Part shown: piece by piece, positions 1-64,000 of the stretch | How the letters are laid out: every line of letters starts with the position of its first letter | Position numbering within the stretch: the first letter of the stretch is position 1 | Assembly (NCBI RefSeq): GCF_000328765.2 | Contig: NC_019954.2 | Coordinates: 1,780,516 to 1,844,515, forward strand | Direction: 5' to 3' | DNA: 64,000 bases | DNA from: Tepidanaerobacter acetatoxydans Re1 | GTDB lineage: Bacteria > Bacillota > Thermosediminibacteria > Thermosediminibacterales > Tepidanaerobacteraceae | Notes under the pieces: model-generated | The model's input: only the letters and a program-made list of their open reading frames with translations | Database searches by the model: none | Told to the model about the DNA's origin: nothing | Translations under genes and position numbers: made by a program

Positions 1-98
1 TTCCTTTCTAAATCGAAATTTTTTACCCGGTTTTATTTCGGCAGCTAAAAGGCCGCTGAGTCAGCATTGCGTAAGCATTGCCTTGAGATTTCTTCTAT

Positions 99-1037
99 TT
101 AGAGCGTTTTATCATAATCTATAAATGTTCTGAATACCTGAACACCATGCCGTTCATAGAATCGTCTTCCGGGGACATCTGTGGAAACAAAATAGAGATG
201 GTAGATTCCTCTTTTTGTCATCTCCGCCTGCATGAAGTCAAACAGGATTCCTCCCAAGCCATAATTTCTAACCTTTTCACTTATTCCAATCGGCCCAAAT
301 CTCATCGGATTTCCGTCGATCATTCTCATGCAGAAGCCGCAAATATTTTTATCTTTGTCTAAAACCAGAAGAATACAGTCTTCTGCAAGGTTGTTCTGCA
401 TGCTTATAAGTGCATTCCTTTTCCATCCTCCGCCAAATTCTTTTTTTGCAAATTCAAGTAAGTCAAGTGCATAACTGTAATCGAAGTTAATGATGGAAAA
501 TCCTTGATTTTGAGCTTCCCTGTACTTTTCCATGGTCTCTTCACTGATAGTATAGCCGTGAAGGTCTTTTTTCATGGAAAAATTCATCTCTCCACTCTTG
601 TAGCCATGTTTTTCAAAAAAGGATATGGAAGATGGATAGTTCTCCTCGTCTAAACCCGGAAAGAAGTAACTTGGACTGTATGCACCCAAAGTAATTGTCT
701 TACAGCCCAGTTCTCTAAGAGCATTCTCGGCTTTCATGAGAAGTTTTCCTCCCACACCTCTTCTTTGATAATTTTCATCAACAAACATGACATTTACCCA
801 GCCTCTTGTGGGTTCCAGGCCCCTTTCGAGATACGGGAATTTCCGTTTCATTGCCAACAGAAATCCAATGACTTGTTCATCTTCCAATGCTATATAACAC
901 AAGTTGGAATCAAAATTGTCATCAAAAATTACCTGCTTTCTGAATTTTAATGCAGTTAGGGTATCTGCTTTCAATATCTTGTTCCAAAGAGTTATAACAT
1001 CTTGTTCATATCGTTGTTCATAATTGATAATCTTCAT
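99..1037 (-). CDS. Tandem GNAT-domain N-acetyltransferase
   Basis: A 312-residue protein with two GCN5-type acetyltransferase halves. The first has an acetyl-CoA loop RRGVGG around residue 90; the second has RNYGLGG around residue 260. The start was placed at the ATG preceded by AGGAGGATTCA; an ATG 27 nt upstream has no ribosome site. It is the last gene of the PTS operon, about 130 nt after EIIA, so it may acetylate the imported sugar or a product of it. The two-domain architecture is that of mycothiol synthase MshD and some antibiotic or polyamine acetyltransferases, but the substrate cannot be read from sequence. Confidence 0.85.
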   Translation of the reverse strand: MKIINYEQRYEQDVITLWNKILKADTLTALKFRKQVIFDDNFDSNLCYIALEDEQVIGFLLAMKRKFPYLERGLEPTRGWVNVMFVDENYQRRGVGGKLLMKAENALRELGCKTITLGAYSPSYFFPGLDEENYPSSISFFEKHGYKSGEMNFSMKKDLHGYTISEETMEKYREAQNQGFSIINFDYSYALDLLEFAKKEFGGGWKRNALISMQNNLAEDCILLVLDKDKNICGFCMRMIDGNPMRFGPIGISEKVRNYGLGGILFDFMQAEMTKRGIYHLYFVSTDVPGRRFYERHGVQVFRTFIDYDKTL

Positions 1038-1167
1038 TGAATCCTCCTCGTATAATAAAGTCATAGTTTAAAAACTATATTTCTTTTCTATCTCACTATT
1101 CTTGTGAGATAATAATTGTACAGATAGAGGTCGTAGTTTTCCTCCTTGTTGGTTGACTTTAATCCTT

Positions 1168-1557
1168 TTATTCTTCCGGAAACATTTTTACAGAATCCTT
1201 TGTTGTCTCCACACTTCTCTTTGCCAATTCTTCCAAGCTCAGTTCCGAAGGCATAGCTAATTCCACATAAGCCATAGTGTTGATTCCGGTTACCAGCATG
1301 TATCTTCCCGGATTGGCCATGCACTTCATGGCTGCCACTCTAAAAGGAGATGCGCCAAAGAGGTCGCAAGAGAAAAGTATATCTTCATCTCCAATCTTTT
1401 CCAAAAGAGCATCCAGATTGGTTTCCAGAGTATCTAAATCACTTTCGGGATCAAGGTCAAGAAAGTGCATGTACTCAGGCACTCCCGAAAGCATATTAAG
1501 GTTCTTTCTTATTCCTTCGGCATATCCTCCATGGCCTATTACAATGATATTGATCAT
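1168..1557 (-). CDS. PTS EIIA component, mannose/fructose/sorbose family
   Basis: A 129-residue cytoplasmic phosphocarrier that takes phosphate from HPr and passes it to EIIB. The family signature is at the N-terminus, IIVIGHGGYAEG, with His9 the expected phosphorylation site. The start was placed at the ATG behind AAGGAG (8 nt spacing); a start 27 nt upstream would read through that site. It follows EIID in the B-C-D-A order and completes the permease as a separate EIIA rather than an EIIAB fusion. Confidence 0.88.
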   Translation of the reverse strand: MINIIVIGHGGYAEGIRKNLNMLSGVPEYMHFLDLDPESDLDTLETNLDALLEKIGDEDILFSCDLFGASPFRVAAMKCMANPGRYMLVTGINTMAYVELAMPSELSLEELAKRSVETTKDSVKMFPEE

Positions 1558-1633
1558 TTCTTCTTCTCCTTCTGTGTTTTTCAAATATGAATTCGACTTC
1601 GTTCATTGTTAATAAATATTTCTTCTGTATATC

Positions 1634-2500
1634 TCATGCATAAAAACCTGTCCAGTAGCCTAATGCCGTAAGAACTGCTGCCAATGCAAGGATTAATCCC
1701 ATCAGTTTAAGCGGAGACCATTTTTTCTTAGAGTAAAGATAATACACTGCAAGTGTCAGAGATAATGGTAAAAGTTTAGGAAAAATACTGTTTATCATAT
1801 TATCTGCATTGAATATCACCTGATTCGGTATCACGGTATTGGTTGTAGCATCATAGATATCTCTTACGATTTGAATAGGCAGCGGCATATTTACGAAAGA
1901 AGCCGTAAGAGCTCCGACGACAATTAACCCAAGAACAGTCATGGCATCGGTAAGTTTGTTAAGAGTTCCGTCGGCCATAAAAGTCTGCATGCCTTCAAGG
2001 CCTGATTTATATCCTATTTTAAATAGATACCAGCTGAGAAGAAATGTTCCCACCGGATAGACAATCATGTAAAGCAGAGAGCCAATCCAAGAAATATTTG
2101 CAGATGCCTGAGATATTGAAAGTGCTATAGTTAGAAGAATAGGGATGATTGTCGCAACCCACAGAGAATCTCCTATGGCTGATGTAGGGCCAATAAGAGC
2201 TACTTTCACACTGCTAATGAGTTCCGGTGTGCATGCTTTGTTAGCATTGGCTTCTTCCAGTCCGCATACTATACCATTAACTATAGAACCAACCTGAGAT
2301 TCAGAGTTATAAAGTGTAATATGTCTCTTGAGAGCCTCGCTTCTTTCTTCCTTTGTATCGTATAGTTCCTCAATAACCGGAGCCATGGATTGGCCAAAGG
2401 CCATCCCTAGCATGCTTTCTGCCTGTTGCGAGCACCCATTCCAAAAGAACCAGTTCAGGAATGATTTTTTTAGGGTCTTTTCACTGATTTTCTTTTCCAT
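1634..2500 (-). CDS. PTS EIID component, mannose/fructose/sorbose family
   Basis: A 288-residue membrane subunit of a mannose-family PTS. The N-terminus has the EIID pattern FLNWFFWNGCSQQAESMLG, and the C-terminal third has several hydrophobic segments. With EIIC it forms the translocation channel. The ATG follows GGAGTAAGAA and begins 3 nt after the EIIC stop, so the two are translationally coupled. Sugar specificity cannot be assigned from sequence. Confidence 0.92.
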   Translation of the reverse strand: MEKKISEKTLKKSFLNWFFWNGCSQQAESMLGMAFGQSMAPVIEELYDTKEERSEALKRHITLYNSESQVGSIVNGIVCGLEEANANKACTPELISSVKVALIGPTSAIGDSLWVATIIPILLTIALSISQASANISWIGSLLYMIVYPVGTFLLSWYLFKIGYKSGLEGMQTFMADGTLNKLTDAMTVLGLIVVGALTASFVNMPLPIQIVRDIYDATTNTVIPNQVIFNADNMINSIFPKLLPLSLTLAVYYLYSKKKWSPLKLMGLILALAAVLTALGYWTGFYA

Positions 2501-2503
2501 TTC

Positions 2504-3286
2504 TTACTCCACCTCAACTTTCTTAGATGATGAGTAATAATAAAGTATTGTCACAATTAAGGCCACTACTGTTACAGCCATGGTATTTAGGTTAAAATAC
2601 GTTACAAGAATAAAACCGGCCAGATAGATGACAATATGGTACTTCTCCTTCAGAAGAAAAGATAGAATAATTCCCATTCCAAGTGCAGCCATCATTCCTC
2701 CAAATACAGAAAGCCCTGTTGTCAGCCAAGCCGGTATCAGAGAAACAAAATCAGCCTGCTCAGAAGCAGCCGTCATAGAAGTCAAAAGCAGCACAGCAGG
2801 AATGAAACGAACTGCAAATCCGATGAGCTGTCCCAGCACTAGATTAGGGATAAACATTTTTCTTGTTTCACCGGCTTCTGCATATTTGTATGCCACTCTG
2901 TTAAGGGGGAGGCATGCAGCATATGAGATGTTCCACATGATTTGTCCGACAAGACCGCCTATTCCGGCAAAGACAACAGCAAGACCAATGACTTCCGTTG
3001 CACCCATTCCTTTTCCAAAAACAATTGCGGCTGCTGTACCGATATATGTTGCATAAGACAAATCCCATGCAACTGCTCCGCCGGGTGTCACATTGCCCAT
3101 GTACATGATCTGCAATGGTATACCTACTATCATTGCCGTATTAACATCACCTAATATAAGTCCGACGACAAAGGAAGCAACCAGCGGCCTGCCAAGGGTA
3201 TACCAACCCAAGGTATTGCCTATAATAGAACCTATAGATCCAAGGTAGATAAAAAGGGAAATCAAAATAATTTGTAGTGTACTCAT
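2504..3286 (-). CDS. PTS EIIC component, mannose/fructose/sorbose family
   Basis: A 260-residue integral membrane permease. It is hydrophobic throughout and has the EIIC pattern GIPLQIMYMGNVTPGGA near residue 55, a substrate-pathway loop in this family. The start follows GGAGGAAAACA. It lies between EIIB and EIID in one operon. A relative of ManY, SorA and AgaC; the transported sugar is unknown, though a hexose or amino sugar is likely given the neighbouring deacetylase and acetyltransferase. Confidence 0.92.
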   Translation of the reverse strand: MSTLQIILISLFIYLGSIGSIIGNTLGWYTLGRPLVASFVVGLILGDVNTAMIVGIPLQIMYMGNVTPGGAVAWDLSYATYIGTAAAIVFGKGMGATEVIGLAVVFAGIGGLVGQIMWNISYAACLPLNRVAYKYAEAGETRKMFIPNLVLGQLIGFAVRFIPAVLLLTSMTAASEQADFVSLIPAWLTTGLSVFGGMMAALGMGIILSFLLKEKYHIVIYLAGFILVTYFNLNTMAVTVVALIVTILYYYSSSKKVEVE

Positions 3287-3306
3287 TGTTTTCCTCCTTA
3301 ATATAT

Positions 3307-3798
3307 TTATTTTATTGATTGCTTAAATGAGGACCAACTAGTTTCTGTAGTGCTGGGCAGCTGCTGGAATGTAATTTTGATGTTCTTTGCCGCAATGGAG
3401 TCCAGCAAAGCTACATCGCTTTCACTTAAGTAGAATATCCCGGTAGCTCCACTCACTTTATAAATGGTATCCGGGCGTTTTGCCAGATTGCCCAGTATAA
3501 TTTGCTCACAGCATAGAATACTCTCTTCCAGTTCTTTCAGCTTTGAAGGCTGTTTGACGATAACCAGTCTATTCCTGTCGGAATCGTTTCTTAAGAGCGT
3601 CTTTGCCTCTTCAGTTGAAACAATATTCGTTTTGTACTTTGAGGGAACTCCCATGGTCATTATGGATTTAAGCATTGGATTCTTAACACTCTCATCATCC
3701 ACTGCAATGATTTCCTGTATCCCCAAAGTCGGGCACCATGCAACTACTGTCTGCCCATGAATCAGTCTGTCGTCAACCCTTATATAAACTTTTCCCAA
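3307..3798 (-). CDS. PTS EIIB component, mannose/fructose/sorbose family
   Basis: A 163-residue cytoplasmic EIIB. The hallmark VDDRLIHGQ places the phosphorylated histidine at residue 14; it phosphorylates the sugar as it enters through EIIC/EIID. The start is a TTG preceded by AAGGAGAATAATA, because the protein must begin close before the VRVDDR-type motif and no ATG is available there. First PTS gene after the PIG-L deacetylase. Confidence 0.92.
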   Translation of the reverse strand: MGKVYIRVDDRLIHGQTVVAWCPTLGIQEIIAVDDESVKNPMLKSIMTMGVPSKYKTNIVSTEEAKTLLRNDSDRNRLVIVKQPSKLKELEESILCCEQIILGNLAKRPDTIYKVSGATGIFYLSESDVALLDSIAAKNIKITFQQLPSTTETSWSSFKQSIK

Positions 3799-3896
3799 TA
3801 TTATTCTCCTTTCTGCATAATATTTATCAATGTATATATATTTTCTGGCAAAACCATCAGATTCATAAATCTTAATTTCTTACTTCTTCCATTGAA

Positions 3897-4577
3897 TCAC
3901 CATAATTTATTCTCAATGAGACTGGCATACATATAGCAGACGGTGAATTTTGAAGAGTTGGATTCTATCTGACGTATTCTGCCATTATTGGTATAGTAAG
4001 GTATATAAGGGAAATCATTTACTTTGCCTCTGAATACGTCATATTCATTAAGAGCGCTGAACCACTGTTCTTTCTCATCGTCATCCAGCTGGAAATATGC
4101 CTGCGGAATAAATCCGACCAAATCTTCAAAGGTCTCTCCGTATACCAGTCTGATTTGACTTCCTTTTTCTCTCATATTCTTCACGGCTAATGTGACTGCA
4201 TCATGTGTCTCGATATGCCTTCTATGCATTGAGCCTCTCCAATGGGTAATAACTAGGTCGACTTTTTCATCAACAAAGTATTCTTCTAATCTTTTGGCAA
4301 ATTCTTCAGTTTTGGGCATATTACTGGATACATACCCCAACCAGAGGTAATCTGCTCCCAGTTTTTCGGCGGCTCTCCGGTTCTGATTCAGAAGGTCTTT
4401 AAGATAAGCTTGCTTTTCTTCTTCTGTGGCCTTAGGGTCTTCCAGCCTTCCCTGCGTAACATGGAGCAGAGTACACTTGGCTTTATTTTTAACATATTTG
4501 ATTATTAGCGGTCCTCCCATAAGCTCAGCGTCCAGTGAATGTGCACCGATACTGACTACTCTTTTAACATTGCTCAT
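3897..4577 (-). CDS. Divergent PIG-L (LmbE-like) deacetylase family protein
   Basis: A 226-residue member of the PIG-L/LmbE fold, whose characterised members (MshB, BshB, PIG-L) remove acetyl from N-acetylglucosamine conjugates using zinc. The N-terminal motif reads AHSLDAE instead of the usual AHPDDAE. His13 and Asp16 (zinc ligands) are kept, but the preceding Asp, the usual general base, is Leu15. A His-rich segment HRRHIETHDAV near residue 118 supplies the third ligand. It lies between the RpiR regulator and PTS genes, so an amino-sugar substrate is plausible; because of the base substitution, activity is uncertain. Confidence 0.8.
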   Translation of the reverse strand: MSNVKRVVSIGAHSLDAELMGGPLIIKYVKNKAKCTLLHVTQGRLEDPKATEEEKQAYLKDLLNQNRRAAEKLGADYLWLGYVSSNMPKTEEFAKRLEEYFVDEKVDLVITHWRGSMHRRHIETHDAVTLAVKNMREKGSQIRLVYGETFEDLVGFIPQAYFQLDDDEKEQWFSALNEYDVFRGKVNDFPYIPYYTNNGRIRQIESNSSKFTVCYMYASLIENKLW

Positions 4578-4660
4578 TTTCTAACATTCCTTTCACTTAA
4601 CTTAAGGCCAAAACGGCAAGAAACCGTTGCCTAATTTTACTTCACTTCTGTTTAAAGAAA

Positions 4661-5503
4661 TTAATATTTTCTAAAAGATACGGCCTTGCTGGTGTTTTCT
4701 AGGTATTGGCTTATGTCATCATATTTTTTACAGGCTACAGCAGAAAAAATAATATCAATAACATTGAGTTGAGCCATTCGCGATGCCATAGCACCACTTC
4801 TGAACAAAGCTTCACTGGATGTGACAAAAAGCTTTATATCGGAAACTTCGGTGATAGGGGAGTTTCCAAATTTAGTAATGCAAATCGTAGTAGCTCTTGC
4901 CTCTTTTGCAAGTCTTAGGGCTTCTACGGTATCAATAGTTTGACCTGAATATGATATTCCTATGGCTACATCTTTGCTTGTGAGATTAGCCGCCGATGCA
5001 AGCTGCATGTGATTATCCAAATAAGCGGTACATGCTTTATTTATACGCATAAATTTATGCATGGCATCCTGAGCTACTATAGCCGATGCACCAATACCAT
5101 AGATATCAAGTCTTTTAGCCTGCATGATAGCCTCAACGGCTTTGTTTATTTCATCCCGACTGAGTACATCCATGGTACTTTCAATTGCTTGCATGTTATT
5201 CTTAGTAATCTTGGCAATAATAGCGTCCAAGTCATCGTCGATATTAACTACACCTTGTATTTTCCTCGTCTTAAACGCTATATCAGCCGAAACTTTTATC
5301 TTCAGATCCTGATAACCCTTATACCCCAATGTGCGGCAAAACCTTACAACACTGGCTTCGCTAGTGTCGCATTTTGCTGCAAGTTCTGCTATGGGTAAAT
5401 CCGAAATTTCCAGTGGATGTTCTAAAATATATGTGGCTATCTTTTTCTCGGAAGGGGTTAAATTATTATATATCGCTTTAATCTTTTCTATTTCTCCTGC
5501 CAT
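4661..5503 (-). CDS. MurR/RpiR family transcriptional regulator (HTH plus SIS domain)
   Basis: A 280-residue regulator. An RpiR-type helix-turn-helix occupies about residues 1-75 (LAAKCDTSEASVVRFCRTLG), followed by a SIS phosphosugar-binding domain at about 120-245 (IYGIGASAIVAQD, GISYSGQTIDTVEAL). The ATG behind AGAGGTG was taken as start; a GTG 12 nt upstream lies inside that ribosome site. As first gene of the PTS operon it probably senses the phosphosugar delivered by the PTS and controls its own operon. Confidence 0.9.
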   Translation of the reverse strand: MAGEIEKIKAIYNNLTPSEKKIATYILEHPLEISDLPIAELAAKCDTSEASVVRFCRTLGYKGYQDLKIKVSADIAFKTRKIQGVVNIDDDLDAIIAKITKNNMQAIESTMDVLSRDEINKAVEAIMQAKRLDIYGIGASAIVAQDAMHKFMRINKACTAYLDNHMQLASAANLTSKDVAIGISYSGQTIDTVEALRLAKEARATTICITKFGNSPITEVSDIKLFVTSSEALFRSGAMASRMAQLNVIDIIFSAVACKKYDDISQYLENTSKAVSFRKY

Positions 5504-5636
5504 AATTAAATTCACCTCTTATTTATATTATTCGACACGTTTTGTATTATTCCTTCATCATTTATAAAATTTTTTGTAGTTTTGCTTCACTTTTATAACC
5601 CTACATTTTAGAATAAAGTCATAATAATATAAAAAC

Positions 5637-5693
5637 GAGCTGCTGCACTGCGAACTATTCCGTTCGCTGAAGTGCAGCAGCTCATTTTCTTAA
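5637..5693 (-). terminator. Rho-independent terminator of the pntAA-pntAB-pntB operon
   Basis: A long hairpin with perfect outer arms GAGCTGCTGCACT/AGTGCAGCAGCTC and an inner GCGAAC/GTTCGC stem, followed on the minus strand by GTTTTTAT. It lies between the pntB stop and the RpiR gene, separating the two transcription units. Confidence 0.9.
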
Positions 5694-5738
5694 TACTTTC
5701 TACCTAATATTTCAGAAGTTAAGATGGTATAGACCCGT

Positions 5739-7133
5739 TTATTGCTTTATGACCTCAACCAGCTCTTTAACAGTATCTGCGGCATTACCTAATAACAGAT
5801 GCACGTGGAGCAATTCATACAGCGAATTTTCCACTCCTGAATAACCCGGCTTGGTATCTAGGTTGCACACGATGACGTTCTTTGCCTCTTCCACTTTCAA
5901 CACCGGCATGCCATAGATAGGTGTGCCTTCGGCGGTATTGGCAGCCGGATTTATTACGTCACATGCTCCAACTACTATAGCTACATCAGTTTCGGAAAAT
6001 TCCGGATTGATTACATCCATTTCGCAAAGCTTATCATAGGGCACATCCACTTCCGCCAAAAGCACATTCATATGGCCAGGCATGCGGCCTGCTACCGGAT
6101 GTATGGCAAATTTTACTTCCTTGCCTTGAGACTCTAGTGTATCATACAAAGCTTTTACCTGGCTTTGAGCTTGGGCTATGGCCATACCGTAGCCGGGAAC
6201 AATGACCACTTTTTTGGCGGTTTTTAGTATTTCTGCAGGTAATTTCTTGGCTGTCACAGGGGGTTTTCCCACATCTATGACCTTTTCTTTAGGCGTGGTT
6301 TCTTTTTTATTAATTCCAGAGTTTAATTGTGATCCACTAAGTATATCGACCAATGACCGATTCATCGCACCACACATAATCTGGGTCAGTATAAGCCCGG
6401 AAGCTCCGACGATAGCCCCTACGGCTACCAGCAGCGGGTCTTCTATGGTAAAGCCGCAAATAGCTCCGGCCAATCCGGAAAAAGAGTTGAGCAGTGAAAT
6501 GGTTATCGGCATATCGGCTCCGCCGACTCTAATAGCAAACAACACCCCATAGGCCAGTGCCAAAAATGCGGTTATAATTGCGATAAATCCTATGCCAGAT
6601 ATATTAGCGACAGAAGCAGTTATGATTAATAAAATAATTATCAATAAAACAGCGTTTGAAATCAGACCGTGGTTTTTTAAAATAATCGGCCTCTGGGATA
6701 TCCTTCGATCAAGCTTGGCTGCAGCAATCAAGCTGCCGCTGAAAGTCACTGCCCCTACCGCCAGTGCCAATTGGCCGGTAAGCCGGCCGAATAAAGTCAT
6801 TTGCTTATATCTCTCAAAGATTTCCACCAAAGCCACTAAAGCTGAAGCTCCACCGCCAAGACCGTTTAACAGTGCTACCATTTGCGGCATTTGAATCATT
6901 TTAACTCTCATAGCCATGATGTACCCGGTTACCCCGCCGACAAAGATAGCAAACCATAACAAAGGCACATCGATAATCCCATTATAGGCCAAAACCACAA
7001 TGACAGCCGCCAGCATTGCCATGGCCCCTATTCGGTTGCCCTGCACAGCTGTTTTGGGCGAGCTCATCAATTTAATTCCCACAAGGACCAAAATCGATAA
7101 AACAATGGAAACTATTTCATAAGTCCCTATCAT
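5739..7133 (-). CDS. pntB: NAD(P) transhydrogenase subunit beta
   Basis: A 464-residue proton-translocating transhydrogenase beta subunit: about nine hydrophobic segments (dII) in residues 1-260, a linker, and the NADP(H)-binding dIII domain at about 290-464 with VPGYGMAIAQAQ and the downstream VGACDVINPAA signature. It couples hydride transfer between NADH and NADP+ to proton movement across the membrane. Last gene of a three-gene operon, 14 nt after pntAB; the start follows GAGGTGTAGCA. Confidence 0.96.
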   Translation of the reverse strand: MIGTYEIVSIVLSILVLVGIKLMSSPKTAVQGNRIGAMAMLAAVIVVLAYNGIIDVPLLWFAIFVGGVTGYIMAMRVKMIQMPQMVALLNGLGGGASALVALVEIFERYKQMTLFGRLTGQLALAVGAVTFSGSLIAAAKLDRRISQRPIILKNHGLISNAVLLIIILLIITASVANISGIGFIAIITAFLALAYGVLFAIRVGGADMPITISLLNSFSGLAGAICGFTIEDPLLVAVGAIVGASGLILTQIMCGAMNRSLVDILSGSQLNSGINKKETTPKEKVIDVGKPPVTAKKLPAEILKTAKKVVIVPGYGMAIAQAQSQVKALYDTLESQGKEVKFAIHPVAGRMPGHMNVLLAEVDVPYDKLCEMDVINPEFSETDVAIVVGACDVINPAANTAEGTPIYGMPVLKVEEAKNVIVCNLDTKPGYSGVENSLYELLHVHLLLGNAADTVKELVEVIKQ

Positions 7134-7147
7134 TGCTACACCTCACA

Positions 7148-7420
7148 TTAGCTCTTAAACATTTTTAACATCCGATCTGTGACCACAAAACCCCCAACTA
7201 AGTTGACCGTCGCCAAAACTACGGCAATAAAACCTAAGAATTTACTGCCTGATGATACGGCATAAGCCGTAGAAACCAGGGAACCCAATATAGTCACACC
7301 GGATATAGCATTGGTGCCTGACATCAGAGGGGTATGGAGCAAAGAGGGAACCTCTTTTATAACCCTGTACCCCAGCAAGGACGCAACAATAAAAATAATT
7401 ATGAGAAACATTTCTTTCAC
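7148..7420 (-). CDS. pntAB: NAD(P) transhydrogenase subunit alpha, membrane part (alpha-2)
   Basis: About 90 residues with three to four membrane segments (FLIIIFIVASLLGYRV, SGVTILGSLVSTAYAV, FLGFIAVVLATVNLVGGF). This is the C-terminal membrane piece that is fused to PntA in E. coli and separate in many anaerobes. The start chosen is the GTG 8 nt after AAAGGAG, whose ribosome site overlaps the pntAA stop; an ATG 9 nt further in is the alternative. A longer upstream reading would overlap pntAA out of frame and is unlikely. Confidence 0.9.
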   Translation of the reverse strand: MKEMFLIIIFIVASLLGYRVIKEVPSLLHTPLMSGTNAISGVTILGSLVSTAYAVSSGSKFLGFIAVVLATVNLVGGFVVTDRMLKMFKS

Positions 7421-7433
7421 TCTTTTCACTCCT

Positions 7434-8618
7434 TTAATCCAAGCCAATAGCCTCACGAGCTCCGGCATGATACAGCTTGCCGCCCTTTGTGACAAGGCTT
7501 GAGGCTATAATCTCATCACTGGTATCTATTTCCAACCTGCCATTGTTAATAAAGGATGTGATATAATTAAAAATATTATGAGCAAACATCCATGTTGAGC
7601 TTATAGGCACCATGCCGGGAATATTCTTGGTGCCGTCTATACTAACACCATATTGGACTGTTAATTCGCCGCCCTTTGTAAGTTCACAGTTTCCTCCTTG
7701 GTCTATGGCCACATCTACAATAGCAGAACCGGGTTTCATCTGTTTTACCATTTCTTCTGTAACTAAAACCGGCGCTAATCTTCCCGGAACCAAGGCTGTT
7801 AATATTAAAATATCAGACTTTACTACCGTTTCTTTTATAGCTTCTCTTTCCTTTAAAAGCCATTCTTTTGGCAATGATTGCGCATAGCCACCCTTTCCTA
7901 TTGCTACATCAGCCGGCACACCAGTTTCAACTATTTTTGCGCCTAAACTCTTTGCATGTTCAGCTGCATCAGGACGAATATCCGCAGCATGCACAACTGC
8001 ACCTAACCGCTTTGCTGTGGCTATAGCCTGCAGCCCAGCCACACCTGCGCCAATTACCATAACTGATGACGGCTGAATCATGCCAACTGCTGTACCTATC
8101 ATTGGGATAAACTTCGGCAAGCGGTCAGCTGCCATCAAAACACTTTTATATCCTGCTACAGTACTCATAGAAGTTAAAGCATCCATTGATTGAGCCCGAG
8201 AAATTCTAGGTATGCCATCTAGCGTCAGGCTAGTTACCTTTTTCTCCATGAGCTTCTTTACCATTTCATGATTAGCAGGTGCTGCGGGATGGAGGAATGT
8301 TATCAAAACCTGACCTTCGTGCATCATATCAACTTCATGTTTTCCCAATTCTTCATTAAATAACGGTTCCTTGACTTTTAAAATAATATCCGATTCATCA
8401 TATAGTTTTTGAATATCATCAATAATTGCCGCACCGACTTTTTTGTATTCATCATCAGAAAAATACGAACCAATTCCCGCACCTTTTTCAAAAAAAACTT
8501 TAGCTCCGCCATCAACAAGCTTTTTTACCGTATCAGGTATTGCAGCTACACGCCGCTCGCCACTCATTATTTCTCTAGGTATGCCGAAAGATAACCCTCT
8601 AAACTGTCCTTCAGACAT
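7434..8618 (-). CDS. pntAA: NAD(P) transhydrogenase subunit alpha, NAD-binding part (alpha-1)
   Basis: A 394-residue dI subunit of the alanine dehydrogenase/transhydrogenase family: N-terminal PREIMSGERRVAAIPDTV, then the NAD-binding Rossmann motif VIGAGVAGLQAIATAKRLGA near residue 175. The length matches split-type alpha-1 subunits. Start ATG after GGGGGTTGTAAA. It is preceded by a sigma-54 promoter about 40 nt upstream and a nearby TyrR-like activator, so transcription is predicted to require an activator rather than being constitutive. Confidence 0.96.
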   Translation of the reverse strand: MSEGQFRGLSFGIPREIMSGERRVAAIPDTVKKLVDGGAKVFFEKGAGIGSYFSDDEYKKVGAAIIDDIQKLYDESDIILKVKEPLFNEELGKHEVDMMHEGQVLITFLHPAAPANHEMVKKLMEKKVTSLTLDGIPRISRAQSMDALTSMSTVAGYKSVLMAADRLPKFIPMIGTAVGMIQPSSVMVIGAGVAGLQAIATAKRLGAVVHAADIRPDAAEHAKSLGAKIVETGVPADVAIGKGGYAQSLPKEWLLKEREAIKETVVKSDILILTALVPGRLAPVLVTEEMVKQMKPGSAIVDVAIDQGGNCELTKGGELTVQYGVSIDGTKNIPGMVPISSTWMFAHNIFNYITSFINNGRLEIDTSDEIIASSLVTKGGKLYHAGAREAIGLD

Positions 8619-8659
8619 TTTACAACCCCCTTAAGAATTTATTCTTATAATAGTATATT

Positions 8660-8674
8660 GCAAAAATCATGCCA
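8660..8674 (-). promoter_or_regulatory. Sigma-54 (-24/-12) promoter of pntAA
   Basis: On the minus strand TGGCATGATTTTTGC matches the sigma-54 consensus TGGCACG-N4-TTGC, with exactly 10 nt between the invariant GG and GC. The predicted transcript starts near 8648 and leaves a ~30 nt leader before the pntAA ATG. The neighbouring gene upstream encodes a sigma-54 activator, which supports the call. Confidence 0.88.
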
Positions 8675-8722
8675 TAACTGCTCAGTCTAATACAGCCGCA
8701 CCTTTGTGAAATTATTATAAAA

Positions 8723-8766
8723 AAATATTGCTTTTTGGTAACTATAGTTGCCAAAAAGCAATATTT
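8723..8766. repeat. Inverted repeat (16-bp arms) enclosing palindrome 1
   Basis: Arms AAATATTGCTTTTTGG and its exact complement, separated by 12 nt. On the minus strand it is followed by T-rich sequence, so it could also terminate the activator gene's transcript. It contains the 16-bp palindrome at 8737-8752. Confidence 0.75.
8737..8752. promoter_or_regulatory. Candidate activator-binding site 1 (GGTAAC-N4-GTTGCC)
   Basis: One of three 16-bp palindromes of the form GGTAAC-N4-GTTACC between the sigma-54 activator gene and pntAA. Its centre is about 96 bp upstream of the predicted pntAA start site, within the usual range for sigma-54 enhancers. One mismatch from perfect symmetry. Confidence 0.6.
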
Positions 8767-8778
8767 AAGGTCTAAATC

Positions 8779-8794
8779 GGTAACTAATGTTACC
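8779..8794. promoter_or_regulatory. Candidate activator-binding site 2 (GGTAAC-N4-GTTACC)
   Basis: Perfect palindrome that extends to 22 bp with its ATC/GAT flanks. It lies exactly 42 bp (four helical turns) from site 1, so both face the same side of the helix. It is not part of a larger RNA-type stem, which favours a DNA-binding site. Confidence 0.65.
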
Positions 8795-8970
8795 GATAAT
8801 GTGGCTTAGTTATTAAATTTATTGCTATTATCGCTTTGAATAAATGGTTTAAAAATATAAAGTTTTTTTAATATCGGAATTAATCAAATAAAGTCACTAT
8901 TTTCTATTAACCGTATACTTATATATTATATAAAGTTTTTTAAGTAATTCTTTTGAACATAAACCTCCAT

Positions 8971-8986
8971 GGTAACTTTTGCTACC
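8971..8986. promoter_or_regulatory. Candidate activator-binding site 3 (GGTAAC-N4-GCTACC), inside a 38-bp inverted repeat
   Basis: Third copy of the palindrome, overlapping the stop codon of the activator gene. It sits inside a larger inverted repeat (8960-8997, arms TAAACCTCC/GGAGGTTTA), which could instead be an RNA hairpin at the 3' end of that gene. There is no T-run, so it is a poor terminator. Confidence 0.5.
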
Positions 8987-10196
8987 GGGGAGGTTTATCA
9001 TCTAGCTCCTCTTTATTTATATTGTATTTTTTCATCTTTTTAATCAGCGCCGGATGCGACAGACCTAATGCCTGAGATGCTTTCCTTATTGAAGTGTGTT
9101 TTAACAAAGCTTCGGTAATCATTTTAGACTCTAGCTGTTCTACCATGACCTTTAACGGTTTATCCTCGGCATCTGGCAATATAAGCTCATTATCAACTTC
9201 AAAATGAAGATTATCTATATCAATGATTCTGCCGGGAGTCAAATTTACGGCCCTTTCGATCATATTTTGCAGCTCTCTTACATTGCCGGGCCAATCATAA
9301 TTCACTAAAAAAGCCATTGCTCTTGCTGTAAGCGTTTTAGGTGGTTTGCCGGTCGATTTTACATATCTTGAAAGAAAATATTCTGCAAGCAGCGGAATGT
9401 CGGCTCTGCGTTCTTTTAAAGATGGTATGGCAATAGGTACGACATTAAGACGATAGTAAAGGTCTTCTCTAAATTCACCTTTTTGAACCATCTTTTCTAA
9501 GTCGCGGTTAGTTGCGGCAATAATTCTAACATCAATGGGTTTTTCTTCATAACTGCCTATCCGGCGTATTTTCATCTCTTGAATAGCCCTAAGCAGTTTT
9601 GCCTGCGTACTTAAGGAAAGATCTCCTACTTCATCCAAAAATACCGTACTTTTATCTGCAACCTCAAGCAGCCCGGCTTTACCGCCTTTTTTGGCTCCGC
9701 TAAAAGCTCCGTCTTCGTATCCGAACAGCTCACTTTCCAAAAGAGTATCAGGCAATGCAGCACAATTTACAGGATAAAATTGGAATTTGCTTCTTGGACT
9801 TGAAAGATGTATGGCCTTTGCAAAGAGCTCCTTGCCTGTTCCGCTTTCACCCAAAAGCAAAACAGTACTGCTGCTGTCTGCTGCCAGCTTTGCCCTGAAT
9901 ATTGCTTTTTTCAAAGCTCGGCTCTCGCCTAAGATGATATTAAAAGGATCATCTCTAGGAACATCCAAGGTAGTATATCTTACTTCTTCAACCTTTTTTA
10001 TATTAGGAATAGGTGCCAGATCTAGCATAATCTTTTTCTTGATTTCTTCATCATCACATTCTAATTCAAAATACATGAGATTTGGTAAAACTTCCAGTGC
10101 TAAAATACTGATATTATATTTAGCTATAACCCTACTGGTATCATAGACCATACCTGTCCTGTCATCAAATTCAATCCGCAACCTGAAAGCTCCCAA
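8982..10196 (-). CDS. Sigma-54-dependent activator, TyrR-like (ACT, AAA+, HTH)
   Basis: A 404-residue protein. An N-terminal ACT-like ligand domain (about 1-75) is followed by a AAA+ domain (about 85-320) with Walker A GESGTGKE at 117-123 and the sigma-54 contact loop GAFSGA at 163-168 (usual GAFTGA, a conservative change). A TyrR-type HTH lies at about 370-395 ([20 protein letters not shown]). The start is a TTG after GGTGGTGATAAT. TyrR-like proteins bind aromatic amino acids or other small ligands through ACT. Its position and the repeated palindromes downstream make pntAA the probable target. Confidence 0.9.
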
Positions 10197-10293
10197 ATTA
10201 TCACCACCATGATATTTTTCGGCTTAGCAAGAGCCATAAAATTTTTAAACCCAAGTTCGAAAATTCTCTTTACATTAACCTATCCAAACCTTC

Positions 10294-10800
10294 TTACTTG
10301 TTCAGACTTACTTTCATCAATACATCTTCGCCTGCATCTACATATTTTTCTTCAGTCAACTCAACAGATTTTATATTATTCCCTTCAGGTAGAAGTATCG
10401 GCGTCTGTAAGTAATACTGTTTATTTCGTATAAAATCTATATCGAATTTTATAATTGGATCTTTAGTTTTTACATTCTGACCCTCTTTTGCCAAAATTTC
10501 AAAGCCTTCTCCTTTTAAATTTACCGTATCAAGGCCAATATGGATTAATACGGTAAGGCCTTCCTTTGATTCTAAAACAACCGCATGGCCTGTTGGAAAT
10601 ATCTGTTTTATAATTCCGTCAAATGGAGCTATAAGGCTGCCTTCCGAAGGGTCTATTGCTATGCCGTCACCAAGCATCTTGCTTGCAAAAACCTCATCTT
10701 TTACTTCGGATAAATCCATGATTTTTCCACTTATAGGAGCTTTGATAATTACATAATTATTAACATTATTGTTTTTGTTATTGAATATGTTTCCGAACAC
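10294..10800 (-). CDS. PTS EIIA component, glucose (Crr) family
   Basis: A 168-residue soluble EIIA-Glc with the two active-site histidines at residues 72 (TGHAVVLESKEG) and 87 (VLIHIGLDTVNLKGEGF). It takes phosphate from HPr and should serve the EIICB encoded two genes upstream, which lacks its own EIIA. The start is a GTG after AGGAGGATTTACGG. Same operon as nagE-like and licT-like genes. Confidence 0.93.
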   Translation of the reverse strand: MFGNIFNNKNNNVNNYVIIKAPISGKIMDLSEVKDEVFASKMLGDGIAIDPSEGSLIAPFDGIIKQIFPTGHAVVLESKEGLTVLIHIGLDTVNLKGEGFEILAKEGQNVKTKDPIIKFDIDFIRNKQYYLQTPILLPEGNNIKSVELTEEKYVDAGEDVLMKVSLNK

Positions 10801-10838
10801 CCGTAAATCCTCCTCTTCTATAGATATGGCTCAAATTT

Positions 10839-11681
10839 CTACTTTATATGATGCTCAGCCAATGAATCTTTGATTCTTTGGATATGCAAAGCAAGATATC
10901 CCAGCTCATCTTCAGGCGGTTCCTTTCCGATTCTTTCTTTAATATATTCGGCAATCTTTATTGCAATTTTATAGCTTTCACTAAACTCTTCCTTTATTCT
11001 GGCAAGTAGTGGATTTTTGATAGTCATTTCGCTGTCAATGCGATCAAGTGCAAATCTTAAATGAATTATAAGCCTTGCATAGTTAGTATCCTGACGATCG
11101 AGTTTTAGCCGCAGCTCTTGTTCTATAATCTCTACCATTTTGTTGATCATTGATGTGCTTTTAACAGTCTTTGCCAGTTCTCTGTCTATTCTAGCCGAAT
11201 GAATATGCATGGCAATAAAACCCTTTTCCCCATCTGGAATATCAACCGCAAATTTTTCTTCAATCATCGCAGCAGATTTACATGCTAACTCATATTCTTT
11301 AGGATAAAGGCCTTTAATCTCTTCTAGGAAAGGATTTGTTATTTCAAGCCCGGTTTCCAGCCGCTCCAGAGTAAAACCTATATGATCTGCCAGAGCTACA
11401 TGAATATGCTCGTTTAATTGCTCCTTCAATTCCTGCGACACCATTGATATAATTTCTTCAGTAATCCCTATTATGTCTTCATTGAAACGATTAAGCTGTT
11501 TTACCTTGTCTTTATCGATAAAATAAAATATTTTTTCCGCTTTATCATCTTCAAGCATGTTTCCTGGCTTGGCATTAAATCCCAACCCTTTGCCTACGAG
11601 CACCGCTTCCTCTCTGTCTGTTTTATCCCGGGCCAGTACAACATTATTATTAAAAACTTTTATAATGCAAAACTGTCGCAC
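10839..11681 (-). CDS. BglG/LicT family transcription antiterminator
   Basis: A 280-residue RNA-binding antiterminator: CAT domain (1-55, KVFNNNVVLARD) then two PRD domains. The four regulatory histidines align with LicT: His100 (ALADH), His159 (FIAMH), His207 (LIIHLRF) and His266 (LALHIQ). It binds a RAT hairpin and prevents formation of the overlapping terminator when its PTS substrate is present. A RAT/terminator is visible in the leader of this operon (13346-13407), so it is predicted to control its own transcription. GTG start. Confidence 0.94.
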   Translation of the reverse strand: MRQFCIIKVFNNNVVLARDKTDREEAVLVGKGLGFNAKPGNMLEDDKAEKIFYFIDKDKVKQLNRFNEDIIGITEEIISMVSQELKEQLNEHIHVALADHIGFTLERLETGLEITNPFLEEIKGLYPKEYELACKSAAMIEEKFAVDIPDGEKGFIAMHIHSARIDRELAKTVKSTSMINKMVEIIEQELRLKLDRQDTNYARLIIHLRFALDRIDSEMTIKNPLLARIKEEFSESYKIAIKIAEYIKERIGKEPPEDELGYLALHIQRIKDSLAEHHIK

Positions 11682-11722
11682 TAAAAATACCCCATTTAAT
11701 ATATATTCAAATCATATCTGAC

Positions 11723-11754
11723 AAAAGGGGCTGGCTTTTAAGACAACCCCTTTT
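11723..11754. other. Intercistronic hairpin between the EIICB and antiterminator genes
   Basis: Arms AAAAGGGG/CCCCTTTT flank a 16-nt loop with a short inner pairing. On the minus strand it is not followed by a T-run outside the stem, so it is more likely an mRNA-stability or partial attenuation element than a full terminator. Confidence 0.45.
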
Positions 11755-11809
11755 AATTTTCCTTTTATAAATTATTTTAAAACATTTTGTCACACACTGT
11801 AAACATATC

Positions 11810-13186
11810 TTATAATACTTTTTTAATTTCCTCAACTATCAGTTCTGCTTCAGTGCCCACAACAACCTGAAGGTTACCTCCTCCAAGCTTCATTACCCCG
11901 GTAGCTCCAGCCCTTTTGATTGCAGATTCATCCACTTCAGAGATGTCGCGAACCGTAAGTCTTATACGCGTTATGCAAGCATCCATATTCTCTATATTAT
12001 CAGGGCCTCCAAGACCTGCCAAAATTCTTTCGGCTTTTTCGCTGATTTTTACCTTTCCCTTCGGAGTCTCGCTGGTCTCACCTTCAATACGTCCGGGAGT
12101 GGGAAGGTCATATTTTCTGATGAAATATCTAAATATTACATAATACAGTGCGCCATACGCAACACCAATAATCAACAATAATATTGGTTGTGTAGCCAGC
12201 TTAAAATTCAGCGCGTAGTCAATAAATCCTGCAGAAAATCCAAAACCGTGTCTTAATCCCAACATATACGTTAATGCCATTGATATTCCCGTAAGCAGAG
12301 CATGTATCACATAAAGAACAGGTGCTAAAAACATAAAGGCAAATTCAATAGGCTCGGTAATGCCTGTAAGGAAAGATGTCAATGCGGCACTGATCAATAC
12401 ACCGCTTACAGCCTTTCGTTCCGAATCTTTAGCTTCGTGAAGCATAGCAAAACATGCGGCAGGCAGGCCAAACATCATTACCGGGAAGAACCCTGTCATA
12501 AAAATTCCGGCACTCGGGTCGCCTGCAAAGAATCGATATAGGTCACCGGTAACTACTTCCCCTGCAGCATTGGTAAATTCTCCGAAGATAAACCATACCA
12601 CATTATTTATAACATGGTGCAAGCCGGTAGGTATTAACAAGCGGTTTAAAAAACCAAATACTCCTACCCCGAGAGCTCCTGCTTGTATGGTCCATTCACC
12701 TGCAGCATATATTGCCGCTTGAATTGGTGGCCAGATAAATCCAAATATGATTCCAAGTATGAGCATTGTAAAGGAAGTTACAATAGGAATAAAACGCTTC
12801 CCTCCAAAAAACCCTAAAAAATCCGGCAGTCTGATATCTTTATACTTGTTATATAGGGAAGCAGCTGCTACACCTGTAATTATCCCTGCTAAAACTCCCA
12901 TGTTAATATCAGGATTCATAGTATCCAATACTTTAATTAAGACATGATAACCTACGCCACCGGCCAATGCGGCTGCCCCTGCACCGCCGGCAAGACCCAT
13001 GGAAACTCCAAGAGCAAAGATTAATGGTAAGTTTCCAAATATTGCATCACCGGCAGCCATAACTATAGGAATATTTAGCACATCAGGAGCGCCAAGTCTC
13101 ATCAAAAGTGCTGCTGCCGGCAGCACTGCCACCGGAGCCATTAAAGCTTTCCCCAATTTTTGAAGATTCCCTATATAATTTTTCAC
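11810..13186 (-). CDS. nagE: PTS EIICB component, N-acetylglucosamine-type
   Basis: A 458-residue permease of the glucose superfamily. The EIIC domain (about 1-360, ten or so membrane segments) resembles NagE closely: QKLGKALMAPVAVLPAAALL, FLGFFGGKRFIPI, RLLIPTGLHHVINN, TGITEPIEFAFMFLAP. The EIIB domain at the C-terminus has the phosphorylated Cys404 in DACITRIRLTV. No EIIA domain is fused; the Crr-type EIIA downstream fills that role. GTG start after GGGGGTTAAAAA. N-acetylglucosamine specificity is inferred from sequence similarity; glucose is the alternative. Confidence 0.9.
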   Translation of the reverse strand: MKNYIGNLQKLGKALMAPVAVLPAAALLMRLGAPDVLNIPIVMAAGDAIFGNLPLIFALGVSMGLAGGAGAAALAGGVGYHVLIKVLDTMNPDINMGVLAGIITGVAAASLYNKYKDIRLPDFLGFFGGKRFIPIVTSFTMLILGIIFGFIWPPIQAAIYAAGEWTIQAGALGVGVFGFLNRLLIPTGLHHVINNVVWFIFGEFTNAAGEVVTGDLYRFFAGDPSAGIFMTGFFPVMMFGLPAACFAMLHEAKDSERKAVSGVLISAALTSFLTGITEPIEFAFMFLAPVLYVIHALLTGISMALTYMLGLRHGFGFSAGFIDYALNFKLATQPILLLIIGVAYGALYYVIFRYFIRKYDLPTPGRIEGETSETPKGKVKISEKAERILAGLGGPDNIENMDACITRIRLTVRDISEVDESAIKRAGATGVMKLGGGNLQVVVGTEAELIVEEIKKVL

Positions 13187-13345
13187 TTTTTAACCCCCTT
13201 ACATTTTTCTAAAGTCAATTTCAATTCTTCTAGCCTTTCGCCTTACATTATTTTCGTATAGCTTTCACCTCCCATTATTTTTTTTATCAAAAAATGCTGC
13301 ATAAATAACATTTATTAGGCTGCTATATTTGTTAGAAAAATAAAA

Positions 13346-13381
13346 GAGCTGAGAAAGGAAAATAAAATCCTTTCCCAGCTC
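13346..13381 (-). terminator. Conditional terminator in the nagE leader
   Basis: Minus-strand stem with arms GAGCTGGGAAAGGA and TCCTTTCTCAGCTC (one mismatch) followed by TTTTATTTTTC. Its 5' arm overlaps the RAT sequence, the classic arrangement for LicT/BglG-controlled operons. Confidence 0.92.
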
Positions 13382-13407
13382 ATGCCTGCAAAACAGTAAC
13401 ACGCTGG
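13375..13407 (-). promoter_or_regulatory. RAT (ribonucleic antiterminator) for the LicT-type protein
   Basis: Minus-strand RNA with stem CCAGC/GCTGG and internal TGTTACTG-TTTT-GCAGGCAT, matching the known LicT-family RAT core (TGTTACTG...GCAGGCA). It overlaps the 5' arm of the terminator at 13346-13381, so the two structures exclude each other. Confidence 0.9.
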
Positions 13408-13435
13408 TTAAAAACTTAAATATTTATTTGTATTT

Positions 13436-13464
13436 ATTATAACAGATATTTCTGTGATTTTCAA
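13436..13464 (-). promoter_or_regulatory. Sigma-A promoter of the nagE operon
   Basis: Minus strand TTGAAA (13459-13464), 17-nt spacer, TATAAT (13436-13441). It lies about 30 nt upstream of the RAT, so transcripts would begin just before the RAT hairpin. It accounts for the 13187-13543 intergenic region together with RAT and terminator. Confidence 0.85.
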
Positions 13465-13543
13465 TACTTTACTTTTTTTGTGTATTATTTTAGATAGCTT
13501 AATCCTCTCATTGCCAATAGGTAATAAAAATAATGTATATTTC

Positions 13544-14260
13544 TTATGTTCTCTCAGCTAAGTATTCAGCTTGGATCGAAGTTCTCTTGAAATATTCTGG
13601 ATGCTTTTCCATAAGGTAAGACATATCAAAAATAATCCTGGTAAGGTGCTTTTCCATAAGGTCTGACGCCACTTCTTTATCTTTGTTCTTTATAGCCCGC
13701 AATATTTTTTTATGTTCATCGACAGTTATTTGCATATCCATTTCTGCGAAATTCAAAATGCGTACCCTGTCAAACTGAGCCAATGCGCTTTTAATCAGAT
13801 TAAAGGTCATTTCCTTTTGACATGATCTGAACAATAGTTCGTGGAAGCTATTATCTAATGACAGCAAACGTTTATAATCTTTATCCTCAACACAGAAATC
13901 TTGTAGCCGAAGATTCTCTTCCAAAATAACAATATCAGATTTTGAAAGGACATCGCAACAGAATTGGACAACGGCTTTTTCCATAACACATCTCATAAAG
14001 CGAGATTCCTCAACAATATCCATATCAATAGGTGAAATACAAGTTCCCTTTTGAGGATATATCTCAACCAACGATGATCTGGAAAGCTCTATAAAAGCTT
14101 CTCTGACTGGGGTACGGCTAACTCCTAATTTTTCTGCAATTTCATTTTCACTAACTAATTGTCCTGGTTTGAGATTCATATTTATAATGTTATGGCGCAA
14201 AACTCTTATTACATATTCTCTTGCATATTCTCTTTGAAGTCTTTCTAGCTTTTCAAACAT
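13544..14260 (-). CDS. GntR family regulator, FadR-type (FCD domain)
   Basis: A 238-residue regulator with a winged helix (about 10-75: NEIAEKLGVSRTPVREAFIE) and an all-helical FCD ligand domain (about 85-220). FadR-type members usually respond to organic acids or sugar acids. It lies downstream of the Liv/IolB gene set on the same strand but has its own promoter, and probably represses that set. Weak ribosome site (GGGGAAATT) before the ATG. Confidence 0.9.
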   Translation of the reverse strand: MFEKLERLQREYAREYVIRVLRHNIINMNLKPGQLVSENEIAEKLGVSRTPVREAFIELSRSSLVEIYPQKGTCISPIDMDIVEESRFMRCVMEKAVVQFCCDVLSKSDIVILEENLRLQDFCVEDKDYKRLLSLDNSFHELLFRSCQKEMTFNLIKSALAQFDRVRILNFAEMDMQITVDEHKKILRAIKNKDKEVASDLMEKHLTRIIFDMSYLMEKHPEYFKRTSIQAEYLAERT

Positions 14261-14292
14261 AATTTCCCCAAACTTTCTCCTACTCTTTTGAT

Positions 14293-14322
14293 ATTATATT
14301 GTATAAGCCCATAAAAAGTCAA
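14293..14322 (-). promoter_or_regulatory. Sigma-A promoter of the gntR-type gene
   Basis: Minus strand TTGACT (14317-14322), 18-nt spacer, TATAAT (14293-14298), 33 nt upstream of the regulator ATG. Confidence 0.75.
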
Positions 14323-14418
14323 TAGCATGGATGTCAATAAAATTTACTGCACTGATGCATGAGATTTTAAAACACTTAGTAGGTAGGACAAAATTTTACG
14401 TAATTACATTATAATATT

Positions 14419-15237
14419 TTATTTTATTAAAGGACCTACATTGTTCAGCCATGAAAGTTTGGAGTCTTCCCTAGGTAAAAGTTTTCTCCCATGTTCGCCT
14501 GCCATTACCCAAAGGTAATACACCTGAAACCCAGGAGCAGCTGCAATCGGATGATACCCTTCCGGCAATATTACAGTATCTCCGTCTTTTATTAAGTAAG
14601 CCTTCCTTAAGGAAAGATCCTCATTATACATTACCTGAACTCCGAATCCACCTTCAGGTTTTATCCTGAAATGATATATTTCTTCCATTTTAGTTTCATA
14701 AGGAGGATTATAAACATCATGTTTATGCGATGGGTACCCAGACCAATGACCAGGATAGTTTATTGTTTCACCAACTATGATACGATGAACCTTTCCCTCA
14801 CCATTAGCTACTATAATATCTCTTACATCTCGCTTATAGTTTAATATACCACGATTATTGCAAACTACATCTTCCGGCATTACAATAAAAGGCTCAAATT
14901 GTTTTTCTGCTTTAGCTGTTACAATAGCGACTTCCGCGAATAAGCCTTGCGCTTCTCTGATTTTAAATGAACTTTTAACAGGAACGTAAACAGAAGTTGG
15001 ATTACCGGAAAATACGTCCTTTCGCACACCCAAATTAGTATATTCCTTCTTATTTACTGAAATATCACACTTACCCGATAGAATAACCAGAACAGCTTCT
15101 TCATCTAAAGTTTCTGATTCAAAGCTTTTTCCAGCATCTAATCTTAGCAATTCAAACCCGCAAAATTCGAGATCTTCTCCAACTTTTACTATTTGCCTAT
15201 AACCAGTTAAATCTTGATTTGGATACAAATATTGCAT
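14419..15237 (-). CDS. iolB: 5-deoxy-glucuronate isomerase (IolB family)
   Basis: A 272-residue bicupin of the IolB/KduI family, which isomerises 5-deoxy-glucuronate to 5-dehydro-2-deoxy-gluconate in myo-inositol breakdown. The metal-site region GHWSGYPSHKHD near residue 165 and EEIYHFRI near 185 match IolB. Start after GGAGGCAGGCAT. No IolC, IolD, IolE or IolG set is present nearby, so the enzyme may act on a related deoxy-sugar acid rather than in the standard pathway. Confidence 0.88.
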   Translation of the reverse strand: MQYLYPNQDLTGYRQIVKVGEDLEFCGFELLRLDAGKSFESETLDEEAVLVILSGKCDISVNKKEYTNLGVRKDVFSGNPTSVYVPVKSSFKIREAQGLFAEVAIVTAKAEKQFEPFIVMPEDVVCNNRGILNYKRDVRDIIVANGEGKVHRIIVGETINYPGHWSGYPSHKHDVYNPPYETKMEEIYHFRIKPEGGFGVQVMYNEDLSLRKAYLIKDGDTVILPEGYHPIAAAPGFQVYYLWVMAGEHGRKLLPREDSKLSWLNNVGPLIK

Positions 15238-15268
15238 ATGCCTGCCTCCTTTATTTCTAAAATTTACT

Positions 15269-16354
15269 TCACCTTACTAAAATATCTGGCCTGAGCATAG
15301 AAACTCCTCTAAACTCAATTTCTGTTAAGGGGTATTCGAGCGTTTTAGTTATAATTTCAGCACCGTCTTCAGTTATTAGAATCGTATCCTCTGATTTTGT
15401 TCCTGCAATACTCGGATTCCATGCATAAGCTTGATTTACGGCTACTGTTACATCACTATAAGAAGTAGCTCTAAACTCTCTAGAATTGTATCCAGCCATT
15501 CCTCCCTGATGATGATAATGCCATTCATTACCAAATCCTACTTCTTTGTAGGCTTTTTTACCTTCTTCGAATATATCTTTTACTTTGCGTCCTGGTTTTG
15601 TTGCATCTATAAAAGCAACATCAACTTTTAGTACCGCTTGATGGCGTTCTCTTAAATCTTCGGGAATTTCCCCAAAACAAACTAAACGTGTCAGAGAAGT
15701 CATCAGACCGTATTTATGACCGGAAACTGCAAGAAGAACATATTTTTCTATTGGCTTTTCCGTTGGTAACGGATGTCTATATTTATAAGCTCTTTCATCA
15801 GAAGCTACAAGATTTACAAACGGGTAAAAATCATATTCCGCCGAAATTTTTTTGATCATTCTAGAAACTTCTATTTCAGTGTCACCAGGCTTTACACTAA
15901 AAGCCACCTTCTCAAGGATTTTCGATGCACAAATTCCTGTTTCCATATATCTTTTCTGCTCTTCGGGAAGCAGATCCCACCGTAATTGCGTTAATTCTTC
16001 CCCTAAGTCGGTATCAATAAACACCTTTTTCCCTCTTGAAATTTCGTCCAATGACGTTTGACGTCCCTTGGGTTCCCACCAAGGAAATTCCACCACTTCT
16101 ATAGGAAGACCATTCAGTTCTTCTTGTATTAGCCTTTGCGCCTCTATATTATTTGAAAGTAAATAAACATTATCTTGAGTAATTAATATTTCTGCGCATG
16201 CCTTGGGTGAGGTAATTCCAATATAAGGCCTCCCCCCTGTAAGCCATAGAAAATTGATGGCATCACTGATAGATAAAACTTTAATATCTTTTCTGTCCAT
16301 TAATGTACGTATCCTAAACAGTTTCGTTTCAAATTCCGCTTTAGTCCAACTCAT
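15269..16354 (-). CDS. M24-fold (creatinase/prolidase-like) protein lacking most metal ligands
   Basis: A 361-residue 'pita-bread' fold protein with an N-terminal creatinase domain (about 1-130). In metallopeptidases the core reads D-x-G...SD-x-T-R, G-H-G and E-P-G; here these are VSGHKYGLMTSLTRLV, HYHHQGGMAG and AWNPSIAG, so both Asp ligands and the first Glu are gone. It should therefore be metal-independent, like creatinase. The start follows GGAGGTATTTTTG; the ATG 15 nt upstream lies in the ribosome site. It sits between IolB and a dehydrogenase; a C-N hydrolase role on the transported compound is possible. Confidence 0.82.
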   Translation of the reverse strand: MSWTKAEFETKLFRIRTLMDRKDIKVLSISDAINFLWLTGGRPYIGITSPKACAEILITQDNVYLLSNNIEAQRLIQEELNGLPIEVVEFPWWEPKGRQTSLDEISRGKKVFIDTDLGEELTQLRWDLLPEEQKRYMETGICASKILEKVAFSVKPGDTEIEVSRMIKKISAEYDFYPFVNLVASDERAYKYRHPLPTEKPIEKYVLLAVSGHKYGLMTSLTRLVCFGEIPEDLRERHQAVLKVDVAFIDATKPGRKVKDIFEEGKKAYKEVGFGNEWHYHHQGGMAGYNSREFRATSYSDVTVAVNQAYAWNPSIAGTKSEDTILITEDGAEIITKTLEYPLTEIEFRGVSMLRPDILVR

Positions 16355-16382
16355 CAAAAATACCTCCATTTACATTTTACAT

Positions 16383-17423
16383 TCATGGAATTAATATAAT
16401 CTTCAAAGCTTTTTTAGCCTCTACCAGCTCACATGCCTCATTAACCTCATCTAATGGTTGTTTTTTGCTAATCATGGGTGCTAGCTTTAATTTGCCTGAA
16501 GCATACAAATCCAATGCTAATAAATAATCAGCCCATTCAAATCCCTGCAGACCCTTCAGCTGTTTCTCATCACGTACAACATTCCATGGTTTAAAACTGA
16601 CCTCTTTACCGCCAAAGCCGCTTCCACCCATGAGAATCAGTCCGCCTGCCGCAGCAACCTCTATTGCCTGGGTTACAGCTTCGGTGTTTCCTGTAGCTTC
16701 AACAACTACATCAGCACCCTTTCCACCGGTCATTTCATTTATTTTTTCAATAGGATCTTCAATATCGCTTTGAATTACATCAGTAGCACCCAACTCCAAC
16801 GCAAGCTTTAATCGTTCGCTATCAGAACTTAAACCAACCATTACTAAGCGCACAGGTGAAGTTGCAAGCATTGTTTGCATAATAAGCAGACCAAATGACC
16901 CTGGACCAAACATTACAATAAAGCTGCCCGGCGTAATCTTATTTGTCCTAACTGCTCTTGCAGCGGTAGTAGCAGGTTCTAAAATCGCAGCATGGTCATC
17001 AGAAACAAAATCGGGTACTTGAAACAAAATATCTTCATCTATAGCCACATATTCTGCAAAACTCCCGGGTAAGTCTATACCTATATGCTCCCATTTGCGA
17101 CACCTATTCAATACTCCCGTACGACAAGCATAACATTGTCCGCAACCACGAATTGCACTTGATGTAACACGATCTCCGACTTTTACTTTACGCACTTGCG
17201 AGCCAACAGCAACGACCTCACCGCATAGTTCATGCCCGGGGATTATTGGGGTTTTTACTCTACCATGTCGCCCCATAAATGTATTATTTCTAATAGCAAC
17301 ATCAGTCCCACATAATCCTATTGTTTTTACCTTTACCAATGCTTCATACGGCTTGGGTTCCGGAATGGGAACATCCATTATTACTAACCTTTTAGAGTCA
17401 TCATTCTTTACAGCTGCCTTCAT
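16383..17423 (-). CDS. Zinc-dependent medium-chain alcohol/polyol dehydrogenase
   Basis: A 346-residue MDR enzyme. Catalytic zinc site GLCGTDVAIRN (Cys38) and GHELCGEVV; structural zinc loop with four cysteines, GCGQCYACRTGVLNRC; then a Rossmann fold (about 150-290). Similar to threonine, sorbitol and inositol-type dehydrogenases. It probably oxidises a hydroxyl of the compound imported by the Liv transporter. Start follows AGGGGAGGAATAGTA. Confidence 0.92.
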   Translation of the reverse strand: MKAAVKNDDSKRLVIMDVPIPEPKPYEALVKVKTIGLCGTDVAIRNNTFMGRHGRVKTPIIPGHELCGEVVAVGSQVRKVKVGDRVTSSAIRGCGQCYACRTGVLNRCRKWEHIGIDLPGSFAEYVAIDEDILFQVPDFVSDDHAAILEPATTAARAVRTNKITPGSFIVMFGPGSFGLLIMQTMLATSPVRLVMVGLSSDSERLKLALELGATDVIQSDIEDPIEKINEMTGGKGADVVVEATGNTEAVTQAIEVAAAGGLILMGGSGFGGKEVSFKPWNVVRDEKQLKGLQGFEWADYLLALDLYASGKLKLAPMISKKQPLDEVNEACELVEAKKALKIILIP

Positions 17424-17530
17424 TACTATTCCTCCCCTATAATAATAAATATATAAAATTGAGCAAACTTTTGATTAACCTTAAACTTCAAACATATACA
17501 AAAATAAAATGATAAAATGTTAGCTCTAAG

Positions 17531-18769
17531 CTATATATTAATTTTTTTACTCCCTTTGGAATCATTGATGCTTGCATCCAGTTCTTCTAAATCTATTCGC
17601 CGGCCCTGTTCTGCGCTTAGATACGCCGCATAAATAACCTGAACAACCTGCCGACCAAGCTCACCATTGGAAATAGGTTCACGATCGTAATAAACCGCCT
17701 CTGCAAAGTCTTGCATCTCCTGAGGATAACCGCGCATCCAATCTTCATCCGGTGACGGGAAAGTCCAACCTGCCTTTGTTTCTATCTTTTCTGAAATATA
17801 TTCATTACCAAATATTTCATTTGCAGGTGCATATGCTTTAACCGAATCATTAGATGCCATGTTGCATTTAATCACACAATTCGTAGTATAAACATCAAGT
17901 GTATTTACAACGCCGCCTAATGTTGTATCATTAGACTTTACCAATGCCTTAGTACCGTCCTCAAAAGTAATAATTACAGTAGCCCAGTCTTCTACATCTT
18001 TCCATTCATCTACAATCCATCGAGCGGACAAGTTTTTAAAAGTTTCTGTACGTGTAAGGTTGCCTACATCTGCTACTACTGATTTTACATGAATGGGCTT
18101 TCCTTGCCTTAGGTTGCCCTCAAAGTGTTTAAGATGTATAACTAAACCCAAAGGATGTGAACCCAGCCTCAGCAGAGATCCACCCCCCGCAAGATTCCAA
18201 TGCCTCGAATAGGCTGCATGAGAACCGCTGTGACTTTCTTCAGACCTAATCTCAAGAATTGCACCTTCACTTTGTTTCAAAAGCCGCTTTGCTTTTGCAA
18301 CCGGCGGTGCATAGATAAAGTCTTCAGCATAACAGATCTTCACATTATTGCGTTTGGCTTCAGCCAGAATAGCATTGGCATTATCCATGGCCTCTTTGTA
18401 CATATGCAGTTTTGGAATATGCCCTGTTTGGTCCACATTACCTTTAAAACCTTCCCCGAAAGCACCTGTCAAAGGTTTTTCACATACAATATGCTTTCCT
18501 GCCTTTGCAGCATCAATGCACAGTTGTCTGTGATGTATATTCGGGGCACATATATCCACTATGTCAATGTCTTTATCATTGAGCATCTGCTGATAGTCAT
18601 CATAGACCCGAACTATCCCATATTGTTTTGCAAAACATTCCGCTTTCTCTTTCGTTCGCGAGAAAACACCTAACACCTCAATAGGAATCCCAATTACTTG
18701 ATTATATGCGTCCATGTGTATGTGAGATACAAATCCCGCTCCCACAAGACCAATCTTAATCTTCTTCAT
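17531..18769 (-). CDS. Gfo/Idh/MocA family oxidoreductase
   Basis: A 412-residue NAD(P)-dependent sugar/inositol dehydrogenase-like protein. N-terminal Rossmann motif GLVGAGFVSHIHMDAY, CEKPL near residue 97 (the conserved lysine of the family), and an alpha/beta C-terminal domain. A ~15-residue insert after the EKPL motif (GEGFKGNVDQTGHIPK) is longer than usual. Family members include inositol 2-dehydrogenase; with IolB nearby a cyclitol or sugar-acid substrate is plausible. Confidence 0.9.
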   Translation of the reverse strand: MKKIKIGLVGAGFVSHIHMDAYNQVIGIPIEVLGVFSRTKEKAECFAKQYGIVRVYDDYQQMLNDKDIDIVDICAPNIHHRQLCIDAAKAGKHIVCEKPLTGAFGEGFKGNVDQTGHIPKLHMYKEAMDNANAILAEAKRNNVKICYAEDFIYAPPVAKAKRLLKQSEGAILEIRSEESHSGSHAAYSRHWNLAGGGSLLRLGSHPLGLVIHLKHFEGNLRQGKPIHVKSVVADVGNLTRTETFKNLSARWIVDEWKDVEDWATVIITFEDGTKALVKSNDTTLGGVVNTLDVYTTNCVIKCNMASNDSVKAYAPANEIFGNEYISEKIETKAGWTFPSPDEDWMRGYPQEMQDFAEAVYYDREPISNGELGRQVVQVIYAAYLSAEQGRRIDLEELDASINDSKGSKKINI

Positions 18770-18819
18770 ACGCGTTCTTCCCTTCTTTCGTCATATATTA
18801 TTTATCGCAGCTAACTTGG

Positions 18820-19533
18820 CTATTTTTCACCGCCAAGATACGCGTCAAGCATAGATTTATCTTTAGCAACTTCGCGGCTTTCGCCAGATAGCACTAACTC
18901 TCCGACGCTCATTACATAGGCGTAATCAGATATAGCAAGTGCAAGCTCCGCATTTTGTTCAATAAGCAGTATTGTAGTACCCTGTTCATTTATTTCTTTA
19001 ATCTTATCCATTATCAAATCCACAATCACCGGTGCAAGACCCAAGGATGGCTCATCTAACATCAAAAGCCTGGGTTCCGACATGATCGCTCTTGCTATAG
19101 CTAGCATCTGCTGTTCTCCACCAGACATTGTACCTGCTAATTGATTGCGACGTTCAGCTAGCCTGGGAAATAGCTCATAGGCTTTTTCCATATTAGCTTT
19201 TAGCTTGTTTTTCGAGTATTTACGGGAATATGTTCCAATTTTTAAGTTATCTGCTACAGTTAAACCAGGAAATACCAGACGACCTTCCGGAACATGTGCT
19301 ACTCCTAGTTTTACGATTTCATCCGGGCGTAGACCTGCTATAGATTGTCCGCAAAATTCAATTCGACCAGATATAGGTTTAATCAAGCCTGATATTGACT
19401 TTAAAATTGTGGATTTACCTGCACCATTTGCCCCAAGCAAAGCGACAATCTTGTTTTGCGGAACTTCAAGATCAATTCCGTGTAATACCGGAACTGTAGA
19501 ATAAGCCACTGTAAGTTCATAAATTTTGAGCAA
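18820..19533 (-). CDS. livF: Branched-chain amino acid/amide ABC transporter ATP-binding protein LivF
   Basis: A 237-residue ATPase: Walker A GANGAGKST, signature MSGGEQQMLAIARA, Walker B LLMLDEPSLGLAP. TTG start behind AGAGGAGG. Last of the five transporter genes, overlapping none but 2 nt after LivG. Family transporters import branched-chain amino acids, amides, urea or aromatic acids. Confidence 0.95.
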   Translation of the reverse strand: MLKIYELTVAYSTVPVLHGIDLEVPQNKIVALLGANGAGKSTILKSISGLIKPISGRIEFCGQSIAGLRPDEIVKLGVAHVPEGRLVFPGLTVADNLKIGTYSRKYSKNKLKANMEKAYELFPRLAERRNQLAGTMSGGEQQMLAIARAIMSEPRLLMLDEPSLGLAPVIVDLIMDKIKEINEQGTTILLIEQNAELALAISDYAYVMSVGELVLSGESREVAKDKSMLDAYLGGEK

Positions 19534-19535
19534 AT

Positions 19536-20327
19536 TTAGCGACCTCCTCTGCCTAGGTAAGCCTCAATTACGACCGGATTCTTTTTAATAACATCAAAGG
19601 TACCTTCGGCAATTTTGCTACCGTGATTAATAACGAATACCCAGTCCGCAAGTTTACCTACAACTTCCATGCGGTGCTCTATAAGCAGAATTGAGATGCC
19701 CTGCTTATTAATTTTTTTAACTAATTCCGTCAAATCTTGTATTTCTTGGGAATTTAGTCCAGCTGCTGGTTCATCAAGTAAAAGTAGTTTTGGTTTAGTA
19801 ATAAGCGCCCTTGCAATTTCAAGAATTCGCTGTTTGCCATACGGGAGATTGCACGCTTTCTCATTGCTCAAATCGCTTAGTCCCACAAAGTCTAAGACTT
19901 CATCTACTTCTTTTGTACTAGCAACAACCTCCCTGCGATATGAAGCTGAGTTCAAAACAGTATGAATAATACTCGCACCACCATTACCATAGCCTTTACC
20001 TAGTAATGCATTTTCAAATACCGTTTGCGAGCCTAAAATTCGTATATTTTGGAAGGTGCGGGCTATTCCCATCCAAGAAATAGAGTGCGGCATGAGGCCT
20101 TGTATCGGCTGTCCTAGAAATTCGATAATTCCTTCGTCAACATTGTAAATACCAGTAATAAGGTTGATTGCTGTAGTTTTTCCCGACCCATTAGGACCGA
20201 TTAATGCACAAATCTGGCCGTCATAAACGTTTATATTTAGCTTGTCTACCGCTACTAGTCCACCAAAACGCTTAGTAATACATTCAGCTTTTAGTACTAA
20301 ATTATCATCATTTTTTTCGGCGTTCAT
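19536..20327 (-). CDS. livG: Branched-chain amino acid/amide ABC transporter ATP-binding protein LivG
   Basis: A 263-residue ATPase: Walker A GPNGSGKTT, the LivG-type insert ISWMGIARTFQNIR, LPYGKQRILEIARAL in place of the LSGGQ signature (usual for LivG), Walker B LLLLDEPAAGL. The start chosen is the ATG following TAGGAG; the ribosome site overlaps the LivM stop codon. Confidence 0.95.
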   Translation of the reverse strand: MNAEKNDDNLVLKAECITKRFGGLVAVDKLNINVYDGQICALIGPNGSGKTTAINLITGIYNVDEGIIEFLGQPIQGLMPHSISWMGIARTFQNIRILGSQTVFENALLGKGYGNGGASIIHTVLNSASYRREVVASTKEVDEVLDFVGLSDLSNEKACNLPYGKQRILEIARALITKPKLLLLDEPAAGLNSQEIQDLTELVKKINKQGISILLIEHRMEVVGKLADWVFVINHGSKIAEGTFDVIKKNPVVIEAYLGRGGR

Positions 20328-20332
20328 TACAA

Positions 20333-21307
20333 TCAACTCCTATTCCCTGGTTCAGTCGAGCTTGTGTACATTCCAAACCTTTTTGTTATACTTTTAAGTA
20401 ATTTGAGAAATGCATTGTCGGATTTCACCCAGTTTAATCGAAGGTAGATTAATAAAATTAGTGAATAAACTAACAAACGACTACTAGATAAAAACCTCAA
20501 AACTTCAGGCAGTCCAGTAAGTATAATCGCAGATATTACGGTTCCTATTACACTTTGCATACCGCCCATTACTACCATCAATAAATAAGTGGTACTCTCA
20601 GCCGATGTAAAAGAGTCCGGACTCATGTACCCAGTTAGATTGGCTAAGAAAACCCCTGATAAACCGGCTAACATCGCGGATAAACTGAAGGCAACAAGCT
20701 TTGCGCGTCTTACATCAATTCCCATAGATTCGGCAACAACTTCATCTTGGCGAATTGCTTTTAATGCTAAGCCCAATCGAGATCTGCCTATTCTTTCCGT
20801 TCCAATTATAACAAATATTAATGTAATAACCATAAAGTAATAAACCCATTGTACGTTGGGAAACAGTTTCGCAAACCCAGATAATCCGTATGCCCCTCCT
20901 GTAATCGGCTCAAGATTGAGAAGTAAGATGCGTACTATTTCGCCAAAACCTATCGTAGTAATGACTAGAAATGGTCCTGAAAGCTTAAAAGAAGGAAAGG
21001 CTAAACCTGTCCCTATAATAGTAGTTAAAGCAGTAGCTAATATCATCCCCAGCCACGGAGATAAACCAAACTTAACAAGAAGAATACCATAGGCGTAAGC
21101 ACCTACAGCTAAAAGTGCAGCACTGCCCATTGATAACATTCCGCCATAACCGGTTAGAATTAATAAGCCAACCACATGTATTGCATTTTGCACACCCCGT
21201 TGTACTACATAGAATTCATATTGAGATGTTATGTGTGGTGCTATTAGTAGAATTATTCCAATTACTAATAGCACATGCTTGCGCAGCAGCTCTATAAGTT
21301 TTGACAT
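20333..21307 (-). CDS. livM: Branched-chain amino acid/amide ABC transporter permease LivM
   Basis: A 324-residue permease with about ten membrane segments and the LivM signature around GTERIGRSRLGLALKAIRQDE (ATPase-coupling loop, residues 169-189). Pairs with LivH to form the channel. Confidence 0.94.
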   Translation of the reverse strand: MSKLIELLRKHVLLVIGIILLIAPHITSQYEFYVVQRGVQNAIHVVGLLILTGYGGMLSMGSAALLAVGAYAYGILLVKFGLSPWLGMILATALTTIIGTGLAFPSFKLSGPFLVITTIGFGEIVRILLLNLEPITGGAYGLSGFAKLFPNVQWVYYFMVITLIFVIIGTERIGRSRLGLALKAIRQDEVVAESMGIDVRRAKLVAFSLSAMLAGLSGVFLANLTGYMSPDSFTSAESTTYLLMVVMGGMQSVIGTVISAIILTGLPEVLRFLSSSRLLVYSLILLIYLRLNWVKSDNAFLKLLKSITKRFGMYTSSTEPGNRS

Positions 21308-21318
21308 TATTAAACCCC

Positions 21319-22206
21319 CTAAACCTTCTCGGAAATTTGAGCTCTAAAGATTCCTCCCGGCCTAAAAAGGAGGAATATCACAAGCACAACAAATGTGAAT
21401 ACATCGCGGTATGCCGGATCAACTAATGTCGCAAAAATTGTCTCTGCAACGCCAACTACTATGCCCCCTACTAAGGCTCCGGTAAAGCTGCCAAGACCAC
21501 CAATAACTACAGCAGACATAGCTTTTACCGCAATTATTCCCCCCATCGATGGAGTTAGTGGAATAATTGGAGAAATTAATACTCCAGAAACAGCAGCTAT
21601 TGCCGTACTCAACAGAAAAGTTAATGCAATCATACGATCATTCCTGATTCCCATTAACCAAGATGCAGTTTGGTTCTGTGCCACAGCTCTCATAGCAGTT
21701 CCAATCATTGTTCCTCGAAGAAAATATTGCAGTAATATGAGAAGTAAAGTTACTATAATAACAATCCCTATTACATGTGGCATCAAATATAATTTGCCAA
21801 TCTGCATAACTTTAGAACCGAAGGGATTAGCATAGGTCTTAGGCGTCGACCCCCAGATAACCAGAATTAGATTACGGATAAACACTGAAAGAGCTATCGT
21901 ACCAATAAGAATGATCTGTGGATTCACTCCCTGCTCTAGCATAGGATAAAAGTAGATTTGACTCAGAATATATCCCAACAGTCCCATTATGACTATAACA
22001 GTAACAAAAGCAGGAATATATGGTATTTTCAATGCACCAAAAATCGAGAGCATGAGATAACCGCCAAGTGTAAGCAAATCACCTTGAGCAAAATTAAACA
22101 AGCCTGAAGCGTTCCAGATTAAGGATATGCCTAATGCTGGTAAAGAGTAAATAACGCCCATAGCAAGACCATTTAAAATAAGCTGAAATAAGGTAGCAAT
22201 TGTCAA
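21319..22206 (-). CDS. livH: Branched-chain amino acid/amide ABC transporter permease LivH
   Basis: A 295-residue permease; N-terminal LFQLILNGLAMGVIYSLPAL, NFAQGDLLTLGGYL near residue 38, and coupling loop GTAMRAVAQNQTASWLMGI near residue 175. TTG start behind AGAGGTG. Confidence 0.94.
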   Translation of the reverse strand: MTIATLFQLILNGLAMGVIYSLPALGISLIWNASGLFNFAQGDLLTLGGYLMLSIFGALKIPYIPAFVTVIVIMGLLGYILSQIYFYPMLEQGVNPQIILIGTIALSVFIRNLILVIWGSTPKTYANPFGSKVMQIGKLYLMPHVIGIVIIVTLLLILLQYFLRGTMIGTAMRAVAQNQTASWLMGIRNDRMIALTFLLSTAIAAVSGVLISPIIPLTPSMGGIIAVKAMSAVVIGGLGSFTGALVGGIVVGVAETIFATLVDPAYRDVFTFVVLVIFLLFRPGGIFRAQISEKV

Positions 22207-22242
22207 AATATCAACACCTCTTCTGATTGTTGTAGGTAATAA

Positions 22243-22284
22243 GGTCGCTAGCAGGCTTACCTCTGTATTAAATTGCTAGCGACC
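22243..22284. other. Intercistronic hairpin between the binding-protein and LivH genes
   Basis: Perfect 11-bp arms GGTCGCTAGCA/TGCTAGCGACC with a 20-nt loop and no T-run. Hairpins at this position commonly stabilise the binding-protein mRNA so that it is made in excess of the permease. Confidence 0.7.
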
Positions 22285-22317
22285 AACTCATTCCTTAATT
22301 ACAACAATATATTAATG

Positions 22318-23475
22318 CTAGCGCTCTACAGGATACTCCTCTGTTAAAAGCAACTGCCATTTTCCATCCTTAAATATCTGGGTGTAAATTGTATGAACTA
22401 AATTGCCTTCCTTGTCCGCTTGGTAATGAGCAAGAACACCTTCATAATCAAGCTTTGAGAGTTCTTCACGTATCTTTTCCCGATTTCCGCCAACGCGGCC
22501 TATTATATCTGCCAAGATATAAATTGAATCATAATGGTTAATATGAGTTGGCGAAAGCGACTCCTCAAATTTTTCCTCATACTTCTTAATAAACTCCTGA
22601 CGCTTAGGATCTGGATCTCCTTGTGAAAATGTTGTGCTACATACTAATCCTTCAATATTAGCTGTTCCTGCCAATTCCTCTACAGCCGGAGAAGCACAAC
22701 CGCGTTCTCCAAATACAAGCATATTTTCCATTCCTAGCTCCATCCGTTGTCTTAAAATTAGCCCAAGCTCTGCTTCATAACCATATAGAAACAAGGCGTC
22801 TGCACCGGTATTCTTAATTTGTAGGAGTTGAGCCGTAAAATCTCGGTCACCGTCATTATATGTTTGAATAGTAACCGGCTCAAGCCCGTATTCCGCAAGC
22901 GCAGGTAAGGTAGCATCCCAAAGGCCTTTGGAATACTCATTGTTACCGTATAAGACAGCAGGTCTTGTTACATTGAAATGTTCTTTAGCTGTCTTAGCTA
23001 AAATCGGAATCCAATAGGTTGATGGGATTTGGATTCGGAAGGTATAAGGATTGCCTTTTTTAGTGGTATCGGCATTTGTTCCATCTGTAATAAACGGTAT
23101 TTTAGCTTGTCTCCATAAATCTTCTGCTGCAAGAATAGTCCCTGAACGGTTAGGCCCTATAACAGCTACAGGTTCTAAAGCAATAGCCTTACGAACTGCT
23201 TCAATCCCTGTTGTTGTGCTTGAAGTTTCATCAACCGTTACATATTCTATTGGAACACCATTAATTCCGCCATTCTCATTTATTTCATCCACTGCCATTT
23301 TAGCCGCATTTACCAAAATTTGACCTTGAAACGATGCATCACCTGTAAGAGGTGCCAAATGTACAATTTTATATGACTCTGGTTTATTATTACACCCTCC
23401 TAGCAATAAACTGGAACCCATGATAACCAGTAAAACAATCGCAAAACCGCGTTTTACTATTAATTTTTTTAACAT
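22318..23475 (-). CDS. ABC transporter substrate-binding lipoprotein, LivJ/LivK family
   Basis: A 385-residue periplasmic-binding-type protein (type I fold). A 25-residue signal peptide ends in lipobox LLGGC with the lipidated Cys28. Mature domain typical of Leu/Ile/Val-binding relatives (VHLAPLTGDASFQGQILVNA, AVIGPNRSG). First gene of the transporter set. The ligand is unknown: the associated enzymes suggest a sugar-acid, cyclitol or amide rather than a branched-chain amino acid. Confidence 0.93.
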   Translation of the reverse strand: MLKKLIVKRGFAIVLLVIMGSSLLLGGCNNKPESYKIVHLAPLTGDASFQGQILVNAAKMAVDEINENGGINGVPIEYVTVDETSSTTTGIEAVRKAIALEPVAVIGPNRSGTILAAEDLWRQAKIPFITDGTNADTTKKGNPYTFRIQIPSTYWIPILAKTAKEHFNVTRPAVLYGNNEYSKGLWDATLPALAEYGLEPVTIQTYNDGDRDFTAQLLQIKNTGADALFLYGYEAELGLILRQRMELGMENMLVFGERGCASPAVEELAGTANIEGLVCSTTFSQGDPDPKRQEFIKKYEEKFEESLSPTHINHYDSIYILADIIGRVGGNREKIREELSKLDYEGVLAHYQADKEGNLVHTIYTQIFKDGKWQLLLTEEYPVER

Positions 23476-23860
23476 ATAAGGTCCTCCCCCTTATTTTTAT
23501 TTATTTGTCTTTTTAATTTGTTTACGACAATAATCATTCTAAGGGAATACGACTTGAGTTTATAAATTTGTTGATATTTGTGAGCTATAAAGTGGTGTAT
23601 TTTATATAATTTTTGCCTTGAGAATTTTTTAGCTATAAATCTAACATCCTCCTAAATACGATTTTTCACTTCCTTTTTCTAAATTTTTTAATTTTTATTG
23701 CAATACTTAATCTACTACAAATTTATTAAATTTGACTTACACCTCCTCCTTTTACTGCTATGAAAATTATTTTGAGCTGCTGCTCAAATAGTATTTTGCC
23801 GGCTACTTAACTTGGATGACTCTTCCTAAACTTCTTGCATTGCAACTAATAGCAGTAGCT
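23476..23860. other. Non-coding region upstream of the Liv operon
   Basis: 385 nt of very AT-rich DNA that should contain the Liv promoter, though no clear -35/-10 pair stands out. It holds a perfect 17-bp palindrome at 23718-23734 (CAAATTT-ATT-AAATTTG, possible GntR-type operator), two copies of AGCTATAAA 48 nt apart, and an inverted repeat TTTGAGC/GCTCAAA at 23771-23788 that may end the upstream transcript. Confidence 0.5.
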
Positions 23861-24463
23861 TTACATAGTCATGCCGCCATCAATAACTATGATACTACCT
23901 GTCATATAAGCAGCTTCATCGCTTGCAGCAAACAATACAGCATGAGCTATTTCCTCTACGCGACCAAGTCTGCCCATAGGTTGCCTCCCTATAAAAGTCG
24001 CTTCCATTGCGGCAGGATCTTCGGCTGTAGCAATTTTTTCTTTAATGGCAGGAGTATAAGTAGTACCCGGGCAAACTACATTAACACGAATATTATCTTT
24101 TACATAATCTGCAGCCATAGCCCTAGATAATGCAACAACAGCTCCTTTTGATGCACAATATGCTGCTCTATCCACATGACCTTTAAGTGCTGCAACCGAA
24201 CCCATATTGACTATTACGCCGCCGCCTTGTTTCTTCATATGAGGCAATACAAATTTAGACATGAAAAAAGTTCCTTTTACATTTATATCCATAGTTAAAT
24301 CAAACTCTTCTTCAGACGTGCTTTCCAAATTCCCCGGTATCACAACGCCTGCATTGTTAACCAATATATCTATCTTTCCAAAAGCCTCTATTCCCTTTTC
24401 AATGATGCTTTCTGCAGATTTTACATCTGATACATCCCCTGGAACAAAAACAGCTTCACCTCC
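23861..24463 (-). pseudogene. 5'-truncated short-chain dehydrogenase/reductase relic
   Basis: Reads as an SDR from about the third beta strand to the end: GGEAVFVPGDVSDV, KIDILVNNAG, catalytic YCASK with upstream MGSVAALKG, and the C-terminal GSIIVIDGG. The N-terminal ~60 residues with the cofactor-binding TGxxxGIG are absent, and the DNA upstream does not encode them in any frame. No ATG or GTG start exists before NNAG; only a TTG at 24364. It follows gnd on the same strand. Confidence 0.8.
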
Positions 24464-24594
24464 AAGTAGTATTAAGACTAAAATATTTGATCTTCTTTTC
24501 TGTGGTTTTTTAACCGCCCCCTTTTATTTCTATCTATATCTACTCGTATTATGTCAAGCCATTTTCACATCATTTAAAATTTTGATTCAAATTA

Positions 24595-26007
24595 TTACAT
24601 CCAAATCGTATGAAAAATTCCTTCTTCATCTATTCTTTCATAAGTATGTGCACCAAAATAGTCCCTCTGGGCTTGAATCAGGTTTGCAGGTAAGGTATGT
24701 CTGCGATAGGAATCATAGTATGCAAGTGCAGAACTAAAAGAGGGCACGGGAATTCCATTAAGAGCCGCTGTACTTACTACACTGCGCCAGGCTGCTTGGC
24801 AGTTTTCTATGCTTTGGTTAAAGTATGGTGCAAGCATTAAGTTTTTGAGCTGCAGGTTTTCATCATATGTCTGTTTGATTTTTTCTAAAAACTGTGCCCG
24901 TATTATACAGCCTCCCCTCCAAAGTAAGGCTATATTGCCAAGATTCAGATCCCAATTGTATATATCTGACGCCTTTGCCATTAAATCAAACCCCTGAGCA
25001 TATGAACAGATTTTTGAGGCATATAGTGCCTTCCTTATGTCTTCTAAAAATTGCTTCCTATCACCTTTAAAAGATGTAGAAGGTCCTTTCAGTATTTTAG
25101 ACGCCTCAACCCGCTCCTCTTTGGCTGAGGACATATATCTTGCAAACACCGCTTCTGTTATAGTAGGTATGCAAACGCCAATATCTAAAGCTTCTTGTGA
25201 TGTCCATTTTCCGGTGCCTTTTTGCCCTGCTTTATCAAGTATTACATCAACCAAAGGCTTACCTGTTTTATCATCTACTTTACCTAAAATATCGGCGGTT
25301 ATTTCTATTAGATATGAATTAAGTTCTCCTTGGTTCCACTCGGCAAAGATTTCTTTCATTTCAAGAGCAGTCATGCCAAGCAACTCTTTCATTAGAAAAT
25401 AGGCTTCGCTAATAAGCTGCATATCACTGTATTCTATACCGTTATGAGTCATCTTCACAAAGTGACCTGCACCATCCGGTCCCACATAGTCACAACAAGC
25501 TGCTCCGCCAGGTGTTTTTGCAGATATCTTTATAAAGATGTCCGATATTTGTTCCCATGCCTCTTTCGAGCCACCGGGCATAATACTCGGACCCTTCAGT
25601 GCCCCTTCTTCACCGCCGGAAACTCCTACACCCATATAATGTATTCCTTTTTGCTCAAGTTCCCTTGCTCTACGCACTGTATCTTTAAAGTAAGAGTTAC
25701 CACCGTCTATTAAAATATCTCCTTTTTCCATTAAAGGCACTAATTGATGTATTACAGCATCAACTGCAGTTCCTGCCTTTACCATAAGCATTATTTTACG
25801 AGGTTTTTTAAGTGATGCCACAAGTTCCTCTAGGGAAAAAACACCCTTTATCCTGCTCCTACCTTTAGCTGATGTTTCCAAAAATTCTTTAGTTTTTTCT
25901 GCAGTTCTATTATAAACAGAGATTTGATATCCGTTTCTTTCGATATTTAGTGCCAGATTTTGGCCCATGACAGCAAGTCCAATCAAGCCTATATCAGATT
26001 TATTCAT
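24595..26007 (-). CDS. gnd: 6-phosphogluconate dehydrogenase (decarboxylating)
   Basis: A 470-residue enzyme of full family length converting 6-phosphogluconate to ribulose 5-phosphate plus CO2. N-terminal Rossmann [15 protein letters not shown], substrate motifs [19 protein letters not shown] and [11 protein letters not shown]-terminal domain to residue 470 with the R-H type tail region (AHTYERID). Start after AGGAGTAGTAATT. The adjacent gluconokinase-like gene provides its substrate. Confidence 0.97.
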
Positions 26008-26046
26008 AATTACTACTCCTGTTCTCTCATATCTTTTATCATTAAT

Positions 26047-27318
26047 TTAGTCAAAAATTTTTTCATATGCCCATAATCCTAGTGCCGGATTGCTTATATA
26101 GAATATTTCTTCACCAGTTTCTACGACATTAAAACCATCCTTAAATTTGCTAATATCATATTTATTAAGGGCATCTTTAAGCGGCATATATTCAAAGCCA
26201 ACACTTTCTACTTCCGTTTTTGAAAGCTTATCTGTCGCATAGGTTATTTTAAATCTACCATCTGATGAACCATGAATCAAGTGAGCCGCAGCCGATAAAT
26301 TATTCTGTAAATCATCGTTATCATGTGTTAAGGAAAGTATCTTATCTCTGCCTACATATCCATATTTTCTTATTAAATTATCAATACCTTTATCCTCTCC
26401 AAACTGTTTGACACCCGGAGCAACAATAATCAGATGCCCATTATCCTCTATAGCCATGCGGCTTCTGTAGACAGCCTTGTTACCCACCCATGTGCTTTTA
26501 AATTCTTCCGGATCAAGATATACCACTATTTTTTTAAGAGGTTTTTTTAGAAATACTATATTTTTTTCCTGACTGAGCTTAACCGCCTCTTCAAAAACTG
26601 CTCTTTCACGGCCTATAAAAAGTCCGGATAATTGATTTTCACCTTGCTCTTGGGATATAACTGTTAAAACATACATTAAAGGTACATCTGCAAAAAAGTT
26701 CTCCTCTGCATAGTCGTAAACCTTTCGAACCGGGGAATGATCCTTACCCATAATTCTTTCAAGGCCATACACCGCACCTAGAAAGTGAGAACTGTTTATC
26801 ATATGTTTTCCGCCGCATCCTACGAATATATTTTTATTGTAATTAGCCATACCCACTACCTCATGCGGCACTACCTGACCTATTGATATTATTAAATCAT
26901 ATTCTCGGCTTATCAGTCGATGGTTTACTTCTACATCTATCGAAAAGTCCAATAGCCCTTCTGAAACCTCTTTCACGAATGGGCTCGGCACTTCACCGAT
27001 TTTTACAATATCATTTCTCCAATCATGTACTATAAATCTCTCTCTCGGTATGTATTTGCCGTACATTTTTTCTATTTCTATATCAGTCATAGGCATATGT
27101 GTTCCTATGGCAGGCATTATATCCACGTGACAAGTTCTGCTTAATGTATCATAATACATCTGAGTTATCTTCCCGGCTTTGGAATGATATCTGGTAAAGT
27201 CTGGCGGCAATAGTAATACCTTTTTTATTCTTCCGTTTAGATTTGATATAGATTCTTTTAAAGCCTCATCTATCTGGAAATCAGTAATACTATCAGATTT
27301 TAAGATTATATTTTTCAA
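26047..27318 (-). CDS. LarA-like nickel-pincer racemase/epimerase family protein (DUF2088)
   Basis: A 423-residue lactate-racemase-like protein. Candidate active-site elements: GTHMPM near residue 75, VVPHEVVGM near 170, and GCGGKHMI near 185, where the lysine corresponds to the one that covalently holds the nickel-pincer cofactor in LarA. The start chosen is TTG behind AGAGGTG, 4 nt after the kinase stop; an earlier start would overlap the kinase. No larB, larC or larE is nearby. In a sugar-acid operon it most likely epimerises an aldonate or ketoacid rather than lactate. Confidence 0.85.
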   Translation of the reverse strand: MKNIILKSDSITDFQIDEALKESISNLNGRIKKVLLLPPDFTRYHSKAGKITQMYYDTLSRTCHVDIMPAIGTHMPMTDIEIEKMYGKYIPRERFIVHDWRNDIVKIGEVPSPFVKEVSEGLLDFSIDVEVNHRLISREYDLIISIGQVVPHEVVGMANYNKNIFVGCGGKHMINSSHFLGAVYGLERIMGKDHSPVRKVYDYAEENFFADVPLMYVLTVISQEQGENQLSGLFIGRERAVFEEAVKLSQEKNIVFLKKPLKKIVVYLDPEEFKSTWVGNKAVYRSRMAIEDNGHLIIVAPGVKQFGEDKGIDNLIRKYGYVGRDKILSLTHDNDDLQNNLSAAAHLIHGSSDGRFKITYATDKLSKTEVESVGFEYMPLKDALNKYDISKFKDGFNVVETGEEIFYISNPALGLWAYEKIFD

Positions 27319-27322
27319 AATG

Positions 27323-28771
27323 TCACCTCTTTTCATCGGTTCTTTGGTAATAGTCAAGGTATGTTTCGTATCTTTTTTCGTATGCTTTATTCGCCTTTTT
27401 ATTAGGTGTATAAGTTCTGCCGTGTGTCGGCTCATATTTTTCTATGTCTTTTACCTCTCCTAAGGCATTTAAGGCTAGCACCGCAGCACCTACTGTAGAC
27501 ATATGTTGTATACCTGATGTTACGATATCACGACCGAATATGTCTGCTGCCATTTGGAGCCAAAAAGGAGAGTTCTCTATTCCGCCTGAAATCCTTATTT
27601 CCTCTGGTTCCCCAGTGATTTGGGTTAGCGCCTCGTAGCATTGATAAAGGTTGAATAATACTCCTTCAAGCACCGCATGATATAAATCGCCTATTTCATG
27701 ATACCCTTTTAAGCCGATAAAGCTTGCTCGTCTATTATCCTGCCAGCCGGGGTTTCTTTCGCCATACAAAAAGGGTAGAAATATGGGAGCTTTTTCTATA
27801 TCAGTTTTAGCAGCTTTTTCATCTAGCTTTTTATAACTGAACCCGCAATCTCTGTAAGCCTTCTTTTTAAACCATTCCAAGCAGTTGCCTGCACCTGATG
27901 TGGCAGCTCCGGCCAACCGTTTTCCTTGTAAGGCATAATAGCACCAAGTAGAGGTATTTTCAGATAACACAGGCTTGTCATAAGCTAATCGCAGTGCGCC
28001 ACTGGTTCCAACAGACAGCGTCATAATGCCTTTTTTTAATGCTCCTGCCCCTATCTGGTTTAATGCACCATCCGCACCGCCGATTATTACTGGTAATCCT
28101 TTCGGCAGATTTAAGCACTTAGCTACACTAGATTTTAGTGGTACCGAATATGTGGGCTCGTGTAATTTGCACAACATATCTCGGTCTATGCCAGCAAAAT
28201 TTAATATATCATCGTCCCAGTCTAGAGTGTGTATATTAAACATTCCGGTACCTGATGCTATTGTCTTTGATTCGATGAATTCACCTGTCAGTTGTTCGAA
28301 GATATATTCTAACTGCGATGTAAAGTAAGCTGCTTTAGAAAATATTTCGGGTTGAGATTCTTTAAGATGAATGATTTTCCATAGAGGATATATACTGTGG
28401 ATGGTACACCCGGTTTTATTATAGAAGCTTTGCCAAAGCTGCTCATTTTTTCGATACTTTGCAACTGTTTCTATAGGACGGGTATCAGCCCATGTAAATA
28501 TCGGCGTAATCGGCTTTCTATGCTTATCCAGCAGTAAAAGACTGTGCCATATCCCGCTAAGACTAATTGCATCAATTTGGTACTTACATGACTGCAATAT
28601 TTCTTTTATTCCAAGTATTAATGCATCGTATAATCCTTCTGCATTTTGTGTAATTGTATCACTTAAGCTTTCGTCGTATGGAATGTTTTTTACATTCATG
28701 AAACCTTTATTGCTGGAATATACAGCTACCTTTAATGCAGAAGTACTGGTTTCTAAAGCCAATATAATCAA
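27323..28771 (-). CDS. gntK: FGGY family carbohydrate kinase, probable gluconokinase
   Basis: A 482-residue FGGY kinase: N-terminal ALETSTSALKVAVYS, FTWADTRP near residue 155, GGADGALNQIGAG near 250 and phosphate-binding SVGTSGALRL. The TWAD pattern and the neighbouring 6-phosphogluconate dehydrogenase favour gluconate over xylulose, but this is inference. TTG start behind AGGAG. Confidence 0.87.
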   Translation of the reverse strand: MIILALETSTSALKVAVYSSNKGFMNVKNIPYDESLSDTITQNAEGLYDALILGIKEILQSCKYQIDAISLSGIWHSLLLLDKHRKPITPIFTWADTRPIETVAKYRKNEQLWQSFYNKTGCTIHSIYPLWKIIHLKESQPEIFSKAAYFTSQLEYIFEQLTGEFIESKTIASGTGMFNIHTLDWDDDILNFAGIDRDMLCKLHEPTYSVPLKSSVAKCLNLPKGLPVIIGGADGALNQIGAGALKKGIMTLSVGTSGALRLAYDKPVLSENTSTWCYYALQGKRLAGAATSGAGNCLEWFKKKAYRDCGFSYKKLDEKAAKTDIEKAPIFLPFLYGERNPGWQDNRRASFIGLKGYHEIGDLYHAVLEGVLFNLYQCYEALTQITGEPEEIRISGGIENSPFWLQMAADIFGRDIVTSGIQHMSTVGAAVLALNALGEVKDIEKYEPTHGRTYTPNKKANKAYEKRYETYLDYYQRTDEKR

Positions 28772-28813
28772 GTAGCATCGCTCCTTAAGATTATGAGAAT
28801 AATTTCGGCATAT

Positions 28814-29746
28814 CTAAAATAACATTTCAATTAGATTCTTTGCCGAAATTACAACCATCCGCTCAGTTGCCTCCTTAGTATAGGCACCTATGTGAGGTGT
28901 AAGAATAAAATTATTGAGTGAGAGTAGCTTATTTTGCTTATCCGGTGGTTCTTGCGAAAATACATCTTGAGCTGCACCGGCTATAATTCCATTTTTCAGT
29001 GCCTCATATAATGCATCTTCATCTACAAGTTCACCCCTTGCCGTGTTTACCAGATAAGCGGTTTGCTTCATCTTGCTCAAGGTTTTACTGTTAATGATTT
29101 TGTTCGTTTCTTCGTTTAATGGTAAGTGAAGCGTTACAAAATCAGCTTTTTCCAGTATCTCATCTATATTTGTCATTTTTACATTCATTGCTCTTGTAAG
29201 CTCTATATCATTAAAATAAGGGTCATAGGCCATTATCTCCATTTCTAAGCCGGACGACATTTTTGCAACTTCTCTGCCAATTGCGCCAAATCCTATAATT
29301 CCAACCACTTTTGCACCGATCTCGGTCCCGATTGTCCTGTCCCACCTGCCGTCTTTTACATCTATAACAGCCTTGGGTATACTTCTTGATAATGCGAAAA
29401 ACAAACCTATGGTAAGTTCTGCTACCGATCGGGTATTAGTGCCTTCTGCTTTTTTTACTTTAATTCCTAATTCTTCCGCAACCTTTAGATCAATATTGTC
29501 AAGACCAACACCATACTTGGATATCGCCTTGAGATTTTTAGCGCTTCTGATTACTTCTTCATCCATCGGATCAAGACCTACAATTACGCCGTCGACATCC
29601 GAACATAATTCGATCATTTGTTGCTTTGTCAGTGTTTTACCGGTATTGTTTTCTACTATATCAAGGTCAAATTGGCTAAAAATTTCATCTGCTTTATTCC
29701 TTGCACGAAAGAACGATTTAGGAGTAATTAGTATCTTTTTCTTCAT
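28814..29746 (-). CDS. D-isomer-specific 2-hydroxyacid dehydrogenase
   Basis: A 310-residue NAD-dependent enzyme of the phosphoglycerate dehydrogenase/2-ketogluconate reductase family. NAD motif GIIGFGAIGREVAKM; catalytic Arg in NTARGELVDE, Glu in the downstream DVF-QEPP region, His in LTPHIGAYT. Start chosen behind GGAGGTTCAA. In this operon a keto-aldonate reductase role (for example 2-ketogluconate to gluconate) fits better than serine biosynthesis. Confidence 0.88.
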   Translation of the reverse strand: MKKKILITPKSFFRARNKADEIFSQFDLDIVENNTGKTLTKQQMIELCSDVDGVIVGLDPMDEEVIRSAKNLKAISKYGVGLDNIDLKVAEELGIKVKKAEGTNTRSVAELTIGLFFALSRSIPKAVIDVKDGRWDRTIGTEIGAKVVGIIGFGAIGREVAKMSSGLEMEIMAYDPYFNDIELTRAMNVKMTNIDEILEKADFVTLHLPLNEETNKIINSKTLSKMKQTAYLVNTARGELVDEDALYEALKNGIIAGAAQDVFSQEPPDKQNKLLSLNNFILTPHIGAYTKEATERMVVISAKNLIEMLF

Positions 29747-29810
29747 TTGAACCTCCAAATAGTGTTAAAGATTATTAAAAATTTATTAGTTTAATCTAAC
29801 TTACTCGGGC

Positions 29811-31412
29811 TCAATCTAGGTATTTCTCCAGCGTCTTCCTTACCGCCCCCTTACCGGCCACTAGTTCTGTAAACATGTTTTCTATCTTTGATGCCAGATT
29901 GTATTCATAAAGATTTATGCCGAATATGCTGCTGTTTGATAATATAGGCTTTAATGAATCCGTAAACGGTCCTTTATCTCCCAAAGATATATCTTTTATA
30001 TATCCCTGCAATACTTCAAGCATGGGGTCAGGGCTTGGGGCAAATGGTTTTCCTTCATCGTCTATTCCCATAAGGTATCTTAACCAGCCTGCAAAAAATA
30101 ACGGTATATATGTCAGTGTTGATATATCTCGCTTCCCGGTTGAGATATATGCCTTGAGGGTTTCGCCGAAGCGTACCGGAATTTTTTGGGATGTGTCACA
30201 GGCTATTCGTTGTGGAGTATCGGGTACAAATGGATTTGGAAAACGTTCTTCGATTACCTCTCTTAAGAACTCTTCCGGCTTAATTATGCCCGGATTTACT
30301 ACTACCGGAAGGCCTTCTTCATAACCCGCTTTTTCTATAAATGTCTTGAGATGTTTATCCTTCATCTCCTCTGCTATCGAGTTGTATCCCAAGAGGCAGC
30401 CATAGATGGCAAGTATTGTATGCAGGGGATTTAAGCATGTGCAGACCTTCATTTTTTCAACTTTGTCTACGGTTTGCCTATCGGTAAATATAGCACCGGC
30501 TTTTTCCAAAGGCGGCCTTGAGTTAGGAAAAGCCTCCTCTATTACTAAGTATTGGGTTTGTTCGGCATTTACGAAAGAAGATATGTACGTATGCTTTGCT
30601 GTTGCTATGATTTCGGCATCTTCAAAGCCATCGGCTTCCAACATGGCCTTTACTTGTTTCGAAGGTCTGGGGGTTATTTTATCTATCATGGTCCAGGGGA
30701 ATGAAACGAATTTTGAGTTTGATATGTAATCTGAAAATCCTTTGTCTATCTGTCCTTTTTTTACCCAGTTGTCGGCAAAGGTTTTTACAGCACTATATAG
30801 TTTAGAGCCGTTATGGGAACAGTTGTCCATGCTTACTAATGCAATGGGAAGTTTTCCTGCCAAGTATCTCTTATAGCATAAGTATGTTACTGTTCCCATA
30901 AGGGTTTTGGGGTTTTGGGGGAAAATATTTAAATCTTCTAGAATATCCTGATAATAATTTCCTTTAGAATCGGTTAGTGAATATCCTTTTTCTGTTATTG
31001 TAAAACTTACCATTTGCAGTGTGGGGGATATAAAGATTTTTTCAAGTTCTTCCATACTGTCTTCTGCAACCATTGCATGGATTATGCTTGCTATTATTTT
31101 TTTGTCTACGGTTCCATCGGCTTTTAATGTAACAAGCAAGCTCAGATTGTCAAAAGGTACATATGCTTTTTCGATAATTTCTTCGTCATAGGATTCGCAG
31201 ACGATAATGCCTTTGTCTGAAAGGCCTTCGTTAAGAAGGGTCTGTTGTAATGCTGCGGGAAACGCTCTGAATATGTTGCCGGCTCCAAAGTGCAGCCATA
31301 TGGGGGCTTTTAGTGTATTTTCTTTTACTTTCTCAATATCAAAGTCAGGCAGTTCATAACCTTTGTTCTGCCAAATGTGTTTGTTTTTAAGGTCAGAAAT
31401 ACGAAGTTTCAT
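29811..31412 (-). CDS. Mannitol dehydrogenase family oxidoreductase, fructuronate reductase-like
   Basis: A 533-residue long-chain dehydrogenase with the N-terminal WLHFGAGNIFRAF motif, substrate-site segment FVSFPWTMIDKITPRP and VSMDNCSHNG. The length matches Bacillus UxuB/YjmI-type fructuronate reductases. Start behind AAGGTGAAAAAA. First gene of the sugar-acid operon, directly downstream of a strong sigma-A promoter. Could interconvert a keto-uronate and an aldonate that feeds the gluconate kinase. Confidence 0.88.
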   Translation of the reverse strand: MKLRISDLKNKHIWQNKGYELPDFDIEKVKENTLKAPIWLHFGAGNIFRAFPAALQQTLLNEGLSDKGIIVCESYDEEIIEKAYVPFDNLSLLVTLKADGTVDKKIIASIIHAMVAEDSMEELEKIFISPTLQMVSFTITEKGYSLTDSKGNYYQDILEDLNIFPQNPKTLMGTVTYLCYKRYLAGKLPIALVSMDNCSHNGSKLYSAVKTFADNWVKKGQIDKGFSDYISNSKFVSFPWTMIDKITPRPSKQVKAMLEADGFEDAEIIATAKHTYISSFVNAEQTQYLVIEEAFPNSRPPLEKAGAIFTDRQTVDKVEKMKVCTCLNPLHTILAIYGCLLGYNSIAEEMKDKHLKTFIEKAGYEEGLPVVVNPGIIKPEEFLREVIEERFPNPFVPDTPQRIACDTSQKIPVRFGETLKAYISTGKRDISTLTYIPLFFAGWLRYLMGIDDEGKPFAPSPDPMLEVLQGYIKDISLGDKGPFTDSLKPILSNSSIFGINLYEYNLASKIENMFTELVAGKGAVRKTLEKYLD

Positions 31413-31431
31413 TTTTTTCACCTTCACATAT

Positions 31432-31456
31432 TTCAGGTAGTTAATTATAACCTGAA
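31432..31456. promoter_or_regulatory. Inverted repeat in the 5' leader of the sugar-acid operon
   Basis: TTCAGGT/ACCTGAA arms separated by 11 nt, between the -10 box and the ribosome site. It could be an operator or a small leader hairpin. Confidence 0.45.
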
Positions 31457-31469
31457 TATTTTCACTTAC

Positions 31470-31498
31470 ATACTACCATATTAGTATACTACTGTCAA
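31470..31498 (-). promoter_or_regulatory. Sigma-A promoter of the sugar-acid operon with a palindrome in the spacer
   Basis: Minus strand TTGACA (31493-31498), 17-nt spacer, TAGTAT (31470-31475). A perfect 10-bp palindrome TAGTATACTA (31482-31491) fills the spacer, where a bound repressor would block polymerase. Confidence 0.8.
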
Positions 31499-31603
31499 TA
31501 TGTTTTTAAAAAAACGATTTTCTAAATTGCATATAAAAACAACGGAAAAACAGACCAGCTAACTAAAGTCAAGCCATTTTTTAAGAATAAATTAGGAAAA
31601 ATA

Positions 31604-31647
31604 AGGGGCGGTTCTAAAATATGCATGCATATTTTAGAACCGCCCCT
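31604..31647 (-). terminator. Perfect 44-bp palindrome acting as terminator
   Basis: AGGGGCGGTTCTAAAATATGCA joined directly to its reverse complement. It lies 9 nt after the stop of the broken GGDEF gene and is followed on the minus strand by TATTTTTCC. Perfect symmetry without a loop is unusual for a terminator. Confidence 0.7.
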
Positions 31648-31655
31648 GAAAATTA

Positions 31656-32715
31656 TCATTCCCACAAACATATTCGATTTTTACCGTTTCTTTTGGCCTG
31701 CAGTAGAGCTTGGTCGGCTTTTTTAATTAATTCATTTTTATCTGCGATTTCATCGTAAAGCTCACAAATGCCGGCACTTATTGTCACTTGCATGGCGAAA
31801 TTGCTGTTTAAATCACTGAAATTTAAACCTCTATTTGTAAACCACCGAAAGAACTTTTCCTTGATTATATCATATCCAGATTTATATTCGTATTGGCCGT
31901 AATCATCGGGATTCTCATCATCTTTACCCGCTTTATAATCTTGCAGACTAAAGCTGTAATCACCAATCTTGTTTTTAATCCGCGTAAGAATATCTAAAGC
32001 CTGTTTGGCACCTGTTTCAGGCAGTATAATCGCTAATTCATCGCCGCCATAGCGTGCTAGAATATCACTGCCGCGAAGGTCTTCCTGTATAAGATTTCCT
32101 ATTTTTGATAATAAATAATCGCCGGCCAAATGCCCATAATGATCATTATACTTTTTGAAATTATCAACATCGATTATAGCTAAGCTGACATCTTTTTACC
32201 CCTATCTCGGCCACATCATCTAAATCAATACTTTCAGCCAATTGTTTGGCCGTTTCATAGAGAATTACCACGCTTTCCTTTTCTTCCTTTAATTTTCTGG
32301 TCAGCCATACATTGTTTATAGCAAGCCCAATCTCACCTGCAATATTATTCAGCAAAATGATATCTTTATTCTTAAACTTTTCTACTTCATAACTTCCTAA
32401 TAAAATAACACCTAAAACTTCACTGCCTGCCTTAAGCGGCATCGTCATCTGCGACTTTGTTCCATGAACACAAATTACATAGCGCCTGTCCTTTTCGGCA
32501 TCTTGTAAAAGTATGGCTTTACCTTGCTTTGCCACTGACCCAACGATGCCCTCACCTACCCTAAATGTTTTTTTAATCAAATCAGTTTCCGTTAAATTAT
32601 AAGATGATGCATGTATGGCCGAAGTGGTATCACATAATAGTTGATTCTCAAAGTTTAGAACCTTGAAATCCTCGCTGCAAACCTTCTTTGTACCCCCATC
32701 CCTACTTGCTGCCCC
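31656..32715 (-). pseudogene. Degraded GAF-GGDEF diguanylate cyclase gene
   Basis: The distal part encodes a GGDEF domain (AIIDVDNFKKYNDHYGHLAGD, inhibitory-site RGSD, active-site YGGDEL). The proximal part encodes a GAF domain (TFRVGEGIVGSVAKQGKAIL). The frames differ: the GAF frame ends at a TGA near 32165, and the GGDEF frame is closed by a TAA just upstream of DVSLAIIDVDN, near 32200. Sequence that should join LDDVAEIGV to the cyclase is missing, so there is both a deletion and a frameshift. The N-terminus is also cut by a TAG at 32716. Confidence 0.85.
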
Positions 32716-32731
32716 CTATCCTCTTACCCCC
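32693..32731 (-). other. G-rich tract, possible G-quadruplex
   Basis: Four G-runs (5, 5, 3 and 5 G) within 39 nt on the minus strand, in otherwise AT-rich DNA, between the 4,6-dehydratase stop and the GAF-GGDEF relic. Confidence 0.4.
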
Positions 32732-32758
32732 ATGCGGTGCGAAAATCGCCCCTAAAAT

Positions 32759-34579
32759 TCATCTGCATTTATATGTCGGGACTATTTTCTTTATTACATC
32801 CCTTATTTCTGCGTTGGCGTCAAAGAGCAGCTCCCTCAGGTTTAAAATCTCTTTTTCAAATGCATCAACATTACTGAATGTCGGTTTTGCGATGTATATC
32901 TTCTTGTATTTGGTGGCAGTTATGCCTTCTTCGTTTAGCAGCAGCTCTTCAAAAAGTTTTTCACCCGGCCTCAGGCCTATGTATTCTATATCTATATCCA
33001 CACCCGGCTCCAGCCCTGATAGCTTTATCATGTCTCGGGCAAGGTCTGCGATTTTTACCGGCTCCCCCATATCCAAGATAAATATTTCTCCGCCCTTCGC
33101 AAGGGCTCCCGCCTGTATTACAAGCTGCACGGCTTCCGGAATAGTCATAAAATATCGGATGACTTCAGGATGAGTTACCGTTACAGGCCCTCCGTTTTCT
33201 ATCTGCTTTCTGAAAAGGGGAATCACACTCCCCTCACTTCCCAAAACATTCCCAAACCTTACAGCTGAAAACACAGTACTGCTTTTCATAGACATCATCT
33301 GTACAACAATCTCCGCAATCCGCTTTGACGCACCCATAATATTAGTAGGATTTACTGCCTTGTCTGTAGATATAAGGGTAAACCTTTCCGCACCATACTT
33401 ATCCGCCGCTTCTGCCACATTTAGCGTTCCAAAAACATTATTTTTTATGGCCTCAGTAGCATTTAACTCCATCATCGGCACGTGCTTGTGTGCCGCAGCA
33501 TGAAAAACCACATCTGGCCCGTATTTTTTAAATACATATTCCAGTCGGCCCTTATCCCTTACACTGCCAATCAGCGGAGTATAGCATAAGTCGGGAAAAA
33601 GAGTTTTTAAATCATACTCTAAACTGTAGACATTGTTTTCGCTGATATCAAAAATCAAAAGCTCTTTAGGTTTAAACCTGGCTATCTGCCGACACAGCTC
33701 CGAACCTATGGACCCACCGCCGCCGGTTACCAGCACCACCTTATTTTCTATATAACCGGAGATTTCATCCAGATTTAACTTAACCGGCTCCCTGCCCAAA
33801 AGGTCCTCTATCCTCACATCACGAAGCCTTTTTATACTTACCTTCCCATCAAGCAGTTCATATACCCCCGGCACAATCCTTAATTTGCACTTGGTTTTGC
33901 TGCAGATATCCACTATATCTCTTATCTGATGCCTATCAATAGACGGCATAGCTATTATTATCTCTTTAATATTTTTTCGCAAGACTGTTTCAGGAATTAC
34001 CTGACGTGCACCTAAAACCTTTACCCCATGAATGCTCATACCGTGCTTATTTGTATCATCATCAATAATAGCAACAGGCTTCATCCTTAGATCCGGATGC
34101 TTCTTAAACTCTTGAATAACCATAGATCCCGCTTCACCCGCTCCGATAACCATAGCATTTCGGACACCTTCTGTTTTCCTAAAAGTCGGAGTTACACCAT
34201 TAAAAGTTCTTAAAATAAATCTGCTTCCTCCAACAAATGTAGTAAGTAAAAGCCAAAACAATATGTATATGCTGCGGGGAAAGGTTTTTCTAACCATGAA
34301 TGTATATCCTAAAAATGTAAGAGTGCTAAAAGAAGTTGCCACAACTATCGAAATAAGCTCACTTATACTGGCATATTTCCAGATTCTATTATATAAATTA
34401 AAAACCAAGAAGCTGCAAAGTGCAATAACAGTCACTATAATATGAGTTTGTTCAAAAAGTGTTAAATACTCATTTGGAATATCACTTTCAAATCGCAGGA
34501 TAAGCGATAAATACAGCGAAATATTTATAATCAAAATATCCGAAATTACCATTAAGACTTTACGCAGTGTGGTCTTCAC
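32759..34579 (-). CDS. Membrane-anchored UDP-GlcNAc 4,6-dehydratase, PglF/WbpM/CapD family
   Basis: About 606 residues: four N-terminal membrane segments (1-130), a nucleotide-binding middle domain (AMVIGAGEAGSMVIQEF), and a C-terminal SDR catalytic domain with VTGGGGSIGSELCRQI and STDKAVNPTNIMGASKRIAE, where Met replaces the usual catalytic Tyr as in PglF/FlaA1. It makes UDP-4-keto-6-deoxy-GlcNAc, the first step toward bacillosamine. GTG start chosen; a start 24 nt upstream is possible. Last gene of the glycan cluster. Confidence 0.92.
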   Translation of the reverse strand: MKTTLRKVLMVISDILIINISLYLSLILRFESDIPNEYLTLFEQTHIIVTVIALCSFLVFNLYNRIWKYASISELISIVVATSFSTLTFLGYTFMVRKTFPRSIYILFWLLLTTFVGGSRFILRTFNGVTPTFRKTEGVRNAMVIGAGEAGSMVIQEFKKHPDLRMKPVAIIDDDTNKHGMSIHGVKVLGARQVIPETVLRKNIKEIIIAMPSIDRHQIRDIVDICSKTKCKLRIVPGVYELLDGKVSIKRLRDVRIEDLLGREPVKLNLDEISGYIENKVVLVTGGGGSIGSELCRQIARFKPKELLIFDISENNVYSLEYDLKTLFPDLCYTPLIGSVRDKGRLEYVFKKYGPDVVFHAAAHKHVPMMELNATEAIKNNVFGTLNVAEAADKYGAERFTLISTDKAVNPTNIMGASKRIAEIVVQMMSMKSSTVFSAVRFGNVLGSEGSVIPLFRKQIENGGPVTVTHPEVIRYFMTIPEAVQLVIQAGALAKGGEIFILDMGEPVKIADLARDMIKLSGLEPGVDIDIEYIGLRPGEKLFEELLLNEEGITATKYKKIYIAKPTFSNVDAFEKEILNLRELLFDANAEIRDVIKKIVPTYKCR

Positions 34580-34628
34580 CTTAAAAATCCCTTCCTTAAA
34601 CACATACTTATAAACTCATTATACCATT

Positions 34629-36149
34629 TCATGCACCTGTTTTCAGCTTTTTCTTGGCTGCATCTACCAGCGTATCCACTTCTTTTATCTTTATAAAATA
34701 AACAATTACAGAATACACTAACGCACCTATGAATATTGAAATTATCAAAGATAAATTCCTGCTGATACGCGGCAGCAGGAAAACATATGAAATATATGCC
34801 GCAATTCCCATCCCTGCTGAAGATACCAAGATTTTAACAAAAGAAACAGCAGTGTCCTTCATGCCAAAAGGCCCTACCTTCTTCCTCAAGCTTATAAACA
34901 GCAGCCCTGTACAGAATATAGCCGATAAGCTTGTGGCAAGTGCAAGACCGCCTATACCCATATACCTCGACAATATTATATTTAAGATAATATTCATAGA
35001 CACAGCCACAGCAGCATTAATCATCGGTGTCTTAGTATCCTGCATGGAATAAAAGGCTCTGGATATAATTTCCCGAAGGCCAAAGCCTACCATCCCTATA
35101 GAATAATAAAAAAGTGCAATAGATGTCATAGATATAGCCTCCGGGTCAAAGGCTCCCCTTCCAAACAGGAGCCTGACTATCGGCTCTGCAAATAGCATAG
35201 CTCCAAATGTAGCAGGTACAACAAACAAATTTATCAAATTTATGGCTTCAGATACAGAACTTTTAAGCCCGTCAAAATTTCCCTGTACAGCCATCTTAGA
35301 TATCATGGGATACATAACGGCAGATATGGTTGTAACAAACATCCCCTGTACAAAACCATTGAGCTTACTCGCATAGTTTAATGCAGAAATCCCGCCTACC
35401 GCAATGCCGGACGCTAAAGTCCTGTCAACGAGCACATTTATCTGATCTACCGACACCCCTATTATTACCGGCAGTGCAATATATATCATTCTTCTAATAT
35501 ATTCATCCTTCGTATCAAATATATACTCATACCTATATCCCGCTTTATGCATAAAAGGCACCAAAAACACCAGCTGAGAAGCGGTTGCTATCACGCTTCC
35601 TATGGCAAGCACCATTACATTCGTCTTAGAGCTGAGCAATATCGAAAGTATTAAAAAGAAATTCATGGGAAAGCCCACACATGCCGGAACGGCATAGTTT
35701 CCCTTTATCCGTAAAAATCCGCCATAGATATTTATTAAGCCTGTAAAGTATATCCCAAATAAACTTATCCTGGTAAACCTTATCGCAAGTTCCAGGGTGT
35801 TTCCCTCAAACCCGGAAGCAAACATCTTTATCAGCGGACCCGTAAACAAAAGTCCAAAGATTATAATACCCGTACATAGAACCAGCAGGATATTTACAAG
35901 ATTATTGGTATACCTTTCCCCTTCCTTTTCCCCATACTTTTCCTCGATTTTACTGTATAAAGGAATATATCCCGTAGATATGCCTGTCCCGATAAAAGAA
36001 AATATCACACTGGGAATAGTAAGAGATATCAAGAAGGCATCACTTATATTAGATGCCCCATAAAAATATGATAGGGTTATCTCCCTACCAAACCCGACTA
36101 TCTTAGAAACTATTGTTATTATCATTAAAAGCAGTGCTGTTTTTTTCAT
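34629..36149 (-). CDS. MurJ/MviN-type lipid-linked oligosaccharide flippase
   Basis: A 506-residue MOP-superfamily transporter with about 14 membrane segments (KTALLLMIITIVSKIVGFGREI at the N-terminus). Such proteins flip lipid II or undecaprenyl-linked repeat units. No other Wzx is present, so this copy probably exports the repeat unit made by the cluster. Start behind GGAGCTAACCAA. Confidence 0.9.
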   Translation of the reverse strand: MKKTALLLMIITIVSKIVGFGREITLSYFYGASNISDAFLISLTIPSVIFSFIGTGISTGYIPLYSKIEEKYGEKEGERYTNNLVNILLVLCTGIIIFGLLFTGPLIKMFASGFEGNTLELAIRFTRISLFGIYFTGLINIYGGFLRIKGNYAVPACVGFPMNFFLILSILLSSKTNVMVLAIGSVIATASQLVFLVPFMHKAGYRYEYIFDTKDEYIRRMIYIALPVIIGVSVDQINVLVDRTLASGIAVGGISALNYASKLNGFVQGMFVTTISAVMYPMISKMAVQGNFDGLKSSVSEAINLINLFVVPATFGAMLFAEPIVRLLFGRGAFDPEAISMTSIALFYYSIGMVGFGLREIISRAFYSMQDTKTPMINAAVAVSMNIILNIILSRYMGIGGLALATSLSAIFCTGLLFISLRKKVGPFGMKDTAVSFVKILVSSAGMGIAAYISYVFLLPRISRNLSLIISIFIGALVYSVIVYFIKIKEVDTLVDAAKKKLKTGA

Positions 36150-36184
36150 TTGGTTAGCTCCAGTAGGTCAATTCTGTATAAGCA

Positions 36185-36730
36185 TCAAAGCCTAATAACA
36201 CCTAAACTCTTTAATTCCTCTATTGTTGATTGTATTTTGTCTTTTGGAAAATAAGGTTTTAACTGATGTATCTTATCCATAACTTCTGAATCTTCTCTTA
36301 TACCGCAATCATTTACAAAATAAATAATAGTAGCCCTTAATTCCAATTCCTTAGCACTTAAATTTCCAAAAGTTTCAATAGCTTTATCTATATCATTTTT
36401 ATGTTTATCTAGAAAATCTTTGCTTTTCTCTATAAAGGTATCTGCATCTGAGTCCGGTTTTATCCTATATCCGCCGGTATTTACCCAAGACACATCGACA
36501 CCATTTAAAGCTGCAATGTATTCAAGGTCAGTTGCCAAATCTGCTGAATACGGACCATAGTTATAAAGTATAAATTTATAACCTACGTTAACTTGATATA
36601 CTTCCTGTAAGATATAAATAATTTTTTGCAGGGAAGTTTTTCCGAATTGAACATTGTTACCATTCATAGCTTTTGCTAAGTATGCTATTATGCCATATTT
36701 TTCCCATGGAATTCTAAATTCGTTTATCAT
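36185..36730 (-). CDS. YwgA-like protein
   Basis: A 181-residue soluble protein. The segment GKTSLQKIIYILQEVYQVNVGYKF followed by YNYGPYSADL resembles the YwgA/Panacea-type (DUF4065-like) fold. In Bacillus subtilis ywgA lies next to the HD-domain gene ywfO, and the same pair is found here: the start overlaps the end of the HD gene by 17 nt. Function unknown; relatives of the Panacea domain act as antitoxins. Confidence 0.75.
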   Translation of the reverse strand: MINEFRIPWEKYGIIAYLAKAMNGNNVQFGKTSLQKIIYILQEVYQVNVGYKFILYNYGPYSADLATDLEYIAALNGVDVSWVNTGGYRIKPDSDADTFIEKSKDFLDKHKNDIDKAIETFGNLSAKELELRATIIYFVNDCGIREDSEVMDKIHQLKPYFPKDKIQSTIEELKSLGVIRL

Positions 36731-38003
36731 GTTTTATTTCCTCCCTGTATTTTTTAATTTGCTCCTTAATTTCTTGTTTATTTTCATATGGAACATATAT
36801 TCTAATTTGCTTATTCGGAACAAGATTTCTTGCTATGCTTGAGTACTGAGAAAGAGGTGCATACTTAGAATCGCCTTTTTCTTCGGATATAAGTATATCT
36901 TCATCGCCAACTTTATACCATGATTTTTCTGCCGTATCTATAAAACCGATTTTGTCTTTGAACTCTTCAGATATAGCTTCAAATTCTTTAAGATCCTCAA
37001 TACTGGGAACTTCTTTTGTTTCGTATGCACGTCGATAGTGCAGCCTGTTAAGTATTATTTCTCCGTGCAGACCCGCTTTTCCTTCTTTTATTAAGCCTCC
37101 TACCTTCCAATCATCCCAATCCAAATATTCATCTAGATTGTCCCTAGTTGGCGGTACAAATGTATCTTTTTTAGTTTCGGATTTTAGTAAAGTTTTTATC
37201 GCTTCGGAAATGTGATTGTCATAAGCTCTTCTAGTATGATGGAAATAAACCTGTGTAAACATCTGATATCGTGCAATAATTAATCCTTCTGCTGCGTGCC
37301 AACCGCTTTTATTGATTCCTATGGAAAAATTATCTGTTTCAGGTTCATTTATAACCGTTAAAGTTCTTAATATTCTCTTTAAATCATATCTACCATAGTT
37401 CACGCCTGCATGATAAGAATCTCTTAACAAATAATCTGCTCTATCTGCATCTAATTGACCGCTGATTAAATGTCTCCAAAATGCTCTTTCAGATGATGTA
37501 GGCCCTTTTGTCAGTATATCACAAACTTCATCGGCAGTAATTTTTAGGTCATTAAATTTAGATTCGTCTATATATCTTCTAAATTTATTTTTTATTATAG
37601 CAGCAGAATAATCTTCATGTTCATAATGATCTTTTGCTGAATCAGGTTTTAAAGGCATCAATTCTTCAGCTGCATGTGAAAAAGGCGGGTGGCCTATATC
37701 ATGCAAAAGACCGGCAAGCCTTATTAAAATTCTTTCTCTTTCCAACCCTGATTCTGTATAGTTTAACTTATTCCTTAAAAAATCCATCTCATTTTTTACT
37801 ATATTGTCAAACATTTGTGTTGCCACATGCATAACGCCTAGTGAATGTTCAAACCTTGTATGATTTGTAGCCGGATATACCATATCAGATAATGACAATT
37901 GCTTTATGCGTCTAAGTCTCTGAAACTCCGGCTGATTTATTATAGTTTTCTCCAACTCATTAATCTCTATAAATCCATGGATTGGGTCCCTAATGTAATA
38001 CAT
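36714..38003 (-). CDS. HD-domain phosphohydrolase, YwfO-like (dNTPase/SAMHD1 family)
   Basis: A 429-residue HD protein with intact metal-site motifs: RFEHSLGVMH (first His), LLHDIGHPPFSHAAE (HD), and a later Asp in QLDADRADYLLRDSYH. The N-terminal IRDPIHGFI is typical of the YwfO/dGTPase-like group, which hydrolyses dNTPs. Start behind AGGAGGTTTTA. Overlaps the YwgA-like gene, with which it forms a conserved pair; neither has an obvious role in glycan synthesis. Confidence 0.88.
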   Translation of the reverse strand: MYYIRDPIHGFIEINELEKTIINQPEFQRLRRIKQLSLSDMVYPATNHTRFEHSLGVMHVATQMFDNIVKNEMDFLRNKLNYTESGLERERILIRLAGLLHDIGHPPFSHAAEELMPLKPDSAKDHYEHEDYSAAIIKNKFRRYIDESKFNDLKITADEVCDILTKGPTSSERAFWRHLISGQLDADRADYLLRDSYHAGVNYGRYDLKRILRTLTVINEPETDNFSIGINKSGWHAAEGLIIARYQMFTQVYFHHTRRAYDNHISEAIKTLLKSETKKDTFVPPTRDNLDEYLDWDDWKVGGLIKEGKAGLHGEIILNRLHYRRAYETKEVPSIEDLKEFEAISEEFKDKIGFIDTAEKSWYKVGDEDILISEEKGDSKYAPLSQYSSIARNLVPNKQIRIYVPYENKQEIKEQIKKYREEIKHDKRI

Positions 38004-38159
38004 TAAAACCTCCTGATTTTATCTTTTCTTAGATTGCGCCCGGGCGATGAACAAAACGATGGAAGTGTACAGTGCTTAGCTAGGATAGATATAAACATTT
38101 AACCATTTTAAATTCTTGCGTAGTTATTTAATAATACAATATTAACACAAATCTTTTAG

Positions 38160-39332
38160 TTACGATTTAAATCTACTAAATACCTTTTTCAATGCTCTTA
38201 CAACGTCGTCCCCTAAAATGTTAGCGATTCTTGCTTTAAGAGGGTATTTACAATATTTATTCTTTAGCTGTTCAACTGTGCCAACATCATTTAATATAAG
38301 TTTTCTGCTATCTGGCATTATACTAGGCTCGATAATATTAGAATTTGTTGAAGTTGCTTCTTGTAATGGGCGTTCTAACCAATTTAGATTTAATTTAATA
38401 TTTTCGAAATAATATGTACCCTTACTATTGTTTAGGAGAACTACAGAAACACCATTATAATAATCTCTTTTGCTGATTTGATTTCTATCTATACCCACGA
38501 AATCTCCTATCGTAATATCTCCGACTCTTGGCAATTTAGCATATTTACAGCTATAACAACTTTTACGATAAATTGCTCTTTGTAAATAGCAAGTCATATA
38601 TGAATCTTTAATCGCTGGTATGTATACAGGAGGCCTTGTTGTAAACGAAAGCCTTGTTGTATAGTTTCGTCTTCCATTTCTTTTGTTTCTAAATGATACT
38701 CCAATTACTTTATCTTTATATTTGTTATTCATTTCATTAATGTATTTATCAAAAAATTTTTTTGAACCTACGCCATGACATACAAGATCTATTGTAATTA
38801 AGTTTTTATATTCTTCATCTTTTAAATAAGTATACACACCAGCTACTTGACAGGGACAACCTACGAACAAGACTTTTTTCCCTTTATTGAGAAACACCTT
38901 TATTTTCCGATATATATTATGTGTTTCACTTTGAACATACTTGGATCCATACATTTCTTCAAGTTCTTCAAAGTTTTCAGCAATTGTATGATAGATATTT
39001 AGGTTTTTATCCATTACGCACCCTACAACTACGCCATCTTCCTTCAATATATCCTCAGCTATAGCTGCAAAAGCTCCCCCTGAGCTACTCTTTTTTAATA
39101 TATCTTGGTTTTTATTCCAGCAACCAATCGTAATCGGTTCTTTGCAATTATTATTTGTTAATTCATTTAAAGATGGACAATTTTCTCTGCATTTATTGCA
39201 CTTAATGCATTGTTGCTCATCTATTATCGGAAAGATAAAACCTTCGCTATCATATTTCATTGTTATACATTTTACCGGACAAACATTATAACAAACTCCG
39301 CACCCGGTACAAACGTCTTTATCACAAATCAT
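38160..39332 (-). CDS. Coenzyme F420 hydrogenase/dehydrogenase beta-subunit family protein with two 4Fe-4S sites
   Basis: A 390-residue iron-sulfur protein. Ferredoxin motifs CTGCGVCYNVCPVKC (residues 8-22) and CIKCNKCRENCPS near residue 41, then the FrhB domain with SSSGGAFAAIAEDIL. This family is regularly found beside polysaccharide pyruvyl transferases in exopolysaccharide clusters, as here, and is thought to reduce a sugar or sugar precursor; the reaction is unproven. Confidence 0.88.
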   Translation of the reverse strand: MICDKDVCTGCGVCYNVCPVKCITMKYDSEGFIFPIIDEQQCIKCNKCRENCPSLNELTNNNCKEPITIGCWNKNQDILKKSSSGGAFAAIAEDILKEDGVVVGCVMDKNLNIYHTIAENFEELEEMYGSKYVQSETHNIYRKIKVFLNKGKKVLFVGCPCQVAGVYTYLKDEEYKNLITIDLVCHGVGSKKFFDKYINEMNNKYKDKVIGVSFRNKRNGRRNYTTRLSFTTRPPVYIPAIKDSYMTCYLQRAIYRKSCYSCKYAKLPRVGDITIGDFVGIDRNQISKRDYYNGVSVVLLNNSKGTYYFENIKLNLNWLERPLQEATSTNSNIIEPSIMPDSRKLILNDVGTVEQLKNKYCKYPLKARIANILGDDVVRALKKVFSRFKS

Positions 39333-39345
39333 TTTGTCACCTTCT

Positions 39346-40569
39346 CTAGTTTTGCTTCCCAGAAAAATTATATCTTATATTTGATTTAGAGTCTGAATAT
39401 ATTAAAAAGAACATAAGTACTGATGTAATATTGAATAATGTATTAGTGCCTATACACATTACCAATAGTAATAAAGTCATTGCCTTTCCTATTTTTTGCG
39501 TTTTTAAATACGTTAATAACATTACAACAGAAAATACAACTAGACCGACTAAGCCAAAGGATATAATTAGCTCTCCATAACTTGGTAGATAACCTACTGA
39601 AACCCACTTGCCTTGTCCGAATAATAATTGATCCCACGATAACCTACCATCAAAAAATATTTTATAGTTTTGTATCCTGCCTGTAACAGATGTGCCTAAA
39701 GTCCCATCATTAGAAATAATTCTATTTGAAACTCTTTGCCAATAGTCCGAAGAAATAAAAAGATATACACAAGGTATAGCTATAATTATTAAATTGACGA
39801 ATTTAAATGATATTTTTTTTAATTCCGTAATAATTGGTTTCCACCAACATAAAAATTGCATCAGTATGCCAGTAGTAGTTCCTGCTAAGAATATACTAGC
39901 TGTAATTAGTATAGCAGAACTATATTTAGTTAAATATTTCTCGTTTTTATTATTTAATATTAAATATAGAATCGGAATTTGATATGCGGCAAAATACGCC
40001 GGTTCGAGAAATACACTTCTTGGTCTATACAAAACAGCTCCTGTTTGATACATGCTAATATTATATTTTGAAGTGATTGCACTTATATCGTCAAATGTTG
40101 GCAAGCCAAATAAGTTGACTGGCAGAACGGTTGAAAAAAAATTATATGAAAAATATTGTGCTATACAATATAATGCAAACAATATGGCCAGTTTCTTATA
40201 TATCTTATACCCATAATCATAATTAAAATAATATTTTGCACCATTCATAGCAAAATACAAATATAATAGATATCTCGATACTCCTAACAGCCCCTCACTT
40301 AATTCATAGGGCTTAATCATCCAAAAGATTAAAGAATGGATAATAATAAAAATCATATATAATAACAACGGTGTAGCTATGATATTGAGTAGATTTATCT
40401 TTTTATTTAAAAAGATGTCTGTAGTAATTAATAAAACACCCAAAATAAGCAGTATATCCCCAAATGTAATCCCCTCAACATATGCTGCATATGTTGATAA
40501 AGGCATGAATAATAAGACTATCCACGTTATAAATTTGCTTAGTCTACTACAATTATCTTTTTCATGCAT
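39346..40569 (-). CDS. O-antigen/exopolysaccharide polymerase (Wzy-like)
   Basis: About 407 residues with ten or more membrane segments and a large loop before the last ones (YKIFFDGRLSWDQLLFGQGKW), typical of Wzy proteins. The ATG behind AAGGAATCATTC was chosen; a GTG or ATG about 45-50 nt upstream, overlapping the end of the preceding gene, is possible. Very AT-rich. Expected to polymerise the repeat unit after flipping. Confidence 0.82.
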   Translation of the reverse strand: MHEKDNCSRLSKFITWIVLLFMPLSTYAAYVEGITFGDILLILGVLLITTDIFLNKKINLLNIIATPLLLYMIFIIIHSLIFWMIKPYELSEGLLGVSRYLLYLYFAMNGAKYYFNYDYGYKIYKKLAILFALYCIAQYFSYNFFSTVLPVNLFGLPTFDDISAITSKYNISMYQTGAVLYRPRSVFLEPAYFAAYQIPILYLILNNKNEKYLTKYSSAILITASIFLAGTTTGILMQFLCWWKPIITELKKISFKFVNLIIIAIPCVYLFISSDYWQRVSNRIISNDGTLGTSVTGRIQNYKIFFDGRLSWDQLLFGQGKWVSVGYLPSYGELIISFGLVGLVVFSVVMLLTYLKTQKIGKAMTLLLLVMCIGTNTLFNITSVLMFFLIYSDSKSNIRYNFSGKQN

Positions 40570-40621
40570 GAATGATTCCTTATTAGTTAATTTATTTTTG
40601 TATACAGAATTCATAGGCACT

Positions 40622-41737
40622 TCACAGATTCTCCTCATTAGATTTAATAGCTGATTCTAATGAACTCCTGAGATATTGCAAGGAATCTTCTCTTTTTCTC
40701 TTTAATTTAATATTAATGTCTTCATAATTTATATTTTTCTTTATTATTAATTCTAAGCTATTATTATCAGTAACTAATCGATCATTCAAACCAAATTCAT
40801 TTAAAATACTATATATTCGTGAATTTTGTGTTTCTTTGTATGAATCTGGAAATCTTTTAAATACAGCAAACTGTTTACAAAAGTTTAGACTAAATGCAAC
40901 GCCGTGAAATGAATCTGTAACAACATAATCAGCATATCTAATTAAATTAAGAAATTCAAAAAAATCAACATTTTTTGACGTTTTATCATATCTATTTAGT
41001 AATGTTGGCGTTATGACTTCAATATTAAGTTTATTAGAAAGTTCTGCGATTATTTTGTAATGCTTGTCGTTTTTTGTCAATAAATAACAAAATATGTACA
41101 TCTTATTTTTTAATTCATAGTCATCGGATAATTTGTTTTCCCATTCGTGTTTATCTACAAGCAGAGTAGGATCAAGAACCACCTTTGCATCCCTTCCAGT
41201 AATATTTTTTATCAACTCAGCACCTTGAGTTTCCCGTATAGACAAATACTTTATTCCTTTTACATAATCGCAAAACACACTTTGTAAATTTTTATCAATA
41301 TAATCTCTTGCTATACTCGGCGCATAAGCTATTCTTTTGCTTTCATTAATAAACTGCAAATAATAAAATGGATTTATTTCACCGCTAGAATTATTCCAGA
41401 TTTGATCACTTCCGCAAATAACAGCATCATATTTTAATGACTTAGATTTGAGTTGTTCGTAGGAATCATATTTTTCACTGATGATTAGGTGAGATTTGAT
41501 CCAATCATCCATTTTTTTCCATGTTTCATAAACGTTTCTATCAAAAAGATATAAATATATTCTTTTTAATATTTCCTTTATTCTCTTACTAATTTTTTGT
41601 CTTTCCGGGTTAAAATTTATGAATTCACTACTGTACCCCATTTTTTGCAATATAATTTGCGATGCATAAGCTTGCAAAGTGCTTCCGTAATTGTATCCTC
41701 TGTCATACCAAGTAACTATCCCTATCTTTTTTACCAT
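40622..41737 (-). CDS. Polysaccharide pyruvyl transferase family protein
   Basis: A 371-residue member of the CsaB/WcaK family: GIVTWYDRGYNYGSTLQAYA at the N-terminus, DAVICGSDQIWN near 110 and VVTDSFHGVAFSLNF near 285. These enzymes transfer pyruvate ketals from PEP to sugars. Pairs with the FrhB-like gene downstream. Confidence 0.9.
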   Translation of the reverse strand: MVKKIGIVTWYDRGYNYGSTLQAYASQIILQKMGYSSEFINFNPERQKISKRIKEILKRIYLYLFDRNVYETWKKMDDWIKSHLIISEKYDSYEQLKSKSLKYDAVICGSDQIWNNSSGEINPFYYLQFINESKRIAYAPSIARDYIDKNLQSVFCDYVKGIKYLSIRETQGAELIKNITGRDAKVVLDPTLLVDKHEWENKLSDDYELKNKMYIFCYLLTKNDKHYKIIAELSNKLNIEVITPTLLNRYDKTSKNVDFFEFLNLIRYADYVVTDSFHGVAFSLNFCKQFAVFKRFPDSYKETQNSRIYSILNEFGLNDRLVTDNNSLELIIKKNINYEDINIKLKRKREDSLQYLRSSLESAIKSNEENL

Positions 41738-41749
41738 TAATACCTTCCC

Positions 41750-42874
41750 CTATATTTTAGTAGTAGTTACCTCTAAGTAAAACCTTTCCATCTCTCTTGC
41801 ACTTTCCTTAATATCATATCCGGCTCGTTTAATATCTTCCGAATTGTTTTTTCTTATATAATTATTGCAGTAATGCAGGATTTTTTCTACCCATATTTTT
41901 TTGTCAGCTTTCAATGAAAGTTCTTCCACCGAATCGGTAACAAAAGCCTCTTGAGGAATTTTATCAGATAGGATGCATGGCAATCCGGCTGTTTGGGCCT
42001 CTATAGCTGCTATACCAAGTCCCTCTGATATTGATGGAAATACAAATACATCCATTGCCTGTAAATAATCATTGACATTCGAAACTGCTCCAGTCAATAT
42101 AACTTTGTCTTTTATGCCTAATCTTTCTATTTGTTTCTCTATTTGTGGTCTTAATTCTCCGTCACCTACAAGTAATAAGACAGAATTTCTATTTTTTATT
42201 TGAAGTTGATAAAAAATATCAATTAGAAACTTATGATTTTTAGGGTATGTAAAACTGCCTACATGCCCTACAACAAATTTATCTTTGATCCCAAGGCTTT
42301 TTCTTATGTTATTTCTATTAGATTCATTAAACACATATTTTTCAACGTCTATTGCATTTTTTACTATTTTGTAGTTATTTCCTGTTATCGCCCTTTTTCC
42401 AAACAACCAACTTCCTGCTTGATTCGAGCAAGCAAGTAAGTAATCAGCTTTACTTTTTATTGGGATTTGCATAATATTTTTTATAAGTTGTTCAATTTTA
42501 CTGCCTCTTGAAGCCGTGCTATGGCTATGCGCTATAGTTATCACCCCATAATTTTTAGCTATTGCAATATATATTGCAGCTGTGCTTACTATATGGCCAT
42601 GGAGGATTTTATATTCTGGATGATTTTTAAATAAAGTATCCCATTCTTTTTTATAAGAAAAATAGTTTTTACCTGTATATTTAGAAATACTAAAGATTCG
42701 TCCTCCCAATTCAGATATTTCATCATCATAATCGCATTTTTTACTTGTATGCTTTACAAAATCGAATTGAAACTTGGAACGGTCAATATTTCTATACAGG
42801 TTCATAATCATGGTTTCTGCACCACCACGATTTAAATTGCCTACAATATGTAATATCCTGATTTGTTCCTTCAT
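41750..42874 (-). CDS. Glycosyltransferase, GT4/GT1 family
   Basis: A 374-residue GT-B enzyme: HIVGNLNRGGAETMIMNLYR, acceptor-side HGHIVSTAAIYIA, GHVGSFTYPKNHKFLID, and the donor-binding SISEGLGIAAIEAQTAGLPC with the EX7E pattern. Cytoplasmic; adds a sugar to the lipid-linked unit. Linkage unknown. Confidence 0.92.
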   Translation of the reverse strand: MKEQIRILHIVGNLNRGGAETMIMNLYRNIDRSKFQFDFVKHTSKKCDYDDEISELGGRIFSISKYTGKNYFSYKKEWDTLFKNHPEYKILHGHIVSTAAIYIAIAKNYGVITIAHSHSTASRGSKIEQLIKNIMQIPIKSKADYLLACSNQAGSWLFGKRAITGNNYKIVKNAIDVEKYVFNESNRNNIRKSLGIKDKFVVGHVGSFTYPKNHKFLIDIFYQLQIKNRNSVLLLVGDGELRPQIEKQIERLGIKDKVILTGAVSNVNDYLQAMDVFVFPSISEGLGIAAIEAQTAGLPCILSDKIPQEAFVTDSVEELSLKADKKIWVEKILHYCNNYIRKNNSEDIKRAGYDIKESAREMERFYLEVTTTKI

Positions 42875-42876
42875 TT

Positions 42877-43611
42877 TTATTTACCTTTCAGTTTAACTCT
42901 TAAAGATTTTAGTGAAAAATACGACTTTCTTAATATTTTGTCATAAGCATCGAGCTTACGATCTTTAAATAATAATTCTTTAAAGTCGGCAAACCTATCT
43001 CTATTTTCTTCTATAAAGAAATCTAACCTTTTAAAATTATTGTCTTTCATATTGTTGGGATGATAACAAAATGTTACGACTTTAAATGGTAGTTTCTGAA
43101 CATGGCCGGATTGTTGCGGTATAAAATAAAAATCTCCGCTTTTATAAATGTCATTTGCAATTGTATCACTTACTATTCTTATATTACTCTCTACTTTTAG
43201 CGCCTCAAGCGTATTCATGTCAAAAGTGTGAAATGGTGCAAAGAAAACTTCCGGATTTATATTATACTTCTTAAAGATTTTAATGCCATTAGCAATTTTA
43301 TCCCTTTGTTCGTTTAATGAAACGCCGGCAAATTCGGAACGCAAATTAACAGGATTAACTCCGCCATCGTCGGTCAAATGAACATGATTATAGCCATGTA
43401 ATGCAATTGTCCAGCCTTTCTCCTGCCATTTTTTAACTTTATTCCAAAATCCTGTATCTCTCTTATACTTATTTATTAAATTATTATCTTGGTTATTTGG
43501 GATAACGCCTACTATAGGCTTTATGTTGTGAAGATCTAATATTTGCTCCATCTTATCCCATCTTGTGATATCCATATATTCCGAAGCATCATCTAATCTT
43601 ATCAAATACAT
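42877..43611 (-). CDS. Polysaccharide deacetylase-like protein (DUF2334 type)
   Basis: A 244-residue NodB-fold protein with the N-terminal LIRLDDASEYM metal-site pair of Asps, GYNHVHL for the His ligands and FAPFHTFD. No signal peptide, so it probably acts on a cytoplasmic lipid-linked or nucleotide sugar. Directly upstream of the FemAB-like transferase; together they could remove an acetyl group and install another acyl. Confidence 0.82.
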   Translation of the reverse strand: MYLIRLDDASEYMDITRWDKMEQILDLHNIKPIVGVIPNNQDNNLINKYKRDTGFWNKVKKWQEKGWTIALHGYNHVHLTDDGGVNPVNLRSEFAGVSLNEQRDKIANGIKIFKKYNINPEVFFAPFHTFDMNTLEALKVESNIRIVSDTIANDIYKSGDFYFIPQQSGHVQKLPFKVVTFCYHPNNMKDNNFKRLDFFIEENRDRFADFKELLFKDRKLDAYDKILRKSYFSLKSLRVKLKGK

Positions 43612-43614
43612 ATT

Positions 43615-44391
43615 TTAGCTCCTTTTTAGCTTCATCATTGAAATAGCCAACTTTCCAATTAAGCTTTTACCAAAAATTATATTGTAATAGGTATGTTCTT
43701 TCCCTCCGAAACCTTTTTTAAATTTATCAATACCGTTTAGATTTTCAATGCTGCTTATACCCCCCCAATCCAATACTTCGATCTTATGTTTATGTAAGTA
43801 TTGGATATCATGCCAATGCAAGTATTTATTGGCTCTTCCCGCAAAGTTGGGATCTAAGTCTTTTGTTCTAAAATTAGATACAGAATAAAGCAGCCTTGCA
43901 ATCCTATTATCATATAAATAAACATGTTGTGCATAACTCTGTTTATCTTTGAGAGCTTTAGTAAGTAAAACATTCCCATTTGCAATATACTGCTGCATTG
44001 CAGGCTCATTGTAAGAATTCACAATTCCTTTAAGTTTTACAAAATTAGTATATTCCATTTTGAACGATGCCAGTATATCAGGGTCATCTTTCAAATCTTC
44101 CGAAAGATAAGAAATACAATTTACTCCTTCCTTACCAGCTCGATTAATCTCGTATCTGTAATTTTTGTTAAACTCTTTAAATATTTCTTCCGGTTCTGCC
44201 TTTAAGTCTGTTATTAACGAAAATTGTTTATTGATAATGGCATTTTTGCGGTTAGTATCCAAAACTGATTTATCTATTCCGTGAAGAAAGATAAAATCGC
44301 CTCTGCTCCTATCTACTATAACTTCTATATCCTTACAAAACCATACTGCATTTATTTTAAAATATTTCTTTTTATATGTTACATTGATCAT
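43615..44391 (-). CDS. FemAB/GNAT-like acyl- or aminoacyltransferase
   Basis: About 258 residues. The C-terminal pattern [24 protein letters not shown] is characteristic of the FemA/B and related transferase fold. Start behind GGAGGCAGAA; the ATG 12 nt earlier lies within the ribosome site. It overlaps the epimerase gene by 20 nt. FemAB-type proteins form amide bonds on amino sugars or peptides, so it may decorate the glycan. Confidence 0.78.
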
Positions 44392-45433
44392 TTCTGCCTC
44401 CATAATATTCCCTATACCACTCCACGAATTTCCTTATTCCCTCATCTACGCTAGTATTTGGTTTAAACCCTACATCTCTTACAAGATCATCTACATCTGC
44501 ATAGGTTTTGGGAACATCTCCTGCCTGTAGGGGTAAATATTCTTTCTTGGCTTTCTTGCCTAAATGTCTTTCCAATATTTCGATAAACTCTATAAGTTTC
44601 ACCGGATGGTTATTTCCTATGTTGTATATCTTATATGGTGCAAAGCTTGTACTTGGATTTGGGTTGAGTCTATTAAAGTTTTCATTTAGTTTAGGTGGAT
44701 TAGATATAACCCTTATTACTCCCTCAATAATATCATCTACATATGTAAAATCTCTCTCCATCTTCCCATAGTTAAATACTTTTATAGGTTCATCATTGAG
44801 TATAGCTTTAGTAAATAGAAATAATGCCATATCAGGCCTACCCCATGGACCGTAAACTGTAAAAAATCGGAGTCCTGTTGTAGGTATTCCATATAAATGA
44901 CTATACGTATGAGCCATTAGTTCATTTGACTTTTTGGTTGCCGCATACAAGCTAATAGGATGGTCAACGTTATCGCTCGTTGAAAACGGCATTTTTTCAT
45001 TTGAACCATATACACTGCTTGATGAAGCGTATACTAAATGTTCTACTTTATTATATCTGCAAGCCTCTAATATGTTCATAAACCCGACTATATTTGACTG
45101 AATATATGCATAGGGATTTTTTAAACTATACCTCACACCGGCTTGTGCTGCAAGGTTAACTACTATATTTATTTTATATTCCTTAAAAACTTTATCTATT
45201 GCATCTTTATCTTCTAAATTTGCATATATAAACTGAAAATTGCCGTCTTGCTTTAATATATCTAATCTTGCTCTTTTTAAGTTTACATCGTAGTAATCGT
45301 TTAAATTATCCAATCCTATAACTTGACAGTCTTCTTTAAGTAACCTCTTAGATAAATGAAAACCTATAAATCCTGCTGCACCTGTTACAAAATATCTTTT
45401 GTTTTTATCTAGCTTATTATAGTCTGCCTTCAC
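44372..45433 (-). CDS. NAD-dependent epimerase, UDP-glucuronate 4-epimerase-like (CapI family)
   Basis: A 353-residue extended [38 protein letters not shown] (CapI-type), catalytic [12 protein letters not shown] start with its ribosome site inside the end of the preceding dehydrogenase gene. It would convert a UDP-uronate to the galacto form after the dehydrogenase acts. Confidence 0.9.
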
Positions 45434-45434
45434 T

Positions 45435-46799
45435 TTAAAGCCTCCAATACTGGAAGTTCATATCTTCTGCTTCTTTTTTATCAAATATTCCTTTTATGTC
45501 AATTAAAACATATTTATTATTGAAATTACTATCATGAACCTCTGTTGTTGTATCTCTATGCCCATTCCATCTTTGATTAAATATCTTTTTAATATCTTCC
45601 AGTCTTATGGATTTAAATTCATTATGCGGCACGGCAAACACCGCTGCATCTATATCACTTATTTCTTCAAAATTACACAATTCTATTCCATAAGTATTCC
45701 ATAATTCGTCTTTGTCTGCAACCGGATCTATAACTTTTGTTTCTATCCCATACTCTTTAAGTTCATTAATTATGTCAACTACTTTTGTATTTCTTACATC
45801 AGGGCAATTTTCCTTAAATGTTATTCCGAATACAGCAACTGTTGAGCCTTTAACTTGTTTGTCAGCCTTTATCATACTTTTTACAGCATTCTCGGCAACA
45901 TATTTACCCATATCATCATTTATCTTTCTACCGGCAAGGATGATTTGGGAATGGTACCCTATTTGCTCTGCTTTGTATGTCAGATAATACGGATCTACTC
46001 CTATACAGTGGCCTCCTACAAGACCAGGATTGAAATTTAAAAAGTTCCATTTTGTTCCTGCGGCCTCTAATACTGCCTTTGTATCTATTCCCATTTTGTT
46101 AAAAATAATGGAAAGTTCATTCATGAAAGCTATGTTTATATCTCTTTGAGAATTCTCTATGACTTTTGCGGCCTCGGCAACTTTTATACTTTTAGCTCTA
46201 TATACACCGGCTTTTACTACCAGCTCATATACTTTAGCGATAGTTTCTAATGATTCTTCATCTATGCCTGACACGACCTTTACTATGGACTCCAGCCTGT
46301 GTACCTTATCTCCAGGATTAATTCTTTCGGGAGAGTAGCCGACTTTAAAGTCTACACCACCCTTTAACCCAGACTCTTGCTCTAATATCGGCACACAAAT
46401 ATCTTCTGTAACTCCGGGGTAAACCGTGGATTCATATACTACTATAGAACCATTAGTTAGATTTCTACCCAAAGTTTTACTGGCATTTATGACCGGTTTC
46501 AAATCTGGGGTCTTATCCGCATTAATAGGTGTTGGCACTGCTACGATATGAAACTTGCAATCCTTTAAATACTTTTCTTCCCATGTAAGTAATGCAGTTG
46601 TCTGTTTTATTGTTTCATCTCCAACTTCTTTTGTAATATCTATTCCATTTAAGTATTGACTCACCTTTTCTTTCGATATATCAAATCCCACTACATCTGC
46701 AACTTTTGCAAAGGAAATTGCAAGTGGTAGCCCAACATAACCTAGTCCCGTTACTGAGATTTTTTCTTTTTTATTTTTGATTGAATTATATAGATTCAT
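45435..46799 (-). CDS. Nucleotide-sugar C6 dehydrogenase, TviB/WbpO-like
   Basis: A 454-residue enzyme of the UDP-glucose/UDP-GlcNAc dehydrogenase family: NAD motif [16 protein letters not shown], catalytic cysteine in [18 protein letters not shown]-terminal [16 protein letters not shown]. The TviB-type sequence suggests a UDP-N-acetylhexosamine substrate, giving an aminouronic acid. Overlaps the preceding glycosyltransferase by 14 nt. Confidence 0.92.
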
Positions 46800-47913
46800 T
46801 CTGTTGGCCTTCCTTTAAAATTACGTCTATTGTTTTCATGTATTCATTTATAACAATATCTCTATTGAATTCTTTTTCAACCTTTGTTCTTGAATTCTTT
46901 CCCATGATTTTCCTACTTTCTTCATCTAAATCTATAAATTTAATCACCTTTTCTTCTAAAGACTTAACTGATTTAATTTCAAACAAAAACCCATTATAAC
47001 CATCTTCTACAATTTCTCTACATCCTGGTATATTAGATGCTACAAGAGGTTTCCCCATAGCAGCTCCTTCTAGTAAAACATTCGACATACCTTCATGATA
47101 AGAAGGATGTACTATACAATCAACTTCTTTTATCTCATTTCTTACATCATCGGACCTACCTAAGTACTTTATTTTTCTATTTTTGTTGTTAATAATCAGC
47201 TCTTTATAATTCTCCTCTTCAAACGAACCTAGAACCTGAAATTCTGTATTTGGATACCTTTTTGTCACTTTTTCTGCAACTTTGATATATTCTTCTATTC
47301 CTTTTTCCTTCATTATTCTTCCAATAAATAAAAACCGAATTATTCCGTCACAATTGGCTTTATTACTAGGAATAAATTTTTCTACATTCACTCCCGAACC
47401 CGGTATTAAGATTCCCTTTCTATGATTCAATATATTATTCTCAATAAAAAAATTCAAATTTTGTTCATTTTGAAAAAAAACGACCTTGGCTTTGCTGCAA
47501 GCATATTTATACATTTTTTTAATTATGTTTTTTAAACTGCCGCCTACAAGTGAAGAACCGATGCCAGTTATATTCATAATAACCGGTTTATTAAATTTAT
47601 CGGCTGCATAGGTTCCGTATATATTAGGTTTTACTGTATAAGTCAAAATAATATCTGGATTTACTTCTTTGATAATTATTTTATATCTTAAAATAAGTTT
47701 CAGATCTTCAAAAGGATTTGAGCCTCTTCTATTCATCTGAGTTTGAATATACTTAGCCCCTATATCTCTAATTAATTGAACTTTTTTATCCTCTTCCGAT
47801 TGAGGAACCGAAAAGTAGACTTCAAAACCTTGCTTTATTAACTCATAAATCAATTCAGCTCTAAAATTATATAATCCACCTGCATTATTAGTTAATATAA
47901 GTACTTTCTTCAA
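46786..47913 (-). CDS. Glycosyltransferase, GT4 family
   Basis: About 375 residues, starting [21 protein letters not shown]; donor-site [21 protein letters not shown] (EX7E). Resembles PglA-type GT4 enzymes that add HexNAc to a bacillosamine lipid, which would fit this cluster. TTG start chosen to begin at the KKVLIL strand; a GTG 9 nt upstream is possible. Confidence 0.88.
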
Positions 47914-47926
47914 ATAAATCACTCTT

Positions 47927-49087
47927 TTATTTAAGTTTCTCCACCACTACCCCAACTTCTTCCTTGCTCAAATTGCTGCTGCAGGGGAGGTTTATGAGGT
48001 TTTTCTCATAAAACTCTGCTTTTTCGATTTTATAGCTTTGGTTATTGAGGTAGGGTTTTTGTTTATGTATTAGGCTCCACAGAGGTCTTGTTTGGATATT
48101 GTCATTGTTTAGTTTCCTGAGAAGTTCATCTCTATCTATTCCGTATTTGTCTTTATCAACTATTACAGAATAGAACCAGTGGTTTGATCTGGTATCTTCT
48201 CTAAAAGGAAGGAGCATTAAACCTTCTATGTTTTCTATGGCTTTTTTATATAAGTTGTAGTTTCTAATCTTTGTTTCTATAAAGCTTTCTAATCTGTCTA
48301 TCTGGTCCGTTCCAAAGGCTGCCTGGATATTGGTCATACGGTAATTGTATCCGATTTCGTCGTGAACAAAATAGAGCGGATCTGTTTTTGCTTGGACTGC
48401 TAAATATGCTGCTTTGTCAAGTAATTCTTGATTATTTGAAACTACCATCCCACCGCCGCCGGTTGTTATTATCTTGTTGGCATTAAAGGAATATACGCCT
48501 ATATCACCGATAGTACCGCAGTACTTGCCTTTATATTTTCCTTCCAGATAATATGAGCCCAGGGCTTCTGTAGAGTCTTCTATAACTTTTAAGTTGTACT
48601 TCTCCTTTATCCTCATAAGCTTTTCCATATCTGCCGGATTGCCGAATACATGAACTATTACTATTGCTTTTATCTGTCTTTTGCTCTTTTTATTAATTAC
48701 CTTTCCGTCTATGTAATCACATTCATTTTCCAGAAATTCTTCAAGCTTATTCATATCCATATCTAATGTATCATCACAATCCATAAATATAGGTTCTGCA
48801 CCCATGTATTTCACCGGATTTACCGCTGCTATAAATGTAACTGTAGGGACTATTACCTCATCCTCCGGCTCTATACCAAGCACCTTCAGTGCAAGATGAA
48901 GCCCTGCCGTACCGCTTTGACAGGATACTGCTCTTTTTACACCTACATATTTTGCTGTCTTTTCTTCAAATTCAGTTATAAATCTACCGCCTGTTGACAC
49001 CCAGCCTGTTTCTATAGTTTCTTTTATGTTCTCCATGATGTCTAAAGAAAGGTTGGGAACTGATAGGGGGATTGGATTATGATCCAT
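47927..49087 (-). CDS. PLP-dependent sugar aminotransferase, PglE/LegC family
   Basis: A 386-residue DegT/DnrJ/EryC1-type enzyme: SCQSGTAGLHLALKVLG, VIEDSTEALGSYY, and the PLP-binding lysine in FNANKIITTGGGGM. The GGGG after the lysine and IQTRPLW near the C-terminus are shared with PglE and LegC. It would aminate C4 of UDP-4-keto-6-deoxy-GlcNAc to give UDP-4-amino-bacillosamine precursor. Confidence 0.92.
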   Translation of the reverse strand: MDHNPIPLSVPNLSLDIMENIKETIETGWVSTGGRFITEFEEKTAKYVGVKRAVSCQSGTAGLHLALKVLGIEPEDEVIVPTVTFIAAVNPVKYMGAEPIFMDCDDTLDMDMNKLEEFLENECDYIDGKVINKKSKRQIKAIVIVHVFGNPADMEKLMRIKEKYNLKVIEDSTEALGSYYLEGKYKGKYCGTIGDIGVYSFNANKIITTGGGGMVVSNNQELLDKAAYLAVQAKTDPLYFVHDEIGYNYRMTNIQAAFGTDQIDRLESFIETKIRNYNLYKKAIENIEGLMLLPFREDTRSNHWFYSVIVDKDKYGIDRDELLRKLNNDNIQTRPLWSLIHKQKPYLNNQSYKIEKAEFYEKNLINLPCSSNLSKEEVGVVVEKLK

Positions 49088-49220
49088 GGTTTACATCTCC
49101 AAACTGCTTTTTAATGCTAAATTAAATCCACATTTTAGTAAACGTTAATTTTATTTTCTATACTCAGGGAAAAATGAGTTTTTTTGTCTTTATAGAGTTC
49201 TTCGTTATGGATTTTTTTGC

Positions 49221-49607
49221 CTATCTATGTAAAAATCCTCTTTCTAAAGCCACTATAGCAACAACTAATTTGTTTTCAGTATCTATTGCTAGATGTGTTT
49301 CTGTAACGCCCAATTCATCTGCAAAACTTTTGGCTTTATTTAAAAATTCTATTTTCCCCTCACTATTTTCATTTATTACTATTTGAACATCTTGGACACT
49401 GATAGTATCAGTAAATCCTGTCCCTAGAGCTTTTACCGCTGCTTCTTTTGCTGCCAACATACTGCCTAAGGCAATTATTTTTTCCATATAATTGAGTTTA
49501 ACTGTTGATTCTAATTCTAAAGGGGTAAAAAGTCTGCACAGAATACTTTTTTTGCGTTCTATAATTTTTATTCTTTTAAGATCAAGGATATCGGTGCCGA
49601 TTAGCAT
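49221..49607 (-). CDS. acpS: Holo-acyl-carrier-protein synthase
   Basis: A 128-residue AcpS: MLIGTDILDLKRI metal/CoA site and SMLAAKEAAVKALGTG. It attaches phosphopantetheine to ACP. Its location among ACP and ketoacyl synthase genes of the glycan cluster suggests it serves the dedicated ACP, though it could also be the cell's only copy. Confidence 0.93.
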   Translation of the reverse strand: MLIGTDILDLKRIKIIERKKSILCRLFTPLELESTVKLNYMEKIIALGSMLAAKEAAVKALGTGFTDTISVQDVQIVINENSEGKIEFLNKAKSFADELGVTETHLAIDTENKLVVAIVALERGFLHR

Positions 49608-49625
49608 ACTTTTTTCACCCGAGAT

Positions 49626-50258
49626 TTACTTTATGTATTTTGCAGGATTTCCAAAAACAGTAGAACCTTCCCGTACATTTCGAACTACTACACTACCTGC
49701 GCCAATAACCGAATCATCTCCTATAATAACGCCTGGTAAAACGCAAGCACTACTGCCAATACTCACTCTTTTACCTACCTTTGCAAAACCCGTTATATCG
49801 ACCTGACCGCTGAGAGTTGAATAGTCATCCACTGACGCATCGTGGCCTGTGCCTGATCCGCAATTAATCGTAACAAACTCCCCTATATTTGCATCGCAGG
49901 TTATAATAGAATTTGGACACAAAACACTGCCTAGGCCAATCTCTACATTTTTTCCTATAATACTTGTTCTGTGGATAAAGGTTTCAAACTTTGCACCTTT
50001 ATCCCTGAGCAAATTAGCAAGCTCATTCTTAATTTGTGGAGTTCCTATGGCCATAACCAGATACTCATCGTCTTGAGGCCGATACTCCGATATCGTTGAT
50101 ACTACACCTACTTCATAATTATACTCCTTTAGCGCTGACAAATTATCATCTAAAAATCCCACCACTTGCCAGTCCGGATACTTTTCCTGCGAATCTTTAA
50201 TCCAGTTATAGACTTCTCGACCAAAGCCACCCGCACCTACAATTAAAATTTTCTTCAT
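49626..50258 (-). CDS. Left-handed beta-helix sugar N-acyltransferase, PglD/NeuD family
   Basis: A 210-residue enzyme: N-terminal Rossmann-like UDP-sugar domain (LIVGAGGFGREVYNWI) and C-terminal hexapeptide repeats (about 95-200). The catalytic histidine expected from PglD is His139 in GSGTGHDASVDDY. It should acylate the 4-amino group of the sugar made by the PglF/PglE homologs. It is surrounded by acyl-ACP biosynthesis genes, so the donor may be an acyl-ACP rather than acetyl-CoA. Confidence 0.9.
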   Translation of the reverse strand: MKKILIVGAGGFGREVYNWIKDSQEKYPDWQVVGFLDDNLSALKEYNYEVGVVSTISEYRPQDDEYLVMAIGTPQIKNELANLLRDKGAKFETFIHRTSIIGKNVEIGLGSVLCPNSIITCDANIGEFVTINCGSGTGHDASVDDYSTLSGQVDITGFAKVGKRVSIGSSACVLPGVIIGDDSVIGAGSVVVRNVREGSTVFGNPAKYIK

Positions 50259-50296
50259 AATGATTCTCCACTATAAAATAATTAGTAAAATGCATT

Positions 50297-51064
50297 TTAT
50301 TCTTTGCTAATAGTAAATCCTCCATCAACTACCATGGTAGTTCCTGTTATCCACTTTGAAGCATCTGATAATAAAAACGCTGCTGCCATTGCCACATCTT
50401 CCGGAAGTCCAAATCCAAGCGGGTATCTTTCCATTTTTCTTTTAATTGCTTCACTGGGAGCACGATTAACCAGATCTTCGTACATTTTTGTTTTGACCAA
50501 TCCGGCAGCTATTGAGTTTACCCTGATATTTTTAGGGGCAAGTTCTACAGCCAGCGCTCTTACAGCACCGTCAACGGCAGCCTTGCTGGCAGAATAAAGC
50601 GATATTCCATTATTCCCTGTTATTCCGGCTGCTGATGACATAACTACCAAGCTTGAAGTTTCTTCTTTAACATCTTTATGGCTCAAGCCCTTGGCAATCA
50701 TTAAAGTCGCAAATGCACTAGTTTTAAAAACAGGTTCAATTTTCTTCTCTTTAATTATATTTAGGGGAATTGTTGCTTCTATCCCCGCAGCATGAAATAC
50801 CCCGGAAAGCCTCCCTTGCTCAGATGCAACGGTTTTTAACAATTCCGGTATGCCATCTAATTGTTCTAAGTTATATTCATATATGCTGTGGCCTTCTCCT
50901 TCGAGCTCTCTGCAAGTTTCTTCAAGTCTTTCTCTGTTTCTGGCTAATAACACGACTTCCGCTCCGAGTTTGCTTAAAATAATAGCCGTTTCTCTGCCTA
51001 TTCCCGATGAAGCACCGGTTACTAATATTCTTTTACCTTCCAAGGACATAGGGTTAAAAGCCAT
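50297..51064 (-). CDS. Short-chain dehydrogenase, FabG-like 3-oxoacyl-ACP reductase
   Basis: A 255-residue SDR with complete motifs: VTGASSGIGRETA, VVMSSAAGITG (Ser) and YSASKAAVDG (Tyr/Lys), C-terminal GTTMVVDGG. The start behind GGAGGTGTAGCA was chosen. It follows the KAS III gene by 2 nt, so a role in reducing a 3-ketoacyl-ACP to 3-hydroxyacyl-ACP is likely. Confidence 0.9.
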   Translation of the reverse strand: MAFNPMSLEGKRILVTGASSGIGRETAIILSKLGAEVVLLARNRERLEETCRELEGEGHSIYEYNLEQLDGIPELLKTVASEQGRLSGVFHAAGIEATIPLNIIKEKKIEPVFKTSAFATLMIAKGLSHKDVKEETSSLVVMSSAAGITGNNGISLYSASKAAVDGAVRALAVELAPKNIRVNSIAAGLVKTKMYEDLVNRAPSEAIKRKMERYPLGFGLPEDVAMAAAFLLSDASKWITGTTMVVDGGFTISKE

Positions 51065-51066
51065 TG

Positions 51067-52125
51067 CTACACCTCCAATAATCGTAAACTTGTAAGAGGA
51101 CCCGCATCCATTAAGGCGCCTCCCCACGAATAACCTACTCCAAAACCTATCATTGCAAGCTTTTTCTTATTGGAGCTTAGCACATCTTGCAGTTCGCTTG
51201 TTATTGTCAGAGGTATTGAAGCAGAGCTCGTATTTCCAAATCTATCAATGCTGATAGGCGTTTGTTCTTGACTAAGTTTTAATTTTTTTGCCAAATGTTT
51301 TAAAATAAATTCATTTGCCTGATGAAAAACAAAGTAATCAATATCTTTAACATCTAAGTTATTTATGCTTAACAGCTCTTTTACCAGTGGCGGCACTCTC
51401 TTTATTGTAAAATTAAAAATTTCTCCGCCATCCATGTATAGGTCATTTAGGCTTCGTATACTTCCATCGGGTTGAACATTTCTTACAAGATTTTCTTGTG
51501 TTGCCGGATTCCTATACCCTCCTGCCGGAATAATTAAATTATTGCTGCCTTTACCGTCTGTTTTTAAAACAAAGCTTATAGTTGAAGATGTTTCGTCTAT
51601 CTCTAGAGCTGTTGCCGAAGCAGCATCGCCAAAAAGCATAGATGTTGAACGATCATTAGGGGAAACAGCTTTACTTGGAGTATCACCTACAAGAAGCAAA
51701 ATCCGCTTTAAAGCTCCTGCTGCGATAAAATTGGCAGCCATCCATAATCCATAAACATAGCCGGAACATCCTAGATTTACGTCAAATGCCATGCATTCTG
51801 TAGATAGTCCCAGTTTATCTTGCACAACACAGCTTGTGGCAGGGAGCCTATAGTCCGGCGTTTGAGAAATAAAGATAATACCGTCTATTGTATCTGCCGG
51901 CCAATCCAGTTCTTCAATCAATTTTGCAGCAGCCGCAGTACATAAATCCGATGTGCAAGTATCGCTATTTGAAATACGCCTTTGCCTAACGCCTGTCATT
52001 TCAGTTATTTTATTTATATCTTCTTTGGGGAAATATTTTTCAAAACCATCATTCTTAACGATATTTTTCGGTACGGCACAGACTATTCCTTTAATATTAA
52101 CATTCGATGCCAGCGTTTGTATCAT
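51067..52125 (-). CDS. 3-oxoacyl-ACP synthase III (KAS III/FabH-like), copy 1
   Basis: A 352-residue thiolase-fold enzyme with a complete Cys-His-Asn triad: Cys120 in DVNLGCSGY, His in FHQANEFI, Asn in RFGNTSSASIP. It condenses a starter acyl-CoA with malonyl-ACP. Three nt after the ACP gene. Confidence 0.93.
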   Translation of the reverse strand: MIQTLASNVNIKGIVCAVPKNIVKNDGFEKYFPKEDINKITEMTGVRQRRISNSDTCTSDLCTAAAAKLIEELDWPADTIDGIIFISQTPDYRLPATSCVVQDKLGLSTECMAFDVNLGCSGYVYGLWMAANFIAAGALKRILLLVGDTPSKAVSPNDRSTSMLFGDAASATALEIDETSSTISFVLKTDGKGSNNLIIPAGGYRNPATQENLVRNVQPDGSIRSLNDLYMDGGEIFNFTIKRVPPLVKELLSINNLDVKDIDYFVFHQANEFILKHLAKKLKLSQEQTPISIDRFGNTSSASIPLTITSELQDVLSSNKKKLAMIGFGVGYSWGGALMDAGPLTSLRLLEV

Positions 52126-52128
52126 GTC

Positions 52129-52359
52129 TTAATCCTCTTTTGCTTTTTTTATTAAATCCATTACTTCTCCCACTGTTTTGGCCTGTGACAGTGACTTTCC
52201 GTTGACTGTTACATCAAAATATTCATCGATTAAAGCTATAGTAGATACTACAGCGACTGAATCAAAATTTTCGCTATCTAATTCGTAATCATCATTTAAA
52301 TCTTCTGCATCTACCTCTAATAAATCTGCAAGTTCCGCTAAAAATTCCTTAAATTCCAT
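52129..52359 (-). CDS. Acyl carrier protein
   Basis: A 76-residue acidic protein; the phosphopantetheine site is Ser34 in NFDSVAVV (the usual motif is DSL). Start after GGAGGAATATAA. Placed between two KAS III genes, it is almost certainly dedicated to them and not the general fatty-acid ACP. Confidence 0.92.
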   Translation of the reverse strand: MEFKEFLAELADLLEVDAEDLNDDYELDSENFDSVAVVSTIALIDEYFDVTVNGKSLSQAKTVGEVMDLIKKAKED

Positions 52360-52383
52360 TTATATTCCTCCAATTCATTTTAA

Positions 52384-53406
52384 TTAAATATATTTTATTA
52401 TTGTGCCTGCCCAAGAAAGTCCTACTCCAAAGCCTACCAACATTAATTTATCGCCCTTTTTTATGCTGTTTTTTTCTATCTCTAATTCAATAGCCATGGG
52501 TATGGTAGATGAAACTGTATTGCCATACTGTTCGTTGTTTATGCAAAATTTTTCTTTAGGTATTTTTATCTTTTTGCGCAGAGTTTCTAACATAAATGCA
52601 TTAGCTTGGTGAAATATATACATATCGATATCATCGATTGTCATCTTACTTTTTTTGAGCAATTCTTTTACTGCAGAAGGCACGGATTTTAAGGTAAAGT
52701 TAAATATCTCCGCACCATCCATAAAAAGATTTTGCGGTGACCTTATTGCTCCATCATCAAAAGTTTGCTCTATTTTTGCCTCTTGTGATATGGGCATTCT
52801 AAGCCCGCCTGCCGGTACAATTAACAGGTTGGCACCGCTGCCGTCGGTTCCAAAAACAAACGGCCCGATTAGTTCTTCTTCGCTTTCGATTGAAGATATA
52901 AATGTTGCTGCTGCTCCGTCGCCGAAAATCGTTCTTACACTCCTGTCAGTAGGATGTAAGTATTTGGAATATGTTTCAGAAGTAATCAGAAGTACATTAT
53001 TAACAATCCCTGATTCTATCATCCCTTTGACAATTGAAAGCCCGTATACATATCCGGAACACCCTAGGTTAATGTCAAACGCTCCGCAAGTAGTTGGCAG
53101 CTTTAGGCGGTCCTGCACAATGCAAGCCGTGGTTGGCAAATAATAATCCGGACTTTGCGTGCAGAGTATTAGAAATTCTACCTCTTCTCTTTTGCAAATA
53201 CCTTTTTCAAATAATTTTTCAGCTGCTGCAACAGCTAAATCAGATGCACATTCATTCTTTCCCGCAATTGCTCTGGTTGATATGCCTGTTTTATTATAAA
53301 TCTTTTGTACATCCCAATCGGGATAATCTTTTATAAGTTCATCATTCGTTAGTTTTTGCGCAGGAAGGTATGATGCTATATCTTTAATGTAAGCTCTGTT
53401 CCTCAT
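52384..53406 (-). CDS. 3-oxoacyl-ACP synthase III (KAS III/FabH-like), copy 2
   Basis: A 340-residue enzyme parallel to copy 1, with Cys116 in DINLGCSGY, His in FHQANAFM and Asn in QYGNTVSSTIP all intact. The two copies are clearly paralogous but well diverged, so they may use different starters or work on successive steps, or form a heterodimer. Confidence 0.93.
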   Translation of the reverse strand: MRNRAYIKDIASYLPAQKLTNDELIKDYPDWDVQKIYNKTGISTRAIAGKNECASDLAVAAAEKLFEKGICKREEVEFLILCTQSPDYYLPTTACIVQDRLKLPTTCGAFDINLGCSGYVYGLSIVKGMIESGIVNNVLLITSETYSKYLHPTDRSVRTIFGDGAAATFISSIESEEELIGPFVFGTDGSGANLLIVPAGGLRMPISQEAKIEQTFDDGAIRSPQNLFMDGAEIFNFTLKSVPSAVKELLKKSKMTIDDIDMYIFHQANAFMLETLRKKIKIPKEKFCINNEQYGNTVSSTIPMAIELEIEKNSIKKGDKLMLVGFGVGLSWAGTIIKYI

Positions 53407-53516
53407 TATTAGCCCCCTAATGCAGAAAACTCATTTCAAATCACTTTTATATATATATAATGTGCATAAAACAGCTCACTAAATGATCCTAATTCAGTTT
53501 AATAATATTTTATGAG

Positions 53517-54260
53517 TTATACGTTGAAATTTTTACTACCTCTAAAAGGTTCCATAGTCATATTTGCGTCTTTGTTAATTCCTTCTCTTTTTATAACTTT
53601 TACAACTGTTTTAAAAATTATTTTTAGATCCCCAAAAAAAGAAACATTTTCAACATATTTTACATCAAGATCGAATTTCTCTTCCCAGCTAATAGCATTT
53701 CTGCCGTTTACCTGTGCTAAGCCTGAAAGCCCCGGTCTTACTTCATGTCGACGTCTTTGATGATCATTATAAAGCGGCAAGTATTGAACAAGCAGCGGCC
53801 TTGGACCAACAATGCTCATGTCCCCTTTAAGTATATTAAATAGCTCAGGAAGTTCGTCTAAGGAAGTGCTCCTGAGGAACTTTCCAAAGTTAGTCAGGCG
53901 AACCTCATCCGGCAACAAATCACCATTCTGATCTCGTTTATCGGTCATCGTTCTGAATTTATAAAGAGTAAATATCTTTTCATTAAGTCCGGGTCTTTCC
54001 TGCCTAAAAATCACCGGACTGCCAAGATTAACTTTTACAATAATAGCTATGATAGCAAGGACAGGACTAAGAGCTATAATAGCCAATAATGAAAGAGTAA
54101 AATCTATTGGTCTTTTAAAATATCTTCTGTATAGTCCTCCTTGTTGTGGGGTCAAATTAGTAATTGTCTTATTTGAGTTCAATTCAATATTTGCCATTAT
54201 ATTCCACAACACTTTCAGTGTTTTTATTAGCTTTTCTGTATCGGCAATAATTGCCAACAT
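53517..54260 (-). CDS. Phosphoglycosyl transferase, PglC-like
   Basis: A monotopic bacterial sugar transferase: one membrane segment (about 52-75), FKFRTM-type motif [34 protein letters not shown], and a C-terminal run [20 protein letters not shown] that is very close to Campylobacter PglC, including the T-x-E-x-F-x-G tail (TMEPFRGS). It starts glycan synthesis by moving a sugar phosphate to undecaprenyl phosphate. Start uncertain: ATG at 54260 (no clear ribosome site) or ATG at 54197. Confidence 0.92.
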
Positions 54261-54268
54261 TGATTAAT

Positions 54269-57200
54269 CTATTTATGCCATATCTCTACAGCTTTTATAT
54301 AAATTGCATCCCTCGTATTTTCCGGTATGTCTATTCTAAGCCATGCGGCTCCGTCTTCTATGTCCTCGGTAGTTGTAAAGGTTGAGGATATGTTTGTTAT
54401 TTCAGGGTTAAGGCCCATATCGCTTTGCTGGTGCTGAGGGTTTTTACCTTTGCGGCTAAATATGTTAAATATTGGTTTGGTTTCCGGATTCAGACTGCCT
54501 ACTGCTAAGTTTACCATATAATCTGTGTTGGGTTCCAATGTTATATCATTTTTAGTGATCACATGCGATGGCTCTTCTCCTCGGTTTGTGACTTTGGCAG
54601 CATTTTTGTCTATACTGACTTCCAAAAGACCATTCTGAGAATTATATATCCTCCACAGGTCCGGAGCTTTGTCATTGTCCGCATCTATGGTAAAGTCAGA
54701 TGCAAAGATAAGATTGTCAAGTGTTTTGTAGTAGTTTTTGTCATCGATGTTTTCTGCCAGAAGTTTTGATTTGTATATATACAGCATTAGCTCATTTGTG
54801 ACGTCCAGTTTATCTCGGGCACTCTTTGGAGCTCTTGCATTATATTCAAATATTTCATTGAATAATTCCTGCGACTTTGCCGTAAGTTCAAGAGCTTTTT
54901 GTTTTTGTTCCTGCTGTAAATACATTATAGCAGTTTTTAGGTATGCATCGGCCCGGTTTTCCCAGTTCTCGCTATTGAACGGATTTATCATGCAAGATTT
55001 CTCAAGTTCGGATATTCCTTCATCAAGCCTGCCATTTTCAAGATAATAAGCGGCAAGCTGAGTTCGAAGCATCGCATTATATGGGTCAAGTTTTACTGCT
55101 TCAAGCCGCATTTGTTCTGATTTTTTAAGTAAACCATCGTCTTCGGTCTGCCTTGCGATAAAGTAATCAAGCTGTGCTAAATCTGCTTTATAGGATGCGG
55201 TATACGGGTCATATTTGGCAGCTTTTTCAAAGTATTCTCTGGCTTGCATGATATCCTGTTCTTGAACGCTTTTTACTGCCTGCTGACTATAGGTGTAGCC
55301 TTGATACAGAAGAAAGCCGAGCACTGCCAATATACATGCAAGACCGCCTAAGGGCAAAGGCTGCCATAATCCTTTATTCCCCTCGGCTTTTGCCTGAGGT
55401 TTTAATGTAGCAGTGGAACATCTTATTACACCTAAAAGCTGCCATAGATAAAAAGCTACAGCTCCCAGCGAAAGGTTAAAGTCCATGGCACTGTGTCCCA
55501 GCAAGGCAGCAGCACCGGCAAAAGCTCCCCATGTAATAGTCTTTAAGGGCGCTTGCCCATCCACTTTATATACAGTGTATACGGATGCTGCGGTACAAAG
55601 CAGCAGTGCTGCCAGTGCTAATATGCCGATAGTACCTGTTTCTACCCAAAGCTGCAGGAAGAAGTTGTGAACCTCAGTGGTAAAGTAGCGGTACGACTGG
55701 TATGCCTGATATATAGACTTCCAGCCTCCGCCGCCGGTACCGAGCACCGGATGGTCTTTTATTATTTTTAGAGCATCCCTGTAAAAGCTGACTCTTCCTG
55801 TAAAACTGGAATCTTCGGTGCTGATGCTCATGATCCTTCGGGATATTGATTCCGGTATATATTTATAGGCAAGGATTATGTGTTTTGCAGCGGCTGCATC
55901 CCCTGCCTCAAAAAACTCCGCATCGTAAAAAGTTGCCTTGGTGTCGGGAAAATAGTTGCTAAATCCAATGGATAAACTTTTTGTATCCGGGCGAGTGGTA
56001 AAGGTGACCTCTCTTGTTTCTTTTGATAAGTTTTCGTTTATATGTTCATTCATGATACGCACACTGCTGCTGTTTTCATCAATGCTGTTTATAAATATTG
56101 CCCCGCCCCATTCCTCTTCTGTTTTACCCGGCTTTGCGGAAAGGGTGATTCTTAAGGTATATTCCGTGTCAGGTTTTACATCTTTTATAGGATACCACGA
56201 CGTCTTCCAGCTTGCTTCCTCGTCTTCACTATGGGAAATAGCAAGAGGGGCTTCGGTGGTTAGTGCGGCATATGCACCTAGGCCTCCCAGAATGATTAAT
56301 ACAACAAAAACTGAAAGAGCAACTTTCGGCCTTATGCGAAGTGCAAAGTGCTCACTTATTTTCTCGATTATATAAAATAGGGCAATTGAAAGAACTGCTC
56401 CTGCCAGGTACCAGAGCCATACCAGACTTTCCCGGTTTGCAGATATGGCCATGCTAAAGCCCGGAGATGCTGCTGCTGCCGATATAAATGTTTGGATAGA
56501 GCAGCTCAATGCCTTCATGCGGTACTGACCAGGCATTCCCAGAATGAATATCAGAAATAATGCGGGAAACATGAGCCATGCTCCCCTGGACAGTGTAAAG
56601 ATAAAGCATAGAAGTATCGTATAATTTATAAATGCAAGTATTCCTTTTTGCCAACGTTTTTGACCTGTTGCCCATAAAGATGCAGCTATCATAAAGGCCG
56701 CAGTAAGATATGCCGCCAATGTATTCGGATACTGAAGTGTCGAATTTATCCTGCCGCCGACAAATGCGCCGTTGTATGTAAAGGTGCTTGCCGCCGCTCC
56801 GATTCCGACGAAGGCTACTCCGAAGGCAGAAAGAACCATCGCCCATAAGACCACCCTTATGTCTTTTTCTGTCCGGGCAAAATCCGATACCATATAAAAG
56901 ACTATAAAGTAGTTGATGTATTTTAAAAACTCTCCTACGGCAGAGCGCATATTTACAGCTGCAAATACGGACAGGAAATAAGCTCCCACAAGAGCTAATG
57001 CGGCATAGTCCATCGGAGTTTTGAAAAACTGCTGCTCTTTTAGGACCTTGATTTTGTAGAGCAGGTACAGAAGAAATAGAACACCACTATATATATGAGT
57101 CGGAAGGAATTCTTTATCAAAAAACATCCCTCTGAAGTAGGGAGGATATAGGAGTAATATAATAAGCCCTATATATATTATATAGTAAAGTGTCCCTTTG

Positions 57201-57280
57201 TCCTTTTCTCGTATTGCCCGGGAAATGTTTTTATTTGTTTCGACTTTTTTCTGTTCTTTTAGTTTTTGTTTTCTTCCCAA
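54269..57280 (-). CDS. WaaL/PglL-type O-antigen ligase with TPR repeats
   Basis: About 1003 residues. An N-terminal membrane domain (about twelve segments) contains the ligase motif EVHNFFLQLWVETGTIG (His near residue 537). A long extracytoplasmic loop (about 335-470) and the C-terminal ~140 residues each look like a beta-sandwich, carbohydrate-binding-type module. A TPR region lies between (about 640-790). TTG start behind GAGGTGTAATAAG. It may join the finished glycan to protein or cell wall, or polymerise it. Confidence 0.85.
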   Translation of the reverse strand: MGRKQKLKEQKKVETNKNISRAIREKDKGTLYYIIYIGLIILLLYPPYFRGMFFDKEFLPTHIYSGVLFLLYLLYKIKVLKEQQFFKTPMDYAALALVGAYFLSVFAAVNMRSAVGEFLKYINYFIVFYMVSDFARTEKDIRVVLWAMVLSAFGVAFVGIGAAASTFTYNGAFVGGRINSTLQYPNTLAAYLTAAFMIAASLWATGQKRWQKGILAFINYTILLCFIFTLSRGAWLMFPALFLIFILGMPGQYRMKALSCSIQTFISAAAASPGFSMAISANRESLVWLWYLAGAVLSIALFYIIEKISEHFALRIRPKVALSVFVVLIILGGLGAYAALTTEAPLAISHSEDEEASWKTSWYPIKDVKPDTEYTLRITLSAKPGKTEEEWGGAIFINSIDENSSSVRIMNEHINENLSKETREVTFTTRPDTKSLSIGFSNYFPDTKATFYDAEFFEAGDAAAAKHIILAYKYIPESISRRIMSISTEDSSFTGRVSFYRDALKIIKDHPVLGTGGGGWKSIYQAYQSYRYFTTEVHNFFLQLWVETGTIGILALAALLLCTAASVYTVYKVDGQAPLKTITWGAFAGAAALLGHSAMDFNLSLGAVAFYLWQLLGVIRCSTATLKPQAKAEGNKGLWQPLPLGGLACILAVLGFLLYQGYTYSQQAVKSVQEQDIMQAREYFEKAAKYDPYTASYKADLAQLDYFIARQTEDDGLLKKSEQMRLEAVKLDPYNAMLRTQLAAYYLENGRLDEGISELEKSCMINPFNSENWENRADAYLKTAIMYLQQEQKQKALELTAKSQELFNEIFEYNARAPKSARDKLDVTNELMLYIYKSKLLAENIDDKNYYKTLDNLIFASDFTIDADNDKAPDLWRIYNSQNGLLEVSIDKNAAKVTNRGEEPSHVITKNDITLEPNTDYMVNLAVGSLNPETKPIFNIFSRKGKNPQHQQSDMGLNPEITNISSTFTTTEDIEDGAAWLRIDIPENTRDAIYIKAVEIWHK

Positions 57281-57307
57281 CTTATTACACCTCAATTAAC
57301 AGGTTAC

Positions 57308-58600
57308 TTACGATATGGTTTTTACGGTTTTGGCGTCTGCTGAGTTTTTCCAGTAGTCCATGAAGAACACAGTAAATATTCCTACCATCAGCCCTAGCAC
57401 CATAGCAATGGCTACATTAAGAGCTTTTTTAGGTGCTACGGGTTTTTCGGGTACTATAGCAGGAGAAACTACCATAATATTCGCATCGCCGATATTGCTA
57501 GATGTAGTGATACGTGCTTCCTGGTATTTTTGCAGGAAGGTATTATATGTATCCTGTGCTATGGTATACTGCTGCTGCAGTCGATTATATTCAGTTCGTT
57601 TTTTGGCCAGAGTTGCTTGAAGGCTTTCCAGTTCCGTCTGGGTTTTTTGTATGTTTGAGGTCAATGCGGCCCTTTGGGAACTAAGTCCTGCAAGTATGAC
57701 TTCAAGTTCTGATGCCCTTTCGCTGAGTAAGGTATAGTTTTCATTGATTTCCTGGCTCTTCATGGTAAGTCCAATCGCATCGGACATGCTTCCGGTTTTA
57801 TTTGCTGCAAGCCCTGTCATTATAGCATCATCGATGATGGATTTTTCTACGTCGAAAAATTTCGGTTCCGCGGCAAGTTTTGCCTTGGCACTTTCCAAAG
57901 ACGCCCTTGTAGCCTTTTCTTCTACATCAAGTTCTACGAGTTTTGTCTTAAACTCGGTAATCAGCTCGAGTTTTGCATCAATATCTTTTTGCAGTTCATC
58001 CACACTTTGAGGTTTGGATAGGAAGTTTTTTAGTTCTTCAGTGACTGCATCCAGGTTTTTCTGTTCTTCTTTCATCTGAGTCTGTAAAAAAGTTGCGGAT
58101 TTACCCATCTGTTCCTGCAGTGTTTTTGAAATAAAATCTACATATTTTGGTGCTAAGGTATTCGCTATTTTTGCTGACATTTCGGGGTTTTTGTCTTTTA
58201 CCGCGATTTTTATAAGGTTGGTATCTTGGATGGCTTCAACGCTTATCATATCTCGAAGAGAGGTTGTACTGTATTTTTCCGGGTCAAGGTCAAGTTCCTC
58301 TATCACCTGATTTAATATGTGGGGATTTGTCACTTGAACCCGATAAGTTTCTAAAGACATTTGTGGATACTGGGACAGATAAGAAAGCAATGCATCGTAT
58401 GCGCTGTCCTCGCCGGGTGCTGCCGTTCTTTGCACCATTGGCGAAACCATAAGTGTACTTTGTGCTTCATATGTAGGTGCTATTACAAAAAAGCTGAATA
58501 TGCCGCTTATTAGTACGGCTATGATTGTGATGGCTGCTATAATCCACTTTCCGTTAAGTATTATTTCGATAAGTTCGCGTAAGCTTATTTCTTCTTCCAT
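57308..58600 (-). CDS. Polysaccharide chain-length determinant (Wzz family)
   Basis: A 430-residue protein with two membrane segments (about 18-38 and 395-415) flanking a long coiled-coil region (about 150-345); N-terminal ISLRELIEIILNGKW and the proline-rich VVSPAIVPEKPVAPKK before the second segment. Start chosen behind AGGAGGAAAACA. First gene of the glycan cluster. No tyrosine-kinase (Wzc/CapB) or phosphatase gene accompanies it. Confidence 0.92.
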   Translation of the reverse strand: MEEEISLRELIEIILNGKWIIAAITIIAVLISGIFSFFVIAPTYEAQSTLMVSPMVQRTAAPGEDSAYDALLSYLSQYPQMSLETYRVQVTNPHILNQVIEELDLDPEKYSTTSLRDMISVEAIQDTNLIKIAVKDKNPEMSAKIANTLAPKYVDFISKTLQEQMGKSATFLQTQMKEEQKNLDAVTEELKNFLSKPQSVDELQKDIDAKLELITEFKTKLVELDVEEKATRASLESAKAKLAAEPKFFDVEKSIIDDAIMTGLAANKTGSMSDAIGLTMKSQEINENYTLLSERASELEVILAGLSSQRAALTSNIQKTQTELESLQATLAKKRTEYNRLQQQYTIAQDTYNTFLQKYQEARITTSSNIGDANIMVVSPAIVPEKPVAPKKALNVAIAMVLGLMVGIFTVFFMDYWKNSADAKTVKTIS

Positions 58601-59227
58601 TGTTTTCCTCCTAGATGTATTTATATGACACTGCACTGCATCCTTCGATTATATTTTATTCTACAATAGATGTGGAATTCCTTCTTTTTGACCGGAATCG
58701 TATTATTTTTAAGGATAAGATATTTTGGTTTATTTTCATTATAATATTATAGCAGATTTTTGTTGGATTTTTTATGTGATTTACAAAAATGCATTTTTAA
58801 AACTTCTATACCTTATACTTGGTAACCAGTTGACAATCTGTGGAAATACAATCAATAGAGAAATTGTTATTGTGATTACTTTGGTCTTTGTTTTAATCGG
58901 AATGTAATCGAAAACTTCATCATTTTGAGTTCCTAGCTTCCGTTGCAATCGAGCAATCGGATTTAGTGAGGGGAAGCAGCGTAACTTCAGCCATTGGCAT
59001 CTCATCGTGAAATGTTGGTAACTGAAAAAGATTTACTTTGAAGAAATTCCGTAAACTTTACAAATAAAATAAATATGAACTTAAAAAAATGGAAATTAAG
59101 ATTGTGAAAGAGCCTGCTCCAGAACAATCGGAAATATCGATTGAAGAAAAACAAAAGCGGTTCCGATGTTCTCTGCTGTTTACAGCAAAAACATCGGAAC
59201 CGCTTTGCAAAACCTTATGAATAATTG
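58601..59227. other. Gene-poor region upstream of the glycan cluster
   Basis: About 600 nt without a credible gene. A TATAAT near 58652 on the minus strand, with a weak -35, may be the glycan-cluster promoter; an imperfect inverted repeat (ATTC-ACA/TGT-GAAT) overlaps its spacer. Apart from the terminator at 59154-59206 nothing else is recognisable. Confidence 0.5.
59154..59206 (-). terminator. Rho-independent terminator
   Basis: 17-bp perfect arms AAAGCGGTTCCGATGTT and complement with an inner GCTG/CAGC stem, followed on the minus strand by TGTTTTTCTTC. It would end transcription from the orphan gene at 59351-59911. Confidence 0.85.
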
Positions 59228-59248
59228 GGGACGGTTTCAAATTATTTA
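59228..59248. repeat. Left inverted repeat flanking the orphan gene
   Basis: GGGACGGTTTCAAATTATTTA; matches the complement of 60001-60021 at 19 of 21 positions. Confidence 0.75.
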
Positions 59249-59350
59249 AGAAATTTTTCAAGCATCTCGCATAGATCGTCACATGACAATATCCTTACAA
59301 AATCATATCCATTAGCTTTTAACACTTGTCGGCAACTTTCAATATTTCTT

Positions 59351-59911
59351 CTATTCGAGCTTATTGATCGTTTCTTCTTGATTTGCTATAAGTTTTTTTG
59401 CGAAGCCTTTAAGTAAATATAATGCATCTTCAATCCAGTCAATCATGTCACTATAAATATCAATTTCCGGATTCATTCTCTTAAAGTTATCATACTCTTC
59501 TTTTAAAATATTGATTATTTCATTTAGTTTAGCAAATGAAGATTCATTTAACTGCATCATCAACTCTTCAAAATTATTTAAGTAAAATAAATCGAAGTCA
59601 AAGTCCTGCAAAAAACTGTCTACTCTAGATAACAAATAATCTATATCTTCTACTCGATGTCTTTTGATCAGCTTCATTTTCAAGCTTTCTAATTCCTCAA
59701 TAAGGAATAAATAAAAATCATGAATTATTAAATAATTTACTGATATTGCTTTGCCTTCAAAATCACGCACTTCATACTCTTTTATATTATTTATATCATA
59801 TTTCATAATACTCTTTTCACCAAACAACATGTTGTCATCCCCTATGGTTAAAACAATAATATAATTATCAAAAAATTTTCTGTCTAGTAGATAGCTGATA
59901 TTTAAATTCAT
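59351..59911 (-). CDS. Orphan protein of unknown function
   Basis: 186 residues, acidic and rich in Asp, Glu, Leu and Ile, predicted helical, no membrane segment or recognised domain. It begins NISYLLDRKFFDNYIIVLTI. A ribosome site GGAG lies 12 nt before the chosen ATG. After its stop, the +1 frame continues with protein-like sequence (ESCRQVLKANGYDFVRIL to about 59239), ending in the left inverted repeat, so the gene may be frameshifted. It sits alone between two inverted repeats. Confidence 0.65.
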   Translation of the reverse strand: MNLNISYLLDRKFFDNYIIVLTIGDDNMLFGEKSIMKYDINNIKEYEVRDFEGKAISVNYLIIHDFYLFLIEELESLKMKLIKRHRVEDIDYLLSRVDSFLQDFDFDLFYLNNFEELMMQLNESSFAKLNEIINILKEEYDNFKRMNPEIDIYSDMIDWIEDALYLLKGFAKKLIANQEETINKLE

Positions 59912-60000
59912 TTTACCATGATTCTCCTTTATTGTCTATCTTTATGATTATTCGTTTCTTTGTAATAAATTATGCAGCAAAAGATGAATTATGATATCAT

Positions 60001-60021
60001 TGAATAATTTGGAACCGTCCC
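60001..60021. repeat. Right inverted repeat flanking the orphan gene
   Basis: TGAATAATTTGGAACCGTCCC, the inverted partner of 59228-59248. Together they bound a ~794-bp segment. Confidence 0.75.
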
Positions 60022-60063
60022 TAAAAATTGGTCTCTAAATATTTACTATTCATGGTTTTGGTG

Positions 60064-60138
60064 TAAGCAGGTTATTTAGGTTTATTAGAATGGCGCCAGT
60101 TACCGCTGCTGCTTATATTTGTCAAACTGACCTGCTTA
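60064..60138 (+). ncRNA. Candidate structured leader RNA upstream of the DUF1659 gene
   Basis: A perfect 9-bp closing stem TAAGCAGGT/ACCTGCTTA encloses 57 nt with further short pairings (AGTT/AACT, GGCGCC). It is followed after 14 nt by a terminator-like hairpin (60153-60202). I do not recognise it as a named riboswitch. The strand is inferred from the terminator. Confidence 0.4.
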
Positions 60139-60152
60139 AAAAATAGTCCGGT

Positions 60153-60202
60153 AAGGCCGGGCGGCTTATCCACTTAGAGCTGCCGGGCTTTTTTGTTTTT
60201 TC
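60153..60202 (+). terminator. Terminator-like hairpin upstream of the DUF1659 gene
   Basis: Stem GGCGGCT/AGCTGCC (one G-U) extended by CC/GG and AAG/CTT, followed by TTTTTTGTTTTTT. No coding gene precedes it on the plus strand, so it terminates or attenuates a leader transcript. Confidence 0.65.
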
Positions 60203-60309
60203 TTGTATTCCCCTATAATGAAATCACAAACACACCGCAGCAGTCTTTTAAAGGAGGTGGCCTGAGATTTTAAGTGGTGTGGGGAAAAAATGAAAGGAGG
60301 TGAAAAGAT

Positions 60310-60537
60310 ATGGCGATAGTTTCAACACCTTTAAATTCCAGTCTTCGCATCGTTGTGGAAACCGGTAAGGATGAAAATAATAAATCCATTTATAGAACCA
60401 GGTCTTTCAACAATGTAAAGACTAGTGCCACTGATGAGGATCTGATGAGCATAGCAGCTCAGTTGGCAGACATTCAGATTCATCCGGTATATGCGTTTCG
60501 CCGGACAGTGGAAAGTGAGCTCAGCGAAATAGTCTAG
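60310..60537 (+). CDS. DUF1659 domain protein
   Basis: A 75-residue protein of the DUF1659 family (STPLNSSLRIVVETGKDENN, then RTRSFNNVKTSATDEDL). Strong ribosome site AAAGGAGGTGAAAAGAT. Function unknown. It heads a cassette with DUF2922, YvrJ and an amidase that occurs together in many Clostridia and some Bacilli. Confidence 0.9.
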   Translation: MAIVSTPLNSSLRIVVETGKDENNKSIYRTRSFNNVKTSATDEDLMSIAAQLADIQIHPVYAFRRTVESELSEIV

Positions 60538-60583
60538 GAAATGGTAAATCCAATCTATAAAATCTTGAGAGGAGGTGAAAAAT

Positions 60584-60799
60584 GTGGATACGAATCTGGA
60601 GCTTGTTTTTAGGAATAGGGCGGGCAAAAATGCCAGGATTTCGCTGCAGGACCCTAAAGATGACCTTACTGCCGATGAAGTCCAAGCCTTGATGGATAAC
60701 ATTGTAACAAAAAATGTATTTGAAACGACCGGCGGCGACCTGATCGAAGCGGTAGAAGCCCGCCTTATACAGAAAGAAGTTGTACAGCTTATCGGTTAG
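60584..60799 (+). CDS. DUF2922 domain protein
   Basis: A 71-residue protein (LELVFRNRAGKNARISLQDP, DDLTADEVQALMDNIV). The GTG at 60584 was taken as start, 8 nt after AGGAGG; an upstream GTG at 60575 lies in that site. It resembles the DUF1659 protein in length and strand order, so the two may be distant paralogs. Function unknown. Confidence 0.9.
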   Translation: MDTNLELVFRNRAGKNARISLQDPKDDLTADEVQALMDNIVTKNVFETTGGDLIEAVEARLIQKEVVQLIG

Positions 60800-60863
60800 T
60801 TAGAAAAATCCCTGCCGGGCACTGGATGTGTCCGGCTAAACTACTATGGAAAGGAGGATTTTC

Positions 60864-61010
60864 ATGGACGAGTTGGTTGCTCATGTAGCTAATGTGGGAT
60901 TTCCCATTGTCGTTTCCATTTACCTTTTGGTAAGAGTTGAAACTAAGATTGAAAGCCTTACCTGCAGCATCTATGAGCTGGCCAAGGTTATCGAAGGTAT
61001 AAAGAATTAG
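60864..61010 (+). CDS. YvrJ family small membrane protein
   Basis: A 48-residue protein (MDELVAHVANVGFPIVVSIY followed by LLVRVETKIE). One membrane segment (about 10-24) and an amphipathic C-terminal helix, the YvrJ pattern. Perfect ribosome site AAAGGAGGATTTTC. The size, topology and adjacency to an amidase resemble holin/endolysin pairs. Confidence 0.9.
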   Translation: MDELVAHVANVGFPIVVSIYLLVRVETKIESLTCSIYELAKVIEGIKN

Positions 61011-61051
61011 TTGGAAAAATATCATTAATTAAGAAAGTGAGGAGCGGTCAT

Positions 61052-61561
61052 ATGGAAAGACTTTACCCGAGATTCATAGTAATACATCATACGGCTGGTT
61101 TCGATGTACCGGCACTTACTATAGATAGATATCATGCTGAAAGGGGTTTTGGCATAAAGATTACCTCACCTAAGCCTCTGGTGGAAGAATATGCAAAGAG
61201 AGGTTTTAAGCGTGTTTCGGACGGGGTTATGGTCAGTATCGGATATCACTATCTAATCCGAGCCGATGGTTGTGTGGAAAAAGGCAGGCCGGATTTTGCA
61301 AGGGGCGCTCACTGCACAGCTCAGAGTATGAATTTTCAATCTATTGGAGTAGCCCTCACAGGTAATTTTGACTCTAAAGACAATCCTTCCGGCAAAAAAG
61401 GGCATATTGCACCTACCTTGGGGCAAATCGAGGCTTTGAAAAAGCTTGTCTTTTACCTGATGGAGATATATCAGATTCCGGGGGAGAACGTAATCGGGCA
61501 TAAGCAGGTAAAGAATGCTTCCACCAGTTGTCCGGGAGATAGGTTTGAATTTAAGGTATGA
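61052..61561 (+). CDS. N-acetylmuramoyl-L-alanine amidase (amidase_2/PGRP family)
   Basis: A 169-residue zinc amidase: first ligand in FIVIHHTAG, GYHYLIRADG, and the C-terminal GHKQVKNASTSCPGDRF with the second His and Cys ligands. It cleaves the muramyl-alanine bond of peptidoglycan. No signal peptide, so it needs a holin-like partner or another route out; the YvrJ-type gene just upstream may supply this. ATG chosen behind GGAGCGGTCAT. Confidence 0.93.
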   Translation: MERLYPRFIVIHHTAGFDVPALTIDRYHAERGFGIKITSPKPLVEEYAKRGFKRVSDGVMVSIGYHYLIRADGCVEKGRPDFARGAHCTAQSMNFQSIGVALTGNFDSKDNPSGKKGHIAPTLGQIEALKKLVFYLMEIYQIPGENVIGHKQVKNASTSCPGDRFEFKV

Positions 61562-61668
61562 TACCACCTATATTTTTTTGCCTTGACATCGAACATATGT
61601 TTGGTTTATAATGGAATTGCTTTCGCCTCTTGCAAAATATTTTGATTACTATGTTGGGGGTATAGTTT

Positions 61669-62364
61669 ATGAATATGGAAGAGATTTTAGAAAATGGCCT
61701 TGCTGCTCTGCTTCCGGTATATAAGGAAGGCAATGTGACTATGATTTTTACCGGTGGCGGTGAACAGTTATTGGTCAGAAGAACCTGTAAAACGGTTTTA
61801 AAAAACCTTGCTAGGTTTTATGGTATAGACCTTACTGCGGTTCGCGAACACTACGGCAGTTTTATCAATAAGAAACAGGGCGTGCCCATCCCTATGGCAG
61901 TCAATCTGCTGCTTATACCGGTCAAGGTCAGAAAGAGTCCCTTGGGCGAAAATGACGGTACTTTTGGGTATGTGAATTTTCGGGAAATTAAACAAGTTGC
62001 CGATGGTGAAGGCGGAAAGTGCAGTATCACTTTTCGATGTGATAAAAGCCTTCTTGTGCTTGTGAGCCAATCCACTATGAGGGAATATATGAAAAATGCA
62101 CAGCTTGCGGAAAACATTTTCCTGAATCAGCATTTTCACGGATACGAGGAAACTGTAGGCAGGTCTTGGGAAAATCTGCAGGAGTCCGACAGTAAATATA
62201 GTGCACGAGTGCTCCCTTTTAAAAAAGCTTCTACAAAGGGTCAAAAAGCCCAGCTCTTCCCTTGGGAAAACTCTCTTGAGCATAGCGAGGTATTGCTTAG
62301 GGAGTATCTTCTGAAACTGCTGATGGAGATAATTGAACTGCAGAGGAATCAGGCCTTAAAATAG
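61669..62364 (+). CDS. Conserved protein of unknown function, faint ComK resemblance
   Basis: 231 residues, soluble, mixed alpha/beta, no membrane segment. The order of features (KTVLKNLARFYGIDLTAVRE, HYGSF, PIPMAVNLLLIPVKVRKSP, FGYVNFREI) recalls the competence regulator ComK, but I cannot confirm homology by eye. Start ATG after GGGGGTATAGTTT. Followed by its own terminator and then clpB. Confidence 0.65.
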   Translation: MNMEEILENGLAALLPVYKEGNVTMIFTGGGEQLLVRRTCKTVLKNLARFYGIDLTAVREHYGSFINKKQGVPIPMAVNLLLIPVKVRKSPLGENDGTFGYVNFREIKQVADGEGGKCSITFRCDKSLLVLVSQSTMREYMKNAQLAENIFLNQHFHGYEETVGRSWENLQESDSKYSARVLPFKKASTKGQKAQLFPWENSLEHSEVLLREYLLKLLMEIIELQRNQALK

Positions 62365-62380
62365 GGCCTGATTTTTATTT
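62348..62380 (+). terminator. Rho-independent terminator overlapping a stop codon
   Basis: Arms ATCAGGCC/GGCCTGAT followed by TTTTTATTTT; the stop codon of the preceding gene lies in the loop. Confidence 0.85.
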
Positions 62381-62433
62381 TCAGGTTTTGTTAAAGCTGT
62401 AGGTCTAATAGTCTGAAAATGGGTTTGAAAAAC

Positions 62434-62450
62434 ATTGACTTTCTTTGACC
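62434..62450 (+). promoter_or_regulatory. CtsR-type operator of clpB
   Basis: Two direct heptamers ATTGACT and TTTGACC separated by 3 nt, i.e. the complement of the CtsR consensus (GGTCAAA-N3-GGTCAAA type). It overlaps the -35 box, so CtsR binding would repress clpB until heat or protein stress. Confidence 0.75.
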
Positions 62451-62463
62451 TTTATAGTATTAT
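62435..62463 (+). promoter_or_regulatory. Sigma-A promoter of clpB
   Basis: TTGACT (62435-62440), 17-nt spacer, TATTAT (62458-62463), 26 nt before the clpB start. Confidence 0.85.
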
Positions 62464-62489
62464 AAAATAAGAAAAAAGAGGAAGAAAGG

Positions 62490-64000
62490 ATGGTGACAGC
62501 CTTGGATCTTAATAAATATACTCAAAAATCTCAAGAAGCCATTTTAAATGCTCAAAATCTTGCATTAGAGCATCATCATCAAGAAATGACTTCAAAGCAT
62601 TTATTTTACGCTCTTGTATTTCAGAAGGACGGTATTGTACCGCTGATTATAGAAAGGGCGGGAGTCAATGTCAATCAAATTAAATCATTGGCCGAAGACC
62701 TGTTAAAACGTATACCTTCTGTTCACGGTTATGATGGGCCATTGTCCATGAATGCAAATCTTGCCAGGGTTTTTATCAGAGCAGAGCGCGAAGCTCAGAA
62801 CATGAAGGATGAATTTGTAAGTGTCGAACACCTGCTTCTGGCATTGTTGGAAGAGGGCGACACAGATGTAAGGGATGCCTTGAAAAAGGCAGGTCTGGAT
62901 AGGGTAGCCATACTGACAGGCCTAAAACAAGTTCGCGGCAGTCAGCAGGTTAACAGTGAAAATCCCGAAGCTACTTATAATGCTCTTGAAAGATACGGCC
63001 GAGACCTTACCCGCTTGGCTCGCGACGGCAAACTTGACCCGGTTATCGGTAGAGATGATGAGATAAGGCGGGTCATCGAAATTCTGTCAAGGCGAACAAA
63101 AAACAACCCTGTTCTCATAGGTGAAGCCGGTGTGGGAAAAACTGCCATAGTAGAAGGTCTTGCCCGACGCATCGTGGCAGGGGATGTTCCGGAAGGTTTA
63201 AAGAATAAACAGATAATTGCTTTAGATATGGGTTCCCTTATAGCAGGTGCAAAATTTAGAGGAGAATTTGAAGAAAGGCTTAAGGCAGTTCTAAAGGAAG
63301 TGCAGGAGTCCGACGGTCAAATCATACTCTTTATCGATGAGCTTCATACCGTAGTAGGTGCAGGTGCTGCCGAAGGGGCCTTGGATGCAGGGAATATCTT
63401 AAAACCCTTGTTGGCACGTGGAGAGCTAAGAGTTATCGGTGCCACCACTATTGATGAGTACCGCAAATACATCGAAAAAGATGCTGCTCTTGAACGCCGT
63501 TTCCAACCGGTGATGGTCAATCCCCCATCGGTGGAAGATACTATTTCCATCTTAAGAGGTCTTAAAGAAAGATATGAGGTGTTCCACGGTGTCCGAATAA
63601 AGGATAATGCCATAGTAGCATCCGCAACACTTTCAGATAGATATATTACCGATCGTTTCCTGCCGGATAAGGCTATCGACTTAATGGATGAAGCTGCGGC
63701 TCGACTTCGCACTGAAATTGACAGTATGCCAGTTGAGCTTGATGAAATAAAACGTAAAATAATTCAGCTTCAGATTGAGGAAACTGCGTTGAAGAAGGAA
63801 AAGGACGAAGCATCACTTAAGAGGCTTGAAAAGATACAGGAGGAAATGAGTAAACTTCAAGATGAATTTGACAGGCTAAATGTCTTGTGGCAGCAAGAAA
63901 AAGAAGAAATAAGCAGGATTCATAAAATAAAATCCGAAATCGAAAAGGTAAAGCTTGAAATTGAAAAGGCAGAACGTGAATATGACCTTAATAAAGTTGC
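62490..64000 (+). CDS. clpB: ATP-dependent disaggregase ClpB (5' part, runs off the window)
   Basis: The first ~503 residues of a Clp/Hsp100 ATPase. N-domain repeat [20 protein letters not shown], first AAA+ domain with Walker A GEAGVGKT near residue 212, Walker [16 protein letters not shown], and the start of the long coiled-coil M domain (rich in Lys/Glu heptads from residue ~415 to the window end). The long M domain marks ClpB rather than ClpC. It works with DnaK to resolve aggregates. ATG chosen behind AGAGGA; GTG 62493 is also possible. Confidence 0.95.

Follow-up and report, generated by a model that had tools for sequence, protein, structure and literature searches.

What does a chromosomal row of small genes encoding DUF1659, DUF2922, YvrJ and an amidase do for its host? 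The row lies in a stretch of 64,000 nucleotides from Tepidanaerobacter acetatoxydans Re1 (hereafter the window), whose genome is a single contig of 2.76 Mb. The first three products belong to Pfam families with no assigned function, and in the open-access literature we found no paper naming more than one of DUF1659, DUF2922 and YvrJ. An earlier note had read positions 60310-61561 as four plus-strand genes, each with a good ribosome site, forming a domesticated, lysis-like but host-owned module. The gene calls were confirmed; the interval is too short because it leaves out a ComK-like gene and its LexA-box promoter (61583-62364), so that neither a regulator nor an SOS operator figured in that account of the locus. 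The functional unit is larger than four genes, the ComK-like gene being the fifth. Overall, the interpretation offered in the note is partly supported and is extended here: we judge the case evenly balanced as to whether the locus is a chromosomal, host-owned, SOS-linked envelope-opening cassette run by a ComK-like activator.

Five genes and their conservation

The features of the locus are as follows.

60156..60219, plus strand: putative activator-dependent promoter, with an imperfect hairpin, a T-tract and TATAAT, and no good -35
60310..60537, plus strand: DUF1659 protein, 75 aa (ATG at 60310; PF07872, 1.1e-24)
60575..60799, plus strand: DUF2922 protein, 74 aa (GTG at 60575; PF11148, 1.3e-24)
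60864..61010, plus strand: YvrJ, 48 aa, single-span, holin-like (ATG at 60864; PF12841, 7e-19)
61052..61561, plus strand: signal-less Amidase_2 (N-acetylmuramoyl-L-alanine amidase), 169 aa (ATG at 61052; PF01510, 1.3e-22)
61583..61612, plus strand: consensus sigma-70 promoter TTGACA-18-TATAAT, 12/12 matches
61590..61603, plus strand: predicted LexA (SOS) box CGAACATATGTTTG, within the spacer of this promoter
61669..62364, plus strand: ComK-like transcription factor, up to 231 aa (PF06338, 1.4e-4)

The Pfam matches of the first four proteins all exceed the curated cut-offs. The ComK-like protein scores 22.0 bits against PF06338, for which the cut-off is 22.3, and 18/44 aligned relatives match Pfam ComK at an E value of 0.01 or better (best, 4.3e-9). 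These 18 share their Pfam assignment with ComK of B. subtilis and S. aureus, from which the window protein differs in being divergent, just below the cut-off, and in having a predicted LexA box at its gene. We know of no LexA box at B. subtilis comK.

The neighbours of the cassette are the ComK-like gene, ClpB and polysaccharide genes; no phage gene was found among the neighbours examined, no bacteriocin gene is adjacent and no recurrent neighbour cluster resembles one. Upstream of the cassette, no credible Rfam match to a riboswitch or other known RNA was obtained. A long near-perfect hairpin with a stem of ~17 pairs, for which the Rfam match to mir-3047 is sub-threshold, lies at 59152-59206 of the window and is likely a terminator or a small repeat.

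Within the class, YvrJ is present as one chromosomal copy in 17/17 genomes, and the order DUF1659-DUF2922-YvrJ-amidase-ComK is kept in 14 of these 17. Together with the lack of phage genes nearby, these data support the description of the module as host-owned. They also bear on the idea that the locus is a prophage lysis remnant retained by chance, for which it can be said that relatives of YvrJ and of the hydrolases occur in phages. However, the single copy in every class genome and the conserved five-gene order, the intact catalytic residues, the absence of adjacent phage genes and the failure to find a DUF2922 relative in viral contigs all run against it; this explanation is largely refuted because the locus is conserved, and we consider it very improbable.

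Across the phylum, YvrJ was found in 172/398 genomes. Two overlapping sets of loci were compared: among 77 YvrJ loci, 66 also have DUF1659 and DUF2922, 33 have ComK and 27 have Amidase_2, and among 80 loci from named genomes the counts are 70 for DUF1659, 70 for DUF2922, 42 for ComK and 15 for Amidase_2. The grouping of the first three families is therefore not due to chance. In ~34 of the 80 loci, the gene directly upstream of DUF1659 encodes a protein of the sigma-70 family (regions 2 and 4). It follows from these counts that the DUF1659-DUF2922-YvrJ triple is the invariable core, that a transcription factor often joins it and that the hydrolase is accessory. Thermoanaerobacterium saccharolyticum (L161) is among the bacteria with the triple. 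YvrJ and ComK also tend to occur in the same genomes (119 with both, 53 and 30 with one only, 196 with neither; Fisher test, 2.7e-31, phylogeny not being controlled).

LexA box and promoters

The promoter between the amidase and ComK-like genes is the only 12/12 sigma-70 promoter of the region, and the predicted box in its spacer is a perfect match to CGAACRNRYGTTYG, the Gram-positive LexA box. Clostridial LexA operators have been described as GAAC-N4-GTTT or GTTC (PMC4234289). No other exact match to the box occurs in the 2.76-Mb genome; recA of this genome carries AGAACATATGTTTG at -40, one base off the box of the ComK-like gene. The same type of box precedes recA and/or lexA in most genomes tested, compared with 0/158 control windows. 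A LexA-type box is found near the start of 55/69 unique ComK-like genes across the phylum and in 3/3198 control windows, counts made with the motif relaxed to one mismatch or to the GAACRNRYGTTC core and including related genomes, which are not independent. In several Tissierellia the ComK-like boxes match only the relaxed form AGAAC..GTTCT, and this form was not found upstream of recA in those genomes.

Twenty ComK-like genes (L249-L268) are unlinked to YvrJ and 12 of them have a LexA box, which argues that the SOS operator belongs to the ComK-like family itself. The link between LexA and the ComK-like promoter is well supported computationally, and SOS control of this ComK family may be general in the phylum. 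As the box travels with unlinked ComK genes, the main targets of ComK may lie elsewhere. A LexA-type box also stands directly before DUF1659 in 8/60 loci without a nearby ComK; in relatives, the cassette is perhaps controlled by a sigma factor or by LexA directly. In the titles and abstracts of the open-access literature on ComK, LexA and the SOS response in Clostridia, a LexA-boxed ComK-family regulator tying DNA damage to competence or lysis was not apparent.

The putative promoter of the cassette itself has a T6-G-T6 tract at 60189-60201 and TATAAT at 60214-60219. The arrangement of a hairpin, T6-N-T6 and TATAAT without a good -35 before DUF1659 is kept in many members of the class, close and distant. 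A T-tract plus -10 pattern was detected in 22/41 loci that have ComK but lack a sigma gene, a count weighted heavily by class members, against 6/48 loci without ComK and 20/2158 control windows. This enrichment of the T-tract promoter with ComK, together with the co-occurrence of YvrJ and ComK, makes it likely that ComK activates the promoter.

YvrJ and the amidase as a candidate lysis pair

The description of YvrJ as a 48-residue single-span membrane protein was borne out by a single hydrophobic stretch in its sequence (mean of 1.97 over 19 residues). The window protein matches PHROG 4898 at 1.5e-6, the name of this family, 'holin', being an annotation only, and phage relatives of YvrJ match it at 0.0067 to 5.6e-9. 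The amidase matches PHROG 822 at 1.7e-24, its nearest solved relatives are amidases, T7 lysozyme among them, and residues H12, H150 and C160 are kept in 36/36 family members compared. Its N-terminus does not resemble a signal peptide in a crude hydropathy test, as the earlier reading of a signal-less amidase had it; domain, zinc ligands and (by this crude check) the lack of a signal peptide are those of an Amidase_2 endolysin.

A scan of viral contigs yielded 15 that bear YvrJ, and in 5 of these a Pfam-confirmed peptidoglycan hydrolase follows closely: an amidase in L096, L100 and L105, an M15 peptidase in L108 and a glucosaminidase in L109. On host chromosomes, M15 (6/77 loci), Amidase_3 and, in one case, M23 enzymes substitute for Amidase_2 near YvrJ. 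This exchange beside YvrJ points to a pair of the holin-endolysin type, the pattern of which is that unrelated hydrolases are swapped. Taken with the PHROG holin match and the position of phage YvrJ beside an endolysin, it favours the term 'lysis-like' at the level of sequence. As in phage holin-endolysin pairs (PHROG 4898, PHROG 822), YvrJ directly precedes a signal-less hydrolase whose type can be exchanged; unlike in phages, the pair is part of a host chromosome and is accompanied by two host-type DUF proteins and a ComK-like regulator with a predicted SOS box. Outside the class, most YvrJ loci have no adjacent hydrolase, and lysis is therefore not the sole role of the core.

Two further features were noted in the phage contigs. 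The YvrJ-like genes at L104:4195-4338 and L110:4033-4164 lie between head- or portal-type genes, with no endolysin beside them, which counts against the lysis reading. Directly after YvrJ in L097, L099-L103, L105 and L106, a protein of ~103-119 aa with apparent membrane spans recurs; it gave no Pfam or PHROG match among those tested and is possibly a second holin part.

YvrJ might also carry the amidase, and possibly other cargo, across the membrane without killing the cell, as proposed for TcdE, TpeE and UviB. The amidase is indeed signal-less, and the single-span layout with a charged helix resembles that of the BhlA/TpeE holins (PMC9527704); however, the YvrJ neighbourhoods showed no cargo gene that recurs, and we hold such non-lytic export to be improbable.

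DUF proteins, mechanism and known systems

The earlier note had called DUF1659 and DUF2922 two related small proteins. Their models share a predicted beta-beta-alpha-beta order (pLDDT 84 and 90, respectively) and for this reason the two may be distant relatives; the profile comparison gave no significant homology (probability 5.9%). Fold searches with both returned weak matches only, the top ones being phi29 p56 and p6 and other small proteins of this beta-beta-alpha-beta kind, with best VIA Z values of 5.4 and 4.4, inside the range of common arrangements. The models are thus weakly like p6 and p56, which are both small DNA-related proteins of a phage; the matches are too weak for a claim of function, and none is made. 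In a pattern scan of viral contigs for DUF2922, 26 pattern matches included 0 relatives, so that the origin implied by 'domesticated', that is, from phage, is unsupported. A tblastn search with YvrJ and DUF2922 against named phages gave no match, the queries being too short to be informative. The suggestion that the DUF proteins act as controls is unproven: a single weak match links DUF1659 to SroA, a regulator in S. aureus (17 bits against a cut-off of 80). SroA is part of a DNA-damage-induced SigS circuit (PMC13192611), and the match is therefore a hint of a regulatory role.

That match also enters into a different account of the locus, in which the small proteins, with YvrJ as a membrane anchor, act on the ComK or sigma factor encoded nearby, damage leads to competence rather than lysis, and the hydrolase, where present, merely makes the wall looser so that a DNA-uptake pilus can pass. 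Such a regulatory module would fit the constant core, usually with a regulator (sigma in ~34/80 loci, ComK in 42/80) and with a hydrolase in a minority, as well as the presence of ComEC in this genome. In B. subtilis, moreover, SigO-RsoA transcribes yvrJ (PMC8103513), and rsoA and sigO are up 8.7x and 3.9x, respectively, in competent cells (PMC7317962). Nevertheless, it leaves the pairing of YvrJ with varied endolysin-type hydrolases, in hosts and phages alike, unexplained, and we regard it as possible, if rather unlikely. Both outcomes could also be combined: in Clostridia, a LexA-controlled ComK-family regulator would direct competence and, in a fraction of the cells, holin-hydrolase lysis that supplies DNA, amounting to damage-driven genetic exchange. 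This more elaborate scheme we consider distinctly unlikely.

According to the envelope-opening reading that we prefer, DNA damage would inactivate LexA and free the promoter of the ComK-like gene, whose product would switch on the T-tract promoter upstream of DUF1659. DUF1659, DUF2922, YvrJ and the amidase would then be produced; YvrJ would disturb the membrane in the manner of small holins with a single span, the signal-less amidase would get to the wall, and the damaged cell would lyse or leak, releasing contents such as DNA or proteins. DUF1659 and DUF2922 would probably tune timing or transcription, which is the weakest step. We infer LexA binding, ComK control of the cassette, pore formation and lysis from the patterns described above, and the claim on regulation is stronger than that on lysis. 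The data suggest that many Clostridia carry a chromosomal, damage-triggered device that opens their own envelope. If this is true, competence or lysis would, in a large group of anaerobes, be coupled to DNA damage through a LexA-boxed regulator of the ComK family, and DUF1659, DUF2922 and YvrJ would gain a testable role.

The proposed mechanism has a counterpart in C. perfringens, in which the sigma factor UviA, the BhlA holin UviB and an amidase are found together on bacteriocin plasmids (PMC9527704), and the bacteriocin Bcn5 is SOS-induced, with a putative LexA site present (PMC4459074). Both sets combine a putative LexA site for the response to DNA damage with a regulator of their own, a small holin-like protein that would span the membrane once, and an amidase. 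The present locus differs in its ComK-like regulator, in the added DUF1659 and DUF2922, in being chromosomal and widespread and in having no adjacent bacteriocin gene. Nor is homology between YvrJ and BhlA significant: YvrJ has no Pfam match to the BhlA/UviB holins (PF10960), and its comparison with eight BhlA sequences in hhalign gave a probability of 7.7%. A search of this genome for PF10960 members also came back empty. By analogy, the cassette would work on paper like the UV-inducible UviA/UviB/amidase set without being a member of it.

The B. subtilis SigO-RsoA regulon (yvrJ, oxdC-yvrL) is comparable in that an alternative transcription factor controls YvrJ (PMC8103513). It differs in that no ComK or amidase has been described with yvrJ there and in that the stimulus is another one; DUF2922 gave no match in B. 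subtilis, used as the control genome. At L083:4590-6270, the genes flanking YvrJ encode a SigO-like protein (region 4), an RsoA-like protein (HTH_16) and an M23 peptidase, and this locus may connect the SigO-RsoA type of B. subtilis with the hydrolase type.
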